The translations under genes were made by a program, and so were the position numbers. Source: Tethya wilhelma (taxonomy: Eukaryota > Porifera > Demospongiae > Tethyida > Tethyidae). From it: a DNA stretch of 64,000 nt. Location of the stretch: positions 16,614,749 through 16,678,748 of the forward strand of contig CAXIPT010000002.1 of NCBI GenBank assembly GCA_964030475.1, written 5' to 3'. Of the stretch, positions 1-64,000 are shown piece after piece. Within the stretch, counting starts at the first letter, position 1; each line of letters opens with the position of its first letter. A model generated the notes under the pieces. The model searched no databases, was not told the origin of the DNA, and saw only the letters and a list, made by a program, of their open reading frames with translations.

Positions 1-648
1 AGCAGCTCTTAGTTCATCTGATCCGTTTTCTCTCTGTAATATTGTCAACAAGCGATACCTCAACTCCGACGCCACTCAAGCTCGTTGGAACAACTAAGAA
101 ACTAGAAACTTTAAACATTTAGTGAACAGAACACAGTCATGCTGACACTTTCTTTATGCATATACTATCTTACACAAAGATAATTTGTAGTTCTCAGTGA
201 GTTGTGTGNGGTACTGAGTATTCATGATGTATGGCTAGAACTAAGGATGTGTAACACACTTCGTTGCTGGTCTTGTAAAAATGTCAATATAGTCATATTG
301 TTTTGAGTTGTGTCATGCCCATGCAAGTACTAAGATTTTATAGCAACAATGGAGTTGCCAGCCTCTGACACATATTATGAGATGGAGTCTGTAAAAATGT
401 CCTGTGTACATAGTGTGTGACCAACTCTCCATTGGTCTAGCATCTCACAGTCAGACTTCCTTTCTCTGATATGTCTGTTAAGTAACCAGTCCACCTGTAC
501 AATGCACACCACGGCTAGCTTCAGCGCCTACTTTTATACTTATAATGTTTATATAAGTTTCACCACTTGTATAATAATGTATTAGTGGCAAACTTTTTTT
601 AATAGTGAAAATCTGGCCCTCACAATCTCTCTTTCTTTTTCCTTGCAG
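1..648. other. upstream flank or intron of the RAP80-like gene; no exon recognised
   Basis: No exon could be supported here. The first recognisable exon starts at 649 after a good acceptor (tttccttgcag) in an open frame, so the true N-terminus of the RAP80-like protein must lie in this stretch or further left. There is a single N at 210. An open frame at positions 3-122 has no family resemblance and was not called. Confidence 0.5.
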
Positions 649-3600
649 TACAAGTTTGTGGGGACCCAGAGCATAGTGGGTGAGGTATTGGCTAAGAAGT
701 CACCACCTAGAAGAGCAGCTACACCTCCAAGACATTGGGATAGCTCCACCACTTCAGGAGAAGATGTCTCAGTGAGAGATGGAGGAGGAACCCCATCAAG
801 GAAGAAGCTGGCTACTCCCAAGACAAAGAAATGTGAGAATACCTGCATGTGTAGAACCCAAATGAGTGGTGTGATAGAGGAAGTAATTGGAGTACATAAG
901 CTGTTGTCGATAAGTGTCCAATTCTGTTTGCATAAATGTATGCATACTACATAATTACGTTTCGTGCAAATGTGTAAATTTAATATTAGTATTGCTTTCT
1001 GTGTATCTAGCACCAGGTTCTGGTATTGATCAGCTAGTACAGGAGAAGGAGGATGAAGATATGAAGGTTTGAATAGCATTTATTATAGTGTATTCATTGT
1101 AATTGTAGATCTACATTCAAACAAAATGTACATTACTCTTTGTAGAAGTCTCTTCGTGACTTATTTTCTTTTACTTCCAGAGAGCCATAGAGGCCAGTCT
1201 TAGAGATGAAAGGTTGAGACGACGGAAGGCAAGAGAAGAAGAGAGTGAACAGTATGAGATATACCGATCCATTCAGAAGGAGATTGGGAAAGTCGTACCT
1301 ATTCTTGCTGATACAGAGCCACATTCTGCTGCTGTTACTAACAAGGTATGATAATTGGGGTCTTTCAAAAGGAAATGGAATAATGAAAGTTGTAGTTTTT
1401 TTCTTCTGTTGTTTTTCTTTGTTTATTTTTTTCCCCTTATTGTTATTGTTTACAGAGTACAGCATCTGGAGCTGGGCCTGAGCAGGCAGCTGGTGTTGAT
1501 GTTCACCATTCTCCATTTCAGTCAGAGCCGGTGTCTAGAGTGTTCATCCCTTCTTCACAACAGTTGAAGGCCGTCTCAGTTAGGAAATTGAGCATACCAA
1601 AGTCTATGAGGAGCAAGAGGAGCTCAGAACAGCTGGGAACAATCAGAGAGGCTGTCACTCCTACCAACACTATCGTAGAAGCCTCTCCAACAGTAACCCC
1701 TCCAGAGTCGGCAGTAATCAGAGAAGATGGCACTAAGAAATACAATGTGATCTTGAGTGATAATGACAATGATACAACTCCACCATTGTCTAGAAGTGCT
1801 TCACCTCTCATGAGCACTGAGTTACCTTCATTTGCTCGAACTGTGGAGGTAATTGATGCGGCAAAGACTGCTTACAGTAGAGCAGCTGAATTGATTGCTG
1901 ACACAGAAACAGAATCCGATGTATCAGTTGTTGAAGTTGTGCAGCCCCAGTTGAATAAAGAACTAGTAAAGATGACTGTATCGTCTCGCAGTGATTATAA
2001 TCCCATTGTACCAGTCAGTAAGATGACAATGACAGAATCCAGACCTGTCAGAAAAGGTCGATCGAACTTGCTTCGCCTGTCAAAAGATCGTAAGCGAGGA
2101 TTTGGTGTGAGTTACCAAGAGACTAATGTGCAGAAGTCATCTGAAGAGCCTGCACCAAAACGACAAAAGATCGAGCCTCGGGCCAATATGGGTGACGACA
2201 AGGATAAATGTGGTGTGCCTCCAGAAGTAGCCGACAACAAAGGCCCTGTCCTAGTGGATCGGTGCTCACCAGAATGCTCCATTGTGGAGCATGGACTAGA
2301 CCAGTCATCTGACAAGTCTGACACCATGGATATGGACACAGACCAGACTCAACAAGAAACATCTTTAAGTAGACAGCAGGAACTGAGAACAGTAGACGAA
2401 GTGACTGCTTCTAGTAGACAGTTATCAGTTGATCCATGCGTTCACAAGCAGCCAAAGTTAGCCTCAGGTTCACTTCAGGCTCAACAGAAGAGTGATAGAC
2501 TGAGTGAGATTGTCTCGAGTTTAAAGTATCGCTCTGAGGTAGCAGCACTCCAAGCTACTAATTCGAATCTTGTTGCTAAAAAGTCTTCTGATCACTCCAT
2601 TCGTTTGTTCACTGATTTCAGCAATTGTTCCACTTCTGATGTTGTTCAGAAGTTTGACAGCTACTTTGCCCGCTTGGCTGATGCTCAAAGTAAGGTGTTG
2701 TGGAGACTACAGTGGGGCAAACCAGTAACAGTTGCCAAGAAGACATCAAGCTCTCTTTCCGTCGGTAGAAGTCGTAGACTCTTACGTTCTAATGTGGAGT
2801 ATCCTCTCTCTAGAGTCGAACTCAAGATACAGCCTTCAAAGAAGACTAAACCAAGTGGCTTGAGCAGACAATCTCCTCCCAGCACCGGGAGGGTATACAT
2901 GTGGCCAGATGAGGGTGATGGTGATGCAAGTGCACTTGATGTACCAATAGTAGAAGATGATGCACTTGATGTGCCAATGGTAGTACAAGAAGACCCTGAC
3001 GTTAAAGGTGACCCAGCTGGTGAGGATATGGATAATACACATTCAGCTGACCACTCCCCAAGAGCAGGAGGTGATATAAGTGGTGTAGCTGAAGAGGGAG
3101 GTCTGGGATTCACAACCATGTCACCATCTCTACAACAAGAGGTTGGTGATACTGCTCTTCCCTGCGAGGATCAGCAAAAGAGGGAATTTTTGCCAGAGAA
3201 ACAGGGGTCCAGTCAACCAACACAACCAAAGCCTCCTAGGATCTCAATGAGTGCTTCTTACATTCCACTGAGTTGCTCTCACACCGACACTGATATTGAA
3301 GGGTTTTCTCGAAAAGTTGCAGAGATTGAAAACAATGCAGGTACGTCTTCTCCAAAGGCTCTGTCACAGTCTTCAGTAACTCACTCTCAGGAGAAGGCAC
3401 ACAGTGATGTCATTGTGATTTCAACGCAAATGGATTCTCCGGCATACATACCTTTGGTTGCTCCTGCAAGTGACTCAATCTTCGACAGACTTGAAAGTCC
3501 AACTCATTCTCCCTCACCGAATCTCAGTGGACATGTTGATTCAGAATCAGATGATGATATTGGACAACCTACCTCATCCAAAGATTGGCTAAGCTCTCGC

Positions 3601-3985
3601 AAGAGGGCTTCAGTTAACGAACAAAGGAATGTACTAGCTACTAAGAAAAATAAAGGTCAGGTTGCTTCTTCCAGAGGAAGAAAGAAGAGTAAACCAGTTT
3701 CAACCAAAAGTTTGTCTGCCTCTGCTAGAATGCGAACTAAATCAGTACAGGTTAACGATGAAGACATCACATCAGATGATGCATCATCTGGAGAGGATAC
3801 CCCTGCAATTACGCCAAAGAAGAATCCCAGAAGACACTCAGTGTTGAATGACAGTAGTGATGACGATTTGCTGAACCCTTACCTCAATAAGCCTAAAGGA
3901 ACAACTGAACGGGTACAGCTGAAGAGAAAAACTGTTGCTAGTACCAGTGGCAAGAACAAATCAAAGAAAGGAAGGTTTGTTGGCT

Positions 3986-4068
<83 letters not shown>

Positions 4069-5315
4069 CACATGTGCACACACACACACACAGTGTAATT
4101 GACCTGACTGCTGACACTCAGCAGGCAATAGATTCGTCTCCTAGTCCATCAGTTGATGAAGACCTCATAGAGTGTCCTATGTGTCAGAAGAAATATAGCT
4201 CATCCTCAATCCAAATGCATGCAGCAAAGTGCAATTCCAGTGCAAAAGAAGTAGAGGAAGAAGATGACAATGACAATTGTAGGTTGTGTCCTATCTGTAG
4301 GAAGATGTTTGACATCACAGTCATTGAAGTACACGCTGCACAGTGCACTGGTAGTGACAGCGATGGGGAGAACTCTGATGGACTCTCTTCCCGCCCCACC
4401 CACTCTAGTGGAGCCCCTCTCAGACCAGCGGCCAGCGGTGGAGTAAGAAGAAGTGGTACCGGCATCCGCGGATATAATCCAAGTCTGTTCAGCCTTGTTG
4501 AGAAAGACAGAGAGCAAGAGGAGGAGATCAACTCAAGTGAGACTGAGACAGAAGGAGAGAGAATGGAAGAGGAGGATGGCCCACGTGAGAATGAAGGTAC
4601 ATGAATCCATACCGCATTGAAGCAGTGTCTGTTGGTTGGATACCGTGGCTGTAGCTGTATATTTACATTGGTGCTGTTTATGGGGTCACCTAATGTTGTA
4701 GCACAATGTTACCAATAAGTATGAATGTCTTCATGGTGATTGCAATCTTAATTTCCTTCATTTCTAGATGGTCTTTTTGGTGTACTTGACGAGGCCTTGC
4801 AGTCATCCAGCGGTAAAGATACCGGTGCAACAAGCACTGTGGATCTTGATTCGGCCACTGCCTCTTCAGAGGTGCAGGCCATCCCGTGTGCTGATGGTGG
4901 CTTCATGGTAGACCCCAGTGCAGTGAGCAGCTCACCTGTGAGGTCCTTCAAGAGGATCAGTGAGCTAGACCCAAAGGAGAGAGCCTCTATTCAGAATCAG
5001 TTTTCAGCCAAAGGCAAGCAGCGACATGGAGGAAACAGACCGTCCTATCGTGGCACCTCCTCTATGAGTAGAGAGGAGAGGGACTCATGCACCTGGAGTA
5101 GACCTGATTTTGATTCACTTTTGGACTCAAATCGAAGTAAGAGTGACTGAATAGTTTGAAGATCCTCACTTGTTATATAGACTAGCTGTTTGAAATTTCT
5201 GCCACTGAACACATCTGCAGATAAATCTGGAAGAGGTGGTGGTGGTGGTAGAGGGAGAAAGATGCCAAGAGGACGCGGCAAACACCGCTGGAATTGGAGA
5301 AATAAGAAATACTAG
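649..5315 (+). CDS. UIMC1: RAP80-like UIM/zinc-finger DNA-damage adaptor (5' partial)
   Basis: RAP80 brings the BRCA1-A complex to K63-ubiquitin chains at DNA breaks in the nucleus. Exons by eye: 649-832, 1011-1066, 1181-1345, 1456-3974, 4094-4596, 4768-5136, 5221-5315, all frame-consistent, giving 1,296 visible residues; the start codon is not in view. A ubiquitin-interacting motif (EDEDMKRAIEASL, about residues 74-90) is split by an intron at 1067-1180. The very long exon encodes a Ser/acid-rich disordered region. Two C2HC-type fingers follow (CPMCQKKY...HAAKC and CPICRKMF...HAAQC). Then comes an SPVRSF-x-ISE segment and a basic RGRGK tail, both with counterparts at the same relative place in human RAP80. 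The protein is longer than the human one (719 aa). I saw no clear Abraxas-binding region. Homology is recognised by eye, but several features agree in order. Confidence 0.85.
3988..4066 (+). repeat. (TC)n microsatellite filling an intron of the RAP80-like gene
   Basis: About 78 bp of uninterrupted TC dinucleotides followed by a short CA run. It lies in the 119-bp intron 3975-4093, between donor gtttgt and acceptor cacacag. The microsatellite takes the place of the polypyrimidine tract. Without splicing the frame stops at 3985-3987. Confidence 0.85.
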
Positions 5316-5457
5316 CTGACGTGACACGAACAGAAGTGGGACTGAGCTAATATAGTTGACGTCCATTACCCATATCATTCGTTCACATTATCACATGTTC
5401 ATCTTTTATGCTATAGTACTGCTTCTAAGATTGATAGTTTATGTGTAGTTTACTGTA

Positions 5458-6931
5458 ATGGGCATCAAAGCAGCCGTAAGAAGAGTAATTTCAAGAGTTT
5501 GTCTGCCTCTGAAGGCGTGCTGTCTACCTTTCCTCTCCCTGACCAGAACCCCTGGTGGGCGTCATATGGAATGGAGTGCCGCCTTCTTCGAGCCAGTGTT
5601 TGAGCAGTGCGAGAGAGGAGTGTACCTCCTAGGACTAGTAAGTAGGCCACCAACAGATATCAGACTCTCATGCAATATTGTATGACAGCATATTCTAGCC
5701 CAGCAACTTATAAGGGTATATCGATCCATCTGTACACTCAGCCTACCACCTGCTCCTTATTGTCCTGTTCTAGGTGTGTTTCCTTCTTGTCCTTGCTGGT
5801 ATCTCCATGGTAGTTGGTACAATGTACATCTACATTGTGCCCTACCTCTGGAAGACCCAGCACCCCGTCGTTTTCACCCTCTATGTTCTCTATGGGCACT
5901 ATCTCCTTGTGATGATCTGTTTCAACTATTTCAGTGGAGTGTACACCCATCCTGGCGCAGCTCCGAAGGTATGATTGTGTAGAGTTAGAATATTGCTGCC
6001 ATACATGTATGTGATGTTGGTGTGTTTATGCCTAGTCTGGACACCAGACCCTTTCTTGCTAGGTTTTAGGGGGGTGGCAAGAAAGGAAGGGTCTGGTGCC
6101 CAGACTGGTTTATGCCCAATATCGATACTAAAACAATTATATTGCATACTTTCACTTTCGTATGTTTTATTTATGTCTTCGTATTATTATCATCCTGTCG
6201 TCACAGCCTGTGGACTTTGACCTGGCCACTGCCACAATGAGACATGGTTGGAAGATCTGTCAGAAATGTAAGCTTTGGTTGTTTGTTTGCTTTCAGACTA
6301 GTCACTACTGCAGGATAGTTCTGTAACATGCACTGTGTACATACTTATGGCTGTGTGTGGCTGCAGGTGAAGCCCCCAAGCCCCCCAGAGCACATCACTG
6401 TAGGATATGCAACAAGTAAGGGTGTTGTCATCGTATTACACTTCCTGTGTGTTCCAATGGTATTTATTTTCACTTCAGGTGCATTCTCAAAATGGACCAT
6501 CATTGTCGTATCCTTTGCAACATTGAACAGTGTGTGTGTGTGTGTGTGTATGTGTGTGTGTGCGCGCGCGTGCGTGCGTGCGTGCGTGCGCGTGTGTGTG
6601 CGTGTGTAAATTGCTCTGGTTGTGATATCAATATATTATATACATCAGCATCTTCAATGGTTTGAAGATTGGTAGGAATGTTCTGCTCAAATACTAACCA
6701 GTATTGGATAGTGTTGGTGTGCTTTCATTGTTGCTCCGTTAGAATTACATTATTGGCAGTCTTAATGTTTAAGCCTCCTTAACTCCGCCCCCCTCAGCAT
6801 GGATGTTCAACTGTATTGGGCACAACAACCATCGCTATTTCATGGTCTTCATCATCTTCATGTGGTTGGGCACAGTGTATGTGATCCACTGTGGATGGGC
6901 TAGAATATTCTTCCTGCTCAATATTAAATCA
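5458..6931 (+). CDS. ZDHHC16: DHHC palmitoyltransferase, ZDHHC16-like (3' partial)
   Basis: Membrane S-acyltransferase that attaches palmitate to protein cysteines, probably in ER or Golgi. Exons: 5458-5637, 5774-5968, 6207-6267, 6367-6415, 6479-6507, 6798-6931, giving 216 residues in one frame. The first ATG opens a frame with an AAFFEPVFEQ segment similar to ZDHHC16, then TM1 (about 55-80) and TM2 (about 90-112). The cysteine-rich domain follows: CEAPKPPRAHHCRICNKC, with active site DHHC at about 169-172, then PWMFNCIGHNNHRYF and TM3. The final TM4 and C-terminal tail are missing because the assembly breaks at the N at 6989, just after donor GTGAGT at 6932. The start is only 142 bp after the RAP80 stop, a compact same-strand arrangement. 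DHHC membership is certain; the ZDHHC16 orthology rests on the N-terminus and CRD. Confidence 0.88.
6033..6106. repeat. short near-perfect hairpin in a ZDHHC16 intron
   Basis: Arms at about 6033-6060 and 6077-6106 are reverse complements (AGTCTGGACACCAGACCC against GGGTCTGGTGCCCAGACT) around a 16-bp loop. This resembles a very short palindromic MITE. It lies in the intron 5969-6206. Confidence 0.7.
6529..6606. repeat. (TG)n/(CG) microsatellite
   Basis: TG repeats with an internal GCGCGCGTGCGTGCG stretch in the intron between the DHHC exon and the next exon. A second pure (TG)n at 6950-6988 runs into the N at 6989 and is the likely reason the assembly stops there. Confidence 0.9.
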
Positions 6932-6949
6932 GTGAGTTGTTGATCGAGA

Positions 6950-6988
<39 letters not shown>

Positions 6989-6989
6989 N

Positions 6990-9690
6990 CCTCATTTTGA
7001 CAGGCTGCTGACTTACTGACTGGAAGCTCAAGCCTTATGGTCAATGTTTCACTGTGTTTATATTATCGCTCAGCTATACTGTAATTTATGTGCAAGAAAA
7101 GCACTGGATCATTGCACTGAGGGTTAAACAGCTGCCACCAATTAAAACTTACATAATATTTTGTATGTGAATAAGGGGGAAAGTGTGATGAGATTATATG
7201 TGTGAGTACGAGTGTGTATCCATAGATAATATATTATCTATGGTGTATTACTATGTTGGAGGGGCAGTACTTTTCCAGTATCCCTCTAGATCTCGTTGGT
7301 GTAGAAATTGCTTTTGCTGACTTAGCATGACAGGTGCATCTGACTAAATTTATTAGCAAACAAAACTGATACTCATGTATCGTATACCTCCTCTGCATGG
7401 GTCATAGTACATGCTGGGCAATTTCCAATTAAGTGAATAGTCAAAAAGGAACCATAGGATGATCAATGTATCTAATACTATATATTAAGGTGGAATAATT
7501 ATTATGCCAAAAAAAATGAGTTCAATTATTGTGACATAAATTATTTGAATATTACGTCTCTAATGGCCAAGCCATATTAGTACCAAAACTGGTAATTGCT
7601 CACTATACATTTTAATTCACTATACATTTTAGTGGAAGGCCGTTTCTGGTCATGAATGCAAAATGTGTTAGTGTAATTATAATAAAAGGGTATAATGGGA
7701 TAATACGAATTGTTACTGCAGTTGCTGCTCTATAACTACATAATTTCTACTCAGTCAAATTGCATGCAGAGAGTCTGACAATACGTAGATAGAGTTGCTC
7801 ACAGTATATAAGACAGCTACAAATGGCCAAAGAAAATATACTGTTGTTTATTCCCAATGTAATAGGTAAGACTATGGCACATTGTAAGTCAGGATACAAA
7901 TACATGCAACTTCACTTCTGTATATACGTATACAAATGGTTATACTACTATTTTGTCATACATATAGGGAGCAATATTAGTGAACATAAAAAAAAAGGAT
8001 CAGGTCAGAGAGCGGTGGTTCTAGAGATTTAAAGAAGCTACTAGCTCATTCTACCATTCCCAAGCTAAACTGAGCTGGCACAGAGTGTATTCGAATGTTT
8101 TCTAGCAACGAAGGAGGTTAGGAGTTCAGGAGTCGAAGTTGCAATACTATACAACTGATTCAAGATGTACTGAATTTGTCTTGGCAAATTAAGGTTTGTT
8201 ACTAAGCATGAACCCTTGTTGATAAGGCTCTCAGAAAGCTCTATATATAGTAACGAGCCGAAATGTAGCCATGATAAAAATGTATGTAATACTTATATCA
8301 CCTCAGCCCTCGGGCGCTGCATGCCCTCAAGATTCGATGCAATAAATGTCATATACATTCCTCGTGCCGTGATATAACCTATTACATACAGTATACTAGT
8401 CACGTTATGTAGAAACAGAATGCATGTGCCATGTGTGTAGATGTATGCTGCCTGTGTAATTTATTTTACATAATGATGACCTTTACCGGTAACAAATGGT
8501 GGCTACACTTGAAGTGAAGACAGTAGTACATAGGAATGGCCATAGATACATACAACACAAAATATTTCACCCTAAAAAACTATATAGTCAAGGAGCCTTT
8601 TGATGTAATATTTTTGATGGGACTGTGTGTCCTCTACCCCAAGTACATGATACTCTTTCAGCTGATTGTCTACTTTGATATATCAAAAGCATGGATCCGA
8701 AAGCATAGGTAATTAATTAAAATGGAGATCAATCCTCACATGCAACATGCACTAGTTCAGACAGATGATGCACAGAATTTTTTCATATTTTTTTTTAATA
8801 ACAGTTCAGCATAAGCATTACACTAAATTTAAATGTACACCCAAATATAATTGTAATATTAGCACGTATTATGCACGGGGTCAAATGGTTACGGCAATAA
8901 TATTATTCCCCATAATGTGCATGCATGCTATAGAAAAGACTCAAAATTAATTTTGTAGGCGAATACAGCAAAACCTCCAAACAAAGGACGCTTTGGAGAC
9001 AATATAAATTCGGCTTGTTTGACCTTTGTAGAGAGGTTGTCCTCTTCTTGGATGTTCTGTTTATATTGCTACAATAGGGAATTGGAATTTTTGGGAATAA
9101 AGAATTGTCCTTTGTTGAGACATCTAGCTGGGTTCATGTCAATGTGTCACAGTTTTGTGCAGCTCTACACTCCTAGGCCATAAGAGTCATAAGGATACAA
9201 GCAATAAGGTTCTGAAATTTTAAATTACTACAGTGATGTGAGTTTGATCATAGATTATATTAGTTTCACAGGCTTTTCAGCATAACTTTGCAGCCTGAGT
9301 TATACATTATATGTATAATGATTACAAGCAATCAAACAACATTCTATAGTTTGGACTCTATCTCCTCAGTTATGGAGCAGAACTATTCTTTGTGGCATTG
9401 TATCTTCTCTATTTCTCTAATGGACCATCACATATGCAGAAGTTTCTACAAACAAACTAATTATCTTATTTTAAAATACAAATTTCAGTATCTGTGATGG
9501 GCTCTGAAGTAGGACTGTGGCAGGCTACAGCAGCAGTAACATTTCCGTTGGCTTGTACTAATCTACTAATCAGCCTGTTGATCTTACAAAATGCCATTAT
9601 TGGTATCGACATTGCTAGGAGAGCTGCAGAGAAGTAACCATATAATAGTGTTAATATACAGCTAATATATAGCCCAGCTATAGGACTGGT
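6990..9690 (+). repeat. left arm of a 2.7-kb inverted duplication (CDIPT locus)
   Basis: This stretch is the near-identical reverse complement of 14363-17071. The homology starts exactly at the N at 6989 and on the other side ends exactly at the N at 14362. Arms differ by scattered single-base changes and small indels at a level like two alleles. The likeliest explanation is that two haplotype contigs of one locus were placed in the scaffold in opposite orientation. A true inverted duplication cannot be excluded. Confidence 0.85.
7823..9637 (+). pseudogene. CDIPT: phosphatidylinositol synthase (CDIPT), incomplete copy on left arm
   Basis: CDIPT joins CDP-diacylglycerol and myo-inositol in the ER. 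Recognisable exons: 7823-7865 (MAKENILLFIPNVIG, the family N-terminus, chosen as start because it matches that of the human protein), 8588-8708 (FLMGLCVLYPKYMILFQL...KAWIRKHR, membrane segment after the active site), about 9350-9430 (YGAELFFVALYLLYFSNGP), and last exon 9489-9637 ending in TAA (final membrane segment and ARRAAEK tail). I could not find the exon with the CDP-alcohol phosphotransferase motif (DG-x2-AR...G-x3-D-x3-D) or the following linker exon between 7866 and 9349, and the exon at 9350 has no obvious GT donor. As assembled it cannot encode an active enzyme. It may be a true pseudogene, or the missing exons may be lost in assembly. Confidence 0.7.
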
Positions 9691-10670
9691 GTATTGAATA
9701 ACTATTATTATTTTGACTTACATTATTATTAAAACTATATCAAATATGTTTATTTTTGTGAACATATTAGTTTGGTATTGAACAGTTGTTAGCGATACAC
9801 AGTATATACGTATTGTAACAAATATAGGAGGACAATGGCATAGCATAGCAGAAAAGAATAATTAACCTCACTGTGTAGCTTAGCTAAAACTTCTCATTTC
9901 AAGTAATTCAGAAACCAATGAGTCAATTTTAGTTGTGGCAAAATTGAAGTGAAGGTAGACAGTCTGGAAAAGTGTGCACCAAACTTGGAAGAGAAAGTGT
10001 GAAGTAGCTAAACTACTTTGCAGTAGCATTTTAGCAGCAAGTGTCCATCTTTTGTGACTTGTGCCTAGCTACACTGTTCATGACCACATTGTTTGTATCT
10101 ATAGGTATATTCAATTTGGCTAAAATTGCATCAGACTGAGTGTGCATGTTTGTCTTAATTAATGTGTACATTGAGCTGTTGTGTTAGTTGGACCTGTCGA
10201 CTTAAGTTTTAGTCCCTTGTCAAGTGACATATAAGGTATCTCCAGTATAGCTTCTCAAATAATACTATTTCTTGTAGTCTCATGCAGACTATTACCGTGT
10301 TTTAGGATCACTTAATTCACTTGTTTTGTAGATTAGATTTGGAGCAAGAAAATTTCTAAACTCAGCCAATACCCTTTACAGATATTAGCAAATCTTTGGG
10401 AAAACAATCAGAAACCTCGCTAAGACAATGAATTCATGTTCATGTACAAGGTACAGTAATGCTTGGGTAAGAATTACCATAACACTAAATTACCATTATC
10501 TGCAGGGTCCATGGAAAAGTGACAAATAGTTGTACTATAGCCACCTTTGGGAATCAAAGAATTGTATACACTTATAGAACACATTATGAAATTATCCTTC
10601 CATTTATGAAATAGGGCTTGCTAAATTTTGTAGACTTTTTGGTAAATTTCGACATTTTTAAAATTAAACT
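9691..10670. other. non-coding flank after the left CDIPT copy
   Basis: AT-rich DNA between the end of the left arm and the N at 10671. No exon, repeat array or RNA gene was recognised. Confidence 0.4.
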
Positions 10671-10683
10671 NACACACACATAG

Positions 10684-10900
10684 CTCTCCCTCTTCACTGC
10701 CCTTGGTACCAACAGTAACAACGAGGTGGTGATCCGTCGCAGTCCCATGGAGAACTCCACATCCCCCCCTCCCCTGTTTGCCGGCAAACCAACCAAGTCC
10801 TCCGAGACACTAGCCGTGGGAAGAAGTCATGACTTCTTTGAGGACGAGAGAAAGTTCAAGAAACCGGTGTTCTGTTACTATTGCAATGGTCTTATACAAC
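10684..10900 (+). CDS. isolated exon encoding the first half of a C1-type zinc finger
   Basis: Acceptor cacacatag and donor GTGAGT bound a 217-nt open exon, 72 codons plus one base. After a Ser/Pro-rich stretch (RRSPMENSTSPPPLF) comes SHDFFEDERKFKKPVFCYYCNGLIQ in two pieces: His, 14 residues, CxxC, then Gly-Leu-Ile, the opening of a C1 (phorbol-ester/DAG type) domain. The other half of the finger would be on the next exon, which I did not find. The exon starts 12 bp after the N at 10671, so its gene is cut. It cannot be spliced in frame to the KH exon at 11485. The parent gene is unknown. Confidence 0.5.
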
Positions 10901-11484
10901 GTGAGTTGGTTCATGTACATACGTAACTTCATTTCCCTCAGACTGATGTTCTGTCAGTCTGAGTGTTATGTCTAGAGGGTTTAGAATTTTGGTCGTTTAC
11001 CTTCATCTTAGAATTTTAAATTGTCTGCTTGATCTACTGTGTTTTAGAGATCTTTAGTTGCGAAACACACTGAAAGAGTTATAGTAGTTTGTTTTTTTTC
11101 GGTGTGTGTGTGTCACTCTTAATCTGAAGAATAGCAAGGCTGCTCTGAAAATATTAGACATGGGCATAAAGTACTGGTGTTTATCTATATTTTTTCAGAA
11201 GCTAAAAGCTTTTATTTCCTGAGCTATCCCAGGATTTTCAGTTCGAGCGATTATTTAGGCTATGTGGCCCCACCCACTAGCACTATGTATAAAATACAAA
11301 TCATGTAGAAGGGTCTCTCTGTCTCAATGCCTTGTTCCCAGGCTTCTTTCTGCATAAGTGACTTAGTATGTAGAGAGACTGTAAAGAAACAGCTTGAAGC
11401 ACTGCACGGCATGTTTAGTTCTAGCTAACTGTATGTGGACATGTATGGCTATTATTGTGAATGTACATATACAATGTCATGTAG

Positions 11485-11930
11485 ATGGCTACAATGGACT
11501 ATGCTGAGATCAAGGTGGACCAGAAGTACCATCGTCACATCATTGGAAAGGGTGGAGCAAGTGGTAAGGATTTTTATTTTTCCACACTTGCACACTAGCT
11601 ATCAATTGTCACTGTCACACTATCGCATCCCTCAACCTACTCTTCTTCACTCTCACACCCTCACACCCTCACATCCTCACACCATCACCCCTCACATCCT
11701 CACACCCTCACACCCTCACACCCTCACACCCTCACATCCTCACACCCTCACACCCTCACCCTCACATCCTCACCCCTCACACCCTCACAGTGAATCGTAT
11801 CAAGACTGAGACCGGTACGTCCATCATCATTCCTCCCGATGATGACAAAAATGATTGCATCAGGATCGAAGGAGACCCCAAGGGAGTGCAGGCTGCTAAG
11901 ACCATGCTCCTGGAAATGGCCGCCAAAATG
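11485..11930 (+). CDS. HDLBP: vigilin-type KH domain (two exons of a larger gene)
   Basis: Vigilin is a multi-KH RNA-binding protein. Exons 11485-11563 and 11791-11930 join in frame. They read MDYAEIKVDQKYHRHIIGKGGAS, in two parts, then VNRIKTETGTSIIIPPDDD and IRIEGDPKGVQAAKTMLLEMA. The IIGKGG loop and the IRIEGDP-x-GVQ-x-AK segment are hallmark vigilin KH features. Only one KH domain of the usual 14 or so is present; no neighbouring KH exons were found on this contig (10672-14361). It is therefore a fragment, either a dispersed partial copy or a piece of a gene broken by assembly. The intron between the exons is a CACACCCT minisatellite. Confidence 0.7.
11635..11790. repeat. (TCACACCC)n minisatellite in the vigilin-type intron
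   Basis: About 19 imperfect copies of TCACACCC/TCACATCC running up to the acceptor cctcacag at 11790, so the array itself supplies the pyrimidine tract and AG. Confidence 0.85.
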
Positions 11931-12189
11931 GTTAGTGAATGGAGTTAATAACTACCACTATTAATTGTTAATAAATCAAAAAAAATGAATTGAACGTGTA
12001 GGCATTACATCCTTAAGGTTACGGGCTACAGTTAGTGCATGAATATGCTAAACAACTTATAAAAAGTGTATGCCAAAAAATCTTTTATTCATTACAGACT
12101 GCACAATGCTGCAACAAAGTTCACTCTAAAGCAATAATTATGATATTTTTAGCTACATAGTTTGATTGTGCAGTTCAAAGGAGGATTCT

Positions 12190-12600
12190 TTCATTTTTAT
12201 TATTAAGCCTCAGCGCGTGCGTAGCACGTGCAGAGGGTTACGGTAGTCGTTTTGTCTGTCTGTCTGTCTGTCCCATCGAAATCTCAAGAAAGACAGCTCT
12301 AGCGACAAAATTGATGGTACTTACGTTCATAACTCTGAATGATCTTGTAAAAATATATTTTTTGCTGTCCAAAACACTGTAGTTCTTGAGTTTTGAGGCT
12401 TTGGTGCTTCTTTGAACGCTTAGCTTCGAGGCCACGCCTACTAATTTGGTGTGCGTTATCTAGAATTTGTGTTGCTGAGGTCCAATGCTGCATGGCTCTT
12501 TGCATGCATGGCTGTTGGTTAGTGTTGTTTGGCAAGACAGACATGAGTTGGTCTGCTTTCTATGTAAGCATATAGGGCATGCAAAGACTTTACACAAGCT
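12190..12600. repeat. dispersed repeat with GCCTCAGCGCGTGCG start and (GTCT)n
   Basis: The segment GCCTCAGCGCGTGCGTAGCA to CCCATCGAAA at about 12207-12282 recurs at 34408-34475. The segment around 12417-12471 (cgaggccacgcctac) recurs in reverse complement at 30774-30820. These are members of one dispersed family interrupted by scaffold joins at 34476 and 30821. No coding frame was recognised. Confidence 0.65.
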
Positions 12601-12744
12601 ATAGATCATTATAGCTAATGCATCTGTGGTTAGCTAGGCTCTTACTGAGGCCCAGCTCAGTGCTAGACTTTGACGGCAGCTGAGTATTCCAATGCATGTA
12701 CATAACCGTAGCAGAGCTCATCTGGTTTATAGTCTGTAACATGT

Positions 12745-14361
12745 GCTGCTTCACTGGCACCATTGTGGTCAGAGTGATGAGAGCTTTCAAATGATATGGT
12801 TTACTTGTGAAATTGGAAAATGGTAATTTTTGTCCAAATCGCACTTGACCAAAGGCTGATGATTTTCATCAAAATTTAAATCTGACATCAAAATATATCA
12901 TTTGTAAGACCTCTTTGTGCTGATCACAATGGTACCAATCCCAGCTCAATACGAACTTCCTATGCTGAGATATTCTTAATAATGTGTTGAGAACCTATAC
13001 CATCATACAGTGATGAGAAACCAAGAACCTAAAACCATCATACAATGTACGTGATGAGAAACCAAGAACCCAGCAACACATTACCAGGCTTATCTCAGCC
13101 TAGGAAGGTCGTATTGAGATGGGACTGGCACCATTGTGGTCAGAGTGATGAGAGCTTTCAAATGATATGGTTTACTTGTGAAATTGGAAAATGGTAATTT
13201 TTGTCGAAATCGCACTTGGCCAAAGGCTATAATCCATGGTTTTTGATGATTTTCAGCAAAATTTAAATCTGACATCAAAATATATCATTTGTAAGATCTC
13301 TTTGTGCTGATCACATTGGTACCAATCCCAGCTCAATACGAACTTCCTATGCTGAGATATTCTTGATAATGTGTTGAGAACCTATACCATCATACAGTGA
13401 TGAGAAACCAAGAACCTAAAACCATCATACGTGATGAGAAACCAAGAACCCAGCAACACATTACCAGGCTTATCTCAGCCTAGGAAGGTCGTATTGAGAT
13501 GGGACTGGCACCATTGTGGTCAGAGTGATGAGAGCTTTCAAATGACATGGTTTACTTGTGAAATTGAAAAATGGTAATTTTTGTCGAAATCGCACTTGAC
13601 CAAAGGCTATAGTCCATGGTTTTTGATGATTTTCATCAAAATTTAAATCTGGCATCAAAATATATCATTTGAAAGATTTCTTCACGCTGATCACAATGGT
13701 ACCAATCCCAGCTCAATACGACCTTCCTATGCTGAGATATTCTTGATAATGTGTTGAGAACCTATACCATCATACAGTGATGAGAAACCAAGAACCTAAA
13801 GCCATCATACGTGATGAGAAACCAAGAACCTAAAACCATCATACGTGATGAGAAACCAAGAACCCAGCAACACATTACCAAGCCTATCTCAGCCTAGGAA
13901 AGTCGTATTGAAATGGGACTGGCACCATTGTGGTCAGAGTGATGAGAGCTTTCAAATGATATGGTTTACTTGTGAAATTGGAAAATGGTAATTTTTGTCA
14001 AAATCGCACTTGACCAAAGGCTATAATCCATGGTTTTTGATGATTTTCATCAAAATTCAAATCTGGCAATAAACCATATCATTTGAAAGATCTTTTTGTG
14101 CTGATCACAATGGTACCGATCCCAGCTCAATACGACCTTCCTAGGCTGAGATATTCTTGATAATGTGTTGAGAACCTATACCATCATACAGTGATGAGAA
14201 ACCAAGAACCTAAAACCATCATACAATGTACGTGATGAGAAACCAAGAACCCAGCAGCATATTACCAGGCTTATCTCAGCCTAGGAAGGTCGTATTGAGA
14301 TGGGACTGGCACCATTGTGGTCAGAGTGATGAGAGCTTTCAAATGATATGGTTTACTTGTG
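12745..14361. repeat. tandem repeat, about four units of 371-414 bp
   Basis: The landmark GGACTGGCACCATTGTGGTC recurs at about 12752 (first copy with a slightly different start), 13122, 13502, 13916 and 14303, giving periods of about 371, 380, 414 and 387 bp. Unit length differs mainly in the number (two or three) of an internal subrepeat of about 34 bp, CCATCATACGTGATGAGAAA plus CCAAGAACC. The array ends at the N at 14362, so its true length is unknown. No conserved protein is encoded. Confidence 0.9.
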
Positions 14362-14362
14362 N

Positions 14363-17071
14363 ACCAGTCCTATAGCTGGGCTATAATATTATTAGCTGTA
14401 TATTAACATTATTATGGTTATACTTCTCTGCAGCTCTCCTAGCAATGTCGATACCAATAATGGCATTTTGTAAGATCGACAGGCTGATTAGTAGATTAGT
14501 ACAAGCCAACGGAAATGTTACTGCTGCTGTAGCCTGCCACAGTCCTACTTCAGAGCCCATCGCAGATATTGAAATTTGTATTTTAAAATAAGATAATTAG
14601 TTTGTTTGTAGAAACTTCTGCATAATTATGTGATGGTCCATTAGAGAAGTAGAGAAGATACAATGCCACAAAGAATAGTTCTGCTCCATAACTGAGGAGA
14701 TAGAGTCCAAACTATAGAATGTTGTTTGATTGCTTGTAATCATTATACATATAATGTATAACTCAGGCTGCAAAGTTATGCTGAAAAGCCTGTGAAACTA
14801 ATATAATCTATGATCAAACTCACATCACTGTAGTAATTTAAAATTTCAGAACCTTATTGCTTGTATCCTTATGACTCTTATGGCCTAGGAGTGTAGAGCT
14901 GCACAAAACTGTGACACATTGACATGAACCCAGCTAGATGTCTCAACAAAGGACAATTCTTTATTCCCAAAAATTCCAATTCCCTATTGTAGCAATATAA
15001 ACAGAACATCCAAGAAGAGGACAACCTCTCTACAAAGGTCAAACAAGCCGAATTTATATTGTCTCCAAAGTGTCCTTTGTTTGGAGGTTTTGCTGTATTC
15101 GCCTACAAAATTAATTTTGAGTCTTTTCTATAGCATGCATGCACATTATGGGGAATAATATTATTGCCGTAACCATTTGACCCCGTGCATAATACGTGCT
15201 AATATTACAATTATATTTGGGTGTACATTTAAATTTAGTGTAATGCTTATGCTGAACTGTTATTAAAAAAAAATATGAAAAAATTCTGTGCATCATCTGT
15301 CTGAACTAGTGCATGTTGCATGTGAGGATTGATCTCCATTTTAATTAATTACCTATGCTTTCGGATCCATGCTTTTGATATATCAAAGTAGACAATCAGC
15401 TGAAAGAGTATCATGTACTTGGGGTAGAGGACACACAGTCCCATCAAAAATATTACATCAAAAGGCTCCTTGACTATATAGTTTTTTAGGGTGAAATATT
15501 TTGTGTTGTATGTATCTATGGCCATTCCTATGTACTACTGTCTTCACTTCAAGTGTAGCCACCATTTGTTACCGGTAAAGGTCATCATTATGTAAAATAA
15601 ATTACACAGGCAGCATACATCTACACACATGGCACATGCATTCTGTTTCTACATAACGTGACTAGTATACTGTATGTAATAGGTTATATCACGGCACGAG
15701 GAATGTATATGACATTTATTGCATCGAATCTTGAGGGCATGCAGCGCCCGAGGGCTGAGGTGATATAAGTATTACATACATTTTTATCATGGCTACATTT
15801 CGGCTCGTTACTATATATAGAGCTTTCTGAGAGCCTTATCAACAAGGGTTCATGCTTAGTAACAAACCTTAATTTGCCAAGACAAATTCAGTACATCTTG
15901 AATCAGTTGTATAGTATTGCAACTTCGACTCCTGAACTCCTAACCTCCTTCGTTGCTAGAAAACATTCGAATACACTCTGTGCCAGCTCAGTTTAGCTTG
16001 GGAATGGTAGAATGAGCTAGTAGCTTCTTTAAATCTCTAGAACCACCGCTCTCTGACCTGATCCTTTTTTTTTATGTTCACTAATATTGCTCCCTATATG
16101 TATGACAAAATAGTAGTATAACCATTTGTATACGTATATACAGAAGTGAAGTTGCATGTATTTGTATCCTGACTTACAATGTGCCATAGTCTTACCTATT
16201 ACATTGGGAATAAACAACAGTATATTTTCTTTGGCCATTTGTAGCTGTCTTATATACTGTGAGCAACTCTATCTACGTATTGTCAGACTCTCTGCATGCA
16301 ATTTGACTGAGTAGAAATTATGTAGTTATAGAGCAGCAACTGCAGTAACAATTCGTATTATCCCATTATACCCTTTTATTATAATTACACTAACACATTT
16401 TGCATTCATGACCAGAAACGGCCTTCCACTAAAATGTATAGTGAATTAAAATGTATAGTGAGCAATTACCAGTTTTGGTACTAATATGGCTTGGCCATTA
16501 GAGACGTAATATTCAAATAATTTATGTCACAATAATTGAACTCATTTTTTTTGGCATAATAATTATTCCACCTTAATATATAGTATTAGATACATTGATC
16601 ATCCTATGGTTCCTTTTTGACTATTCACTTAATTGGAAATTGCCCAGCATGTACTATGACCCATGCAGAGGAGGTATACGATACATGAGTATCAGTTTTG
16701 TTTGCTAATAAATTTAGTCAGATGCACCTGTCATGCTAAGTCAGCAAAAGCAATTTCTACACCAACGAGATCTAGAGGGATACTGGAAAAGTACTGCCCC
16801 TCCAACATAGTAATACACCATAGATAATATATTATCTATGGATACACACTCGTACTCACACATATAATCTCATCACACTTTCCCCCTTATTCACATACAA
16901 AATATTATGTAAGTTTTAATTGGTGGCAGCTGTTTAACCCTCAGTGCAATGATCCAGTGCTTTTCTTGCACATAAATTACAGTATAGCTGAGCGATAATA
17001 TAAACACAGTGAAACATTGACCATAAGGCTTGAGCTTCCAGTCAGTAAGTCAGCAGCCTGTCAAAATGAGG
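14363..17071 (-). repeat. right arm of the inverted CDIPT duplication
   Basis: Reverse complement of 6990-9690. On its right side it runs without a break into the 3' flank of the PH-BTK/WD40/ZU5 gene. This copy therefore probably has the true chromosomal context. Confidence 0.85.
14381..16238 (-). pseudogene. CDIPT: phosphatidylinositol synthase (CDIPT), incomplete copy on right arm
   Basis: Same exons as the left copy on the opposite strand: start exon MAKENILLFIPNVIG at 16238-16196, a middle membrane exon near 15353-15473, and a last exon containing VGLWQATAAVTFPLA and IDIARRAAEK. Compared with the left copy, two extra bases after GAGAAG remove the TAA and extend the frame 14 codons to a TAG at 14381. 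A 4-bp indel lies just after the FSNGPSH codons. The catalytic exon is missing here too, so both alleles or copies lack it, which argues against chance loss in one contig. It may be the neighbour of the large gene at 17.5-28 kb in tail-to-head order on the same strand. Confidence 0.65.
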
Positions 17072-17476
17072 TTAATTCTTGTGGTTTTGTACAGTGTGTA
17101 TAGCAGCGTGCAGTCATGTGACAGAATTTTACACTGAGCTAAAGCATCATGATTGTTGAAACAAAGAGTGTACACTCTTGTTGAAACACATCTCCACTTC
17201 TACTTCAAATGTATACACAGCTGCCATCAAGAAACTAACTGACCTAAGCATCCAACAAAAGTCATCATTTTAACATTATTATTTTAGATTTCAATATTAG
17301 ATAAACCACAAAATGTCATGCATTAGCTATAGAGCTTTGGTTACACTAACTGTGATCAGCAAGCAAAAAAACAAAACAGCTATACATGAATACAACATAG
17401 AATACTAGCTTTATTACAATTCTTAAACATTTTAAAATACACGGGCAGTGCTGTAAAGAAATAATATCTCTTTGTA
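17072..17476. other. intergenic; poly(A) signal of the PH-BTK/WD40/ZU5 gene
   Basis: No gene. AATAAA on the minus strand at 17415-17410 lies 62 nt beyond the second possible stop (17477) of the upstream gene and fits its 3' end. Confidence 0.5.
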
Positions 17477-17785
17477 TTAGACTAGTGCCTTTAGAACAGT
17501 ACCTTTCTCAATCCTCCTTGCTATGCCCGACTGATCGATAATCTTTAATGCTTTGCAAAGACTTGTCCATGTTGGAGTCCCACTTTTTTCTATAACATCA
17601 TCGATCGGCTTGCTTTAGCCAAGAGTCAATCATATCATCTGGAAGAGTCTTCATCCTTTTCAAGTTTGATCGAAACAAACCTAGGGCCTGACCAAGAAGA
17701 ATAATTTCTCGTTCGTCTAAATCTTTGATGTAACCATGAATATCAATGTGCTCCCTTTCTGTTAGAGCTGTATATTTAGCATATG

Positions 17786-17853
<68 letters not shown>

Positions 17854-18692
17854 GGAACTTAATTTAATTCTCACCTGACTCTAGGTCAGTACTTGGACTA
17901 GCAACATTACCTCTTGTAGATACTGTAAACAACAATAATTATACTTTTGTCAACAATTAGTTATCAATATAATTATAACAAGTCTGAAGTATACGTGACT
18001 CATACAGTTTCATCATAATGTTCAGGCTCTACCTGGTGGTAAGATTAACTCAGTGTTAAGTTTATTTTCTGCAGATCCAGTGACATAAACTAGTATGCTG
18101 CATTCTTTATGTCCACTCTTCATTCGAACTGTCATTGTAACTCGTGGTGGGTACAATAAAGTTAGATGATCTAGTTTCAGTATAGATGGATCAATCTTCA
18201 AAAAGTCAACTTCAGACATTTTAATCTGAGAGTAGAGATGTATACTATGCATAACATTACTTAATTTGTGTGTTAATAACCATTAATAATTACTATTTTG
18301 AAAGGATTCTAGGACACTCAACCTTACTACAGAATTCAAAATCAATACTAGCACAATTTTGCACACACCCAAATGTATACGGGTATAGTCCTGGTACAGT
18401 ATTAGTTTTCTGTCTAAATAGTTCATAGTTAATATCTTGCCAGATATTGGGTGTAGTTTTGCAATAAGTCGGCTGTCATGACTCAAATGAGAAATATCAA
18501 TCTTCAAATGCTGATCTTCACAATCTTAATTCAAATTGAAAACGGTCATGACAACTAGCCAGGTAGTTATGAAGCCGTGCTTGCATTTTAAGTGCCTATG
18601 AATTATTGTATTATATAATACCAACACTCCGAGGCTATAATATAATGATGAATTTCATGATACACATGTATGCACCATACAAACAATGTCAT

Positions 18693-18745
<53 letters not shown>

Positions 18746-21700
18746 TTTTACTACTTGTATGATTATACAGTAACTGTTTTAGCTACAGGTAGACATACAC
18801 AATATGGTATGAGTCTATTGTAAAGGACTTGTATATCAATATAATAATTATGGTCTGTTTAAAAAAAGAATTCAAAACTGTACAGTAACTGCCTGTAAAA
18901 CAAATCGCATGATTAACAAAACTATAATAAAAATATAAATGTATACTTATAATTATAATAAAATTACATGACAATAGATCTCTAGCTATACATTAATTAT
19001 TGTCATAATGATGATTGCATGAACACATATAATATAATAATTATTAATATTGCTAGGTCACTGACCCTCCTCTATAGGATTAACTGTTTGAGTCATTTCT
19101 GGAGGGAAAATAATACAATCATACAGTAAGCTACAATGTATTAATTCTGGTTACATGACTTTCAACCAATCAGATATTATGTTAAAAGTGTACAATAAAT
19201 CACGTAAAGCAAAGATAAAGTTCTGGCTATAGCACTCAATAAAAAAAAGAACACTTCAAGAACCATTTCCTGCAATCCATTTGTAGAAGCTGCTTGGTTA
19301 AAAGTTAACGAGATAAATTTTATTCCTGGAAATGGCTGTTTTCAAGAATGATGGGGCAATAATATATAGTCTCAGTTTTACTTCACTATTGGAACTGAGT
19401 CTATAATACCACGTAAATTATGTGTCTGTACCTTCGTTGGACAAATTCTGTGCACCTGGACCATAAGAGACTATAGGAAATGGCATTGGTCCATGAGGCA
19501 ATATGGCTGCTCCATTCATGAGTCCTGCCACTAGACTAGGCTGTTCTTCATCAATCAAACCATTAACTGGGTCAGCATGAATTGTGCATGTCGTGTCGTG
19601 GTGGGAGACCAGGAAACATGAACAGTGAATGAGGTATACACATGAATGCCATAATATAAACAATTATGTACCATACCATGGTCTTCATCTTGTTCAATAG
19701 AAAAACTTTCCTGAGCACTTTTCTGCAATAATGTATAAAGAAACAAGGGTAGCAAACATACAACAAATTACTGCAGATACATGGCTAACATGTTGTAATC
19801 AAGAGATCAGAATTGGCTAATGTTTCAATACACAACATAACTACATGCATACACTCACCATGCTTGCAGTGGACACTGAACCATATGATCTTCGACGTGC
19901 AATTGAAGCACTTCTACTGCAATGACAACTGTTCTTGTATTCCACTACACATATAGGGGAAGTAACAATTAATTGTATACCCATGCAACTACACATTACA
20001 GCCAATCTACAACCAGTTAGCACCAGAATGACCCTATCTACTCATACACTATCCAACAATAATAGGGTACATGCACATGGCATCAGTATTACAATATCAT
20101 CATGTACATACCACTAAGCTTTATCTCTGGAGAAATATCATTCAAAGCTTCACACAGTAAGGTGAAGTGGCCGGGATGATCCTTGAGAGAATCAGAAACA
20201 GCATCCAGAACATCAAGATTTCTGTAGGCACGGTCTTCTTTACGATCCTTTGCTTTATCAAGAATATCTCTCTCAATAACTCTGTAGGAAAAGAGCTTTA
20301 GAGCTAGTCTCAATGGGTCCACCTTTTCTGCAATGTCAGACAACTTGGTTCGCAATGCCTCTCTTGCACATTCAGTATGCACTTGATCACTGGGAGTCAC
20401 TAAAACTGAGTCTCCTGAAGTGATATGCCTCATACCTAGCAAGCATTCATATATAGAATGGGTATTATTATGTGAATTTAATGTTATACCATGCAGTGTC
20501 CACAGTATCATTCTAATACACCTTACCCATGCATAGCTGTGTGTGCCTGCACTTATAGCAGCAGAACTTGAGCCAATTTTGGGAGGTGGCTCAATTAGAG
20601 ATGGCTGCATGCCTTCGCTTAGTTTTTGAGCGGGTTAGTTACCACAACATAATGTATGACAGTTGCATGCCAGTGTATATGTATGAAATTTAGTTCTCTT
20701 TTCTGTCGATTTCTGTTGTGAAAGACTATGCTCAGCTAGGATCCGAATTATTGTTAATATCCTTACTCCTGCATGCATGAGCACATATAGATCAGATCAT
20801 CTACAGCATTTGATGACAGTTATATCCACTTGTGCATTTTCATACTATCTCCAAGTGGTGTTTTGGTGACTCAGACCCTATATACCATCAACTTTGGAGT
20901 TGAAAAAGAACCATCCCACACTGTTACCGACTGTCATCACTGTGATCACAATAAAAATACTGTTGAAATTTCAGGCATAAAATTTATATAACAATGTGCT
21001 ATGTTCCCGAGACTGATGGTAAAGCTAGGGTCTCCAAAGTCTGCCTGCATGGTTAGGGCTTGTTAGAATCTCAGGCTCTTCCACGTAGTCTTACGCAACA
21101 GAATTGGTAAAAAATATTTATATAGAAGTAAGCTTTAATCATACACTGGCAACTGTCATACATTATGTTGTGGGAACTACAGCCCGCTCAAAAAAGATAA
21201 GTGAAGGCAGCCATCTCTGATTTGAGCCACCTCCCACATTGGCTCAATTTTGTGCAGTCAATTAAGCACTTACGAGGTTGGTGTTCACAATTCAGAGAAA
21301 CAGTGAACTGACATTCAGCTCTTCCTTGAATCATCATAGACCCAGGAAACATCACCAGAGTTTGAATATCTTTTGTAGCTCTACGACCATTGATCATGAC
21401 AGTAAACCGAGGTGGGTATGTCTTGTTTGCACACATGAAGACTAGCTCTTTACAAGATGGTATATCCCAAAAACAAACATCTTTACGATAGATCTATAAA
21501 ATAAACAGACATGCTTATACAATGTCATTCTAAATTGACATGTGCTATATATATATGCATGCTTTAATTAACCTAAAAACACAAAAAAAATCACAATATC
21601 AATGCATCAATTTAATTATCAACCTTGTTTATTCCATCTTTTAGCATGAACTTCCATCCATGGCCAGTATCCAAGTTCTCCTGAAATTTGATGTGAATTG

Positions 21701-24700
21701 CTGGATCACTGCTATCACTATCATCTGAAAACCTGACTGCTCTCATGGTTAATTTGAAATCTGAATCAGGATATTGCTCCTCAATTGTCTGTACGAGGAA
21801 AAGTAAATGATTTCAAGTACATTATGGTCACATTGTTTTCAGAGAGAATGATATAATTATACCTTGATACAAGTGGGGAGGTAATAGGGAAGACAGTACT
21901 CAATAGTCAACTCTGATTGAGAGAGTTGGCTGTTTGGTATTGCCTCAACAAGGCAGAACTTCGCCTTGTTTGTGTCTTCTTTGAAGTACTCTCCTACACA
22001 ATAACAACAGCAATGCTTGACAGAGATCTTGACAAACTGAATGCGAGTCTTGCGATCTGTTAATAGAGTCAACTCTGCATCTTCAACTTTACTCATCTTG
22101 TAAATACCCTCTTCCCCAGTTGCTGAATCAATAATGCAGGCTTTGAAGATGGCTAATCGTTGACAGTCTTCTTCATTTTCACAATCGATGTAGATAGGCA
22201 TTATCAACTCTATTGGCTTGTTGAATTCCACTTCAGGCATTGGAGTGATGGAGAGGATGGCTGAAACCGGACGGACATGTGCATCATCTTCAAACTTGAA
22301 AAGACTAAAATTTAATGGTCCATGTCGAAGTACACCATACTTAAGTCTTGTGCTGCAGCTGGTATCTTGTGGAATAGCTCCCTTTGGTACTGACAATGTA
22401 ATGGCATCATCTTTCAACACACAGGTCACACTTGATTCACTATCTACTGTCAGAGTTCCAGTTCTGATAAGTTTTAATTTGATGCCTCTACTGGACTTGC
22501 AGGGGACTGTAAACGAATAAAAAAATTTACATCATACACCAACACATTGAAATAGAGGGAAAATAAACTGTCAAACTCCTTTGTTACTTACTTTTCCACA
22601 TAATTAAAGCACCATCATTATATCCAACTCCAAGTGTTTGACAATCCTTTGAGTATGTCAATGATGTCACTGCAGTAACAGGTGTCTGGAAAACAACCCA
22701 TATCACACTAAAGTGATGGTTATGTTAAAGAATCAATGCAGCTTTAAATCTTTTAACAACTGTATATTATAGCAAAATTGTAGGTGTGTATGCATGTGAT
22801 TCAATAGATTTTGATTCCAATTAGGAGTCACGGTACAGAGTACTTAAAACTTTGTCAAAATAGAAGCATTGAAGTGTCCAAATAATTCTATATATAGGTG
22901 TGTCCAAAATTGCAATTAAAAAGTGGGGTGGCATACGCTAATGTTAGCCTCGTACCCAGGCCACTTCCTTTTTAATGTCTACTAGAATTTTTCTTGCTGT
23001 AAATCATAATGCTTTTTAGTCACATGACATTGTATGCATAAGTGAACAGTCAAAGGTGAGAGCTATGCAGGCCAGTTATAACAAAATGGCAGATCAGCTA
23101 GGGCACATGGCAATGACCATATATAGTTCATTTTAGGCCATGCATGGTACATCATGCAGTATAGTGAGGTTCAATGAACACAGAGGAAATCGGAGGTACT
23201 GGTACAATATACATGAGTGACATTATAGGAACCAACTGTCACATGCAAATGTCAAGATAGGTATTGCTCAAAACATGCAATGGTAATAGCATAATTCTAT
23301 AAGTGGTTATTTCAAATTAGCATAAAATTTTACCTAAATTAGCTACATATTGTGACCCAGTCCTTAATGCTCCCAAGCAAAAAACACTATAAATTTATGG
23401 CATGAGGTATAGCCTGACTATAATTCCTTGTACAAGATAGGCCTGTTTTCTGAAAATTTTGAGTCACTGTGTTAGTTTAATGCACATGTATATAATTGGG
23501 GGTCTTTTTCTTATACCTTGAACATAGGGAGGGTAAATTGTTTAGAAGTTGATGATGTCAGAGGTTCACCAAAGATCTTGACTTGTCCAGAGCTCAAACC
23601 GACAGAGAGGTAACTGCTAGTTGGTGAGTAACTAAGACTTGTAACAATGCCATCTGTTAGTACGATAACATTGCAAGTTTTATTCATGCATGCCAGCAAA
23701 TTTAATTATCATGGGTAGGTATTACCTGGAAATGGATAGCTGAAAACAAGTTCTTGACTTTTGGGCCTGAAAACTCTGAAATGATTTCCACAGCCAACTG
23801 CAAGCTGCCTATATACAGCATATTCCTTAGTATAATAACTATAATTATTATTACTGTATAGCGGGAAAATTTTGCGGTGCGTGACTTTCGCGGATGTCTC
23901 TATTCAAACATTTTTGCGTTTTAATTTGCTAATGAGCTGTACCAGCCCATGCATATTATACATTACAGAGAATTTTGTGGAAAACTTTTACAGCTGGATT
24001 GTGATCTACAAAACCAAAAAAGAGTTAAACCTCGCGAAACTTTCTTGCAATACAGTACGATATAGTATATAAAATTAATGTATACCTCTGGAAAATCACA
24101 TTTGTAAACTGAATTATATTTGCATTTGGTATATGGAAGCAAATGAACTGTATCACCAATGATTATACCTTCCATCATGTGAAAATGATGTATGAACATC
24201 TGCTACATGTTGACTCCTTGCTTGACTTTCATGACTACTGGTATCAAGCTGCTGCTCCCACACTTGCTGATTTTGGTCACAGTCAAAAATGTAAACACGA
24301 GGACTACTATCACTGTCAGTAGCTCTCAGGCCAACAGCAAGCCAAGGTTCGTTGCGATTTGAAGATACAGAGAGACTGTTAATAAAATTAAAAGGATGCT
24401 CAAGTGCAACATTCTGAATCACTAGTATTATAACTTTAGCATGCATTTGAGAACACTCTGGTCTATAGTATCTATTAGGAACTCACTAGCTGGATACGTT
24501 AACAACCACCAACCTGGATATCATGTGTGCTATGCTATTGATGCATAGTTGTGCCTTTGGTTTGATTTCATCAACCACATCATCACTTGACTCAGAACAC
24601 AATGAATGCACAGGAGGCCACACATTAATGACAGGACTATCATAGGCAGCTGACACAAGAGAGCCATCTGGTCTAAACGCACAGTAATGAGGCTTGCCAC

Positions 24701-27700
24701 CATTCTGTACACAAAACAAGAATTAATGCATGAGCTCTGACCCTGCATCATGTCAAGAATCAGTAACAGACTCTATTAGTATATATAGTAGTGCATTGTT
24801 CTACCACAAGTGTCTTCGCCCAAGTCCACTCAGTTGTGTCAATAAGCTGTAATTTAGGAGAGCCCAGGGCTAAATACTTCCTCCAAGTATCAATGGATCC
24901 TATAGACTTCACAGTCTTGTACACATTGCCATCTTCTTCAGGGTTAGACACATTGGCAGTAGCTATGTTGACACAGTTCTATAAGGAATGATATGTATGG
25001 TGATCAAAACTGCTCCATAAAAATTAATCAACCATTTAGGTTAAATAAACTGTTTCAAAATAGCATTGTTAGACATACATGTCTAAGTTTGAGTTATGAC
25101 ACAATTAATGGACTATAATCAATGTGTTTACACTATATCATAATGATAAACAGTAAACATGAGACAGTATAATTATTTTATGAGTGTGCCTGATCCAGAT
25201 AATTATACCAAATAGCGGGTAAATTTGGCGGGCTTAAAATTTGGCGAATTCCCATTTTAGGATTATTGGCGATTTTTAATTTGGTGATTCAATTCCGCAC
25301 GCTGCATAGTTTATATGGGCGCACATGCGTATTAAACTATTTGGCGATTTTTAATTTGGTGATTTGAAGAATAATTCGCCAATTCACCAAATTTACCCGC
25401 TATACGGTATAATTATGGAACTTGCCTTTTCATCCATGTAAGCTGTCACCAACATCTCTGCATTTCGGAACACTGCTTTAACTATTGAAGTAGATTTGTC
25501 CATCTGAATACTTCGCAGTAGTGTCCAGTTCTGCACATTAATACAAGATTACAATTATGTGAAATGATATATATATACACAGATACATGAAAATGATCAG
25601 GAATTGCATATCTATAACTTACTCCAGTACTTGGCTCAGAAATTATGCTATTCAGACTCAATTCTGAGTTTGATTCAATGCCCTTCTGAATGTGAAAATA
25701 GAGCCAAACTCAAACATTGTCTATATAGCTGGAGTCATCACGTATATTTCAAAAATGTTTACCTGCTTCCTTTGAAGTCTCTTTCGATAAGTATGAGGAG
25801 AAAGACCTGAGAGTTGCACAATCTTAAAGTATACAGTGACTGTCACAGTGGTGTATATATATATACTTCAACAGAATAATTGGAATCTGACCTTCACCAA
25901 CTCCAAGTGATGTGGTGCTTTCATAACGTCCTAAGCCACTATCTAAAAGTTTTTTTGAAGTATAAATTATTATAGATTAACAATTATAGCTTGGGTAGTA
26001 CATAACTCCTTTTACCAACACTCTTGACTGATTGTGCATCATATCTGTACATTCTTCCCAGCTGTTTTCCATGGGGATCAAGTTCAGTAGGAGACTCAGC
26101 AGTTCTATAATATAGTGAGCATCATAATAGCCATTGTTGCACCAATAATATTCATATGTGCATGCTTGCACAATTTAGGTTTTGCATACGCAAGAACTAT
26201 ATATAGTATAATTATATCAACTTACTGTGAATAGTCTTCTTCAACTAATGTGCTATGAAACTGACTACTTTCTAGGTCTTTTTTGTCTTGGTAAAAATAT
26301 CTTGCAGGTACTGACTGACTATGAAACTCATTCGATTTGGATCTTGACCTTTTAGAAAGTATTTCTTGATCATGATTAGATATTCCAGAGGTGGTAGTGC
26401 TGGCTCTCTCACGATGAGCATGTCTTGCACGTTTTTGACAACCTGGAGATTCTCGTTTTGTTGCTCCACAACAACTCCATTTACTTTGATCTACTTGGCC
26501 ATATGCTCCAGTGTGGTAGTGTGATAGCATGGTGTTTGAATTCAGGCTTGCCGCTATCAGTATTGGAAATTAGTATAATATTATTGATATAACCATACAC
26601 TGTCAGGATAGATATAACACATGAAGAGGCATAGGGTTGCAAATGAAGATAAAGGAGGGGGGGCATGGGACCTTGGTCCCTTATAAGAAAATCGCATGCA
26701 CTCTGAGATCAATTCTGGGCATTTTGTTATTAATAGTACTGATTTGACTTCAACTGGCTGCAATAACAGTACTCATAAAGATGTATACAGTGTAGTTGGC
26801 TGCATATACCTATTCTGAATGCCTCAATCCAAGCATCTCTTTCCTTTTCAGATTTTGCACTAAAATACATTACTTCCCTTTCATTTCCAATCTGGAATAA
26901 AGGCAGAGTATTGCTTATAATATATATTTTTATAGTATAATAAAAATTATTGTTCTGTTTTAATACTTGCTATAAAGTATTGACTAATAAGGCTTACCTG
27001 AAAACAAAAGTACTTTCCAAATGTGACGTCAGGAACCTTCTCCACAATTGTTATTTCTTTAACTGAATACTGACCTCTATTCTTTCCATCCTGCATGGTT
27101 AGAAGAGAACAATATGCATATAAAACTAATAAACTTGGGCCAACTATAATTATGCATGCATGCCTTAACCTTTGGTACCTAGCTACCATGCATGCATTAT
27201 AAAATTTCCCGCTAACAAGCAATTAAGAGCTGCCATCAACATCACGTATATAAGTGTAGACATACCAAGACATTCGATACCGTAGGCCTAGTACTATATA
27301 CTAAAAACTTTTATGCAGTTTGATGCAAGTGTATGGTGTGGCACTGAATCAGATATGGTAGTTTGGATAGCAAATGATTAATGCAGATACATGGCATGCA
27401 TGTGCACGGGTGTCCACCATTAAAGAAAAACATGAGAGCCAAACAGTGTGAGCTTCACATTAAAGTTTAGGTAAATTGTTTCTTGGGCCATCTTAGACTA
27501 GGAGTCTACAAATGCGCGTGCACACATGCAGTAAGTCAAAAAATAACATGCAATAGCTAGTTTTGAATGTATATTTCACTAAAAGGTTATCCCACACCCA
27601 CTCCCAATCGATCATTGATATCAGACAGCTATTAACAGTCATTTTGGTTATTTCCTCACTTGTGTAGTCTGGCAAAGGCTCTCGAGCCGAAACGTCTCTC

Positions 27701-28036
27701 AAGTTCATTGACTACAATAGATTGAATCATGCGAGGATGGGTGGCAGGCTTAAGTAAACAACAGCTAGGCCCCCAAGATATTATGTAAACAGGCCGCTAT
27801 AAGAGTGACACTGCTAGGGAGTTCATTGCTGAATCACTGATTTCAAAGCGCATTGCACACAATGCAGTAACTAAAGTCTGACTCACCCTCCCAGAACGAT
27901 ATTCCAATTTTGACTGAGACAATTGGATAAACCTTTGCTGAAACTTCAACTTTCTTAAGTCAGTGTTCATACTCTGGCCTCTCTGTCTCTTGAGAAGGAA
28001 ACCTTCCCTTAGTATGGATTTTTTTCCGGTTGCCAT
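17477..28036 (-). CDS. PH-BTK / WD40 / ZU5 / death-fold multidomain signalling protein
   Basis: Twenty-seven frame-consistent exons: 28036-27887, 27090-26998, 26891-26810, 26553-26226, 26104-26016, 25942-25892, 25806-25763, 25685-25623, 25530-25426, 24978-24805, 24704-24514, 24375-24169, 23808-23726, 23653-23517, 22685-22592, 22506-21863, 21788-21624, 21493-21274, 20435-20112, 19944-19859, 19722-19677, 19566-19432, 19098-19066, 18390-18323, 18225-18033, 17922-17875, 17767 to the stop. About 1,340 residues. Order: Tec-type PH domain (1-108); BTK zinc motif H-x13-CC-x9-C (about 120-150); basic linker; WD40-like blades (about 300-632); ZU5 (LSVPKGAIPQDTS, 633-850) and a further beta region (to 975); CARD/death-like helical domain (about 1000-1080); Ser-rich linker; second YPPR-containing beta module (1185-1272); C-terminal Death domain. 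The last frame ends at TGA 17598 in mid-Death domain; matching sequence continues in another frame to TAA 17477, so one indel is suspected. The start ATG was chosen because the MAT-x-KKS start is shared by the duplicate at 36.3 kb. Function is inferred only: lipid-recruited scaffold for death or innate immune signalling. Confidence 0.8.
17780..17851. repeat. (TG)n microsatellite
   Basis: About 70 bp of TG repeats in the last intron of the large gene. A second array, (CA)n at 18692-18742, lies in the intron 18391-19065. Confidence 0.9.
23857..24075. repeat. possible MITE related to the TAGCGGGTAAA family
   Basis: Starts TATAGCGGGAAAATTTTGCG and ends in CTCGCGAAACTTTCTTGCAA, weakly inverted to each other. 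It sits in the intron 23809-24168. It resembles the TAGCGGG-starting elements at 25213 and 55168, but its ends are diverged. Confidence 0.4.
25213..25402. mobile_element. 190-bp MITE with TAGCGGGTAAATTTGGCG ends
   Basis: Terminal inverted repeats TAGCGGGTAAATTTGGCG / CACCAAATTTACCCGCTA and inner inverted GGCGATTTTTAATTTGGTGA. It lies in the intron 24979-25425, its right end 23 bp from the exon. A second member in opposite orientation is at 55168-55373. Probably a non-autonomous DNA transposon; the flanking TA may belong to the target duplication. Confidence 0.8.
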
Positions 28037-28426
28037 ATCAGTGGCTGCTTGTGCGGAGCAGTGTTGTCCAATGTCATGCAATGATCAGGGCCCGGTTAGT
28101 ACAGTCAAGTTCAGATCTGAAGTTTTGCACACGGCTGAGATTCACTTTCAAGCCACTGTCTTTCACAGTTAACGGTCTCCGCACTCTGTCTCCCGGGTCA
28201 GTGCTGAGCCTGGTTCTAGTAATTCTGAATCTGCAAGTTGCAAGTTGAGCACATCCTGTAATGATGTCATCCGTACGTACGGATCGATCACACGGCGATA
28301 GGAATGTAGACTACTGTACTGGCAGAAGGTAAATTTAGAAGTCAGTGCTAACGTTGTAATGATCTTGAGATGACCTTTACCGATCGATATCACTAAGCGC
28401 CCTAGTCTCGTCCCCAGACCCCTGTA

Positions 28427-28993
28427 GAAGACGAGCAGGGCAATTAATACGGTCCGGACCCGGATCCGGAAATTTTTCGAGGTCGGATTGCTATAATCCA
28501 AGCTCGGATTTTCTATTCCTGAACTCGGGTTTTCCTCTCCGAGTTCGGGAACAGTCAATCTCGAACTCGGGAATAGAAAACCTGAGTTCGGGATCGACGT
28601 TGTCCCAGCCTGGGAATTATAAAACTCAGATTCGGGATGTTATTTCCCGAATTGGGTTGCTGTTATGTGCATGTGTACTATTATGTGCTGCCTGCATGAT
28701 AACAGACACAATTTATGAAGACTGCAACTCTATCCGGCATCATCCCGAGTGCGGGATTTATGATTCCTGAATCTGCATGGGTCACAGTTTAATAATTCCC
28801 AGGCTCGGACAAAGTCAATCCCCAAATCGGGTTTTCTATTCCCAAGTTTGGGTTGACTGTTCCCGAACTCGAGGAAGAAAATCCGAGTTCGGGAATGGCG
28901 GAAAACCTGAGTTCGGATTACAGAATAAACCCGACCTCGGAAACTTTGATTTCCAGATCCGGGTCCGGATCATAAATTGCCCTTCTCGTCTTC
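28427..28993. mobile_element. 567-bp inverted-repeat element with GAACTCGGG-rich interior
   Basis: Terminal repeats start GAAGACGAG(C)AGGGCAATT and end AATTGCCCTTCTCGTCTTC. The complementarity extends about 200 bp inward, through GGTCCGGACCCGGATC. The arms carry several copies of C(G)AACTCGGG separated by TTTTC or CAGTCAA. Non-autonomous DNA transposon or long-hairpin MITE upstream of the large gene. No transposase frame. Confidence 0.8.
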
Positions 28994-29040
28994 CATACCC
29001 ACCACTACTCTCTGTGACGGAACACAGCCACTGGAGTGCT

Positions 29041-30192
29041 CACTGCGCACTTAAGGCCTGGGTCTTTTGGCAAAATCAGCAAAATCGTGCTAAATAAAAA
29101 TAAAATTGACAAGATATGCTGCTATCTAACATGAAGATCTTTATATCCTCATAAAATATAAGCTTTCTATTACATGTTCCCAAATTTGTATAATCAGATA
29201 ATTAATATTCATGGGAAAAATTAAAATTTCAACACAACTCCTAAAACATGAATTATTAATTAGGCGGTATGCTAAACCTGTTGCTATGGCAACCAAAACT
29301 TGACAACAGGTTCGTAACATCATGAACTACAATATATTACTGGGGGGTGAAATTTCACCGTACCGTTCATGAGATATGGCCGAGAAGAAGGGTTTGGATA
29401 GTGTGCATTTAATAGAAAATATTGAATATCTCTAATTATCGTATATGACCTTTGACCTCTAATACATTACTATACGGAGGAAAAATATTGAACTCTACTG
29501 ATATTTTGCCATATCAGCCGTGTTACCCACGTGAGAAAGCCGTATCAGTCGTGTTACCCACGTGACTATGTTTTTTTGTGAGATAGCCAGACAAGAGAGC
29601 TGTTATTTGCTGCGCTGCTGCTGGTAAGTAAAATTTCACCCTCATAAAATATAGTAAGAAGAATAGAAAAAATAATAGTAGGCAAGCTAACTGTCTAAAT
29701 CACAGTGTATTGTATATACGATAAATCCCTTATCGCTATAGTAACGGTGCGAATACCGGAAATTTCACTCGTAAATTGCCCTAGGCACTCGTGCTTCGCA
29801 CTCGTTCAATACCTATAGGCAATTTACTCGTGATATTTCCCGATATCGCACCGCTACTATAGCGATAAGTATATATTAAAATATGTTTCAAGATACCCCC
29901 CAGGGGGATTATGTTGATTATCATGTACTGATCTTGTGTACAAAATTTGGTTGCCATAGCAACCCTTTTACCGTACCGCCTAATTAATTATTCATGATTT
30001 GCTAATTTATGAAAGCCGAAATGATCACATGACCTAAATTTAATGCCAATTGATTAACATTTGACCAAGTAATTTGGTCATTCAGTTTCAAGAAAAATTT
30101 CCAATTTATAAGGAAGATATTGCAGCTTTGAATATTAATGAGGTTAAAATTGTGCTCAGCAGCTGACCCAGGCCTTAAGTACACAGTGCTGG
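29041..30192. mobile_element. nested inverted-repeat elements, about 1.15 kb
   Basis: Outer inverted pair: CACTGCGCACTTAAGGCCTG at 29041 and CAGGCCTTAAGTACACAGTG ending at 30192. Inner pair: TTAATTAGGCGGTA...TTGCTATGGCAACCAAA at about 29255-29295, with its complement at about 29950-29995. Between them are a direct repeat of CCGTATCAGTCGTGTTACCC near 29510-29570 and a GCGATATCGGG-like palindromic stretch near 29750-29860. It looks like one element inserted in another; no coding frame. Confidence 0.65.
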
Positions 30193-30820
30193 TATGTACA
30201 TATGGTCGCCACATGCATGCTAGAATCTTCTATATCTAACACCAGAATTGTGGTGACCTGCTTGCTACAAGTGTGCCAGTGACTCTTGCAAGATGATTAT
30301 GATTACCTACACAATGAAGGCACCGCTGGTGCACAAGCCTCGGCACACTTAGCTAGCTAGTGCACTTATATGCATATGCATATGCATATGCATATGCAAC
30401 GGTGTATGATCCGTGATAGATTAATACTGAGTACTCAGCCTCAGTATCAAGAAAACTGATTCTAAATCACACATTACCAACCCTTGTTTGTCTTTCCAAG
30501 GAACATTGAATATCAGCAGCAGCAACATAGATTGGACCTGAGTCTCTCAGTACTGGAGTGAGTCACTGGCCTGATCACTGAGCTGATGGAGCCTAGGCTA
30601 ATGTCCAGCCACAGACAGACTGAAAATCTATACTATCATCATGTTAATACATCTACTTACATAGAAAGCAGGCCAGTCCCTGTCTGTCTTTCCAAGGAAC
30701 ACTGACTAACAGCAGCAGCAGCATAGAGCAGCATCATGCAGTAACAGCATCACTGAATTTAACACAAATTCTAAATAACGCACACTAAATCAATAGGCGT
30801 GGCCTCGAAGCTAAGCGCTA
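30193..30820. other. non-coding DNA with short repeats, up to the N gap
   Basis: Contains (ATGCAT)n at about 30371-30398 and two imperfect copies of TGTCTTTCCAAGGAACA-t-TGA...CAGCAGCAGC at about 30489-30530 and 30683-30725. Its last 45 bp match the dispersed repeat at 12417-12471 in reverse. No gene seen. Confidence 0.5.
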
Positions 30821-30887
30821 NNNNNNNNNNNNNNNNNNNNNNNNNNNNNNNNNNNNNNNNNNNNNNNNNNNNNNNNNNNNNNNNNNN
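30821..30887. other. sized gap of Ns
   Basis: Sixty-seven Ns. Repeats abut on both sides, so order and orientation across the gap are uncertain. Confidence 0.99.
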
Positions 30888-31541
30888 TAGCACTGCCCAT
30901 TCCTACACTACTTATTTTTTTGAAATTTTTACTACTTGTTCATTCACTTTTTTCAACACTACAGTGTGGAGACTATCAGAGACTGGTTAGTCCCTACAAA
31001 AAGCTTGAGTAGCAGCTACATGCACTACATTACACTGGAGCAGGCTAATGCGCATGCGCATATTAATAATGCCACGTGGATAATGACCTTTGAACCTACT
31101 TACAAATGGCTACATTGAAGTACATGAATTTATACTCTCAGTTTCAAAGCTTTCTAGTTTTTGTTTAGGCTTATTTGTGATGAAAACGAGTATCAAGGAA
31201 TGTACTACCTATGAAAAGGAGTTACTTTGTGCTTTCAAAGTTGGCTCAACACATTCTGGTTCTCTGGAAATGCTTTTCAAGTAAGTCAGTTAGAAAGTAC
31301 GTACGTTAGAAGAACAAAAATGGCATTGTTGTGGCTTCCCACTAGCTCTTTCTACGAATGCTGAGGAAAGTTTCTGTGAGTTTTAGGCCTTGCATGCGAT
31401 TGGTAATCTGTCGGTTAGAGCCTCTGAGCAAGTTTGAAGGCTTAATTTTGTTTTGCTAGATTTTTATGATCATAAACATTTTGTATTGTGTCTATGGGAC
31501 ATTCGGCCCATTCCTACTATACGTACTACCGTACGTATGAT
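30888..31541 (+). mobile_element. dispersed element, copy A
   Basis: From GCACTGCCCATTCCTACAC to ACTATACGTACTACCGTACG, about 650 bp, about 90 percent similar by eye to 33205-33881 in the same orientation. It includes GAGACTGGTTAGTCCCTACA and GGTTCTCTGGAAAT landmarks. No protein recognised. Confidence 0.8.
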
Positions 31542-32192
31542 AATCCTTGGTGCACTAGTTAGTATAGCATTATATTATATTCACCCTAAATAAGGTAGAT
31601 CATCAGTACTAGAATAAACCAGTTTGCTAGCATTACATGAAGCAACACAAGCGGTGACAGCCACATGCAGGTTAACTAAACTGTACTGGAACAGCTGTTG
31701 CCAGCAAAAGGCATACACGAAGGAAAAAAACCTCAGCAATAAAAACTTAATGAAATACTCATTTGCACACTTTACAATTGCTGCCACGACCATGCTGTAT
31801 GATTTTCCATTTTATTTCATTTACCATTTCATATTTATTCTTGAAGTGTCATCCTTAACTGTTTTGACACCAAACAAGACACCCTCTTACCTGAGGAGGT
31901 ATGAGTGCACCTTTGGTGATTCAGCACTGATGCAAAGTATTGTGGTCACATCCTCTTAATTACATTCCAGCCATACCGTATGACTGGAATACTTGACGTT
32001 ATAGGATTTGGTCACATGCACCTCTGTGCTGAGTCAGCAAAGGTGCACTCGTGTCATTGGCATGCTGAAGATTGGAGGTGCTTGTGTTCTGCCAGTGCAA
32101 AGGCACTCTCCCATGGTGCTATTATGCTATTTATTAAGGTAGCAAGCATCCACTTATGGCAGACAACTTTTTTGTAGATGTTTATTTAATGA
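31542..32192 (+). mobile_element. dispersed 650-bp repeat, inverted relative to 48600-49262
   Basis: Begins AATCCTTGGTGCACTAGTTA and ends TTTTGTAGATGTTTATTTAA. The reverse complement, slightly diverged, lies at 48600-49262. The interior has a GTGCACCTTTG(G/C)TGA motif repeated in both orientations around TACATTCCAGCCATACCGTA, a small internal palindrome. No transposase seen. Confidence 0.75.
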
Positions 32193-32839
32193 ACATAATT
32201 ATTATTGCTTTCAGATAAGAGTTCCATTCATGGTACTGATATAATTATGTATAGTTAATGAAGCTTTATAATATCCTCCATTCCATAGTAACTCACCTGA
32301 AACCACAATCATGACATTTTTGACAAATTTGTACGTAATCAAGTGCTGTACATGCATGAAAATTAGGCAAGTCACTATACAAAATAATAATTTGTACAAA
32401 AATTAAAATTATATGTAGTTATAAGTTGTCAAGTGCATGTACATGCATGATAAAAGTTACTCTGAATCGAAGAGAGTTACTTGGATTGAAGTTAAGCTTG
32501 CATGTGAACTGAAGTCTTGAACCCCCCAACTAAAATTAATCTACTGCATCTCAATTAGTCACTCTACACAAATTTGCAGCTTCACCATGAAGCCACACTG
32601 TTTTTAAATAATCAGCTTTCTCTGTTGCCTGATTGACCAAATAAATAGTGACAAATGATCCTTTGCTAAGCTATGGGAGGCTGCCATCTTACTCCCCTTG
32701 CATCATAAGTACAAACACCCTAATAATAGTATCATCTTTCCAAAAATAACAGCATAGAATTGAAGTTTGTAGCCTCTTTCATGAGTATAGAATGATGGAG
32801 AGCACAATCATTTATAATTATATCAAGATCTGTATATAC

Positions 32840-33245
32840 AAGTAGTAAAAATTTCCAAAAAATAAGTTGTGTAGGAATGGGCAGTGCGGTAAAAAGCATT
32901 GGAACAAGGCATATCTCTAACTCAATTTCGGCACATGACTACTTCATTTTTGTTCTTGATCCCTAATATGGATCCTGAGGACGTCATGCAGTGTCATAAA
33001 ATTCAAAGATCTGTACAACTGTAGTATACAATAGCTTTTATGTTGCATTGATTATCAGTTAGCTAAGCAGTGGAGTAAACCATAACAAGATAGGCAACTC
33101 AAACTGGACTGCTGGCCAAAAGTTGGGCATAAAAAATGAAGTATAGTCATGTGCCGAAATTGAGTTAGAGATATGCCTTGTTCCAATGCTTTTTACCGCA
33201 CTGCCCATTCCTACACAACTTATTTTTTGGAAATTTTTACTACTT
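32840..33245. repeat. inverted arms with 170-bp spacer
   Basis: 32840-32952 is the reverse complement of about 33133-33245 (GGGCAGTGCGGTAAAAAGCA against TGCTTTTTACCGCACTGCCC). The right arm runs on into copy B at 33205. The arms are probably the long terminal inverted repeats of one DNA element. Confidence 0.75.
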
Positions 33246-33881
33246 GTTCATTCACTTTTTTTACACAGTGACTACAGTGTGGAAACTATTAGAGACTGGT
33301 TAGTCCCTACAAAAAGCTTGAGTAGCAGCTATAAATGCACTATTAACTGGAGGAGGCTAATGCGCATGCGCATAATAATGCTACGTGGACAGATAATTAA
33401 TGACCTTTGAACTCTAATTGCAAAGATGGCTGCCTATTGTAGTACATGAATTTATACACTAAGTTTCAAAGCCTTCTAGTTTTAGTTTAGGCCTATTTAT
33501 GATGAAAACGAGTATGAATGAATTTAGTACCCATGAAAAGAACTTACTTTGTGCTGTCAAAGTTGGCTCAACACATTCTGGTTCTCTGGAAATCCTTTTC
33601 AAGTAAGTCAGTCAGAAAGTACGTAAGTAAGTACGTAAGTACGTTAGGAGAACAAAAATGGCACTATTGTGGCTTCCCTCTAGCGCTCTCTACGAGTGCT
33701 GAGGAAACTTTTTGCGAGGTTTAGGCCTTGCATACAGTAGGTAATCTGTCGGTAAGAGCCTCTGAGCAACTTTGAAGGTTTAATTTTCTTTGACTAGATT
33801 TTTATAGTGGCCAACATTTTGTATGGTGTCTATGGGACAGTCGGCCCATTCCTACTATACGTACTACCGTACGTATGATAT
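33205..33881 (+). mobile_element. dispersed element, copy B
   Basis: Direct repeat of 30888-31541, ending in the same ACTATACGTACTACCGTACG. The extra GTACGTAAGTAAGTACGTAA stretch at about 33619-33640 is a local expansion absent in copy A. Confidence 0.8.
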
Positions 33882-34475
33882 CATGTAATATTGTAGTCTC
33901 GTGGCTCACCAGACTAGTAATGTTGAGCATTAAGAAGTCACAACTTAACAGCCAGAGGGGTGTGAGTACAGTAAGGTGATTGTCAAGCTGGCTTAGCTCC
34001 CCCTTCCACTCACAACCTTTCTGTTTGTGTGTAGACTGGCTTTGGGTTTGGATTTTAATTAAGTATAATTTGGCTCTAATGGCTCTGTTACAATTACCCA
34101 CACCCTTCAAGGACTTTGATCAGTTTAAGAGTCTGGCCATCCAGAGTGACTAGATAAGGAGGACGACCCAACATGGGAGATGATTATCGAAGCTAATAAG
34201 CCTCATCCCCAGGCCTGCAGATAAGGCTAACGTTAGCCTCGTTGTATAATGTATAACAGTATAGTAGTACACTGAGTGCAGGGAAATTGCCTCGTGCAAA
34301 TATACAGGCATTCCTTGAATTACAAAAGCAATCTTGTTTGAAGCTAGTGCTAAGCTATATATCTAGAGAATCACTGAATCTAATTGATTATCATTATTAA
34401 GCCTCGGCACGTGCGTAGCACGTGCAGAGGATTACGGTAGTCGTTTTGTCCGTCTGTCTGTCTGTCCCATCGAAA
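33882..34475. other. non-coding flank with a truncated dispersed repeat
   Basis: No gene recognised. The last 70-80 bp repeat the 12207 family and end at the N at 34476. Confidence 0.5.
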
Positions 34476-34476
34476 N

Positions 34477-34638
34477 GATCCTCCTCAGTGGGGGCAGACA
34501 TTGAGTAGGCATGAAACTTATTATGGAACTTGTCTAATAGGGTCAGATTAAAAGAGTGAAGCCAATGCTCAGAGATAGCACAGATGTCTAATGAATCAAG
34601 TAAATCATAGAGATAGTGCTTATTGGATTTGAAGCCAC
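34477..34638 (-). pseudogene. LINE endonuclease-domain fragment on a mini-contig
   Basis: A 162-bp piece between two Ns. Its minus strand is open and reads NKHYLYDLLDSLDICAISEH, then WLHSFNLTLL, the start of the APE-type endonuclease of a non-LTR retrotransposon; the SEHW box corresponds to the usual QEHW. It is a repeat contig used by the assembler, so its true position is doubtful. Confidence 0.65.
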
Positions 34639-34639
34639 N

Positions 34640-36590
34640 TACCTAGCTACTACACATGCATTATAAAATTTCCCACTAACAACTCAAGAGATGACATCAT
34701 ATCACGTACACTGGTAGTGTTCTTGCATAATTATGTAGACATACCAAGACATATGACACTATATAGTACTATGTTAACTGATATAATAAAAAAAATCATG
34801 CACTTTGATGCACAAGTATGCATGGTCTGGCACTGATGGTATACGTAGTTTGGATAATAAATGATTAATGCAGATGCATGTGCACTATATAGTGTCGGCC
34901 ATTAAAAACAGAACCAAACAGTGTGAACTTCATGTTAAAATTAATTCAGCTTAGCTATAGATTGTTTTTTACACACATGGACACATATAATACTAGGGTA
35001 TACACATGGTACAAATCCTCACTCAGCGTGCACGCCTTTATCTTTTGTTTCCAAGTATTTAGAACAAAGACAAGGGTCGACTCGTCAATTTCGAAAATGC
35101 AATTCAGCTCATTTTGGGCTTGCGTCCAGCAAGCCAGCTGTAGAAGCAGAAATCTAACTTATAAAGCAAACTCAAAGCCGGAGTTTTACATCCATAGCAA
35201 GTCTATACTACCAGTTATTTACAGCAAAATTGAAGTAAAGAGAAGTTAGAATTCAGTCTTGGGTCGTCAATTTTGAAAACTAAAATCAGGTGATTCGTGC
35301 CGGCGTCCAGAAAACCAGCTAGAAGCAGAATTTTTATTCATACAGAGAACATAGGTAAGTGAGCACATGAAGTTATATCGCCTGAACTTAAAGCTACGTA
35401 TTTTTCAGACATTATATCACCACTTTTGGGTATTTAGAATAGCTATATATTGAAAAAACTCTCTGTTGCTGTCAAGCGCATGCAGCTGGGATATATTGAG
35501 CCCCTCCTGAAGACCAATAATTGAGTTTTATACAAAAATGTGAAGCGCATACTATTGCAATACATATTCAGAGAGCATTTATGAATATCATTATAGCTTG
35601 TGTGGTCTGTGTAGATGATGTAACTAATAATGGTTACTACATGCAGCACCCTTAAATTTTACTATAAAAAACTGTCAAAACTGTAAAACTACTAAATCTT
35701 ATGTCAAAAAGTAGTCATATGCTGTTTTTAGAACTTCAATAAGACTTGAAGTTTAGCCTAACCTTTTTCACTACCTTAGTCAGTGCAGTCAGTCCACAAA
35801 TATGAGCCACGCCCTTCAACTCTCACGTGATCAGACCCGCCCACTTGCTGAAGCTCCACAAGCTATAAATAGTGCTCACTCATATCCACAATAATTCTTC
35901 TTTAGCACTATGGGTTTGGCAATGAACACAAATTTAAAAATTTACTCTTTTAGCTTGGAGCACTGTAGCCTATAAATGAAGGCTCTCGAGCTGCAATCTC
36001 TCAAGTTTACTGCTACAATAATAATATTATGTCAATTCACTCAATCATGCGAGGGTGATGGCAGGCTAAAGTAAACAACAGGCCCAAGATTATGTTAACT
36101 GGCTATAAGAGTGACACTGCCAGTTCATTTCTCCATGGTGAATCACTGATTTGTATCGCACACCATGCGGTATAAAGTCTGACATACCTTCAGATATTTT
36201 AATTCTGACTGAGATAATTGGATAAGCCTTTGCTGAAACTTCAACTTTTTCAAGTCGGTGTTCATTTTCCGGCCTCTCTGTCTCTTGAGAAGGAAACCTT
36301 CTCTTAGCATGGATTTTTTTGCGGTTGCCATATCACCGTCGGACCCGGAGTTGGCTGCCTGTGCGGGCCCTGGCAATGTTGCCCAATGATCAGGGTTACT
36401 ACAGTCAAGTTCAGATCTGAAGTTCTGCACAGCTGAGATTCACGTTGAAGCGTCTGTCTTTCACAGTTAATTTTAAGTAGACCGTCTCAAACTCTGTCTC
36501 CCTGAGCTTGAGCCAGCCTGGTATGTTCTGAATCTGCAAGTTGAGCACATCCTGCAATGACGTCATCCACATTAGCCAATCATCATGCTA
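34640..36590 (-). repeat. diverged partial copy of the 5' end of the PH-BTK/WD40/ZU5 gene
   Basis: Co-linear in the same orientation with 27170-28260: shared landmarks are ACCTAGCTAC...CATTATAAAATTTCCC (34640 and 27177), GGCTCTCGAG (35981 and 27676), AATCATGCGAGG and GGCAGGCT-x-AAGTAAACAACA. The copy is about 800 bp longer, partly from a local duplication (35075-35170 with 35262-35340). The homology stops at the N at 34639, just before where exon 2 would be. Divergence is well above that between the CDIPT arms, so this is a paralogue and not an allele. Confidence 0.75.
36188..36331 (-). pseudogene. duplicated first PH-domain exon
   Basis: Open 48-codon exon from ATG 36331 to donor GTATGT, reading MATAKKSMLREGFLLKRQRG and then LKKLKFQQRLIQLSQSELKY. 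It is closely similar to exon 1 of the large gene and two codons shorter at its end. The intact frame and splice donor suggest it was or is the start of a paralogous gene. Downstream exons are absent because the contig ends at 34639. It may be functional in the complete genome. Confidence 0.65.
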
Positions 36591-36628
36591 TAATTGGGGC
36601 GAGCCTGAGCGAGCCCCCTCTTAGTCAT

Positions 36629-36660
36629 GTCGGCAGTATGGCAAGCCAAACGTAACAAAA
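36629..36660. mobile_element. left terminal repeat of the HECT-carrying element (proposed)
   Basis: GGCAGTATGGCAAGCCAAAC followed by GTAACAAAAAT matches the terminal repeat of the element at 46214-47299 (GTATGGCACGCCAAGTGTAA, CAAAAAT) except at a few bases. No matching right end is seen, because the assembly breaks at 42636. Confidence 0.6.
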
Positions 36661-36712
36661 ATAAAATGTGATATTCCCAGGGAAAAAAAAAAAAAGAGGG
36701 GGGGGCAAAAGA

Positions 36713-36885
36713 GACGCCCTTATATTCAGGGGGCGATATAGACGCCTCTATATTCCGGGGTCAATATAGCCGCCTCTATATTCCGGGGTCGATATAGACG
36801 CCTCTATGAGTCTATGTTCCGGGGTCGATATGGACGCCTCTTATTCCGGGGTCGATATAGAGGCCTCTATATATAGGGCTAGGGG
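36713..36885. repeat. minisatellite of GGGGTCGATATAGACGCCTC units
   Basis: Five to six imperfect 33-37-bp units (CTATATTCCGGGGTCGATAT, AGACGCCT). The same minisatellite occurs in reverse complement at 42445-42635. The outermost unit of each array, with CCCTTATATTCAGGGGGC, is matched at the far end, so the arrays mirror each other. Confidence 0.9.
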
Positions 36886-36927
36886 ATCAGTTGTACGTAG
36901 TATTGGCGCACATTGACGACCTTTACC

Positions 36928-37454
36928 CAATAGACCTTATGCAATTGACGTCACAACTTAGAAACCGCGCATGCGTTGCTAACGCCGCCATTTTGAAGGG
37001 CAAATTTAGCGTGGAAGTACAGCAGCAATGCAGGAAAGTGACAGCTTCTTCGAAGAATTTTTGCAGTAAAACCGTGGAGACAGTCAACTAACATACGCTC
37101 GATTACCTTCACTCAGAGAGGCCTATAGACTTGCAAAGTGATCTTTGACCAGCGGCAGCTAAAACAGCTAGCAGACAGTGACAAAAATTGTAGTTCTTTG
37201 CTCTATATCATAATCTTCGTTGCGTGGTTGGTACTGCTGCTTCCACGCTCTGAGCTAGCTATATTCTGTCTCGGTAGCTGTGAACCACAAAAGATGCCTA
37301 ATCACACAAAGAGCACTATCAGTGAACTTGTAAAGCAACGATTCGTCTGCTCTCCGTATGTCAGCCATTATTTTTTTGCCCTTCAAAATGGCGGCAGTTA
37401 GCAACGCATCCGGTGTTGCTATGAAATTGTGACGTAATTGCATAAGGTCTATAT
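36928..37454. mobile_element. MITE with TAGACCTTATGCAATT ends
   Basis: Starts TAGACCTTATGCAATTGACG and ends ACGTAATTGCATAAGGTCTA. The inverted arms run about 75 bp through AACGC-x-GCCATTTTGAAGGGC. The outer TA may be the target duplication. The element is about 525 bp long with no transposase, and sits inside the proposed HECT element. Confidence 0.8.
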
Positions 37455-38051
37455 TGGACAATTTGCGCATGCGTGCCACGTGCGGAGCTAGTCTGAGGTA
37501 GCCAGACCGTGCGCGTAAGGGCACTAAGGGTCTGCTGGGCTACGCCAGACTAGTGCGAAGCGTAGCATTGGAAGACAGGGATGACATAATAATAGCTAGT
37601 TCTTGACAATAACTATTATCCTCAGCTACTTTTGAATGCCCACCCACACAACACTACATTATAACTTTTGTATACATGAATGGTAACTATTGAATGTTAC
37701 TAGCATGTCTTCTAATGCTGTACCTAATAGTAAACTTTAGTTTACAGTGGGGTACATTATGGCAGATCTATAAATCTACAGTGAGGCCATTAATATTGCC
37801 TAACCACAAATTTAAGTTGAGAACCTGAAACACATGCACTTTCCATTATACACTAACCAATGCTGATGTATAGTTAAGTAATTATGTATTACTATAGCTT
37901 TAGCTTGCATTACACTATCAGTAATAAGAGTCCATTGTTATCATTGTCAACAATAATCATGAATAAAAAGTTATGTTGTAGCATATTGTATATAATTATT
38001 ATATTCACGTCATTGTGAAGTCAAAAGATATGGTACAATAATATATACACT
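37455..38051. other. non-coding DNA
   Basis: No gene or array recognised. A short GCGAAGCGTAGCATTGG-type repeat end is seen near 37550. Confidence 0.4.
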
Positions 38052-39433
38052 TTAAGCAATCCACTGTCCTATGTCTACACCATACTCCAAACTTTCAACA
38101 TTAGGATTGACTTCTTCCTGAAGTTGACGGTAATGTTCTGGATTGAGCTAAAACTGTGTTTCAGGGACAATTATTCCCTCACTCTCATCATCTATATATA
38201 CAGGCCATCTTCCTCTATTCCAAAATTATCATCATCCACTTGGTTGAAAAAATCTAATGCTACCACCCCTTGACCTTTGAAGCAAAAGTGAGCTTTCTCC
38301 AAATAGCTGATAAGGAGATTGATTATGCTCGGTTCAAATTGAATGATTATTCCATCCACTCTGAAATAGACTGAGAAACACATTGATCCGACGGAGAAAT
38401 ACATAATGCAAAGCATACAAATGCATGTATTTCATTCACTGGATCCAAGTAAACAATATTCTCCATAATAATAGAAGAGTCTGTAGTAGACTTTAATGAT
38501 GCAACAATGTATATCCCTCAAAAAACGCTTAATGTGTTGATAGTGTGTAGAAGCACCAGTTATGATGCTACCCCTTCTCTCTCCTGTGCTCTAACATAAT
38601 TATGCTGAGCTACTATAATGTTTTCTCTATACCTTGGTCTGAACAGACACAGCTGGGTAATCCAAACTGTCGAACAGCATGAAGAAAACAGCTGCATGTA
38701 CACTGTTGTTAATCGCATTGCAGATCGACTCTGTCTTGAATTACTCTATACCCCATTGCACGTAGCTGGCCTAACACCATCACTTCACCCATTTCTGGAA
38801 AATGGTCATGAATTTCTCATAGAACATAGCTCAACATCGGTAGGCATGCCTTCACATCTTTCTTCCAGCATATTAAATTCTCGACGTCTACAGTGAATCG
38901 CCATTCTTGATACACCCATCATAGAAGAAATTGCAGTCCATGAGAAATTGAAAGATGACAGGTATTCAAGCTGATCTCTGCCAATATCAAACTTTGGTCT
39001 TCCTCTTCCTGGTCTAGCTTCACATATGGTTAGGGTTTGGTACGAATAACTTGAGTCATTAGTGGTAGTCTGCAAGTAGTCAATATGTACCTTCCACTTA
39101 TGTAGTATAGAACTGAGTACACCCAAAATCTCAGTGATGACAGCTGCATATACTTGCACAACAGTAATCTCAGAATCACTTAAACTTGTGGCCCGGGGTA
39201 AGGTGGTAAAAAGGTTGTCCCTGATGTAAATTATACTTCTCAAACATTGATTGCTGTAGTCCTTCAACAGCATAGTCACTGTATGGCTCACTTGCAGTGT
39301 TGATTTCCCTGCTAGAATTCTCCAAGAAGGAACACATACGATCAAAGAAAACATCCCATCCCCAGATTTCTTCAGCATAATGGGAAATGATCGTCATTCC
39401 GCTACAGCTAAGGGCTCCCCTTTGACCTTTCAC
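38052..39433 (-). pseudogene. decayed HTH-integrase-like transposase
   Basis: Pieces of one minus-strand gene in several frames. Upstream part 39433-38806 ends in a helix-turn-helix region: GRGRPKFDIGRDQLEYLSSF, then ISSMMGVSRMAIHCRRREF. This is the N-terminal module of a family of integrase-core proteins found in many copies in fish, cnidarians and sponges. Next, around 38820-38630, lies a frame-shifted piece with GEVMVLGQLRAMGYRVIQDR, which precedes the integrase core in that family. The core itself (DDE residues) is not found. The C-terminal end, 38350-38052, contains IVPETQF, LNPEHYRQLQEEVNP and EYGVDIG, typical of the family tail, with stops and shifts. It cannot be active. It is probably the remains of the transposase of the surrounding element. 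Confidence 0.7.
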
Positions 39434-40164
39434 TTACGGAAAGGTCAAAGGGGTCATAATGTCATTAATGTCATAAACAATAATGCTTGAATCCCTGCAG
39501 CCTAGATATTATTATACTTGTGAAACAATAATGATGGCTGACATCACAGTAATATATTATACAATTTGCATCCATGCATGAGATTATATTATTATTAAAA
39601 AAGCTGCATGTTCCAATTGTTTGCATGACTAAATTGCAGTACTGTAACAGGGGGTATACATGCTATACTGTGTGTTATTGGTATTTCATGTACATTCAGT
39701 ATGAGACATAGTCACAGTGTATTATAGTACTGTACAGTGTATGCATATATAGCAGGCTGCCAGCTATGGTTCCAGTTCAATGTTAAAAGTGATTATTATT
39801 TTGACTCATGATCATTTTGATCAGTGGTCATGTACATGCATGCAGTTCATGATCACTTGTCAATGATTATTATTGCATGCATGCATAGTTTTATACTTCC
39901 AAGCAAGCTATATAGCTTCATGACACGTAGCTATAGGATAATATTCACAACCATGTAATCATGCATTGAACCGCATATATAGATCTATTGTATACTAGTA
40001 TAATAGTAAATTGTGTTTACTATTATCATACAAAATTACTACGGTTCTCAGTACGTTGATTCGTACTGTTATGCACATGCAGAGTATAAGCTGATTATGC
40101 TTACGATATGTACATCATAATATAAAACTAGATACAATAATGATCATCATGACTAGCTTATTAA
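39434..40164. other. AT-rich non-coding DNA
   Basis: Nothing recognised apart from ATGCATGC-rich short palindromes near 39834-39890. Confidence 0.4.
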
Positions 40165-40490
40165 TTACAGAAGTTCATATACAACAATTGAAAATCAAGA
40201 CAGTATTAATGGACAGACCAAAAAAACACAATAATCATAATCATCAGGCATGAAACTCTATAAAACTTGATGACTTGTAGAAATTCATACACAATGGTAT
40301 AAGTCAAAAGTATATGTCATAACTCATAATATCATCAGATCAGACCAAAAAGACACAATGATCATAAATCATACAATAATGACTTTAAGTTATAGAAGTT
40401 CACATACAACAATGGAAAGTCAACACAATTATACTTCATAACTGATAATATCATCAGTTGAGAGCAAAAAAAACACAATAATCATAACAG
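40165..40490. repeat. three imperfect tandem copies of about 105-115 bp
   Basis: Units share (G)AAGTTCA-x-ATACAACAAT...AA-x-TCA, then TCATAACT-x-ATAATATCATCAG, then GACCAAAAA-x-ACACAATAATCATAA. The array ends directly at the stop of the HECT gene. Confidence 0.7.
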
Positions 40491-42306
40491 TTAAGAAGGA
40501 ATCACAACACAAGACATAATCCATGTGTACTGCTCATCGGCTAGAACCTTCTCAAATTCACTAGCAAAATCAACATAGGTGCAATAGCTGAGAGGTAGCT
40601 CCAGGGAAGGTCCACAAGTGTGAGCAATTGGACGTCGTGCTAAGCCAGAAAGGGCATTAAACCTAACCCTGATACTAGGACACACTGCAACTGATGATCC
40701 CGTGACAAAGCGTAGAAACTTTTGTGTCATATCTAGAGACAAATTACCGACAAACTGCTTCAGATAGCCAAACACACGCTGTTCACCCTGATTACAAAAG
40801 ACTGCAGGCTCCTCAATCATATCTAGCACTTTTTCTGGAGATGCCAGCGTTGCTGTGTACAAGACATACAAGTCTTCTACCGACATGTTTTGCCAGAACA
40901 ATTTCTCCTCAGGCAGGAGAGATACCTTGGTGCATTAGAACGAGGGGTGCCATAGGCTTTGTCAGAAACTCATACTTTGCAACTTGGTCAATAAGAGAAA
41001 TGATGTTGGATGAGGTTGGCTCCTGTCTACAATCGTATCTGAAGAAAAAATCATTCAGATGGGATTTTAGACCATCCGAAAAGCAAGACTGGGAATGTAC
41101 GGCTTCATTCAGCATGCTAGACTCAACGGTGCTTAAACAATCAACAAAACAACATCGAAGAATATTGGCAGACACTTTGACCTGAGGTCCCTTTAGGATA
41201 GCAGCAAGACATGGGAAGACAATTTTAGTGGGAAGAAAGCCACTTACCAAGTAACCATGTGACAAGGTAGCACCCAATGTGGACCAGATCTCGGAGAAAA
41301 CTGTTGGGTGTAGGACAGGATGAAGAAGGCTACAACCATCAAAAAAACTAATGTAAGCCTCTTCCCAAAAAGCAGACAACAAATCTCTACTGACACCCCC
41401 TACATCTACGCCCAGTTCACCAACAAATAATATGGTAAGAGACGATTCACAGAGGGTTTCTGGATTGCTGAATAAACGAATGGTTTCATTGAAGAGATCA
41501 CCTCTATTGATGAAATGCTTAATTCCAGGCTTAAACGGAGGTTTTGACAGAAAGGCAAGTCGTTTTTTATTCTCTACAAGGACAAGAATTAAACACACAA
41601 TTAAGGTACATTATAATTATTAAACTATACATTCAGTTTATTATTATGTGATCTACCTGATTTAAGCACTTCACTCCAGTGTTGTTGTGGTGTCTCCTCC
41701 TGGCAAAGTATCTCCTAACACAAATCATACATTTATATGAGACCAAAGGAGCAATAGGATCAAACAGTTTGGGTTAAACCTGTGATGACTGTGGATCTGA
41801 AGATGGAAACAGTTTTGCCAACACCGATTTGTGTTCCTCTGACAGCTTGGTAACTTTGTGACACAGACCAACTGCCTTCTGGACATCAGACTGTGGAAAT
41901 TAATAAAACACACTTTTTTTTATTTGGATCTTTACCAGGTTCATCTTGCACTTCCCCTCCCCCCTCCCCACATTAATTGATAGGACAACTGACTTACTTG
42001 CACTTGTATAGCCTTCACTATACTCCCATCTTTCACTTCATCATCCTTCTGAATGTCCACAGATCTTCCTCCCCACTTCTCATTTTCAATCTGGAAAAAC
42101 ACTTCCGTTTTTAAACAATCTCCAAACACTTCTGCAAAACCCTGGCTCAATAATTCTAAGTCAGTAGCTGTTCTCTCACACTTCAGTGTAACAGGCCTGC
42201 TCCTCTCCTGGAACTGAACTAGGACAGTTTTGGTGGTTACCTTCTCTGCCATAGCCTCATAAACTGACATAAAGGCTCTTTCCAAGAGTCTCAACTTGCC
42301 AAGGTA
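40491..42306 (-). pseudogene. HECT-domain E3 ubiquitin-ligase-like gene, 5' incomplete, one frameshift
   Basis: HECT ligases pass ubiquitin through a catalytic Cys to targets. Exons: 42306-41998, 41890-41780, 41714-41657 and 41573-40491. A beta-grasp-like N-terminal part (VTLKCERTATDLELLSQGFA, then VEVFFQ-like strands) is followed by the HECT N-lobe, ILFVGELGVDVGGVSRDLLS, with the usual E/D-x-G-x-D-x-GG-x-x-R/K-E signature relaxed. The C-lobe has FVTGSSVAVCPSIRVRFNAL and ARRPIAHTCGPSLELP, which keeps the catalytic HTC cysteine. The frame ends at TGA near 40916 (GISPA), and the C-lobe continues in a shifted frame from about 40918 (LLPEEKLFWQNM) to the stop at 40491. Either one indel has inactivated it or it is a sequence error. 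Such genes are often annotated as G2E3-like and are multicopy in sponges and corals. It has no start codon in view. It lies next to the decayed transposase on the same strand. Confidence 0.75.
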
Positions 42307-42444
42307 CTGGGGGAAAAAAACTGGCTCAATCCAGTATCACTACATGCACTCAGCACATGGGACAAGTAATTTTATGTCACGCATGCGCAAACGGTAGTAT
42401 AGCAATAATGCCCCCCGGAGAACGCACACGCACTCGACGCCGGA

Positions 42445-42635
42445 AAATTGAATTTAGAGGCGTCTATATTGACCCCGCAATATAGACTCATAGAGGGGTC
42501 TATATCGACCCCGGAATATAGACTCATAGAGGGGTCTATATCGACCCCGGAATATAGACTCATATGCATAATAGAGGCGTATATATCGACCCCGGAATAT
42601 AGAGGCGTCTATATTGCCCCCTGAATATAAGGGCG
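42445..42635. repeat. minisatellite, reverse complement of 36713-36885
   Basis: Units TCTATATCGACCCCGGAATA with TAGACTCATAGAGGGG, about 5 copies, ending in GCCCCCTGAATATAAGGGCG at the N at 42636. Confidence 0.9.
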
Positions 42636-42636
42636 N

Positions 42637-43760
42637 GAGTGTGGCCTCCTGACTCAGCCGCACTGCAAGGAGTTTGGAAGAAAAAATAGGGTCTTTTTTT
42701 GAGATCAAGTAAATAATATAAAAGAGAGGGATTTTCAGCGAGAAATGAGGGTGATAGACAGTAGTATTAAGAAATCTTTACTCCATATGAAAATGACTGA
42801 TGCAGGAGGTTTGTTGTAATGTGATAGATTGTGATATTAATTATAAGTCCGGGTTTCCCTCTCCCAGTTCTTGCTACTTTGCAAGAAGCCAACTTACACG
42901 GCCTCCGTGACGCATGCTGGGATCTGAGAAAGTCTAATAGTGGCATCAGTGTGAGCTTTTTCTGGCCTACAGTTTCCAATTGTGTGGCTAAAGCTCCACC
43001 TAAACGTAAGAGAAATAGAAGAAGACGACGGAAGATTGCTACTAGTCCTAACCTTTCTATGCTACCTAATTCTAGATCTGTCTCTCATGTTGGTGCTGAA
43101 GCTGTGTAAAACCAGCAGAGAAATGACACTGAATTTCCAGTTAATGCCTACCACCATTCTGTGTCTGTTGTGAACGATGATGTACCTCTTACTACTCTTA
43201 TTGCTGGTACCTCTGAGCTGACTTCAAACCATCTTCTACCAGACCCTCTTCCGTCAGCTACAAGTAGTTCACCATCACAGGAGAAACCTCTTTCTGCTCG
43301 GACACTCATATTGTGATGATCGAGCCAGAGATGGTTCCTGCTACAAAAGTTAGCCTTGATCAATCATGTTTTGATGATAAAAGCTATGATGTGTACTACC
43401 ATGAATTCGAAGTGGATGAGGATAACCCAGGTCTCTGTTGCGAGGCAAATGATGGTTCTGTTACGTGGTCACCTATTAAGATCTCTTCCCAGCATGGTAT
43501 CAGACCTGCAAGTGAAAGTGATGAGGAAGTTGATGCAATTCCAGCTAGCAAGTGTGCTAAGTTCTGTTGTATTGGAGTGGAAGGATGGTGTACCTGGCCT
43601 CGAAATTGGGAGTACAGATGAAGGCACTGATGATATTTGGTTACCTATTGCGCGAAGAACTAGATCGAGAATTATGAAGTCTTCTATAACTTAATTTATT
43701 GTTTGTCTTGTTCCCCCTTTCCCCCTTTGTGCCTGTTTGTGGCATGTTTTTCAAATAATA
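42637..43760 (+). pseudogene. degenerate open frames, possibly retroelement ORF1/gag
   Basis: Coding-like sequence in shifted frames: ANLHGLRDACWDLRKSNSGI with SVSFFWPTVSN and a basic PPKRKRNRRRRRK stretch (42890-43060), then acidic pieces to an ARRTRSRIMKSSIT end at 43694. The basic block and the RTRSR tail recall the first ORF of retrotransposons, but I cannot name the family. There is no intact gene. Confidence 0.35.
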
Positions 43761-44269
43761 ATAATAAGAAAAGTTGGAGAGAAACACGTGGAGACTTCTC
43801 AGAGTTGAGAGAAGTAAAAACGGAACGAAACAGACCAGTCAGCGGCTAGCTGCCAGCGCAGAAGACCATCTCAGACCTGCAATTATAGAGAGCAGCAATG
43901 GAGCAAACAATCAGGCAACAAAAGCAAAAAATAGGTCTAGTCTGAGCATAGGTAATCATGGTCTGAGTCAGGGCCATCTTCTGAAGACAGATCAAGCAAG
44001 AGACCAGTTAAAATAGACCAAGGACCAGTCCAGCCTCTGTGTGTATTGTAAAACAGCCATAACTGTTGCGGTTGATAGAGTATACAGCAATTCATTATTG
44101 CACATGTTACAGTAGACAGGACCAGATAAAACCAATCAGTTTATCCTGATCTCTGTGCAATTCAATATAAGAGTTGCTCAGCATCTCAAGCCATAGCTCG
44201 AACTCATTGATCAACAGATTGATCAACAATAGCTAACGCAGAGTATCACAATGTAGCTTGTACAAGTCT

Positions 44270-44687
44270 ATGAAGGGCCATTTAGGCCAAAAATCCACTA
44301 ATTGGCGAACGCCAAAAGTGGTTAACCACTTCCGTGTACAACACTTCCGTTCGCCAAAACACATGCACAAATGGATAACCAGACTGTGAATAAGTAGCTT
44401 GGTTCACCACTTTGCTTTACCATTTTTTGGTTAACGTCCACCATTTTGGTTCACCAGATTTGTTCACCATTTCAGGGTTCACCAGATTGGTTCACCATTT
44501 GGGTTCACCAACTTGGTTCGCCAGATTGGTCCGCCATAGGGTTCACCAACTTGGCTCACCAGATTGGTTCATCATTTGGGTTCACCAGATTACTGAGTTC
44601 ACCAGTTTTGGTTCACAATTTTTGTTCTCCACTTTGCTTCACCATTTCACCATATGGTGAACCGAAATGGGTTATAGTAGTCGTTTT

Positions 44688-44724
<37 letters not shown>

Positions 44725-45978
44725 CACTCTTAATCTGAAGAGCTGCAGTAAAGTATAGAAAGTGTATTTTACATGAGATTGCAATGCTGACAGTATATGT
44801 ACAATCATGCCTCGATATCCTTCCTCATTGCCTCATTATAATGCATGCAATAAATAATAATTGTATTGCATTTATTACAGTGTATATACGCCGAGGGTTG
44901 TGCACCATGCATATGGTGCCTTTCATTATTATAGTATTGAAACTTGTAATAATTAAGTTATCCAGAAAATTTCCACAAACATAAAAGTATAACACTGCAT
45001 GATTATCATAATAACATTTTCATAGATTTTCTGTGCTGTAGATACATAATATTATATACAAATTGAGTCCCCATGAATCACTTTGTACAAAATTTAACTT
45101 CATCATTGGTAAGAGGGACTGGACTGTCATGATCAATACCAAAAGTTGATAAATCACTTTGGAAGAGCTCTCTTAAGAGAGCTCTGTATCATTCCTGATG
45201 TCCACATTTGTATAGGGGACATAATTATATTATTCTGAACCCAACCATGGCCAGTGGCAATTCCAAGCATCTGCAAACACTCCTAAAGATCTGTTTATAA
45301 TAGGAGTATAAACATAATGCAATACAGCCTTCCCAGTTGAGTTGCTATACTATCCATGCATTGCTTGTACGTCTTTGGAGTGCACGTGGATGTAAGCTAA
45401 TTTCAATCATTCTCTCCATTTCTGATAATACCACTTGATTGGTTGCCTTGTACGAATCCTTCTTATCACCGTTCTGCTCATTTATAGATGACAACAGTTT
45501 GATCTTCAGCAAGGTTCTTTTTAATATAATAATATCCTTTATTATCCAATCCGGTACGTGAATGAAATGGTGAACCAAACAGTGGCAAACCAAAATGGAA
45601 CAGTTGACCAAGTTGGTGAACCAAAGTGGTGAACCAAGCTGGTGAACCAAAGTGGTGAACCAAGCTGGTGAACCAAAATGGTGAACCAAGATCTGGTGAA
45701 CAAATTTAGTGAACCAAAAAATTGTGAACCCAAATGGTGAACCAATCTGGTGAACCGAAGATGGTTATCCACTCTGGTTATCCATTTGTGCATGCAAAGT
45801 GGTCGATTTTTGTTTGCCAATCTGGTTGACCATTTTGGCGAACGGAAGTGTTGTACGCGGAAGTGGTAAACCATTTTGGCGTTCGCCAATTTGTGGGTTT
45901 TTGGCCTAAATGGCCCTTCATAGTATACCATTTTGGCGTTCGCCAATTAGTGGATTTTTGGCCTAAATGGCCCTTCAT
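44270..45978. mobile_element. 1.7-kb inverted-repeat element with 8-bp target duplication
   Basis: Ends are ATGAAGGGCCATTTAGGCCA and its complement TGGCCTAAATGGCCCTTCAT. Flanks are ACAAGTCT at 44262-44269 and ACAAGTCT at 45979-45986, an exact 8-bp target duplication. Each arm, about 390-430 bp, is built mostly of a degenerate (T)GGTTCACCA minisatellite (44398-44660, and in reverse at 45560-45790). The right arm holds an extra partial copy of its own tip (about 45868-45925). The inner 900 bp has no transposase. An 8-bp duplication fits hAT, Merlin or P families; hAT is likeliest. Confidence 0.85.
44693..44722. repeat. (TG)n microsatellite
   Basis: Fifteen TG units directly after a TAGTAGTCGTTTTTTCCGTG stretch similar to the dispersed repeat at 12240. 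Confidence 0.9.
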
Positions 45979-46213
45979 ACAAGTCTACCCAAATTTCGCT
46001 CAGGCTCGCCCCACCCATGCTTTGCATGTGCCTAGTATAGTATCTATGTACTACTTAGCCTAGTCTATCGAGCTAGACCCTCCTCCTTCGTCACGTTGCA
46101 CGCCCCGAGAGAGAGGGCCTAGGGTCTAGCAAAGGTGACATTTAATGAGATTTCAATTGGCCAATCAGATTCAACTACCCAGATTCTGGGTAGTAATTTA
46201 CGTGTGGGCGGTA

Positions 46214-47299
46214 GTATGGCACGCCAAGTGTAACAAAAATCGCAGAGGTGCTCAAGACGTCGTGCATGACACTGAGTCGTGACGTCTTCACTATTTTCAC
46301 GACGTCACGACAAGACGACGTCGTCTTCACATTTTTCACGACGCGACGTCGCGAGCATGCAGATTGATAAAACTTGAGTCATGTGTTGATTTGTAGATAT
46401 CATGAGACACTCATGTGATCATCATGGCTACTGAAGAACTGCAGAGAAAGAACTGCCTGTCTGGATGGTCAAAGAGCCGCTATAATAAAATTATATTGTT
46501 GGTATAACAAATTTAAAAATTTTGACATGTACCAGTATATCGTAAAGAACAATACAACACAATATGTTACAACAGATTCGGCTAACACATTCTCTTTAGA
46601 TTTCGTAAGACCTGTTCAAGTTCATTATCATCAATATTTTCTTCTGTATCATTCAGCAAGCCACATTCTTGCCTCCTCCTATATATATATATAAATAGTC
46701 ATAATTATGAGACACACCCAAAAGTGAAGCAATACTAAATGAACAGCAAAGAATGAAGATATTCCAATTGCTCAGGTGAGATGACAAACTTTGGCCTTCC
46801 CCTATAACTCTATTTTGAGACAAAGGAGCTCTATATTGTGCAGAATATGTGTCTCTGCACTAGTATGTTGACATTCATTCCACAAATTATAGTGTCGAAA
46901 AGATATCCTTCAAATTGGTCAACATAGATACAAATTGAATGTGGTTAATTTACCTTGATTTTGGTCATCCAGGCTTTATTCGAGTAAAACTGAAACTCTG
47001 CTGGTTACAACACTGTTCTCTGAATATCATTTAGGTAGCATATTCTGTATAAGAGATATAATTTATCCATACTGCATTTGTAAAGATTAGGCAAAAGTCT
47101 GTTATAGCTCTTGTCCATCCAGCCAGGCAGTCTTCAGCAGCCATGATGATCACATGAGTATCTCATGACAAATACAAATCAACACATGACTGGCAAGCTG
47201 TATAGCTCGCGACGTCGTGAAAATAGTGAAGACGTCACGACTCAGTGTCACGACGTCTTGAGCACCTCTGCGATTTTTGTTACACTTGGCGTGCCATAC
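46214..47299. mobile_element. 1.09-kb element with GTATGGCACGCCAAGTGTAA ends
   Basis: Left end GTATGGCACGCCAAGTGTAA-CAAAAATCGCAGAGGTGCTC; right end is its complement. The arms continue about 200 bp with GACGTC-rich motifs (GACGTCTTCACTATTTTCAC) and ATGATCACATGAGT-like sequence. The interior keeps a fragment of an HTH-transposase. The tip closely resembles 36629-36660, so this is a deleted relative of the HECT-carrying element. I saw no clear target duplication. Confidence 0.85.
46589..46810 (-). pseudogene. HTH fragment of the integrase-like transposase
   Basis: The minus strand reads SYRGRPKFVISPEQLEYLHS (46810 down to about 46745), then a decayed LLGVSH...MTIY interrupted by a TATATA expansion near 46681-46694, then RRRQECGLLNDTEENIDDNE and a stop near 46590. 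This is the same module as GRGRPKFDIGRDQLEYL at 39.0 kb. It confirms that the element belongs to the same family. Confidence 0.7.
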
Positions 47300-48599
47300 G
47301 ACCGCGGGCCTACTACTTGACTACTACCGCGTTGTAATGGATTGTGCCCATACAGCAGTTGCCAATACAATGGGGATCAGCTCCTTACAAAGCTCGCCAG
47401 ATCCAGCTGCATTTGATCATGCCAACTGGAACCAATGGGACTCCCAGTACGCCCCACACCCCCAGTTACCAGATGCATCTGATGTCACACAGATTGACGG
47501 CTCCACCCAACCTACTGCCTCCAAGAATGATACCCCATTCCACTCCTCCAGGAACTGATGCCATCATGCCAAATCAGATCTAACATCAACATTCAGATTC
47601 ACGTAATGAGTAGGCTTCCGCACCGTTGTACTTAAATCAAACAACCTTCTAATGAAGGATCTTCCCAGACGAACAACTCTTGCTGCATGTTGTAGGAGAC
47701 CAGCAACTGATAGCAGCTCTCGCTTCGTACATCTCTTGCGACCTATCCATTCTTCCAAGCAACTACGTAAACGTCACAATTTCTCCTCAGGAAGTCTCAT
47801 CTCACCCTTCAAGGTATCCAGCAAGATACCTAAAAAGATCAGCAGTGTCACTGACTACTACCGCGAGTATGAAGCGCATCAGCACATATGTTATTATAGC
47901 ACACAACACACTTGACACATGTGTAAGGTGTGCTGTTTGAAAGGACAATGGAATGACACGCGATTGCGTGTTAAAACGACACATTTGTTTTTACTGTGAA
48001 ATCATGCTTATCTTGCTTATACCTAGCCTCAATCTCCTCAACAAAACAATCATTCAGCTGCTAACTTAGTACTAGCTACTGAGAATGCATGGTAAATCAC
48101 TGATTTTGTAGAAGCTCTCAAAGATATGTCCAAAGGTTAACTTTGGCTACAATGCTTAGCTAGCTGTTCAAACTAACTGCTGCACCCTCGTGAGATTCCT
48201 TTATACCCTCCGACATTGATGTTATAGTCCCCCTAAGTGATTATTGATTGATATTCTTTAATGATTCTGTTATGATCATGATACTGAAAAGATTATCTTT
48301 CATGATTCTGATCTAAAGATTATCTTTCCAGATACTTGTAAGATTTACATTGATGTATCTGCACAGAAATTACATGACAGATTATTGATTGATATTCTTT
48401 AACGATTCTCAATTTCAGTTATGATACTGAACAGATATCATAACTGTATCGGGAAAGTTTCAGATACTGAACCGGAAATAATTGGTTGTGTACACAGAAA
48501 TCATTTGTATATGCAAATTAGTACCCTGAGGGTTGGAATTATGAGCCATAACCACCACTTCCATAATAATGGGAGAAAATGTATTAGATGGGATTTATT
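47300..48599. other. no gene recognised; short internal repeats
   Basis: Open frames at 47277-47558 and 47564-47940 have no family resemblance. At 48240-48500, GATTATTGATTGATATTCTT and TATGAT(C)ATGATACTGA(A)AAGA-like segments recur two or three times. Confidence 0.4.
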
Positions 48600-49262
48600 G
48601 TTCATTAAACATCTACAAAAAAAGTTGTGTGCCATGAGTGGATGCTTGCTACCTTAATAAATAGCACAATAGCACCATGGGAGAGTGCCTTTGCACTGAT
48701 AGAACAAATCATTTTTCATCTGAACACAAGCACCTCCAATCTTCAGCATACCAACAACACGAGTGTACCTTTGCTGACTCAGCACAGAGGTGCATGTGAC
48801 CAAATCCTAAAGTCAAGTATTCCAGTCATATGAATGGAATGTGTAATTAAGAGGATGTGACCACAATAGTTTGCCTCAGTGCTGAATCAGCAAAGGTGCA
48901 CTCGTACCTCCTCTGGTAAGAAGGTGTCTTGTTTGGTTAAGGATGACACTTCAAGAATAAATATGAAATGGTAAATGAAATGAAATGGAAAATCATACAG
49001 CATGGTCGTGGCAGCAATTGTAAAGTGTGTAAATGAGTATTTCATTAAGTTTTTTATCGCTGAGGTTTTTTCCCTTCGTGTATGCCTTTTTCTGGCAAAA
49101 ACTATTCCAATACAATTTAGTTAACCTTCATGTGACTGTCACCACTTGTGTTGCTTCATGTAATGCTAGCAAACTGGTTTATTCTAGTACTAATGATCTA
49201 CCTTATTTAGGGTGGATATAATATATTATTATAATGCTATATAACTAGTGCACCAAGGATTA
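48600..49262 (-). mobile_element. dispersed 650-bp repeat, reverse of 31542-32192
   Basis: From TTCATTAAACATCTACAAAA to AACTAGTGCACCAAGGATT. See the + copy. A short piece related to its left end (GCCATGAGTGGATTG...AATAAATAGCACA) also occurs at about 51728-51762 in a MED25 intron. Confidence 0.75.
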
Positions 49263-49396
49263 CAATTGTGTTCATTATAATTTTTACTCATAGACAATCA
49301 ACTTTAGAAACACAGTCTTGTACAAATTGAGAAAATTACTTCTGTATCATTATGGAGTGGATATTTTGTTGTTTGTGATACTGAATTTAGTTTTTG

Positions 49397-52300
49397 CTAA
49401 CTTTGCCAATGATACATTCCACTTCCAGGAGGCATCTGTTGTTGCTGGGGTTGCTGTTGGGGGGCCATGGGATTAGGGGGTCGAGCGACGCCCATCCCAG
49501 GANTCAACAGGAGCTCCTACAGCTAATGTGTGACTCATACTAACATACAGTGTGTTGCTGTGCCTGAGGCATTCCAGTGGATGGTTGCTGCATGCCTTGT
49601 GGTCTTACACCTGCCCCTCCCACTCCCAGCGGCTGTGGCTGCTGTTGGGTCTGCTGTACTTGCTGCTGTTGTGGCTGCTGTCCTACTCCCATCTGTGGTG
49701 GTTGCTGTGATGCACCTTGCTGGCCCAGCTGAGGCTGTTGGCTCGGTCCTGGCACATTGGAGGCTTGCCCTGCCATGTTAGGATTCATTCCCCGTGCCGC
49801 CATTGCTGTCGCTGTGGTCTGTTGGCCTCCTCCTCCTTGGGTCTGGAGTCCTGGTTGAGCTGATGGCTGAACTGGGTTACCACCCAGTGGCTGGGATGAA
49901 GGAGGTTGAGATCCCTGTGGTTGAAAGCCAGGGTTCTGCTGTAGATAAACAAACAAACAAACAAACCAGTCAAACCACTATAATGGCATTCATATATACA
50001 GATCCTTATTAATTTTTTAACCAATAATGCAATCAGGGGTTAGCCTCGTTCCCAGCCTCCCCCCTTGCAAAAAATGCTAAGGGAGGGCAATCAGGGTAAT
50101 ATAGTATGAACTTTGAGGTACTTTTTTTTCCCTTGTCACTGTATAGTAGACAGGAAGTTGCTAAACATGTCAAACAGGACCAGAAACCTTACAATTTAAC
50201 AGTATAATTATAAGCCTGTTTTGTTACTAAAAATAAAATTTTTGACGTTTTATCACATTCTATGACCTTTTGTGCCATTTTTTTTGTTTCTAGCATGATC
50301 TGGGTACCATGTTCCGGATACTAGCTTGTGCACGTTTGTCAACAAAAAACATCACAAAACACCATTCATTTTATTTTTAGTAGCAAAACAGTGCTTATAT
50401 TATAGTGACACAGATCCTGTAAGTGCATTTACTACAGTTGTAGTAATAGCTGACCACATGCTGCATGAGTAGTAACAAATGTGATTACAAAAATGTCACG
50501 ATTTCTATTTTTAGTTCAAAACACACCGTAGATTGCTGTTGCTGCTGCTGTTGCTGTTGTAGTTGTTGTTGTTGCATTTGCCGACGCTGAAACAGCACCT
50601 GTGAGACCACTTGCACAAACTTCTCCTGTGATTCACATGATTGTGTGTGCATGTGAGACAGTAGACCCCCAAGATGACAAGTGAGTTAGAGACAGTCATA
50701 AAGTCAACCTGACTGCAGCTATGGTACAGACTAAACATAATGTACACACACAACCAAACAGAAATTGAGTGCCTTGGATACTGATTTTCATAACTGGGGC
50801 CAAAAAAATTCACATGTTCAATGTTACTTGGATGAAGATGACAACCATAATGTATGAGCCAGTGCTATGCAAGTACATATACATAGTCTATAGCAAGCCT
50901 AGACTCTCCTTCACTCTATGCACATGTGACAAGAAGGAGAGGCTAGGCTCACTGTGCAAGTGGACACACTGTATACCCGATGAAACTACAGAAGTGCATT
51001 CACCAGCTGTACCTGTTCCAGTGGGATGAGTCCTGTGAACTGCCTCTGCTTATCATTCCACACCAGTATGAGAGCTCTGATGGGGCACTGCACCGCCTGG
51101 GCACCAACCAGCTGCACTATGGCAAACTGTAGAATAATATACAGTCAATGTGACCTTTAACATGATGTCAATTTCTTTAACAAAAAGCACCCCAACCATT
51201 GGTACAAACCTTGATTTGGATTCTAAGTACATTAATTTAGTCATTAGTTTTCGTGCATTGTATACTTAATTCTTGTTGCATACTTGCTCGATAAATTTAC
51301 ATTTGTATGTCAACACTAATTACCAAAAATAGTATTTAATTGCTCACATTCTTCACTTCACTGGTCATGAGCATTCGAAGCATGGTCACTGTCTGAGGAT
51401 TCTCATGGAACTGGAATGTGACAGTCTTCACCGGTGCAGCTCCTTGCTGGAACTTCATTGCATGCATGATGGAATTCTGGAAGGAAACAGAACAGAATGA
51501 AGTAGATGAAAATGGAGCAAAAGAAGAATGGAAGATTATAATTTATCATGACTTTTATACCATGACTTTATGAATCAATGTCAAGATTGAACTTGTACAT
51601 ACAACTGCTAAAATTCATGAAAATTTGGCAACCAGTTATAAATATTGTCAACGTACAAAGATTGCCTTGGGATAGGAGTTCATTGTCATCTTGGAGGGCC
51701 ATGATCCTGGGTTCCTGAAAATTGCATGCCATGAGTGGATTGATTCAATAAATAGCACAACCAAACACACTATCTGTACATGTGCGTCAAAATGCCAACA
51801 GGAGTCCTGATGCAAACTATAGTGTTAGCTTCATTCCCATCAGGTCTCTGTTCCCACTTTACCACAAGAAGGTCTCTTTGCTGGTATTTAAAGTATAAAA
51901 GACCATCAAAAATTCAAGAACTACACAGGTGGAGAGCCTGCATGGGAATGAGGCCGTGATAGTCAGTGTCACATACATATCACGGATGATATCTGGTTTT
52001 GATGTCAAGACATTGCACTGGACCTGACGCATCTGTCTCTGGTTGTCACGCTGGAAAACAAAGACACACGATTATTTTCACTGTGACCTTGAGAAAGAAT
52101 GAGGGTGTACTTACCATTTCAGGTAGTTCCATTTGTCCAGTCCATATGATAGTCGGTCTTTGTAACATGCCACCTGGTTGCACCATGCTACCAGGCTGTT
52201 GGCCACCTTGGACCATGCTACCAGGCTGTTGGCCACCTTGGACCATACCACCAGCAGGCTGTTGGCCACCTTGGACCATACCACCAGCAGGCTGTTGTTG

Positions 52301-55300
52301 GCCACCTTGGACCATACCACCAGCAGGCTGTTGGCCACCTTGGACCATACCACCAGCAGGCTGTTGGCCACCTTGGACCATACCACCACCGGGCTGTTGG
52401 CCACCTTGGACCATACCACCAGCAGGCTGTTGGCCACTGTGGACCATACCACCAGGCTGTTGGTTACTTTGGACCATACCACCAGCAGGCTGTTGGCTAG
52501 TGTGGACCATACCACCAGGCTGTTGGGCACTTTGGACCATACCACTCTGTGTTTTCTATATACAGAAAAGCAGGATTCTATAGTCACAACAGTCATGTAT
52601 ATAGGAAAAAAATGTCTGAGGAGCATATATTTTGTAATTTCTGTGAGATCACTGACAAATTTACCAATAAAACAAAGTTGTGAAAAGCTTTTCTATCACC
52701 TTTCCACAAAATTTTATATCTCAAAATTTTCTTCGCATATTTAGACACAAATTTTGGATGACTCAGCAAAATGATGCCTGCATGATGTATGGTACAAACT
52801 TACAACAGTTTGCAGAGAGGAAGCACCAGCAAACGTAGAGGCCATAGGAGGAGTGGGGACCCGTTGAAACGGAGTAGATGCCACTGAAGGCTGCAACAAT
52901 AAATCACTTATTATATATGTACCGGTGAAGTAACAAAGTTTGGAATAGGCACAGTGCCAGTGTTTCATTTCTAACAGGAGGGCAAAATACTTCATAAAAT
53001 CTTTGGGGGGAGTGGGGGGGGGGCAAAGAGTGTCAGACACCATGCTATCTAGGGGGATCTGGCCCCATTTAACCACCTAGTATTCGCTTCTGGTGCATTT
53101 TCAGACCATTTTTTTTTTGAGGCTTTCAAGTCTGGTACTGACACAACACTTGTACCAGTGACCTAGCAATAGTTTTATCTTGAATGGGTATAGTTGCTTG
53201 TGTACATCATAACCTGTTACTTCCTTGCTTGTATTGTCTATATTTTACATGGAAACAAAAACAACTTTGGGTAACTGCCCCCCTAAATGAAATGCTGGCA
53301 CTATCAAAATGTTTAACCTGAAATCCACTATGCATGGTTGGTCCAATCCCAGTTCCCTGGGTATTAGCAACGCTGGCAGTAGTTGAAATGGTGACATTTG
53401 TTGAGAGGCCAGATCCCATGCTGCTCATGGAGCCAAGTGAAGATTGAGGTTTGGTCACTGGTTGCATTCCAGGCTGGTTTGATACACTTGCAGTTCCCAT
53501 TCCCATTCCAACAGGATTCTGTTGTCCCATTCCCATTCCAGGTTGCTGTTGATTGGTGCCACCAGGTTGCTGCATTCCGGTTCCCATTCCCATACCAGTG
53601 GCCGGCTTAGGCTGTACATTTCCACCAACCTGTGACTGAGGTAGTTGCTGCCCGGAGACACTTACAGGTTGCTGAGTCATTTGTTGTGGTTGAGCGGCTC
53701 CAGCTCCCGTTGGAATACTACCCTGCAGTCCCCGCTGTATTCCAGCTATGCCAGGACCCATCGGATTACGCTGCACCTCACGCTTGGCTTCTGCAGCTGC
53801 AGCTCGTTTAGCCATTTCAGCAGCATGTCGAGCAGCTTCCAAGTTCGGTGACTGTCTTGTCTGCTGCGTGGTGTTGGGTGCCAAGTTGGCAGACGATCCC
53901 AAAGGATACTGCTGCTGATCTGTAGAGGTTGTGCTTCCAGGCATCATCCCGCCCGGCGCATTAGAACTGGCCACACCACTCGTAGAAGGCATCCCCATTG
54001 CCGTGGCCGAGTTAGGTACGGCCGTATTGCTGGGCAACGATGTTCCAATTTGAGTAGTAGGTGCGGTGAAATGTGGTCCCGTTGTACCAAATGAAGAGGA
54101 CATGGATGCAACGGCATTTTGAGGCTGTCCAGAAAACATCGACGTGTTAATGGATGTGCGAGTATTAGCAGAACCAGACGGTCCACCACCAGCACCAGCA
54201 CCTACAAGAGTCTGAGCTACTAATTGCGTGATTTGTGTCGATTGCTGTCCACCCGGAAGAGAGCTGGACACAGCTGAGGAGGTGGTGAGATTTGACACAC
54301 TGCTCTGTAATGTGTTGAACGGAGAAGATGAATTTGTCACTGGAGAAAGGATATGGATGGGATTGACACTGCTGCTTCCTGCGGCCTGGGCACCCGGGTC
54401 ACTCTTGAGGGGTTGTTGCAGCCCAGCTCCTCCGTCAATCGTAGTCCCCGAAGACACAACCTGTGCACTCACCATGCCACTCATGGTCATACTCACATTG
54501 GTGGGTGCACTCGACACGGCCTGACCCAGAGGCTGCTGTTGAGACAACGAAGATGTGATTGCATCGAAACTGGAGCTCTGGGCGGCTGTGTTGGAGGTGA
54601 GTTGCATGCTGGTACCAAAAGACGAAGGTGGGGGGACACTACTAGGTCCGAGAGTTACATTCTCGTCTGTGGGTGCTTCCTGTTTGGCAGGTACACTTCC
54701 AGGACCTGTCAATCCAGCGTAGGGTGAAACACTCCTGGTGGTATCTATCGCCAGGGATGGTAGGCTGGGGTGTCTAACTTGGGATGCACCACTGGTATCG
54801 TTGGAGTCCACAGCAGGGCCATTTGTAGTTGTGGTACTCAATGGGTTAGTTTCCATGGCAACTTCAGATGATGATGCAATGGGTGTCTGTTCAGTGGTTT
54901 GTTGACTCATAGCAGTGTCCATGGGCTGTGTTTCACCGGCTAGTGACAGGCTAGGGTTGGCCTCCTTGGGAGTTTTCAAGGCTTTGATGGCTAGGAGATG
55001 AGAGATGAGGTACACAGTACTTACAAGCAATATGCAAAGTTTCAAAATCTTCTAGAAAGATATTCTTATGAAAGTCATGAATGGAGTGAGTCTTTACCAT
55101 GAGAATTAGTGTACATGGGCATTAATTAGGCAGGCCAAAGGCATGCACAAAGCTTTTTAGTACCATATAGCGGGTAAACTTGGCGAGAGTTAAATTTGGT
55201 GAATTGGCGAATTATTCTTCAAATCGCCAAATTAAAAATCGCCAAACTGTTTAATACGCACGTGCGCACATATAAACTATGCAGCGTACGGAATTGAATC

Positions 55301-57552
55301 GTCAAATTAAAAATCGCCAATAATCCCAAAATGGGAATTCGTCAAATTTTAAGCCCGCCAAATTTACCCGCTATATGGCATGGTAGAACTATATAAGAAT
55401 TTACCACCAATATTATAATATATGTGCACATAGCAATTGTGCAAACTGATATATATCAAATCCATGACATCTCTGTACAGATGCTACATACACAATGCAT
55501 TCTAACCTGGCAGTTCAAAGCCTTGCAACAACACCAGATGGCTGGAATGAAGAGAGTGGTCAGCATCTTCAAGGAGCTTCTTCTGGTCTACTGCAACAGT
55601 AGAGGAGAGACCCTTCTCAAAGAGAGACTGGAGAAAGGGAAGACATCTTGGAGCAACCACAGAGAGCTTGGTGCCATTCTATAGCAGAGGAGAGTGATGG
55701 ATCGATGCATGGCAAGGATGAAGATGAAAAGGCAAAAGTAAATTAGCCAAAGAAATTAATACATACTCTGTACTGTACCTCGATCATTAGTTTCAAGAGT
55801 TGTTCATAGGTCTTTCCTGAGTGGTTGAGTGACTCCACACAGAAATGAGGAGAGGGGGGAAGATTGCACACAAGAAGACAATTCTTTTCAATGTCTACTC
55901 CAGGGCTAGATATGATGTGTGGTGAGGGAGTAGAAAGAGCTAGCTAGGAGCATGCAACATGCATGATGGAGAAGTGTGAGCTTCATTTCATGTCAAACTC
56001 TTGGTATCAAAGTACGGCCCATAATCGGGTTAAGGGATACTGTGGCCAATATTTTACTCACCATGGTTCCCTTGTGGTGTTCATTAATTGGAATACCTCC
56101 ATGACTGCTCCAAATCCTTCAGAGAGTTGCAATGAGTGTTCTACAAGACCACCTTCAAACCTGAATACAACAATAACAGATTGTTATAGTATATGCACAT
56201 AGCATAACTAACTATGCAGGTAAATACTGGGAGCTAGGGCTATGTAGACCCTTAATTATTGACTCTGATTTCTATGGTTACCTCTTACACCATGCTCTAA
56301 TTAAAGTACATCATAAAATCACATCATACTTTATTGAGTGGAGCCATTTCATGAGATGTGCTGGGCTGCAGGTGATGGGGTAGTAGGTACAGGGTGGCCG
56401 GTAGGAGATGCCAGGGGGGTTCACTGTCACAAGACTGTACTGCACTGGGCCATACTGTAGGGTGGAGTGTGCACCACAATGACAAATGTACAACGTATAC
56501 TGTACATATTGCATGTAGAAATAATTACTCAGGATGCCTGGCCCTTGAAATGATTATCAATAATGAAAGTGTTGGCATTACATGCATTTTAATGACACAT
56601 TCACAACCAATCAGATTTGAATATAATGCTTTTTGGGCCAAGAAATCAAACTAAAATCACTTCCGTGAGGGAGTGCCTTTAAGTGGCACAAAAACAAGTC
56701 CTTTTGTCTATACACAAGTGATGAACCTGCACCATTTCTAGCTCATCACAAAATTTACATGAGAGAGACAGACCATTCCCAACAAGCTGACTTACCTGTA
56801 AACCAAGAGAAGCATCAGCTAGAGTCCCACCGCTAAAATACCTAGATGGTAATTAAATATTATTAAAGTCCATAAAATAATAATTAAATCTTGTTAAGGG
56901 AATCTAATAGAAAAGGGGCTATACACATCTAGGCCAGTAGAATTAACAGTGATACAGACTCAAGCAGTTAGGGTATGATTTTTAGGTGTTATCAAGTAGC
57001 TTAAAGTTTCTATGCTGTTGTGGAAGTATAGTGATGGTGGTCAAAGATGACAATTATTAATTTTATGACGTCATCCAGACTTAATTGAGTGACATTGACA
57101 CAAACTGCTCTTGACCTCTTGATGCAATTAAATTTACAAAGTCTCTTAAGACATGGTAGTCTGTATACTTCCCTATAACGATTTGATTTTGTATTGCATA
57201 TTTATAGTATGCGGATTTACCAGCACTCTAGCACACAGTTGTAGAGTCATGGTTTCATTGACTACAATATATTCAGCTTAGTATATAGACCTGGGTTTCG
57301 AGGCACAACGTTAATTTATAGTTTGAAGTATTAAAGTATGTGCCCCTTGTCTTAACAGCCTACACACAGTAAGATGTGCTATGATTAGCTTTGAATATGA
57401 TGCCCACTACCAATTTTACTATGTTTTATAGGTGCTCACTCGATACATGGTTGAATATACTCCTTCAGGAGACTAGGGAAGAGTCCACTGAGGGAGGCTG
57501 ACGAGTCCACAACGATGACAACATCTCTGTTTGGTGGAGTAACAATCACCAT
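49397..57552 (-). CDS. MED25: Mediator complex subunit 25
   Basis: Mediator tail/activator-binding subunit in the nucleus. Sixteen frame-consistent exons: 57552-57440, 56841-56796, 56454-56330, 56160-56097, 55943-55779, 55678-55507, 54990-53318, 52890-52804, 52555-52115, 52050-51977, 51714-51657, 51476-51348, 51126-51013, 50625-50527, 49938-49549, 49516-49397. This gives 1,289 residues against 747 in human. An N-terminal von Willebrand A domain (1-228) holds DVVIVVDSSASLSGLFPSLL, EYFSGGTLADASLGLQ, YGPVQYSLVTVN, KFEGGLVEHS and NGTKLSVVAPRCLPFLQ. A long Ser/Thr/Gln/Pro-rich part follows (229-815), then an 11-fold QQPAGGMVQGG repeat, then the ACID/PTOV activator-binding domain (WTGQMELPEM...WPSKMTMNSYP...VTFQFHENPQ...RALILVWNDKQRQFTGLIPL, about 950-1087), then a poly-Gln tail ending LLL-x-PGMG...YHWQS. 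The N at 49503 lies in one codon of the last exon. The start ATG is the only one placing the VWA strand near the N-terminus. Confidence 0.93.
50535..50576 (-). repeat. poly-glutamine (CAA/CAG) tract in MED25
   Basis: Fourteen-codon run of CAA/CAG broken by one CTA, in exon 14 just after the ACID domain, where human MED25 also has a Gln-rich stretch. Confidence 0.8.
52157..52545 (-). repeat. coding minisatellite, 11 units of 27-36 bp in MED25
   Basis: Each unit encodes a variant of GGMVQGGQQPA; the unit lengths stay multiples of three. In-frame variants (QQPG, QQQPA, MVH) show expansion by unequal exchange. Because units are multiples of three, the other five frames are open too, which creates long shadow frames on both strands. 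Confidence 0.9.
55168..55373. mobile_element. 206-bp MITE, second member of the TAGCGGGTAAA family
   Basis: Ends TAGCGGGTAAACTTGGCG and CGCCAAATTTACCCGCTA. It is in opposite orientation to the copy at 25213-25402 and shares its interior (AATCGCCAAATTAAAAATCG). It lies in MED25 intron 6, 54991-55506. Confidence 0.85.
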
Positions 57553-57858
57553 CTTTGTATCAGATGTGGGACATTAGGGACAATCCCGCCCAAATGACGT
57601 CAACGCTATGGGCGCGAGCACGGTTGCGGAACGACCCTTACCATGTACGTGCAATCCACATACATGCACCATAGATAATATCTATGCATGCACACATCAC
57701 ATCTGAAATAATCTTTTTAGAAAAGAATGAATGTTTAAGAACAAATTCAATACAACAATATTGTTCAAGATCAAAGTCCACTGTAGCTATAATACGTAGA
57801 ACTTTCCTGATCCTTGACATTATATTCACACATAATTATACTGGATGGCAGTATTGGT
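57553..57858. other. intergenic between MED25 start and PH-BTK gene end
   Basis: Holds the MED25 promoter (CRE at 57595) on the left. The rest is AT-rich with a TAGATAATATCTA palindrome near 57665. No other gene. Confidence 0.5.
57595..57602. promoter_or_regulatory. palindromic CRE-like site upstream of MED25
   Basis: TGACGTCA, the full CREB/ATF palindrome, 43 bp upstream of the MED25 ATG, close to a GC-rich GGGCGCGAGCACGGTTGCGG stretch. The position fits a core promoter. Binding is inferred from the consensus only. Confidence 0.4.
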
Positions 57859-58479
57859 TTATAGTTCCAAATCAGGATTTTCGTCGGTGTGCGGTTGCAT
57901 TGCAATTGGTATGCTTCCACAGATATTAGTTTCTGCACGTTGATTCACTTGAACAGACTGATCAGCTGATATGGGAGGTGTGTATTCACTTTTGTTGGTG
58001 GGGTTTGCTGAAGCAGGTATGAATTGAGAATTTACAACTGAGCCATACACTTCATTTTTCACTAAAAGAGCATTTCCTCTGATTTTGATTTCACTTCTCT
58101 CAACATTACTACTTATGAGCTTTCTACGTTCGTTTATTAGAGTAAAATGAGCACGTCTCTTCGTCTCTGACATGTAGGGCTTGATGGATATCAACGGGGG
58201 TTAGATTCAGCTAGCTTATGTTTGTTTTCAAGGATCGAAGAAGCATCATGGTCACGGATAAAATTGATATGTAGAGGTCGAGGTCTACTTTGATCAGGGT
58301 TATACTTTCCTAGTCTAACACATTCCCAAATAGACCTTTCAGTTACTTTAGGATCAAGACATTGAAATATTGAAGCAGCCGACCTTATATCATCAATTAA
58401 TCGATGGCTCTCTTTCACTCCGTAGATGACTACACCAGAACTTCTACTTGAATCTTTGGCATGCACTGTTTCTAAGCTG
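57859..58479 (-). mobile_element. LINE ORF1-like sequence used as last exon of the PH-BTK gene
   Basis: VVIYGVKE...CVRLGKYNPDQSRPRPLHIN and ILENKHKLAESNPR then ISIKPYMSETKRRAHF, with basic RKLI follow-on, matches the pattern of ORF1/RRM-like proteins of CR1/L2/L1-type retrotransposons (RLGK...RPRPL...IL-x-NK-x-KL...I-x-I-x-PD/YMS-x-x-xR). Acceptor TTTACAG at 58480 joins it in frame to the PH-BTK exon (59120 donor GTATCT). There is a frameshift at about 58194 in AACCCCCGT. Confidence 0.55.
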
Positions 58480-58530
58480 CTGTAAATGAACAAATGTTAA
58501 GATTAATTCACTACACCATAAATTAAACTA

Positions 58531-58565
<35 letters not shown>

Positions 58566-61059
58566 GTGCTTTACAGTACACGAAATTGGAAGTCAGTAAA
58601 AAGAGAAATAGAGGTAATAACCAAACAAGATGGCTAGCATGGATTGTTGTGTACTGATGGACAACCACACTCAAGTGGCAGCATAATAGCATATAATATG
58701 TACTATCAAGAGCTAGTACATATATTTCCCACAACACTATAATATATATCTAACAGTCCATATAATAATATTATTCCTTATACTCCACACCTTGGATTAT
58801 ATTATAGAGATTGGAAACAGGTGCATGGTTATGCCTCCTATGGCAAAATGGCTGTTCAAGAAATCTAGCGACTCAAATCCATAAATCCTGTTCTGATATC
58901 TCAACAATGGTAAGCATTTTATCTTTGCGAATACAGGTACATGCAGAAACAAACACTACTCATGCAGTAAATTCTAAACCGTGACAAAATCCACTATAAG
59001 TAAGTTAAGACTTTTGTCTGAAATACATATTAGCTCAGACTATTTTCAATCGCACTGAGGTGGGGAATCAAACTGTTGGACAGCCCTATACAATTTTCAT
59101 TAATTGATTGCTTAGATACCTGTCTTCCATTTGCTGTTGTGGTTGTAAATCACCTTGTGGGGAATACATCCGGATATGAAATCTACAGGCTTCACAAAGA
59201 GTGTGATCTCCAGAATTTAGGTCTAGTAAATGCTCATGTGCACTGTTGCTGGATTCAGTAATACCAGTAGCTTTACAGCACCCATCGGAATCACGGTTTG
59301 GACCGTTACAGCAACTCCACGTGTGGTTGTCAGAATGCCCAAAGACTCCAATGTGGTACTTTGGGAGCATTACATTTCTCTTTAAGACAGTAGCTACATG
59401 ATGAAGGTACAAACAATGGCATACTAATAATTATTATTATATTCGGCTGCCATGGCAGATAACTGTATATGATTTTTGTGCATGATGCACTGCGCATTAT
59501 ATATTTTGAAATGTGCGCACTGAATTAATGAATGATGTGTCATTTACCCATCCTCAACATATAAATCCATCTTTCACGTTCATCATCAGATTCAGCTGCA
59601 AAGTACATCATTTCATTCTGATTTCCAATCTACATGCATTCAAGATAAAATTGTAGATAGTATGTACCTTATAATTATGTACGATACAAGTGTACTTTGC
59701 AACTCAGTATAAACATCAGCATATTACCTGAAAGCTGTAGGACTTTAAAAACATTCCATCCAGAACCTTCTCAACAATGGTAATGTCCTTTACTTCAAAT
59801 TCACCTTTTGGTTTCTGTAGAATGTCAAGAATATTGTGAAAGATAAATCATCAATGTCAAAGAGTAGAAACAGGGGACTGACTGTTTTGTTCTTACTCTA
59901 GAGTATCTTCTATCAAAGTATTCCAGCCTGTCTTCATAGAGAATACAGTATCTGGTCTGAAATATGAGCTTTGATAAATCAGAAGCATTCCTTCCTCTCT
60001 GTCTCTTTGCCAGATGGCCACACCAGAGTTTCTTCGGCAGATTGGTAGCCATGGACATTGGTGGTAGCTTTATATGTGTACTTACACTGTAAGAAGTCAA
60101 ACAGTTTGCAAGTACGTCAAGCAGTATAGATGATAGTTACAATACAAAATGTAGTCATACAATGAATCACTTCTTTTGTAGTCATGCAGAGTCAGGCAAG
60201 CATATATATACTGACAAGAATTTTTCAGTTATTGTACGGAAAGCTGATTATGCACATATTATAACATAATTATATTCATGATATAATTCCTGGTTTGCCT
60301 CTGCATGCCATGGGTTGAGTCCCTGAGGACTATAGCTACAATAGTACTGTACTATTATACATTTCGTTGGGATGGGAAGCAACATGAGGTTAACAAAACT
60401 TTAATTGTAGTGCTGATTCCATAATATTAACAAACTAAAAGTTCATTCAGATAATTATTATATGCAAACTGGGTGTTACCCTAGCCTATATACTACTCAG
60501 TTCGTGATTCAAACACAATGCATATAATATTATTGTTTATAACAATAAAAGACCTGCATGTGCAGTTCTGGAGCTTTAATACCCAAAACATATTTACTTT
60601 CGATGTATCTGGGTCAGAGCACTTAATTATTAGAAGCAAGGTAGAGAGTATTTTTCTCCCTTAATTCTATCATCAATTGTATGTTGCACATATAGAGGGT
60701 ATACAAACTCATCACTCACTACAGTCTATAGTTGGCGTATGTATGTGCATGTAATATGACAGAATTATTTGTTACAATGATAGTAGGAGCAGGTTTCCAT
60801 GGCCACCATAAGCTCCTGTGTATGCATACAAAATTTGCATGCGTTACGGATAAATTTAGGATATATATCATGAGTGTGCAGCTGGCTCATCACATAACAA
60901 TGCCATGCTACATTTTGTATATATCAACGATATCATGCAGACTAAACAATGCAGTATGTGCAAGCATACAAGTTCTATTTATAAGGTCTGACATTACATC
61001 TACTGTAAATACCTACAATCATCAATTCCCCCTCTTTCTATATACATGGCCGCTGACAT
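57859..61059 (-). CDS. second Tec-type PH-BTK protein with LINE ORF1-like C-terminus
   Basis: Exons: 61059-61013, 60086-59897, 59814-59728, 59629-59548, 59393-59120, 58479-58191, frame-consistent, 322 residues to the first stop. The N-terminus is MSAAMYIERGGIDDC. A PH domain follows (about 40-125): KKLWCGHLAKRQRGRN, IFQTRYCILYEDRLEYFD, FEVKDITIVEKVLDG, IGNQNEMMYFAAESDDERER, W. Then a BTK zinc motif, H-x13-CC-x9-C (YHIGVFGHS...WSCCNGPNRDSDGC). It is a paralogue of the 17.5-28 kb gene: the third PH exon is 82 nt in both and the surrounding phases match. The last exon encodes VVIYGVKESHRLIDDIR and RPRPLHINFIRDHDASSILE, ending TGA at 58191. The matching frame continues after a one-base shift in a C homopolymer, from 58194 to a TAA/TAG at 57859. 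No kinase domain is present, unlike Tec kinases. Membrane-lipid binding is likely; the function is unknown. Confidence 0.7.
58531..58565. repeat. (TTA)n microsatellite
   Basis: About 11 ATT/TTA units in the intron 58480-59119. Confidence 0.9.
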
Positions 61060-61910
61060 ATTATCAGTGAGATCACTGAGAACAACTTGATTAACTCTGT
61101 CAAAAAGATACAGTTTAAATTCAAAATGGGTCAAGTCATATTTTCAAATTATTACATAATTTCCTACTCCTGATCCAAGCCACACTGTTATGCGACTAGA
61201 AGCCTATATAGGCGGGGGTATTAATAGAGATTGATTTTAAATGTTGTAGTCCAACTGAATATCATTCAACATTCAATGAGGCATGTTAAATTATGGTTAC
61301 TGAAATCCACTTATCTATTGGTCATTGAGTTAAAATGATTTGGAAACTCATGTTAAGACTGAACATAGCTGAACTTGATATTGTCAAGTGATTAATTTCC
61401 ACTTCAGCGGCATGAGGTTACTCACCTGTTTCATGATGGAGCTTCCCTATACACATACACTACCATGACAGTACAAGACAGTGTAGACTCACATGATACA
61501 GAACTGACTGAGCCAGTGAGGCTGCCAGCTAGCTGCCTTTATAGCTGCCACCATGGATCTGTGTGGCATGATCAGTGGTGTATGTGTGTGGTGCTCAAAG
61601 AGTAACTATTTAGTGGGTCTAACTCTTCTAGCATACAAGTGTAGAAATCAAAAAGCCTGTAAGTGGTATAGGATAAAGCTTGATTGTACAATTAATTTAT
61701 AACAATGAACTTACAAGTCAAAAACAATATGCAGACTCCACCAGACATGTGTCACAAATTATTGAAGACCATCCAATTATTGAAGAATGCTTCCGGTTTA
61801 ATTTTAGCTATAATATACATGAACATTTGGCTATATGGATACAAAAATTATCTTATAATTTGTGCAACAATAATAACAATTATTATTCTAAAAGATTCTG
61901 ACAGTCTTTC

Positions 61911-63818
61911 TTATGATCTAGATGCCACAGCTGCAACAATGGCTGCTCCTCTTCCAGATCCATCCTCGGAAAGTTTCATTACAATCTTATTACCAGGAGC
62001 TAACTCATCCATGGCCTCCTTCATCCTGTAGCACAATATTCAACCATTCCATAGTCAAAGTAAGAACATGGAACGCTCATAATATAACTCACTTGGTGGC
62101 AAACTTGGGGTGATATTTGTAGAGAGAGCCATCTACAGCAACTGAGCAGTTGTCCAATTTGTTTATCTTCTTGACAAGAGCTACCACACCAGCTGCAGCG
62201 AGACGGGCAGCTCGAGTCGAGACAGCTTCACAAACTCTCCTCACTGATTCACAATCAGCATCCGATGCATCGATAGAAAAATTGTCTTTGAAAATCTCCT
62301 TGCATTTGCTCACATCACTACAAATCAATCGTAATCATGAGATCATTTTTTTGAAATTCATTCCACAACTTACCCTCCTTCAATGGTGGATACATATTCT
62401 GTTTTAAATGCCTCAAAGGTATCAAATGTTTTGGATGATTTCCCTCCAAATAGCTGCCCACTCTTGACAAGACTCTGAAGTGCCTGACGAACAATCTCAC
62501 CAAGATACTTGCCTGAAATCATCTTCTCATAACTACACAACAAAGAGAAGAAAGAAGTCACGTAAAATATCAAGTCACAATTATACAGAGCAAAGTAATA
62601 TTATTTTTTCTTTATAATCATCACACTCACAGTTGCTGTCCTTTGTTGAGCACGTGCTTCTCCAACCCTCTGTCATAGTCTGTCAACCACGGGTCCAGTT
62701 TCCCGTCATCTCCAAAGGCACCCCACTCACAGTTGATGATCACTTGAGAATACTTTGAGCGGTCTCCCTTGTACTTGGGAACAGCATCCAGCTGCTCTGT
62801 GTAGCAGGCGTTAGTACCTGTGCCAAGGATGAGCCCCACGTGGCAGTTGGGATCGTTGTGGCCCAAGGTGAGTTGGGTCCCTGTGGTGTCATTCACCAAG
62901 GCAACGACGTCCACATCCACATCCTATGGGGGGTATGGAGAGCATGTGAGCACCACACAATATATCAATAGCAATATCAATTTCACCAGATATGCAATTT
63001 GAATACAATCCAACAATGTATGATTGCAGACACATGTGCAGGACATACCATGCAGTCAACTGTGCAACCATTGTCTTTCATTAACAACCATGCACATATA
63101 TTGTCACATGCACAGCTCAACAACTAACCCCTCTTCTGTCGAATGCTTTCTTCAGCAGAACCACCACATCTTCACCCACAGCACCGCTGGCTGAGAAATC
63201 TTTGGTCCAGCGAATGAGGGTGCCAGAGGTCAAGCTAGTCTGGTGAACAGGAAAGGAGAAGGTGAATCCAAGAGGCAGCTTCTTGGTGAGCTTCTTCTCT
63301 TTGATGAACTCAGCAACACACTTTGCAATGAAGTCAAAGAGATCCTCCTGGGTTGACTGCTTTGTTTTGTCGTCAATGAACAGTTTCTTGCTATCTTGCT
63401 CCATTTTACCATCATACAGCTCTGTATAGATATCCAAAAGTATTAGGAATGTGTTAGTATGAACAGTGGTTTAATATGGCATCTTGGTCTTACTGATAAG
63501 CAGCACCCTGAAGTTGCTGCCTCCAAGATCGAGTGCTAGAAAGTCTCCCTGTTCTGATCCATCAGGCAATGAATGGACGTAGGTGATGAGCATCTTTACT
63601 TTAACATCGTCTCCCTCTCTCTCCAATCCCTTCTTGAAGTCTTCAGTGATCCTACGCTCCACCTCTTTCATGCCATCTAGAGAGATGGTGAAAGCCTCCA
63701 CGACTTTATCCTGGCAGTTGTATAATAACACACAAGTAAAAGACACACCTATCTTATCCTATGTACTACAAACTTCAAGCATAAACTTTATTCAGCAACT
63801 TACAACCATGACTTGCTG
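61911..63818 (-). CDS. HK: hexokinase
   Basis: Phosphorylates glucose at C6 with ATP, the first step of glycolysis, in the cytosol. Seven exons: 63818-63813 (only Met-Val), 63710-63494, 63421-63129, 62923-62631, 62532-62374, 62317-62093, 62025-61911. This gives 435 residues, the single-unit (about 50 kDa) type and slightly shorter than usual at the N-terminus. Motifs in order: LALDLGGSNFRVLL (60-73, phosphate loop), LPLGFTFSFPVHQ...IRWTKDF (hexokinase signature), ALVNDTTGTQ (catalytic Asp), GLILGTGTNACY, CEWGAFGDDGKLDPWLT, YEKMISGKYLGEIVR, VAVDGSLYKYHPKF, SEDGSGRGAAIVAAV (adenosine site). All key residues are intact. There is no hydrophobic mitochondrial-binding N-terminus. A start on a six-base first coding exon is unusual but is forced by the frame and by donor GTAAGT. 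Confidence 0.95.
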
Positions 63819-64000
63819 CTTGCTTTACTTGAAACCTACTTCTGGTTCTGTGCTGGGTGTGGTACTGGCCTCAGTTTTCTACTCTCTCAGTCTGATGTGC
63901 ACTCACACACAAGGGCTGCAGCTAGGAATTTTATTTTGCTAGCATGATATCCGCTGTTAGTTATTAAAGATGACGTATCACTCAAAACACGTGGGACGTC
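63819..64000 (-). promoter_or_regulatory. upstream region of hexokinase with E-box and CRE half-site
   Basis: CACGTG at 63988-63993 and TGACGT at 63971-63976, about 150-175 bp upstream of the hexokinase ATG. E-boxes occur in many glycolytic promoters, but short motifs like these are common by chance. Confidence 0.25.

Follow-up and report, generated by a model that had tools for sequence, protein, structure and literature searches.

Apaf-1-type proteins combine WD40 repeats with a CARD, and a ZU5 domain is present in SH3BP4. A ZU5-UPA-CARD mechanism has been described for CARD8 and NLRP1 (PMC3210808, PMC7794386), while MACC1 carries a ZU5 domain together with two Death domains and has been linked, with its relative SH3BP4, to metastasis and endocytosis (PMC11585957). 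Amphimedon and other marine invertebrates show lineage-specific mixing of TRADD-N/Death-like adaptors with WD40, ankyrin, SH2 or ZU5-UPA (PMC8195603). Our analysis of a 64,000-nucleotide window of the Tethya wilhelma genome identified a minus-strand gene (gene A; 28,036 to 20,108) of 19 phase-consistent exons that encodes, in order, a PH domain, a BTK zinc loop, a Ser-rich linker, seven WD40 blades, a ZU5 domain, a UPA-like module and a CARD-like domain (Table 1).

Gene A resembles CARD8 and NLRP1 (FIIND, that is ZU5-UPA, then CARD) in possessing ZU5, UPA-like and CARD-like domains with a variable part in front, but that N-terminal part is a PH-BTK unit plus a WD40 propeller, HCC is found in place of SF/S, and the UPA and CARD identities are weak by sequence. 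With PIDD1 and UNC5 (ZU5-UPA-Death) it shares the succession of ZU5 domain, UPA-like module and death-fold-like domain, but no LRR or transmembrane part and no HF/S were found, and its helical domain resembles CARD more than it does the local Death-like sequences. A BTK zinc loop after the PH domain is a trait shared with Tec kinases and PH-BTK RasGAPs, from which gene A differs in a zinc loop three residues longer and in the absence of SH3, SH2, tyrosine kinase and RasGAP from the 21 Pfam families listed for the whole model at E up to 1. Like Apaf-1-type proteins it has a WD40 propeller and a CARD-like domain in one chain, but in reversed order, with ZU5 and the UPA-like module between them and with no match to NB-ARC in the same listing. 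The invertebrate architectures of PMC8195603 are similar in their domain mixing, but no TRADD-N match was obtained in this listing for gene A and the term 'PH domain' is absent from the main text of that paper. No paper on PH-BTK, WD40 and ZU5 in combination was found in the open-licence PMC literature, which does not prove that none exists.

Table 1. Features of the gene A locus and related units (window positions).
Feature	Position	Strand	Evidence and details
Exons 1-4: start codon, PH domain, BTK zinc loop (H-x13-CC-x9-C)	26226..28036	-	exons 28036-27887, 27090-26998, 26891-26810, 26553-26226
Exons 5-8: Ser-rich linker (DSGLG...)	25623..26104	-	phase-consistent
Exons 9-15: seven-bladed WD40 propeller	22592..25530	-	PF00400 2.6e-7 (31.3 bits, cut-off 27), one stretch; blades counted by eye
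Exon 16: ZU5 domain, HCCCYCVGEY motif	21863..22506	-	Pfam ZU5 6.5e-4 (exon alone, 20.4 bits), slightly below cut-off
Exons 17-18: UPA-like module (DVCFW...TYPPR)	21274..21788	-	named by position after ZU5
Inverted-repeat (MITE-like) insertion in intron 18	20565..21250		inverted arms 44 nt at 73%, 31 nt at 97%
Exon 19: CARD-like helical domain	20108..20435	-	hhalign to sponge CARDs
Exons 20-22: possible C-terminal tail	19418..19916	-	exons 19916-19859, 19722-19677, 19566-19418; stop at 19,418; low confidence
Lesioned, 5'-truncated duplicate of a ZU5 gene's UPA-like/Death-like 3' end, outside intact gene A	17482..18743	-	DNA match to C7
Exon 1 duplicate with flanks	36194..36331	-	protein identity 83% over 46 residues; DNA 73% over 649 columns
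Gene D: second PH-BTK gene in the window	59272..60052	-	PH 2.7e-14; BTK 0.042, under cut-off

The Pfam search of the whole model, proposed in the earlier note, placed PH (3e-12) and WD40 (2.6e-7) above cut-off and BTK (9e-5; 22.7 bits, cut-off 24) and ZU5 (0.014; 16.1 bits, cut-off 21) below it, but the latter two calls are backed by higher-scoring relatives, with BTK at 1.2e-7 in paralog C and ZU5 above cut-off in the exon 16 homologs P0003 (1.7e-7) and P0002 (8.9e-5). Paralog C (C8:467-475 kb) is diverged and encodes PH-BTK-WD40-ZU5-UPA-like, matching gene A in order and strand; its PH and BTK domains were both above Pfam cut-off, its ZU5 domain was recognized by profile at 98.2% and its UPA-like exon at 70% (at most 4.2% in 60 shuffles). 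Paralog B (C2:14.94 Mb) encodes PH-BTK-ankyrin-WD40, with a BTK loop (0.099) that falls below cut-off as does that of gene D, near which no WD40 or ZU5 was matched. Single WD40 blades of gene A were matched in both paralogs, and P0002, a protein from a second genome, reads from its last WD40 blade into ZU5. The junction of a PH-BTK head to WD40 and ZU5, as originally proposed, was thus recovered twice in the genome, and since paralogs B and C and P0002 repeat the order in whole or in part, it is not a stitching artefact. No full-length homolog of the 27-exon model described below was found at E <= 0.001 among 8,000 candidates scored. These comparisons make gene A a member of a small PH-BTK-propeller family in the Tethya genome.

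A four-member profile of the PH-BTK head matched Tec PH-BTK at 1e-18 and BTK at 1.7e-11. The zinc-loop spacing H-x13-CC was found in all four family members, compared with H-x10-CC in 4/4 other BTK loci fetched. Residues K16, R35 and Y46, which align with the BTK lipid-contact residues K12, R28 and Y39, are identical in all four members, and the PH domain of gene A is predicted to dock on phosphoinositide.

Exon 16 showed 66% identity to P0002 and 43% to P0003, the HCCCYCVGEY motif being identical in all three. Neither HF/S nor SF/S was observed at the presumed self-cleavage position, where 7/7 aligned ZU5 sequences had HCC and paralog C had HFC. Pfam UPA matched neither gene A nor the ZU5-UPA-like-Death-like gene at C7:5.445 Mb; exons 17 and 18 nevertheless align with the matching exons of that gene and of the genome's other ZU5 genes with the same intron phases (0/0), and the profile probability of exon 18 was 49%, whereas none of 60 shuffles exceeded 1.9%. 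Searching prokaryote genomes and viral contigs for the ZU5 unit confirmed no relative.

The helical domain of exon 19 gave no match in Pfam, nothing under E 0.8 in the PDB, neither of two candidates at E <= 0.001 in a protein search, and in NCBIfam just a SocB row far below cut-off (16.3 of 210 bits) that was taken as chance. A CARD profile was built from 10 of the 12 fetched sponge loci, leaving out L051 (the same as L050 across the match) and L058 (other strand). Against it, hhalign gave exon 19 aligned with one relative (L065) a probability of 63.5% (80 column shuffles, at most 2.2%) and exon 19 alone 12.0% (80 shuffles, at most 2.5%), while true CARDs reached 95.7-99.8% in the same comparison. 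Exon 19 scored 5-6% against a local Death-like profile, which consists of 11 sequences of little diversity. The CARD-like identity is therefore a weak call, and the CARD/death-like helical domain of the earlier note is not confirmed by these searches, although a PH-BTK head joined to WD40, ZU5 and a single death-fold-like domain is supported. An open frame upstream of exon 19 overlaps the inverted-repeat insertion and was rejected as coding.

Taken together, our comparisons favour, at about even chances, one gene encoding a cytosolic, membrane-dockable sensor or scaffold with a CARD-like end, the Death-like tail being a separate fragment. In such a protein the PH domain would dock on phosphoinositide and the propeller would bind a partner or signal, while the ZU5-UPA module, like that of CARD8, NLRP1, PIDD or UNC5, would keep the CARD-like domain inactive until its release allowed UPA-CARD-like units to assemble a signalling complex. 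Recruitment by membrane lipid of a scaffold for a death-fold complex, the function suggested in the earlier note, is likewise putative. Alternatively, the product could be a non-immune adaptor that uses ZU5 and the helical domain for membrane-skeleton or trafficking scaffolding, like ankyrin, ZO-1 or SH3BP4/MACC1, with no death-fold signalling. Among PDB entries the ZU5 profile matches ZO-1 best (7.9e-4), Pfam does not recognize the helical domain as a CARD, MACC1 and SH3BP4 offer the precedent cited above, and paralog C seems to stop after its UPA-like module without a death-fold domain (sequence examined to C8:475,180), from which it follows that a CARD output is not family-wide. Against this, exons 16-18 are laid out like the five ZU5-UPA-like-Death-like loci read in the Tethya genome, and exon 19 is nearer to CARD than are its shuffles or three other control sequences, so that we regard the adaptor as a rather unlikely, if serious, alternative.

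The 27-exon single gene of the earlier note can be drawn as a phase-consistent chain on the minus strand (28,036-17,598) with GT-AG introns and one GC-AG intron after exon 9, its splice sites having been picked to preserve phase. Its weakest junctions are exon 19 to 20, which needs the donor AT/GTACAT in place of the better G/GTATGT, and exon 23 to 24. Exons 24-27 lie in a separate, lesioned duplicate of the 3' end of a different gene; this duplicate shares 74% DNA identity over 1,278 columns with the gene at C7:5.445 Mb, introns and a TG repeat included. This fragment is without a ZU5 exon and, compared with the C7 gene, has lost a splice donor and gained two insertions of 4 bases each; exon 24 uses a substitute acceptor after a 4-base insertion and lacks the family donor, and the Death-like exon is interrupted by a stop after a 4-base insertion. 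Codon usage, a weak discriminator that gave training exons, left out singly, only 0.09-0.35 bits per codon, scored exon 24 at -11.6 bits and exons 26 and 27 at 7.2 and 14.0 bits. The coding pieces on both sides of each insertion gave dN 0.109 and dS 0.466; this dN/dS of 0.23 indicates that the decay is recent and that the copy was constrained after duplication and hence served some gene, possibly gene A. A perfect 2.4-kb inverted repeat adjoins the fragment, and an assembly error is thus possible.

A single 27-exon protein that continued through another UPA-like module to a Death domain at its C-terminus would accord with the drawable chain, the conserved coding pieces, the positive scores of exons 26 and 27, the chance of an assembly error given the adjacent inverted repeat, and the lack of an own ZU5 exon, which suggests that the tail copy was probably expressed with something. 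We consider it highly improbable, because the tail copies the 3' end of a different gene at the DNA level, introns included, and because of the lesions of exon 24 and the Death-like exon, the negative codon score of exon 24 and the poor exon 19 donor noted above. The 'second beta module' is instead the UPA-like module of the separate lesioned copy, neither two death-fold domains nor a Death domain at the C-terminus is supported for the present allele, and an extent to 17,477 can be reached solely across the frame change inside the Death-like exon. The Death-like fragment is probably a separate, recently broken piece of another ZU5 gene, possibly fused to gene A at an earlier time. The gene A product is 1,106 to 1,184 residues long, depending on where its C-terminal end falls; beyond the exon 22 stop lies an AATAAA at 19,324-19,319 (minus strand), one of three such hexamers in 4 kb. 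An Rfam scan of the window gave nothing at gathering score, and a sigma-70/terminator scan was uninformative for an animal gene.

Two adjacent genes, PH-BTK (exons 1-4) and WD40-ZU5-UPA-CARD-like (exons 5 or 9 to 19), would fit the stop met right at the exon 4 donor, in-frame ATGs in exons 5 and 9 that make a separate start possible, and gene D and the lone exon 1 copy in the same window, but such a division, which the earlier note had named as counter to its model, is very unlikely, as in both paralogs B and C the WD40 part follows PH-BTK on one strand, and linker exons 5-8 score as coding on the weak codon measure (29.9 bits in 80 codons, or 0.37 per codon, a value between the 95% and 99% levels of non-coding open stretches 65 codons long). 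DSG/ESG-rich linkers were seen by eye at the equivalent place in both paralogs. Chance stitching of the whole exon chain was rejected, since paralog C shows the same order.

A bolder proposal, to which we attach only a slim chance, is that gene A stands for a family of animal proteins not described before, namely inflammasome-like sensors with a propeller head that dock on phosphoinositide. In this family a cysteine of the ZU5-UPA switch (HCC in gene A, HFC in paralog C) would take the place of the self-cleavage serine of PIDD and CARD8, and the C-terminal outputs, whether absent, CARD-like, coiled coil or perhaps formerly Death, would be swapped by exon shuffling. The downstream fragment shows how the architecture reported for a gene can be inflated by a copy lying next to it, and also illustrates how such genes may come to swap domains. 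If the preferred reading of gene A as a single membrane-dockable sensor or scaffold is true, an animal lineage would have linked a ZU5-UPA-death-fold switch with a propeller and a lipid-docking head of Tec type, giving death-fold signalling a membrane-localised route other than NLRs.

Gene A, the minus-strand gene whose exons 1–19 encode PH-BTK, WD40, ZU5, UPA-like and CARD-like parts, was first drawn as 27 exons in phase, with GT-AG introns throughout except for a single GC-AG intron after exon 9. The 1,393-residue product (P0001) matched PH (3e-12) and WD40 (2.6e-7) in hmmscan and, below the cut-off, BTK (9e-5, just under) and ZU5 (0.014); CARD, UPA and Death gave no match at E ≤ 1. Comparison of P0001 with PDB by phmmer recovered the Tec PH-BTK at 9.5e-10, and exons 9–15 were read by eye as seven blades. 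The gene could end in three ways, by reading through exon 19 (1,106 residues), by using exon 20 in a different frame (about 1,119 residues) or by adding exons 20–22 (1,184 residues). The last is preferred with low confidence, and its stop is followed by an AATAAA hexamer, a motif found three times in 4 kb including this copy. Intron 18 holds an inverted-repeat insertion, which is overlapped by the open frame 5' of exon 19. Upstream of gene A lies a duplicate of its 5' end at 71–73% DNA identity, covering exon 1, its flanks and a portion of intron 1; this duplicate may serve as an alternative first exon or be dead.

Coordinates of gene A, its relatives and neighbouring features (window positions unless a contig, C, or locus, L, is named)
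Feature	Position	Strand	Remark
27-exon model of gene A	28,036 to 17,598	-	
Gene A, exons 1–19	28,036–20,108	-	
Stop of exons 20–22 end	19,418	-	
AATAAA hexamer	19,324–19,319	-	
Upstream duplicate of gene A 5' end	35979–36568 and 34640–34942		
Tail (exons 24–27 of the model)	18,743–17,482		starts at a TG repeat
Inverted repeat, two arms	6,990–9,434 / 14,627–17,071		2,445 nt, 100% identical
Single N	6,989		adjoins one arm edge
Gene D, second PH-BTK gene	59272–60052	-	long zinc loop as in gene A; BTK 0.042, below cut-off
LINE-like-looking frame	58.2–58.5 kb		by eye; near gene D
Paralog B (L063/L064)	C2:14.938–14.946 Mb (C2:14,937,965–14,946,000)	+	
Paralog C (L047)	C8:467–475 kb		
Duplicated PH exons 1 and 2, paralog C	L047 2488–4600 (C8:467–470 kb)	+	
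HFC in ZU5, paralog C	L047 about 8879–8910 (C8)	+	
C7 gene (ZU5, UPA-like, Death-like)	C7:5.445 Mb		

The predicted joining of PH-BTK to WD40 and ZU5 in one gene, as the earlier note had proposed, was borne out by sequence comparison along three lines. Firstly, paralog C carries PH, BTK, WD40, ZU5 and UPA-like exons on one strand in the order of gene A. With its exons spliced by eye, PH (1.6e-11) and BTK (1.2e-7) both pass Pfam, and the propeller part matched general WD40 models only (best 2.2e-4, far below that model's cut-off), PF00400 being absent from its matches. Its ZU5 region gave no Pfam ZU5 match and scored 98.2% (E 4e-14) in profile comparison with a seven-sequence ZU5 alignment; its second UPA-like exon scored 70% (60 shuffles ≤4.2%). 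Gene A, paralog C and the C7 gene share phase 0/0 at the exon boundaries of ZU5 and the two UPA-like exons that follow (UPA1 and UPA2). Because tblastn with gene A gave weak individual matches in the WD40 and ZU5 regions of paralog C (E 0.002–0.003 in a 9.9-kb search, and missing at E 0.05 in a larger search set), this relation leans on order and profiles. Paralog C seems to end after the UPA-like module, in sequence covered only to C8:475,180. Its first two PH exons are tandemly duplicated, and directly upstream of them a stretch resembles RhoGEF by eye.

Secondly, paralog B joins PH (2e-10) and a BTK loop (0.099, below cut-off) to WD40 (PF00400, 4.3e-6; 27.5 bits against a cut-off of 27); ankyrin repeats (3.6e-48) and, by eye, a coiled coil were also found, and no ZU5 was matched. 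This layout of PH-BTK, ankyrin repeats, WD40 blades and coiled coil is also unusual. Thirdly, P0002, a homologue of exon 16 in a second genome, is an open frame in which, by eye, the last blade is followed by an in-frame intron and then ZU5. It is 66% identical over gene A exon 16, and a search of the gene's own genome found no paralog as close; a further homologue (P0003, 43% identity) covers ZU5 only.

The PH-BTK heads appear to form a subfamily marked by a long zinc loop, H-x13-CC in all four members (A, B, C and D) versus H-x10-CC in the four other BTK loci compared; weaker PH or BTK matches, for instance on C17 and at C1:18.86 Mb, lie outside this comparison. The final cysteine of the loop stands at x9 in A, C and D, and in B cysteines occupy both x6 and x9. 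A four-member profile recovered Tec at 1e-18 and BTK at 1.7e-11 with the three-residue insertion visible. K16, R35 and Y46, identical in 4/4 members, align with BTK K12, R28 and Y39, which are named as PIP3-site residues (PMC13342989).

Exons 16–18 are alignable to the C7 gene at 28% identity, and exon 18 scored 49% against a six-sequence UPA2 profile (shuffles ≤1.9%). ZU5, UPA2-like and Death-like exons occur in this order at five loci (C7, C16, C3, C41 and C12), the C16 ZU5 containing a stop. Pfam UPA matched neither gene A nor C7, and 'UPA' is therefore a positional name. Exon 19, for which a CARD or death-like helical domain had been claimed, gave no Pfam match, a best PDB row at E 0.8 and a single NCBIfam row (SocB, 16.3 of 210 bits, far below cut-off). 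Aligned with L065, a relative in the same genome (29% identity), it scored 63.5% over 39 columns against ten sponge CARDs (shuffles ≤2.2%); alone it scored 12.0% (shuffles ≤2.5%), and L065 alone 36.9% over 76 columns. Three other sequences used as controls reached ≤1.5%, true CARDs in a leave-one-out comparison 95.7–99.8%, and exon 19 against a Death-like profile 5–6%. Exon 19 is here called CARD-like rather than a CARD, a weak assignment. A genome search with L065 gave 49 matches at E ≤ 1 and six at E ≤ 0.001, counting L065 itself and exon 19; several lie in open frames of >500 residues, and the helical domain common to exon 19 and L065 is unrecognised by Pfam. We give about even odds to gene A encoding a PH-BTK-propeller-ZU5-UPA-like-CARD-like sensor or scaffold. 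The missing Pfam UPA match and the low score of exon 19 alone slightly weaken this reading and slightly strengthen the alternative of a non-immune adaptor, which is rather unlikely.

The tail was found to be a copy of another gene's 3' end. Window positions 17,000–20,000 gave one main blastn alignment to 16.4 kb of C7 (944/1,278 columns identical, 74%) spanning exons and introns of the tail from a TG repeat onward, the remaining alignments shown being this repeat. The C7 counterpart of the tail constitutes a gene's 3' end, with a ZU5 exon just upstream, and the window copy begins past that exon. Relative to C7, a 4-base insertion disrupts the first UPA-like exon, the C7 donor is missing, and a second 4-base insertion terminates the Death-like domain at ...WLKQADR-stop, a place through which Death-like exons of paralogs read in 5/5 of a first set and 10/11 of a wider set including those five (L033 departs). 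Coding scores of exons 24 (as forced in the model) to 27 were -11.6, 1.7, 7.2 and 14.0 bits. The 'second beta module' of the earlier note is therefore read as a second UPA-like module; the C-terminal Death domain of that note is broken and only doubtfully part of gene A. Even 'Death' is a weak name for this set, as Pfam Death gave 0.011, 0.021 and 0.054 on three of five paralogs, all below cut-off, and no match on two. The full 27-exon model, although drawn in phase, is very improbable in the present allele.

Five coding pieces of the tail (201 codons) gave dN 0.109 and dS 0.466 against C7, a ratio of 0.23, and two introns are 56–58% identical. For a copy that never functioned, a ratio closer to 0.5–0.6 is the general expectation, so the tail was presumably selected for most of its life and recently broken, or its lesions are assembly errors. 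Since the tail lacks a ZU5 exon, it could in the past have supplied 3' exons of gene A. A perfect inverted repeat with arms 5.2 kb apart, which may have arisen by recent inverted duplication or by misassembly, ends 0.4 kb from the tail, and a single N adjoins one of its arms.

In CARD8 and NLRP1, the FIIND is described as self-cleaved at SF/S into ZU5 and UPA, with the N-part repressing the UPA-CARD part and UPA lowering the CARD filament threshold (PMC3210808, PMC7794386). In a similar way, ZU5 in gene A would restrain the UPA-CARD-like part, which would be released upon a signal from the propeller or the lipid-docked head. The presumed cleavage position is HCC in 7/7 aligned ZU5 sequences; paralog C has H-F-C where PIDD has HF/S, possibly a cysteine version of the self-cleavage site. 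Serine, threonine or cysteine are reported as able to start FIIND-type cleavage, phenylalanine as important, and UNC5b as having leucine in its place (PMC3210808). Self-cleavage in gene A may thus be absent.

The window lies at C2:16,614,749–16,678,748 of a 124.6-Mb assembly of 204 contigs, in which there are at least 150 Death matches at E ≤ 1 (the best 150 of 591 candidates scored, every one above cut-off), 49 ZU5 matches at E ≤ 1 (one below cut-off) and 27 CARD matches at E ≤ 0.001. These numbers fit an animal with many death-fold genes. Sponges and other marine animals are already known for mixed death-fold architectures. In Amphimedon, 357 TRADD-N proteins are reported, of which as many as 50% have a unique layout (PMC8195603), and early-diverging animals are described as having NACHT-WD40 and NACHT-ZU5 architectures (PMC12909245). 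Gene A would be a variant of the ZU5-UPA-death-fold kind; its new part is the PH-BTK-propeller head, found three times in the Tethya wilhelma genome.
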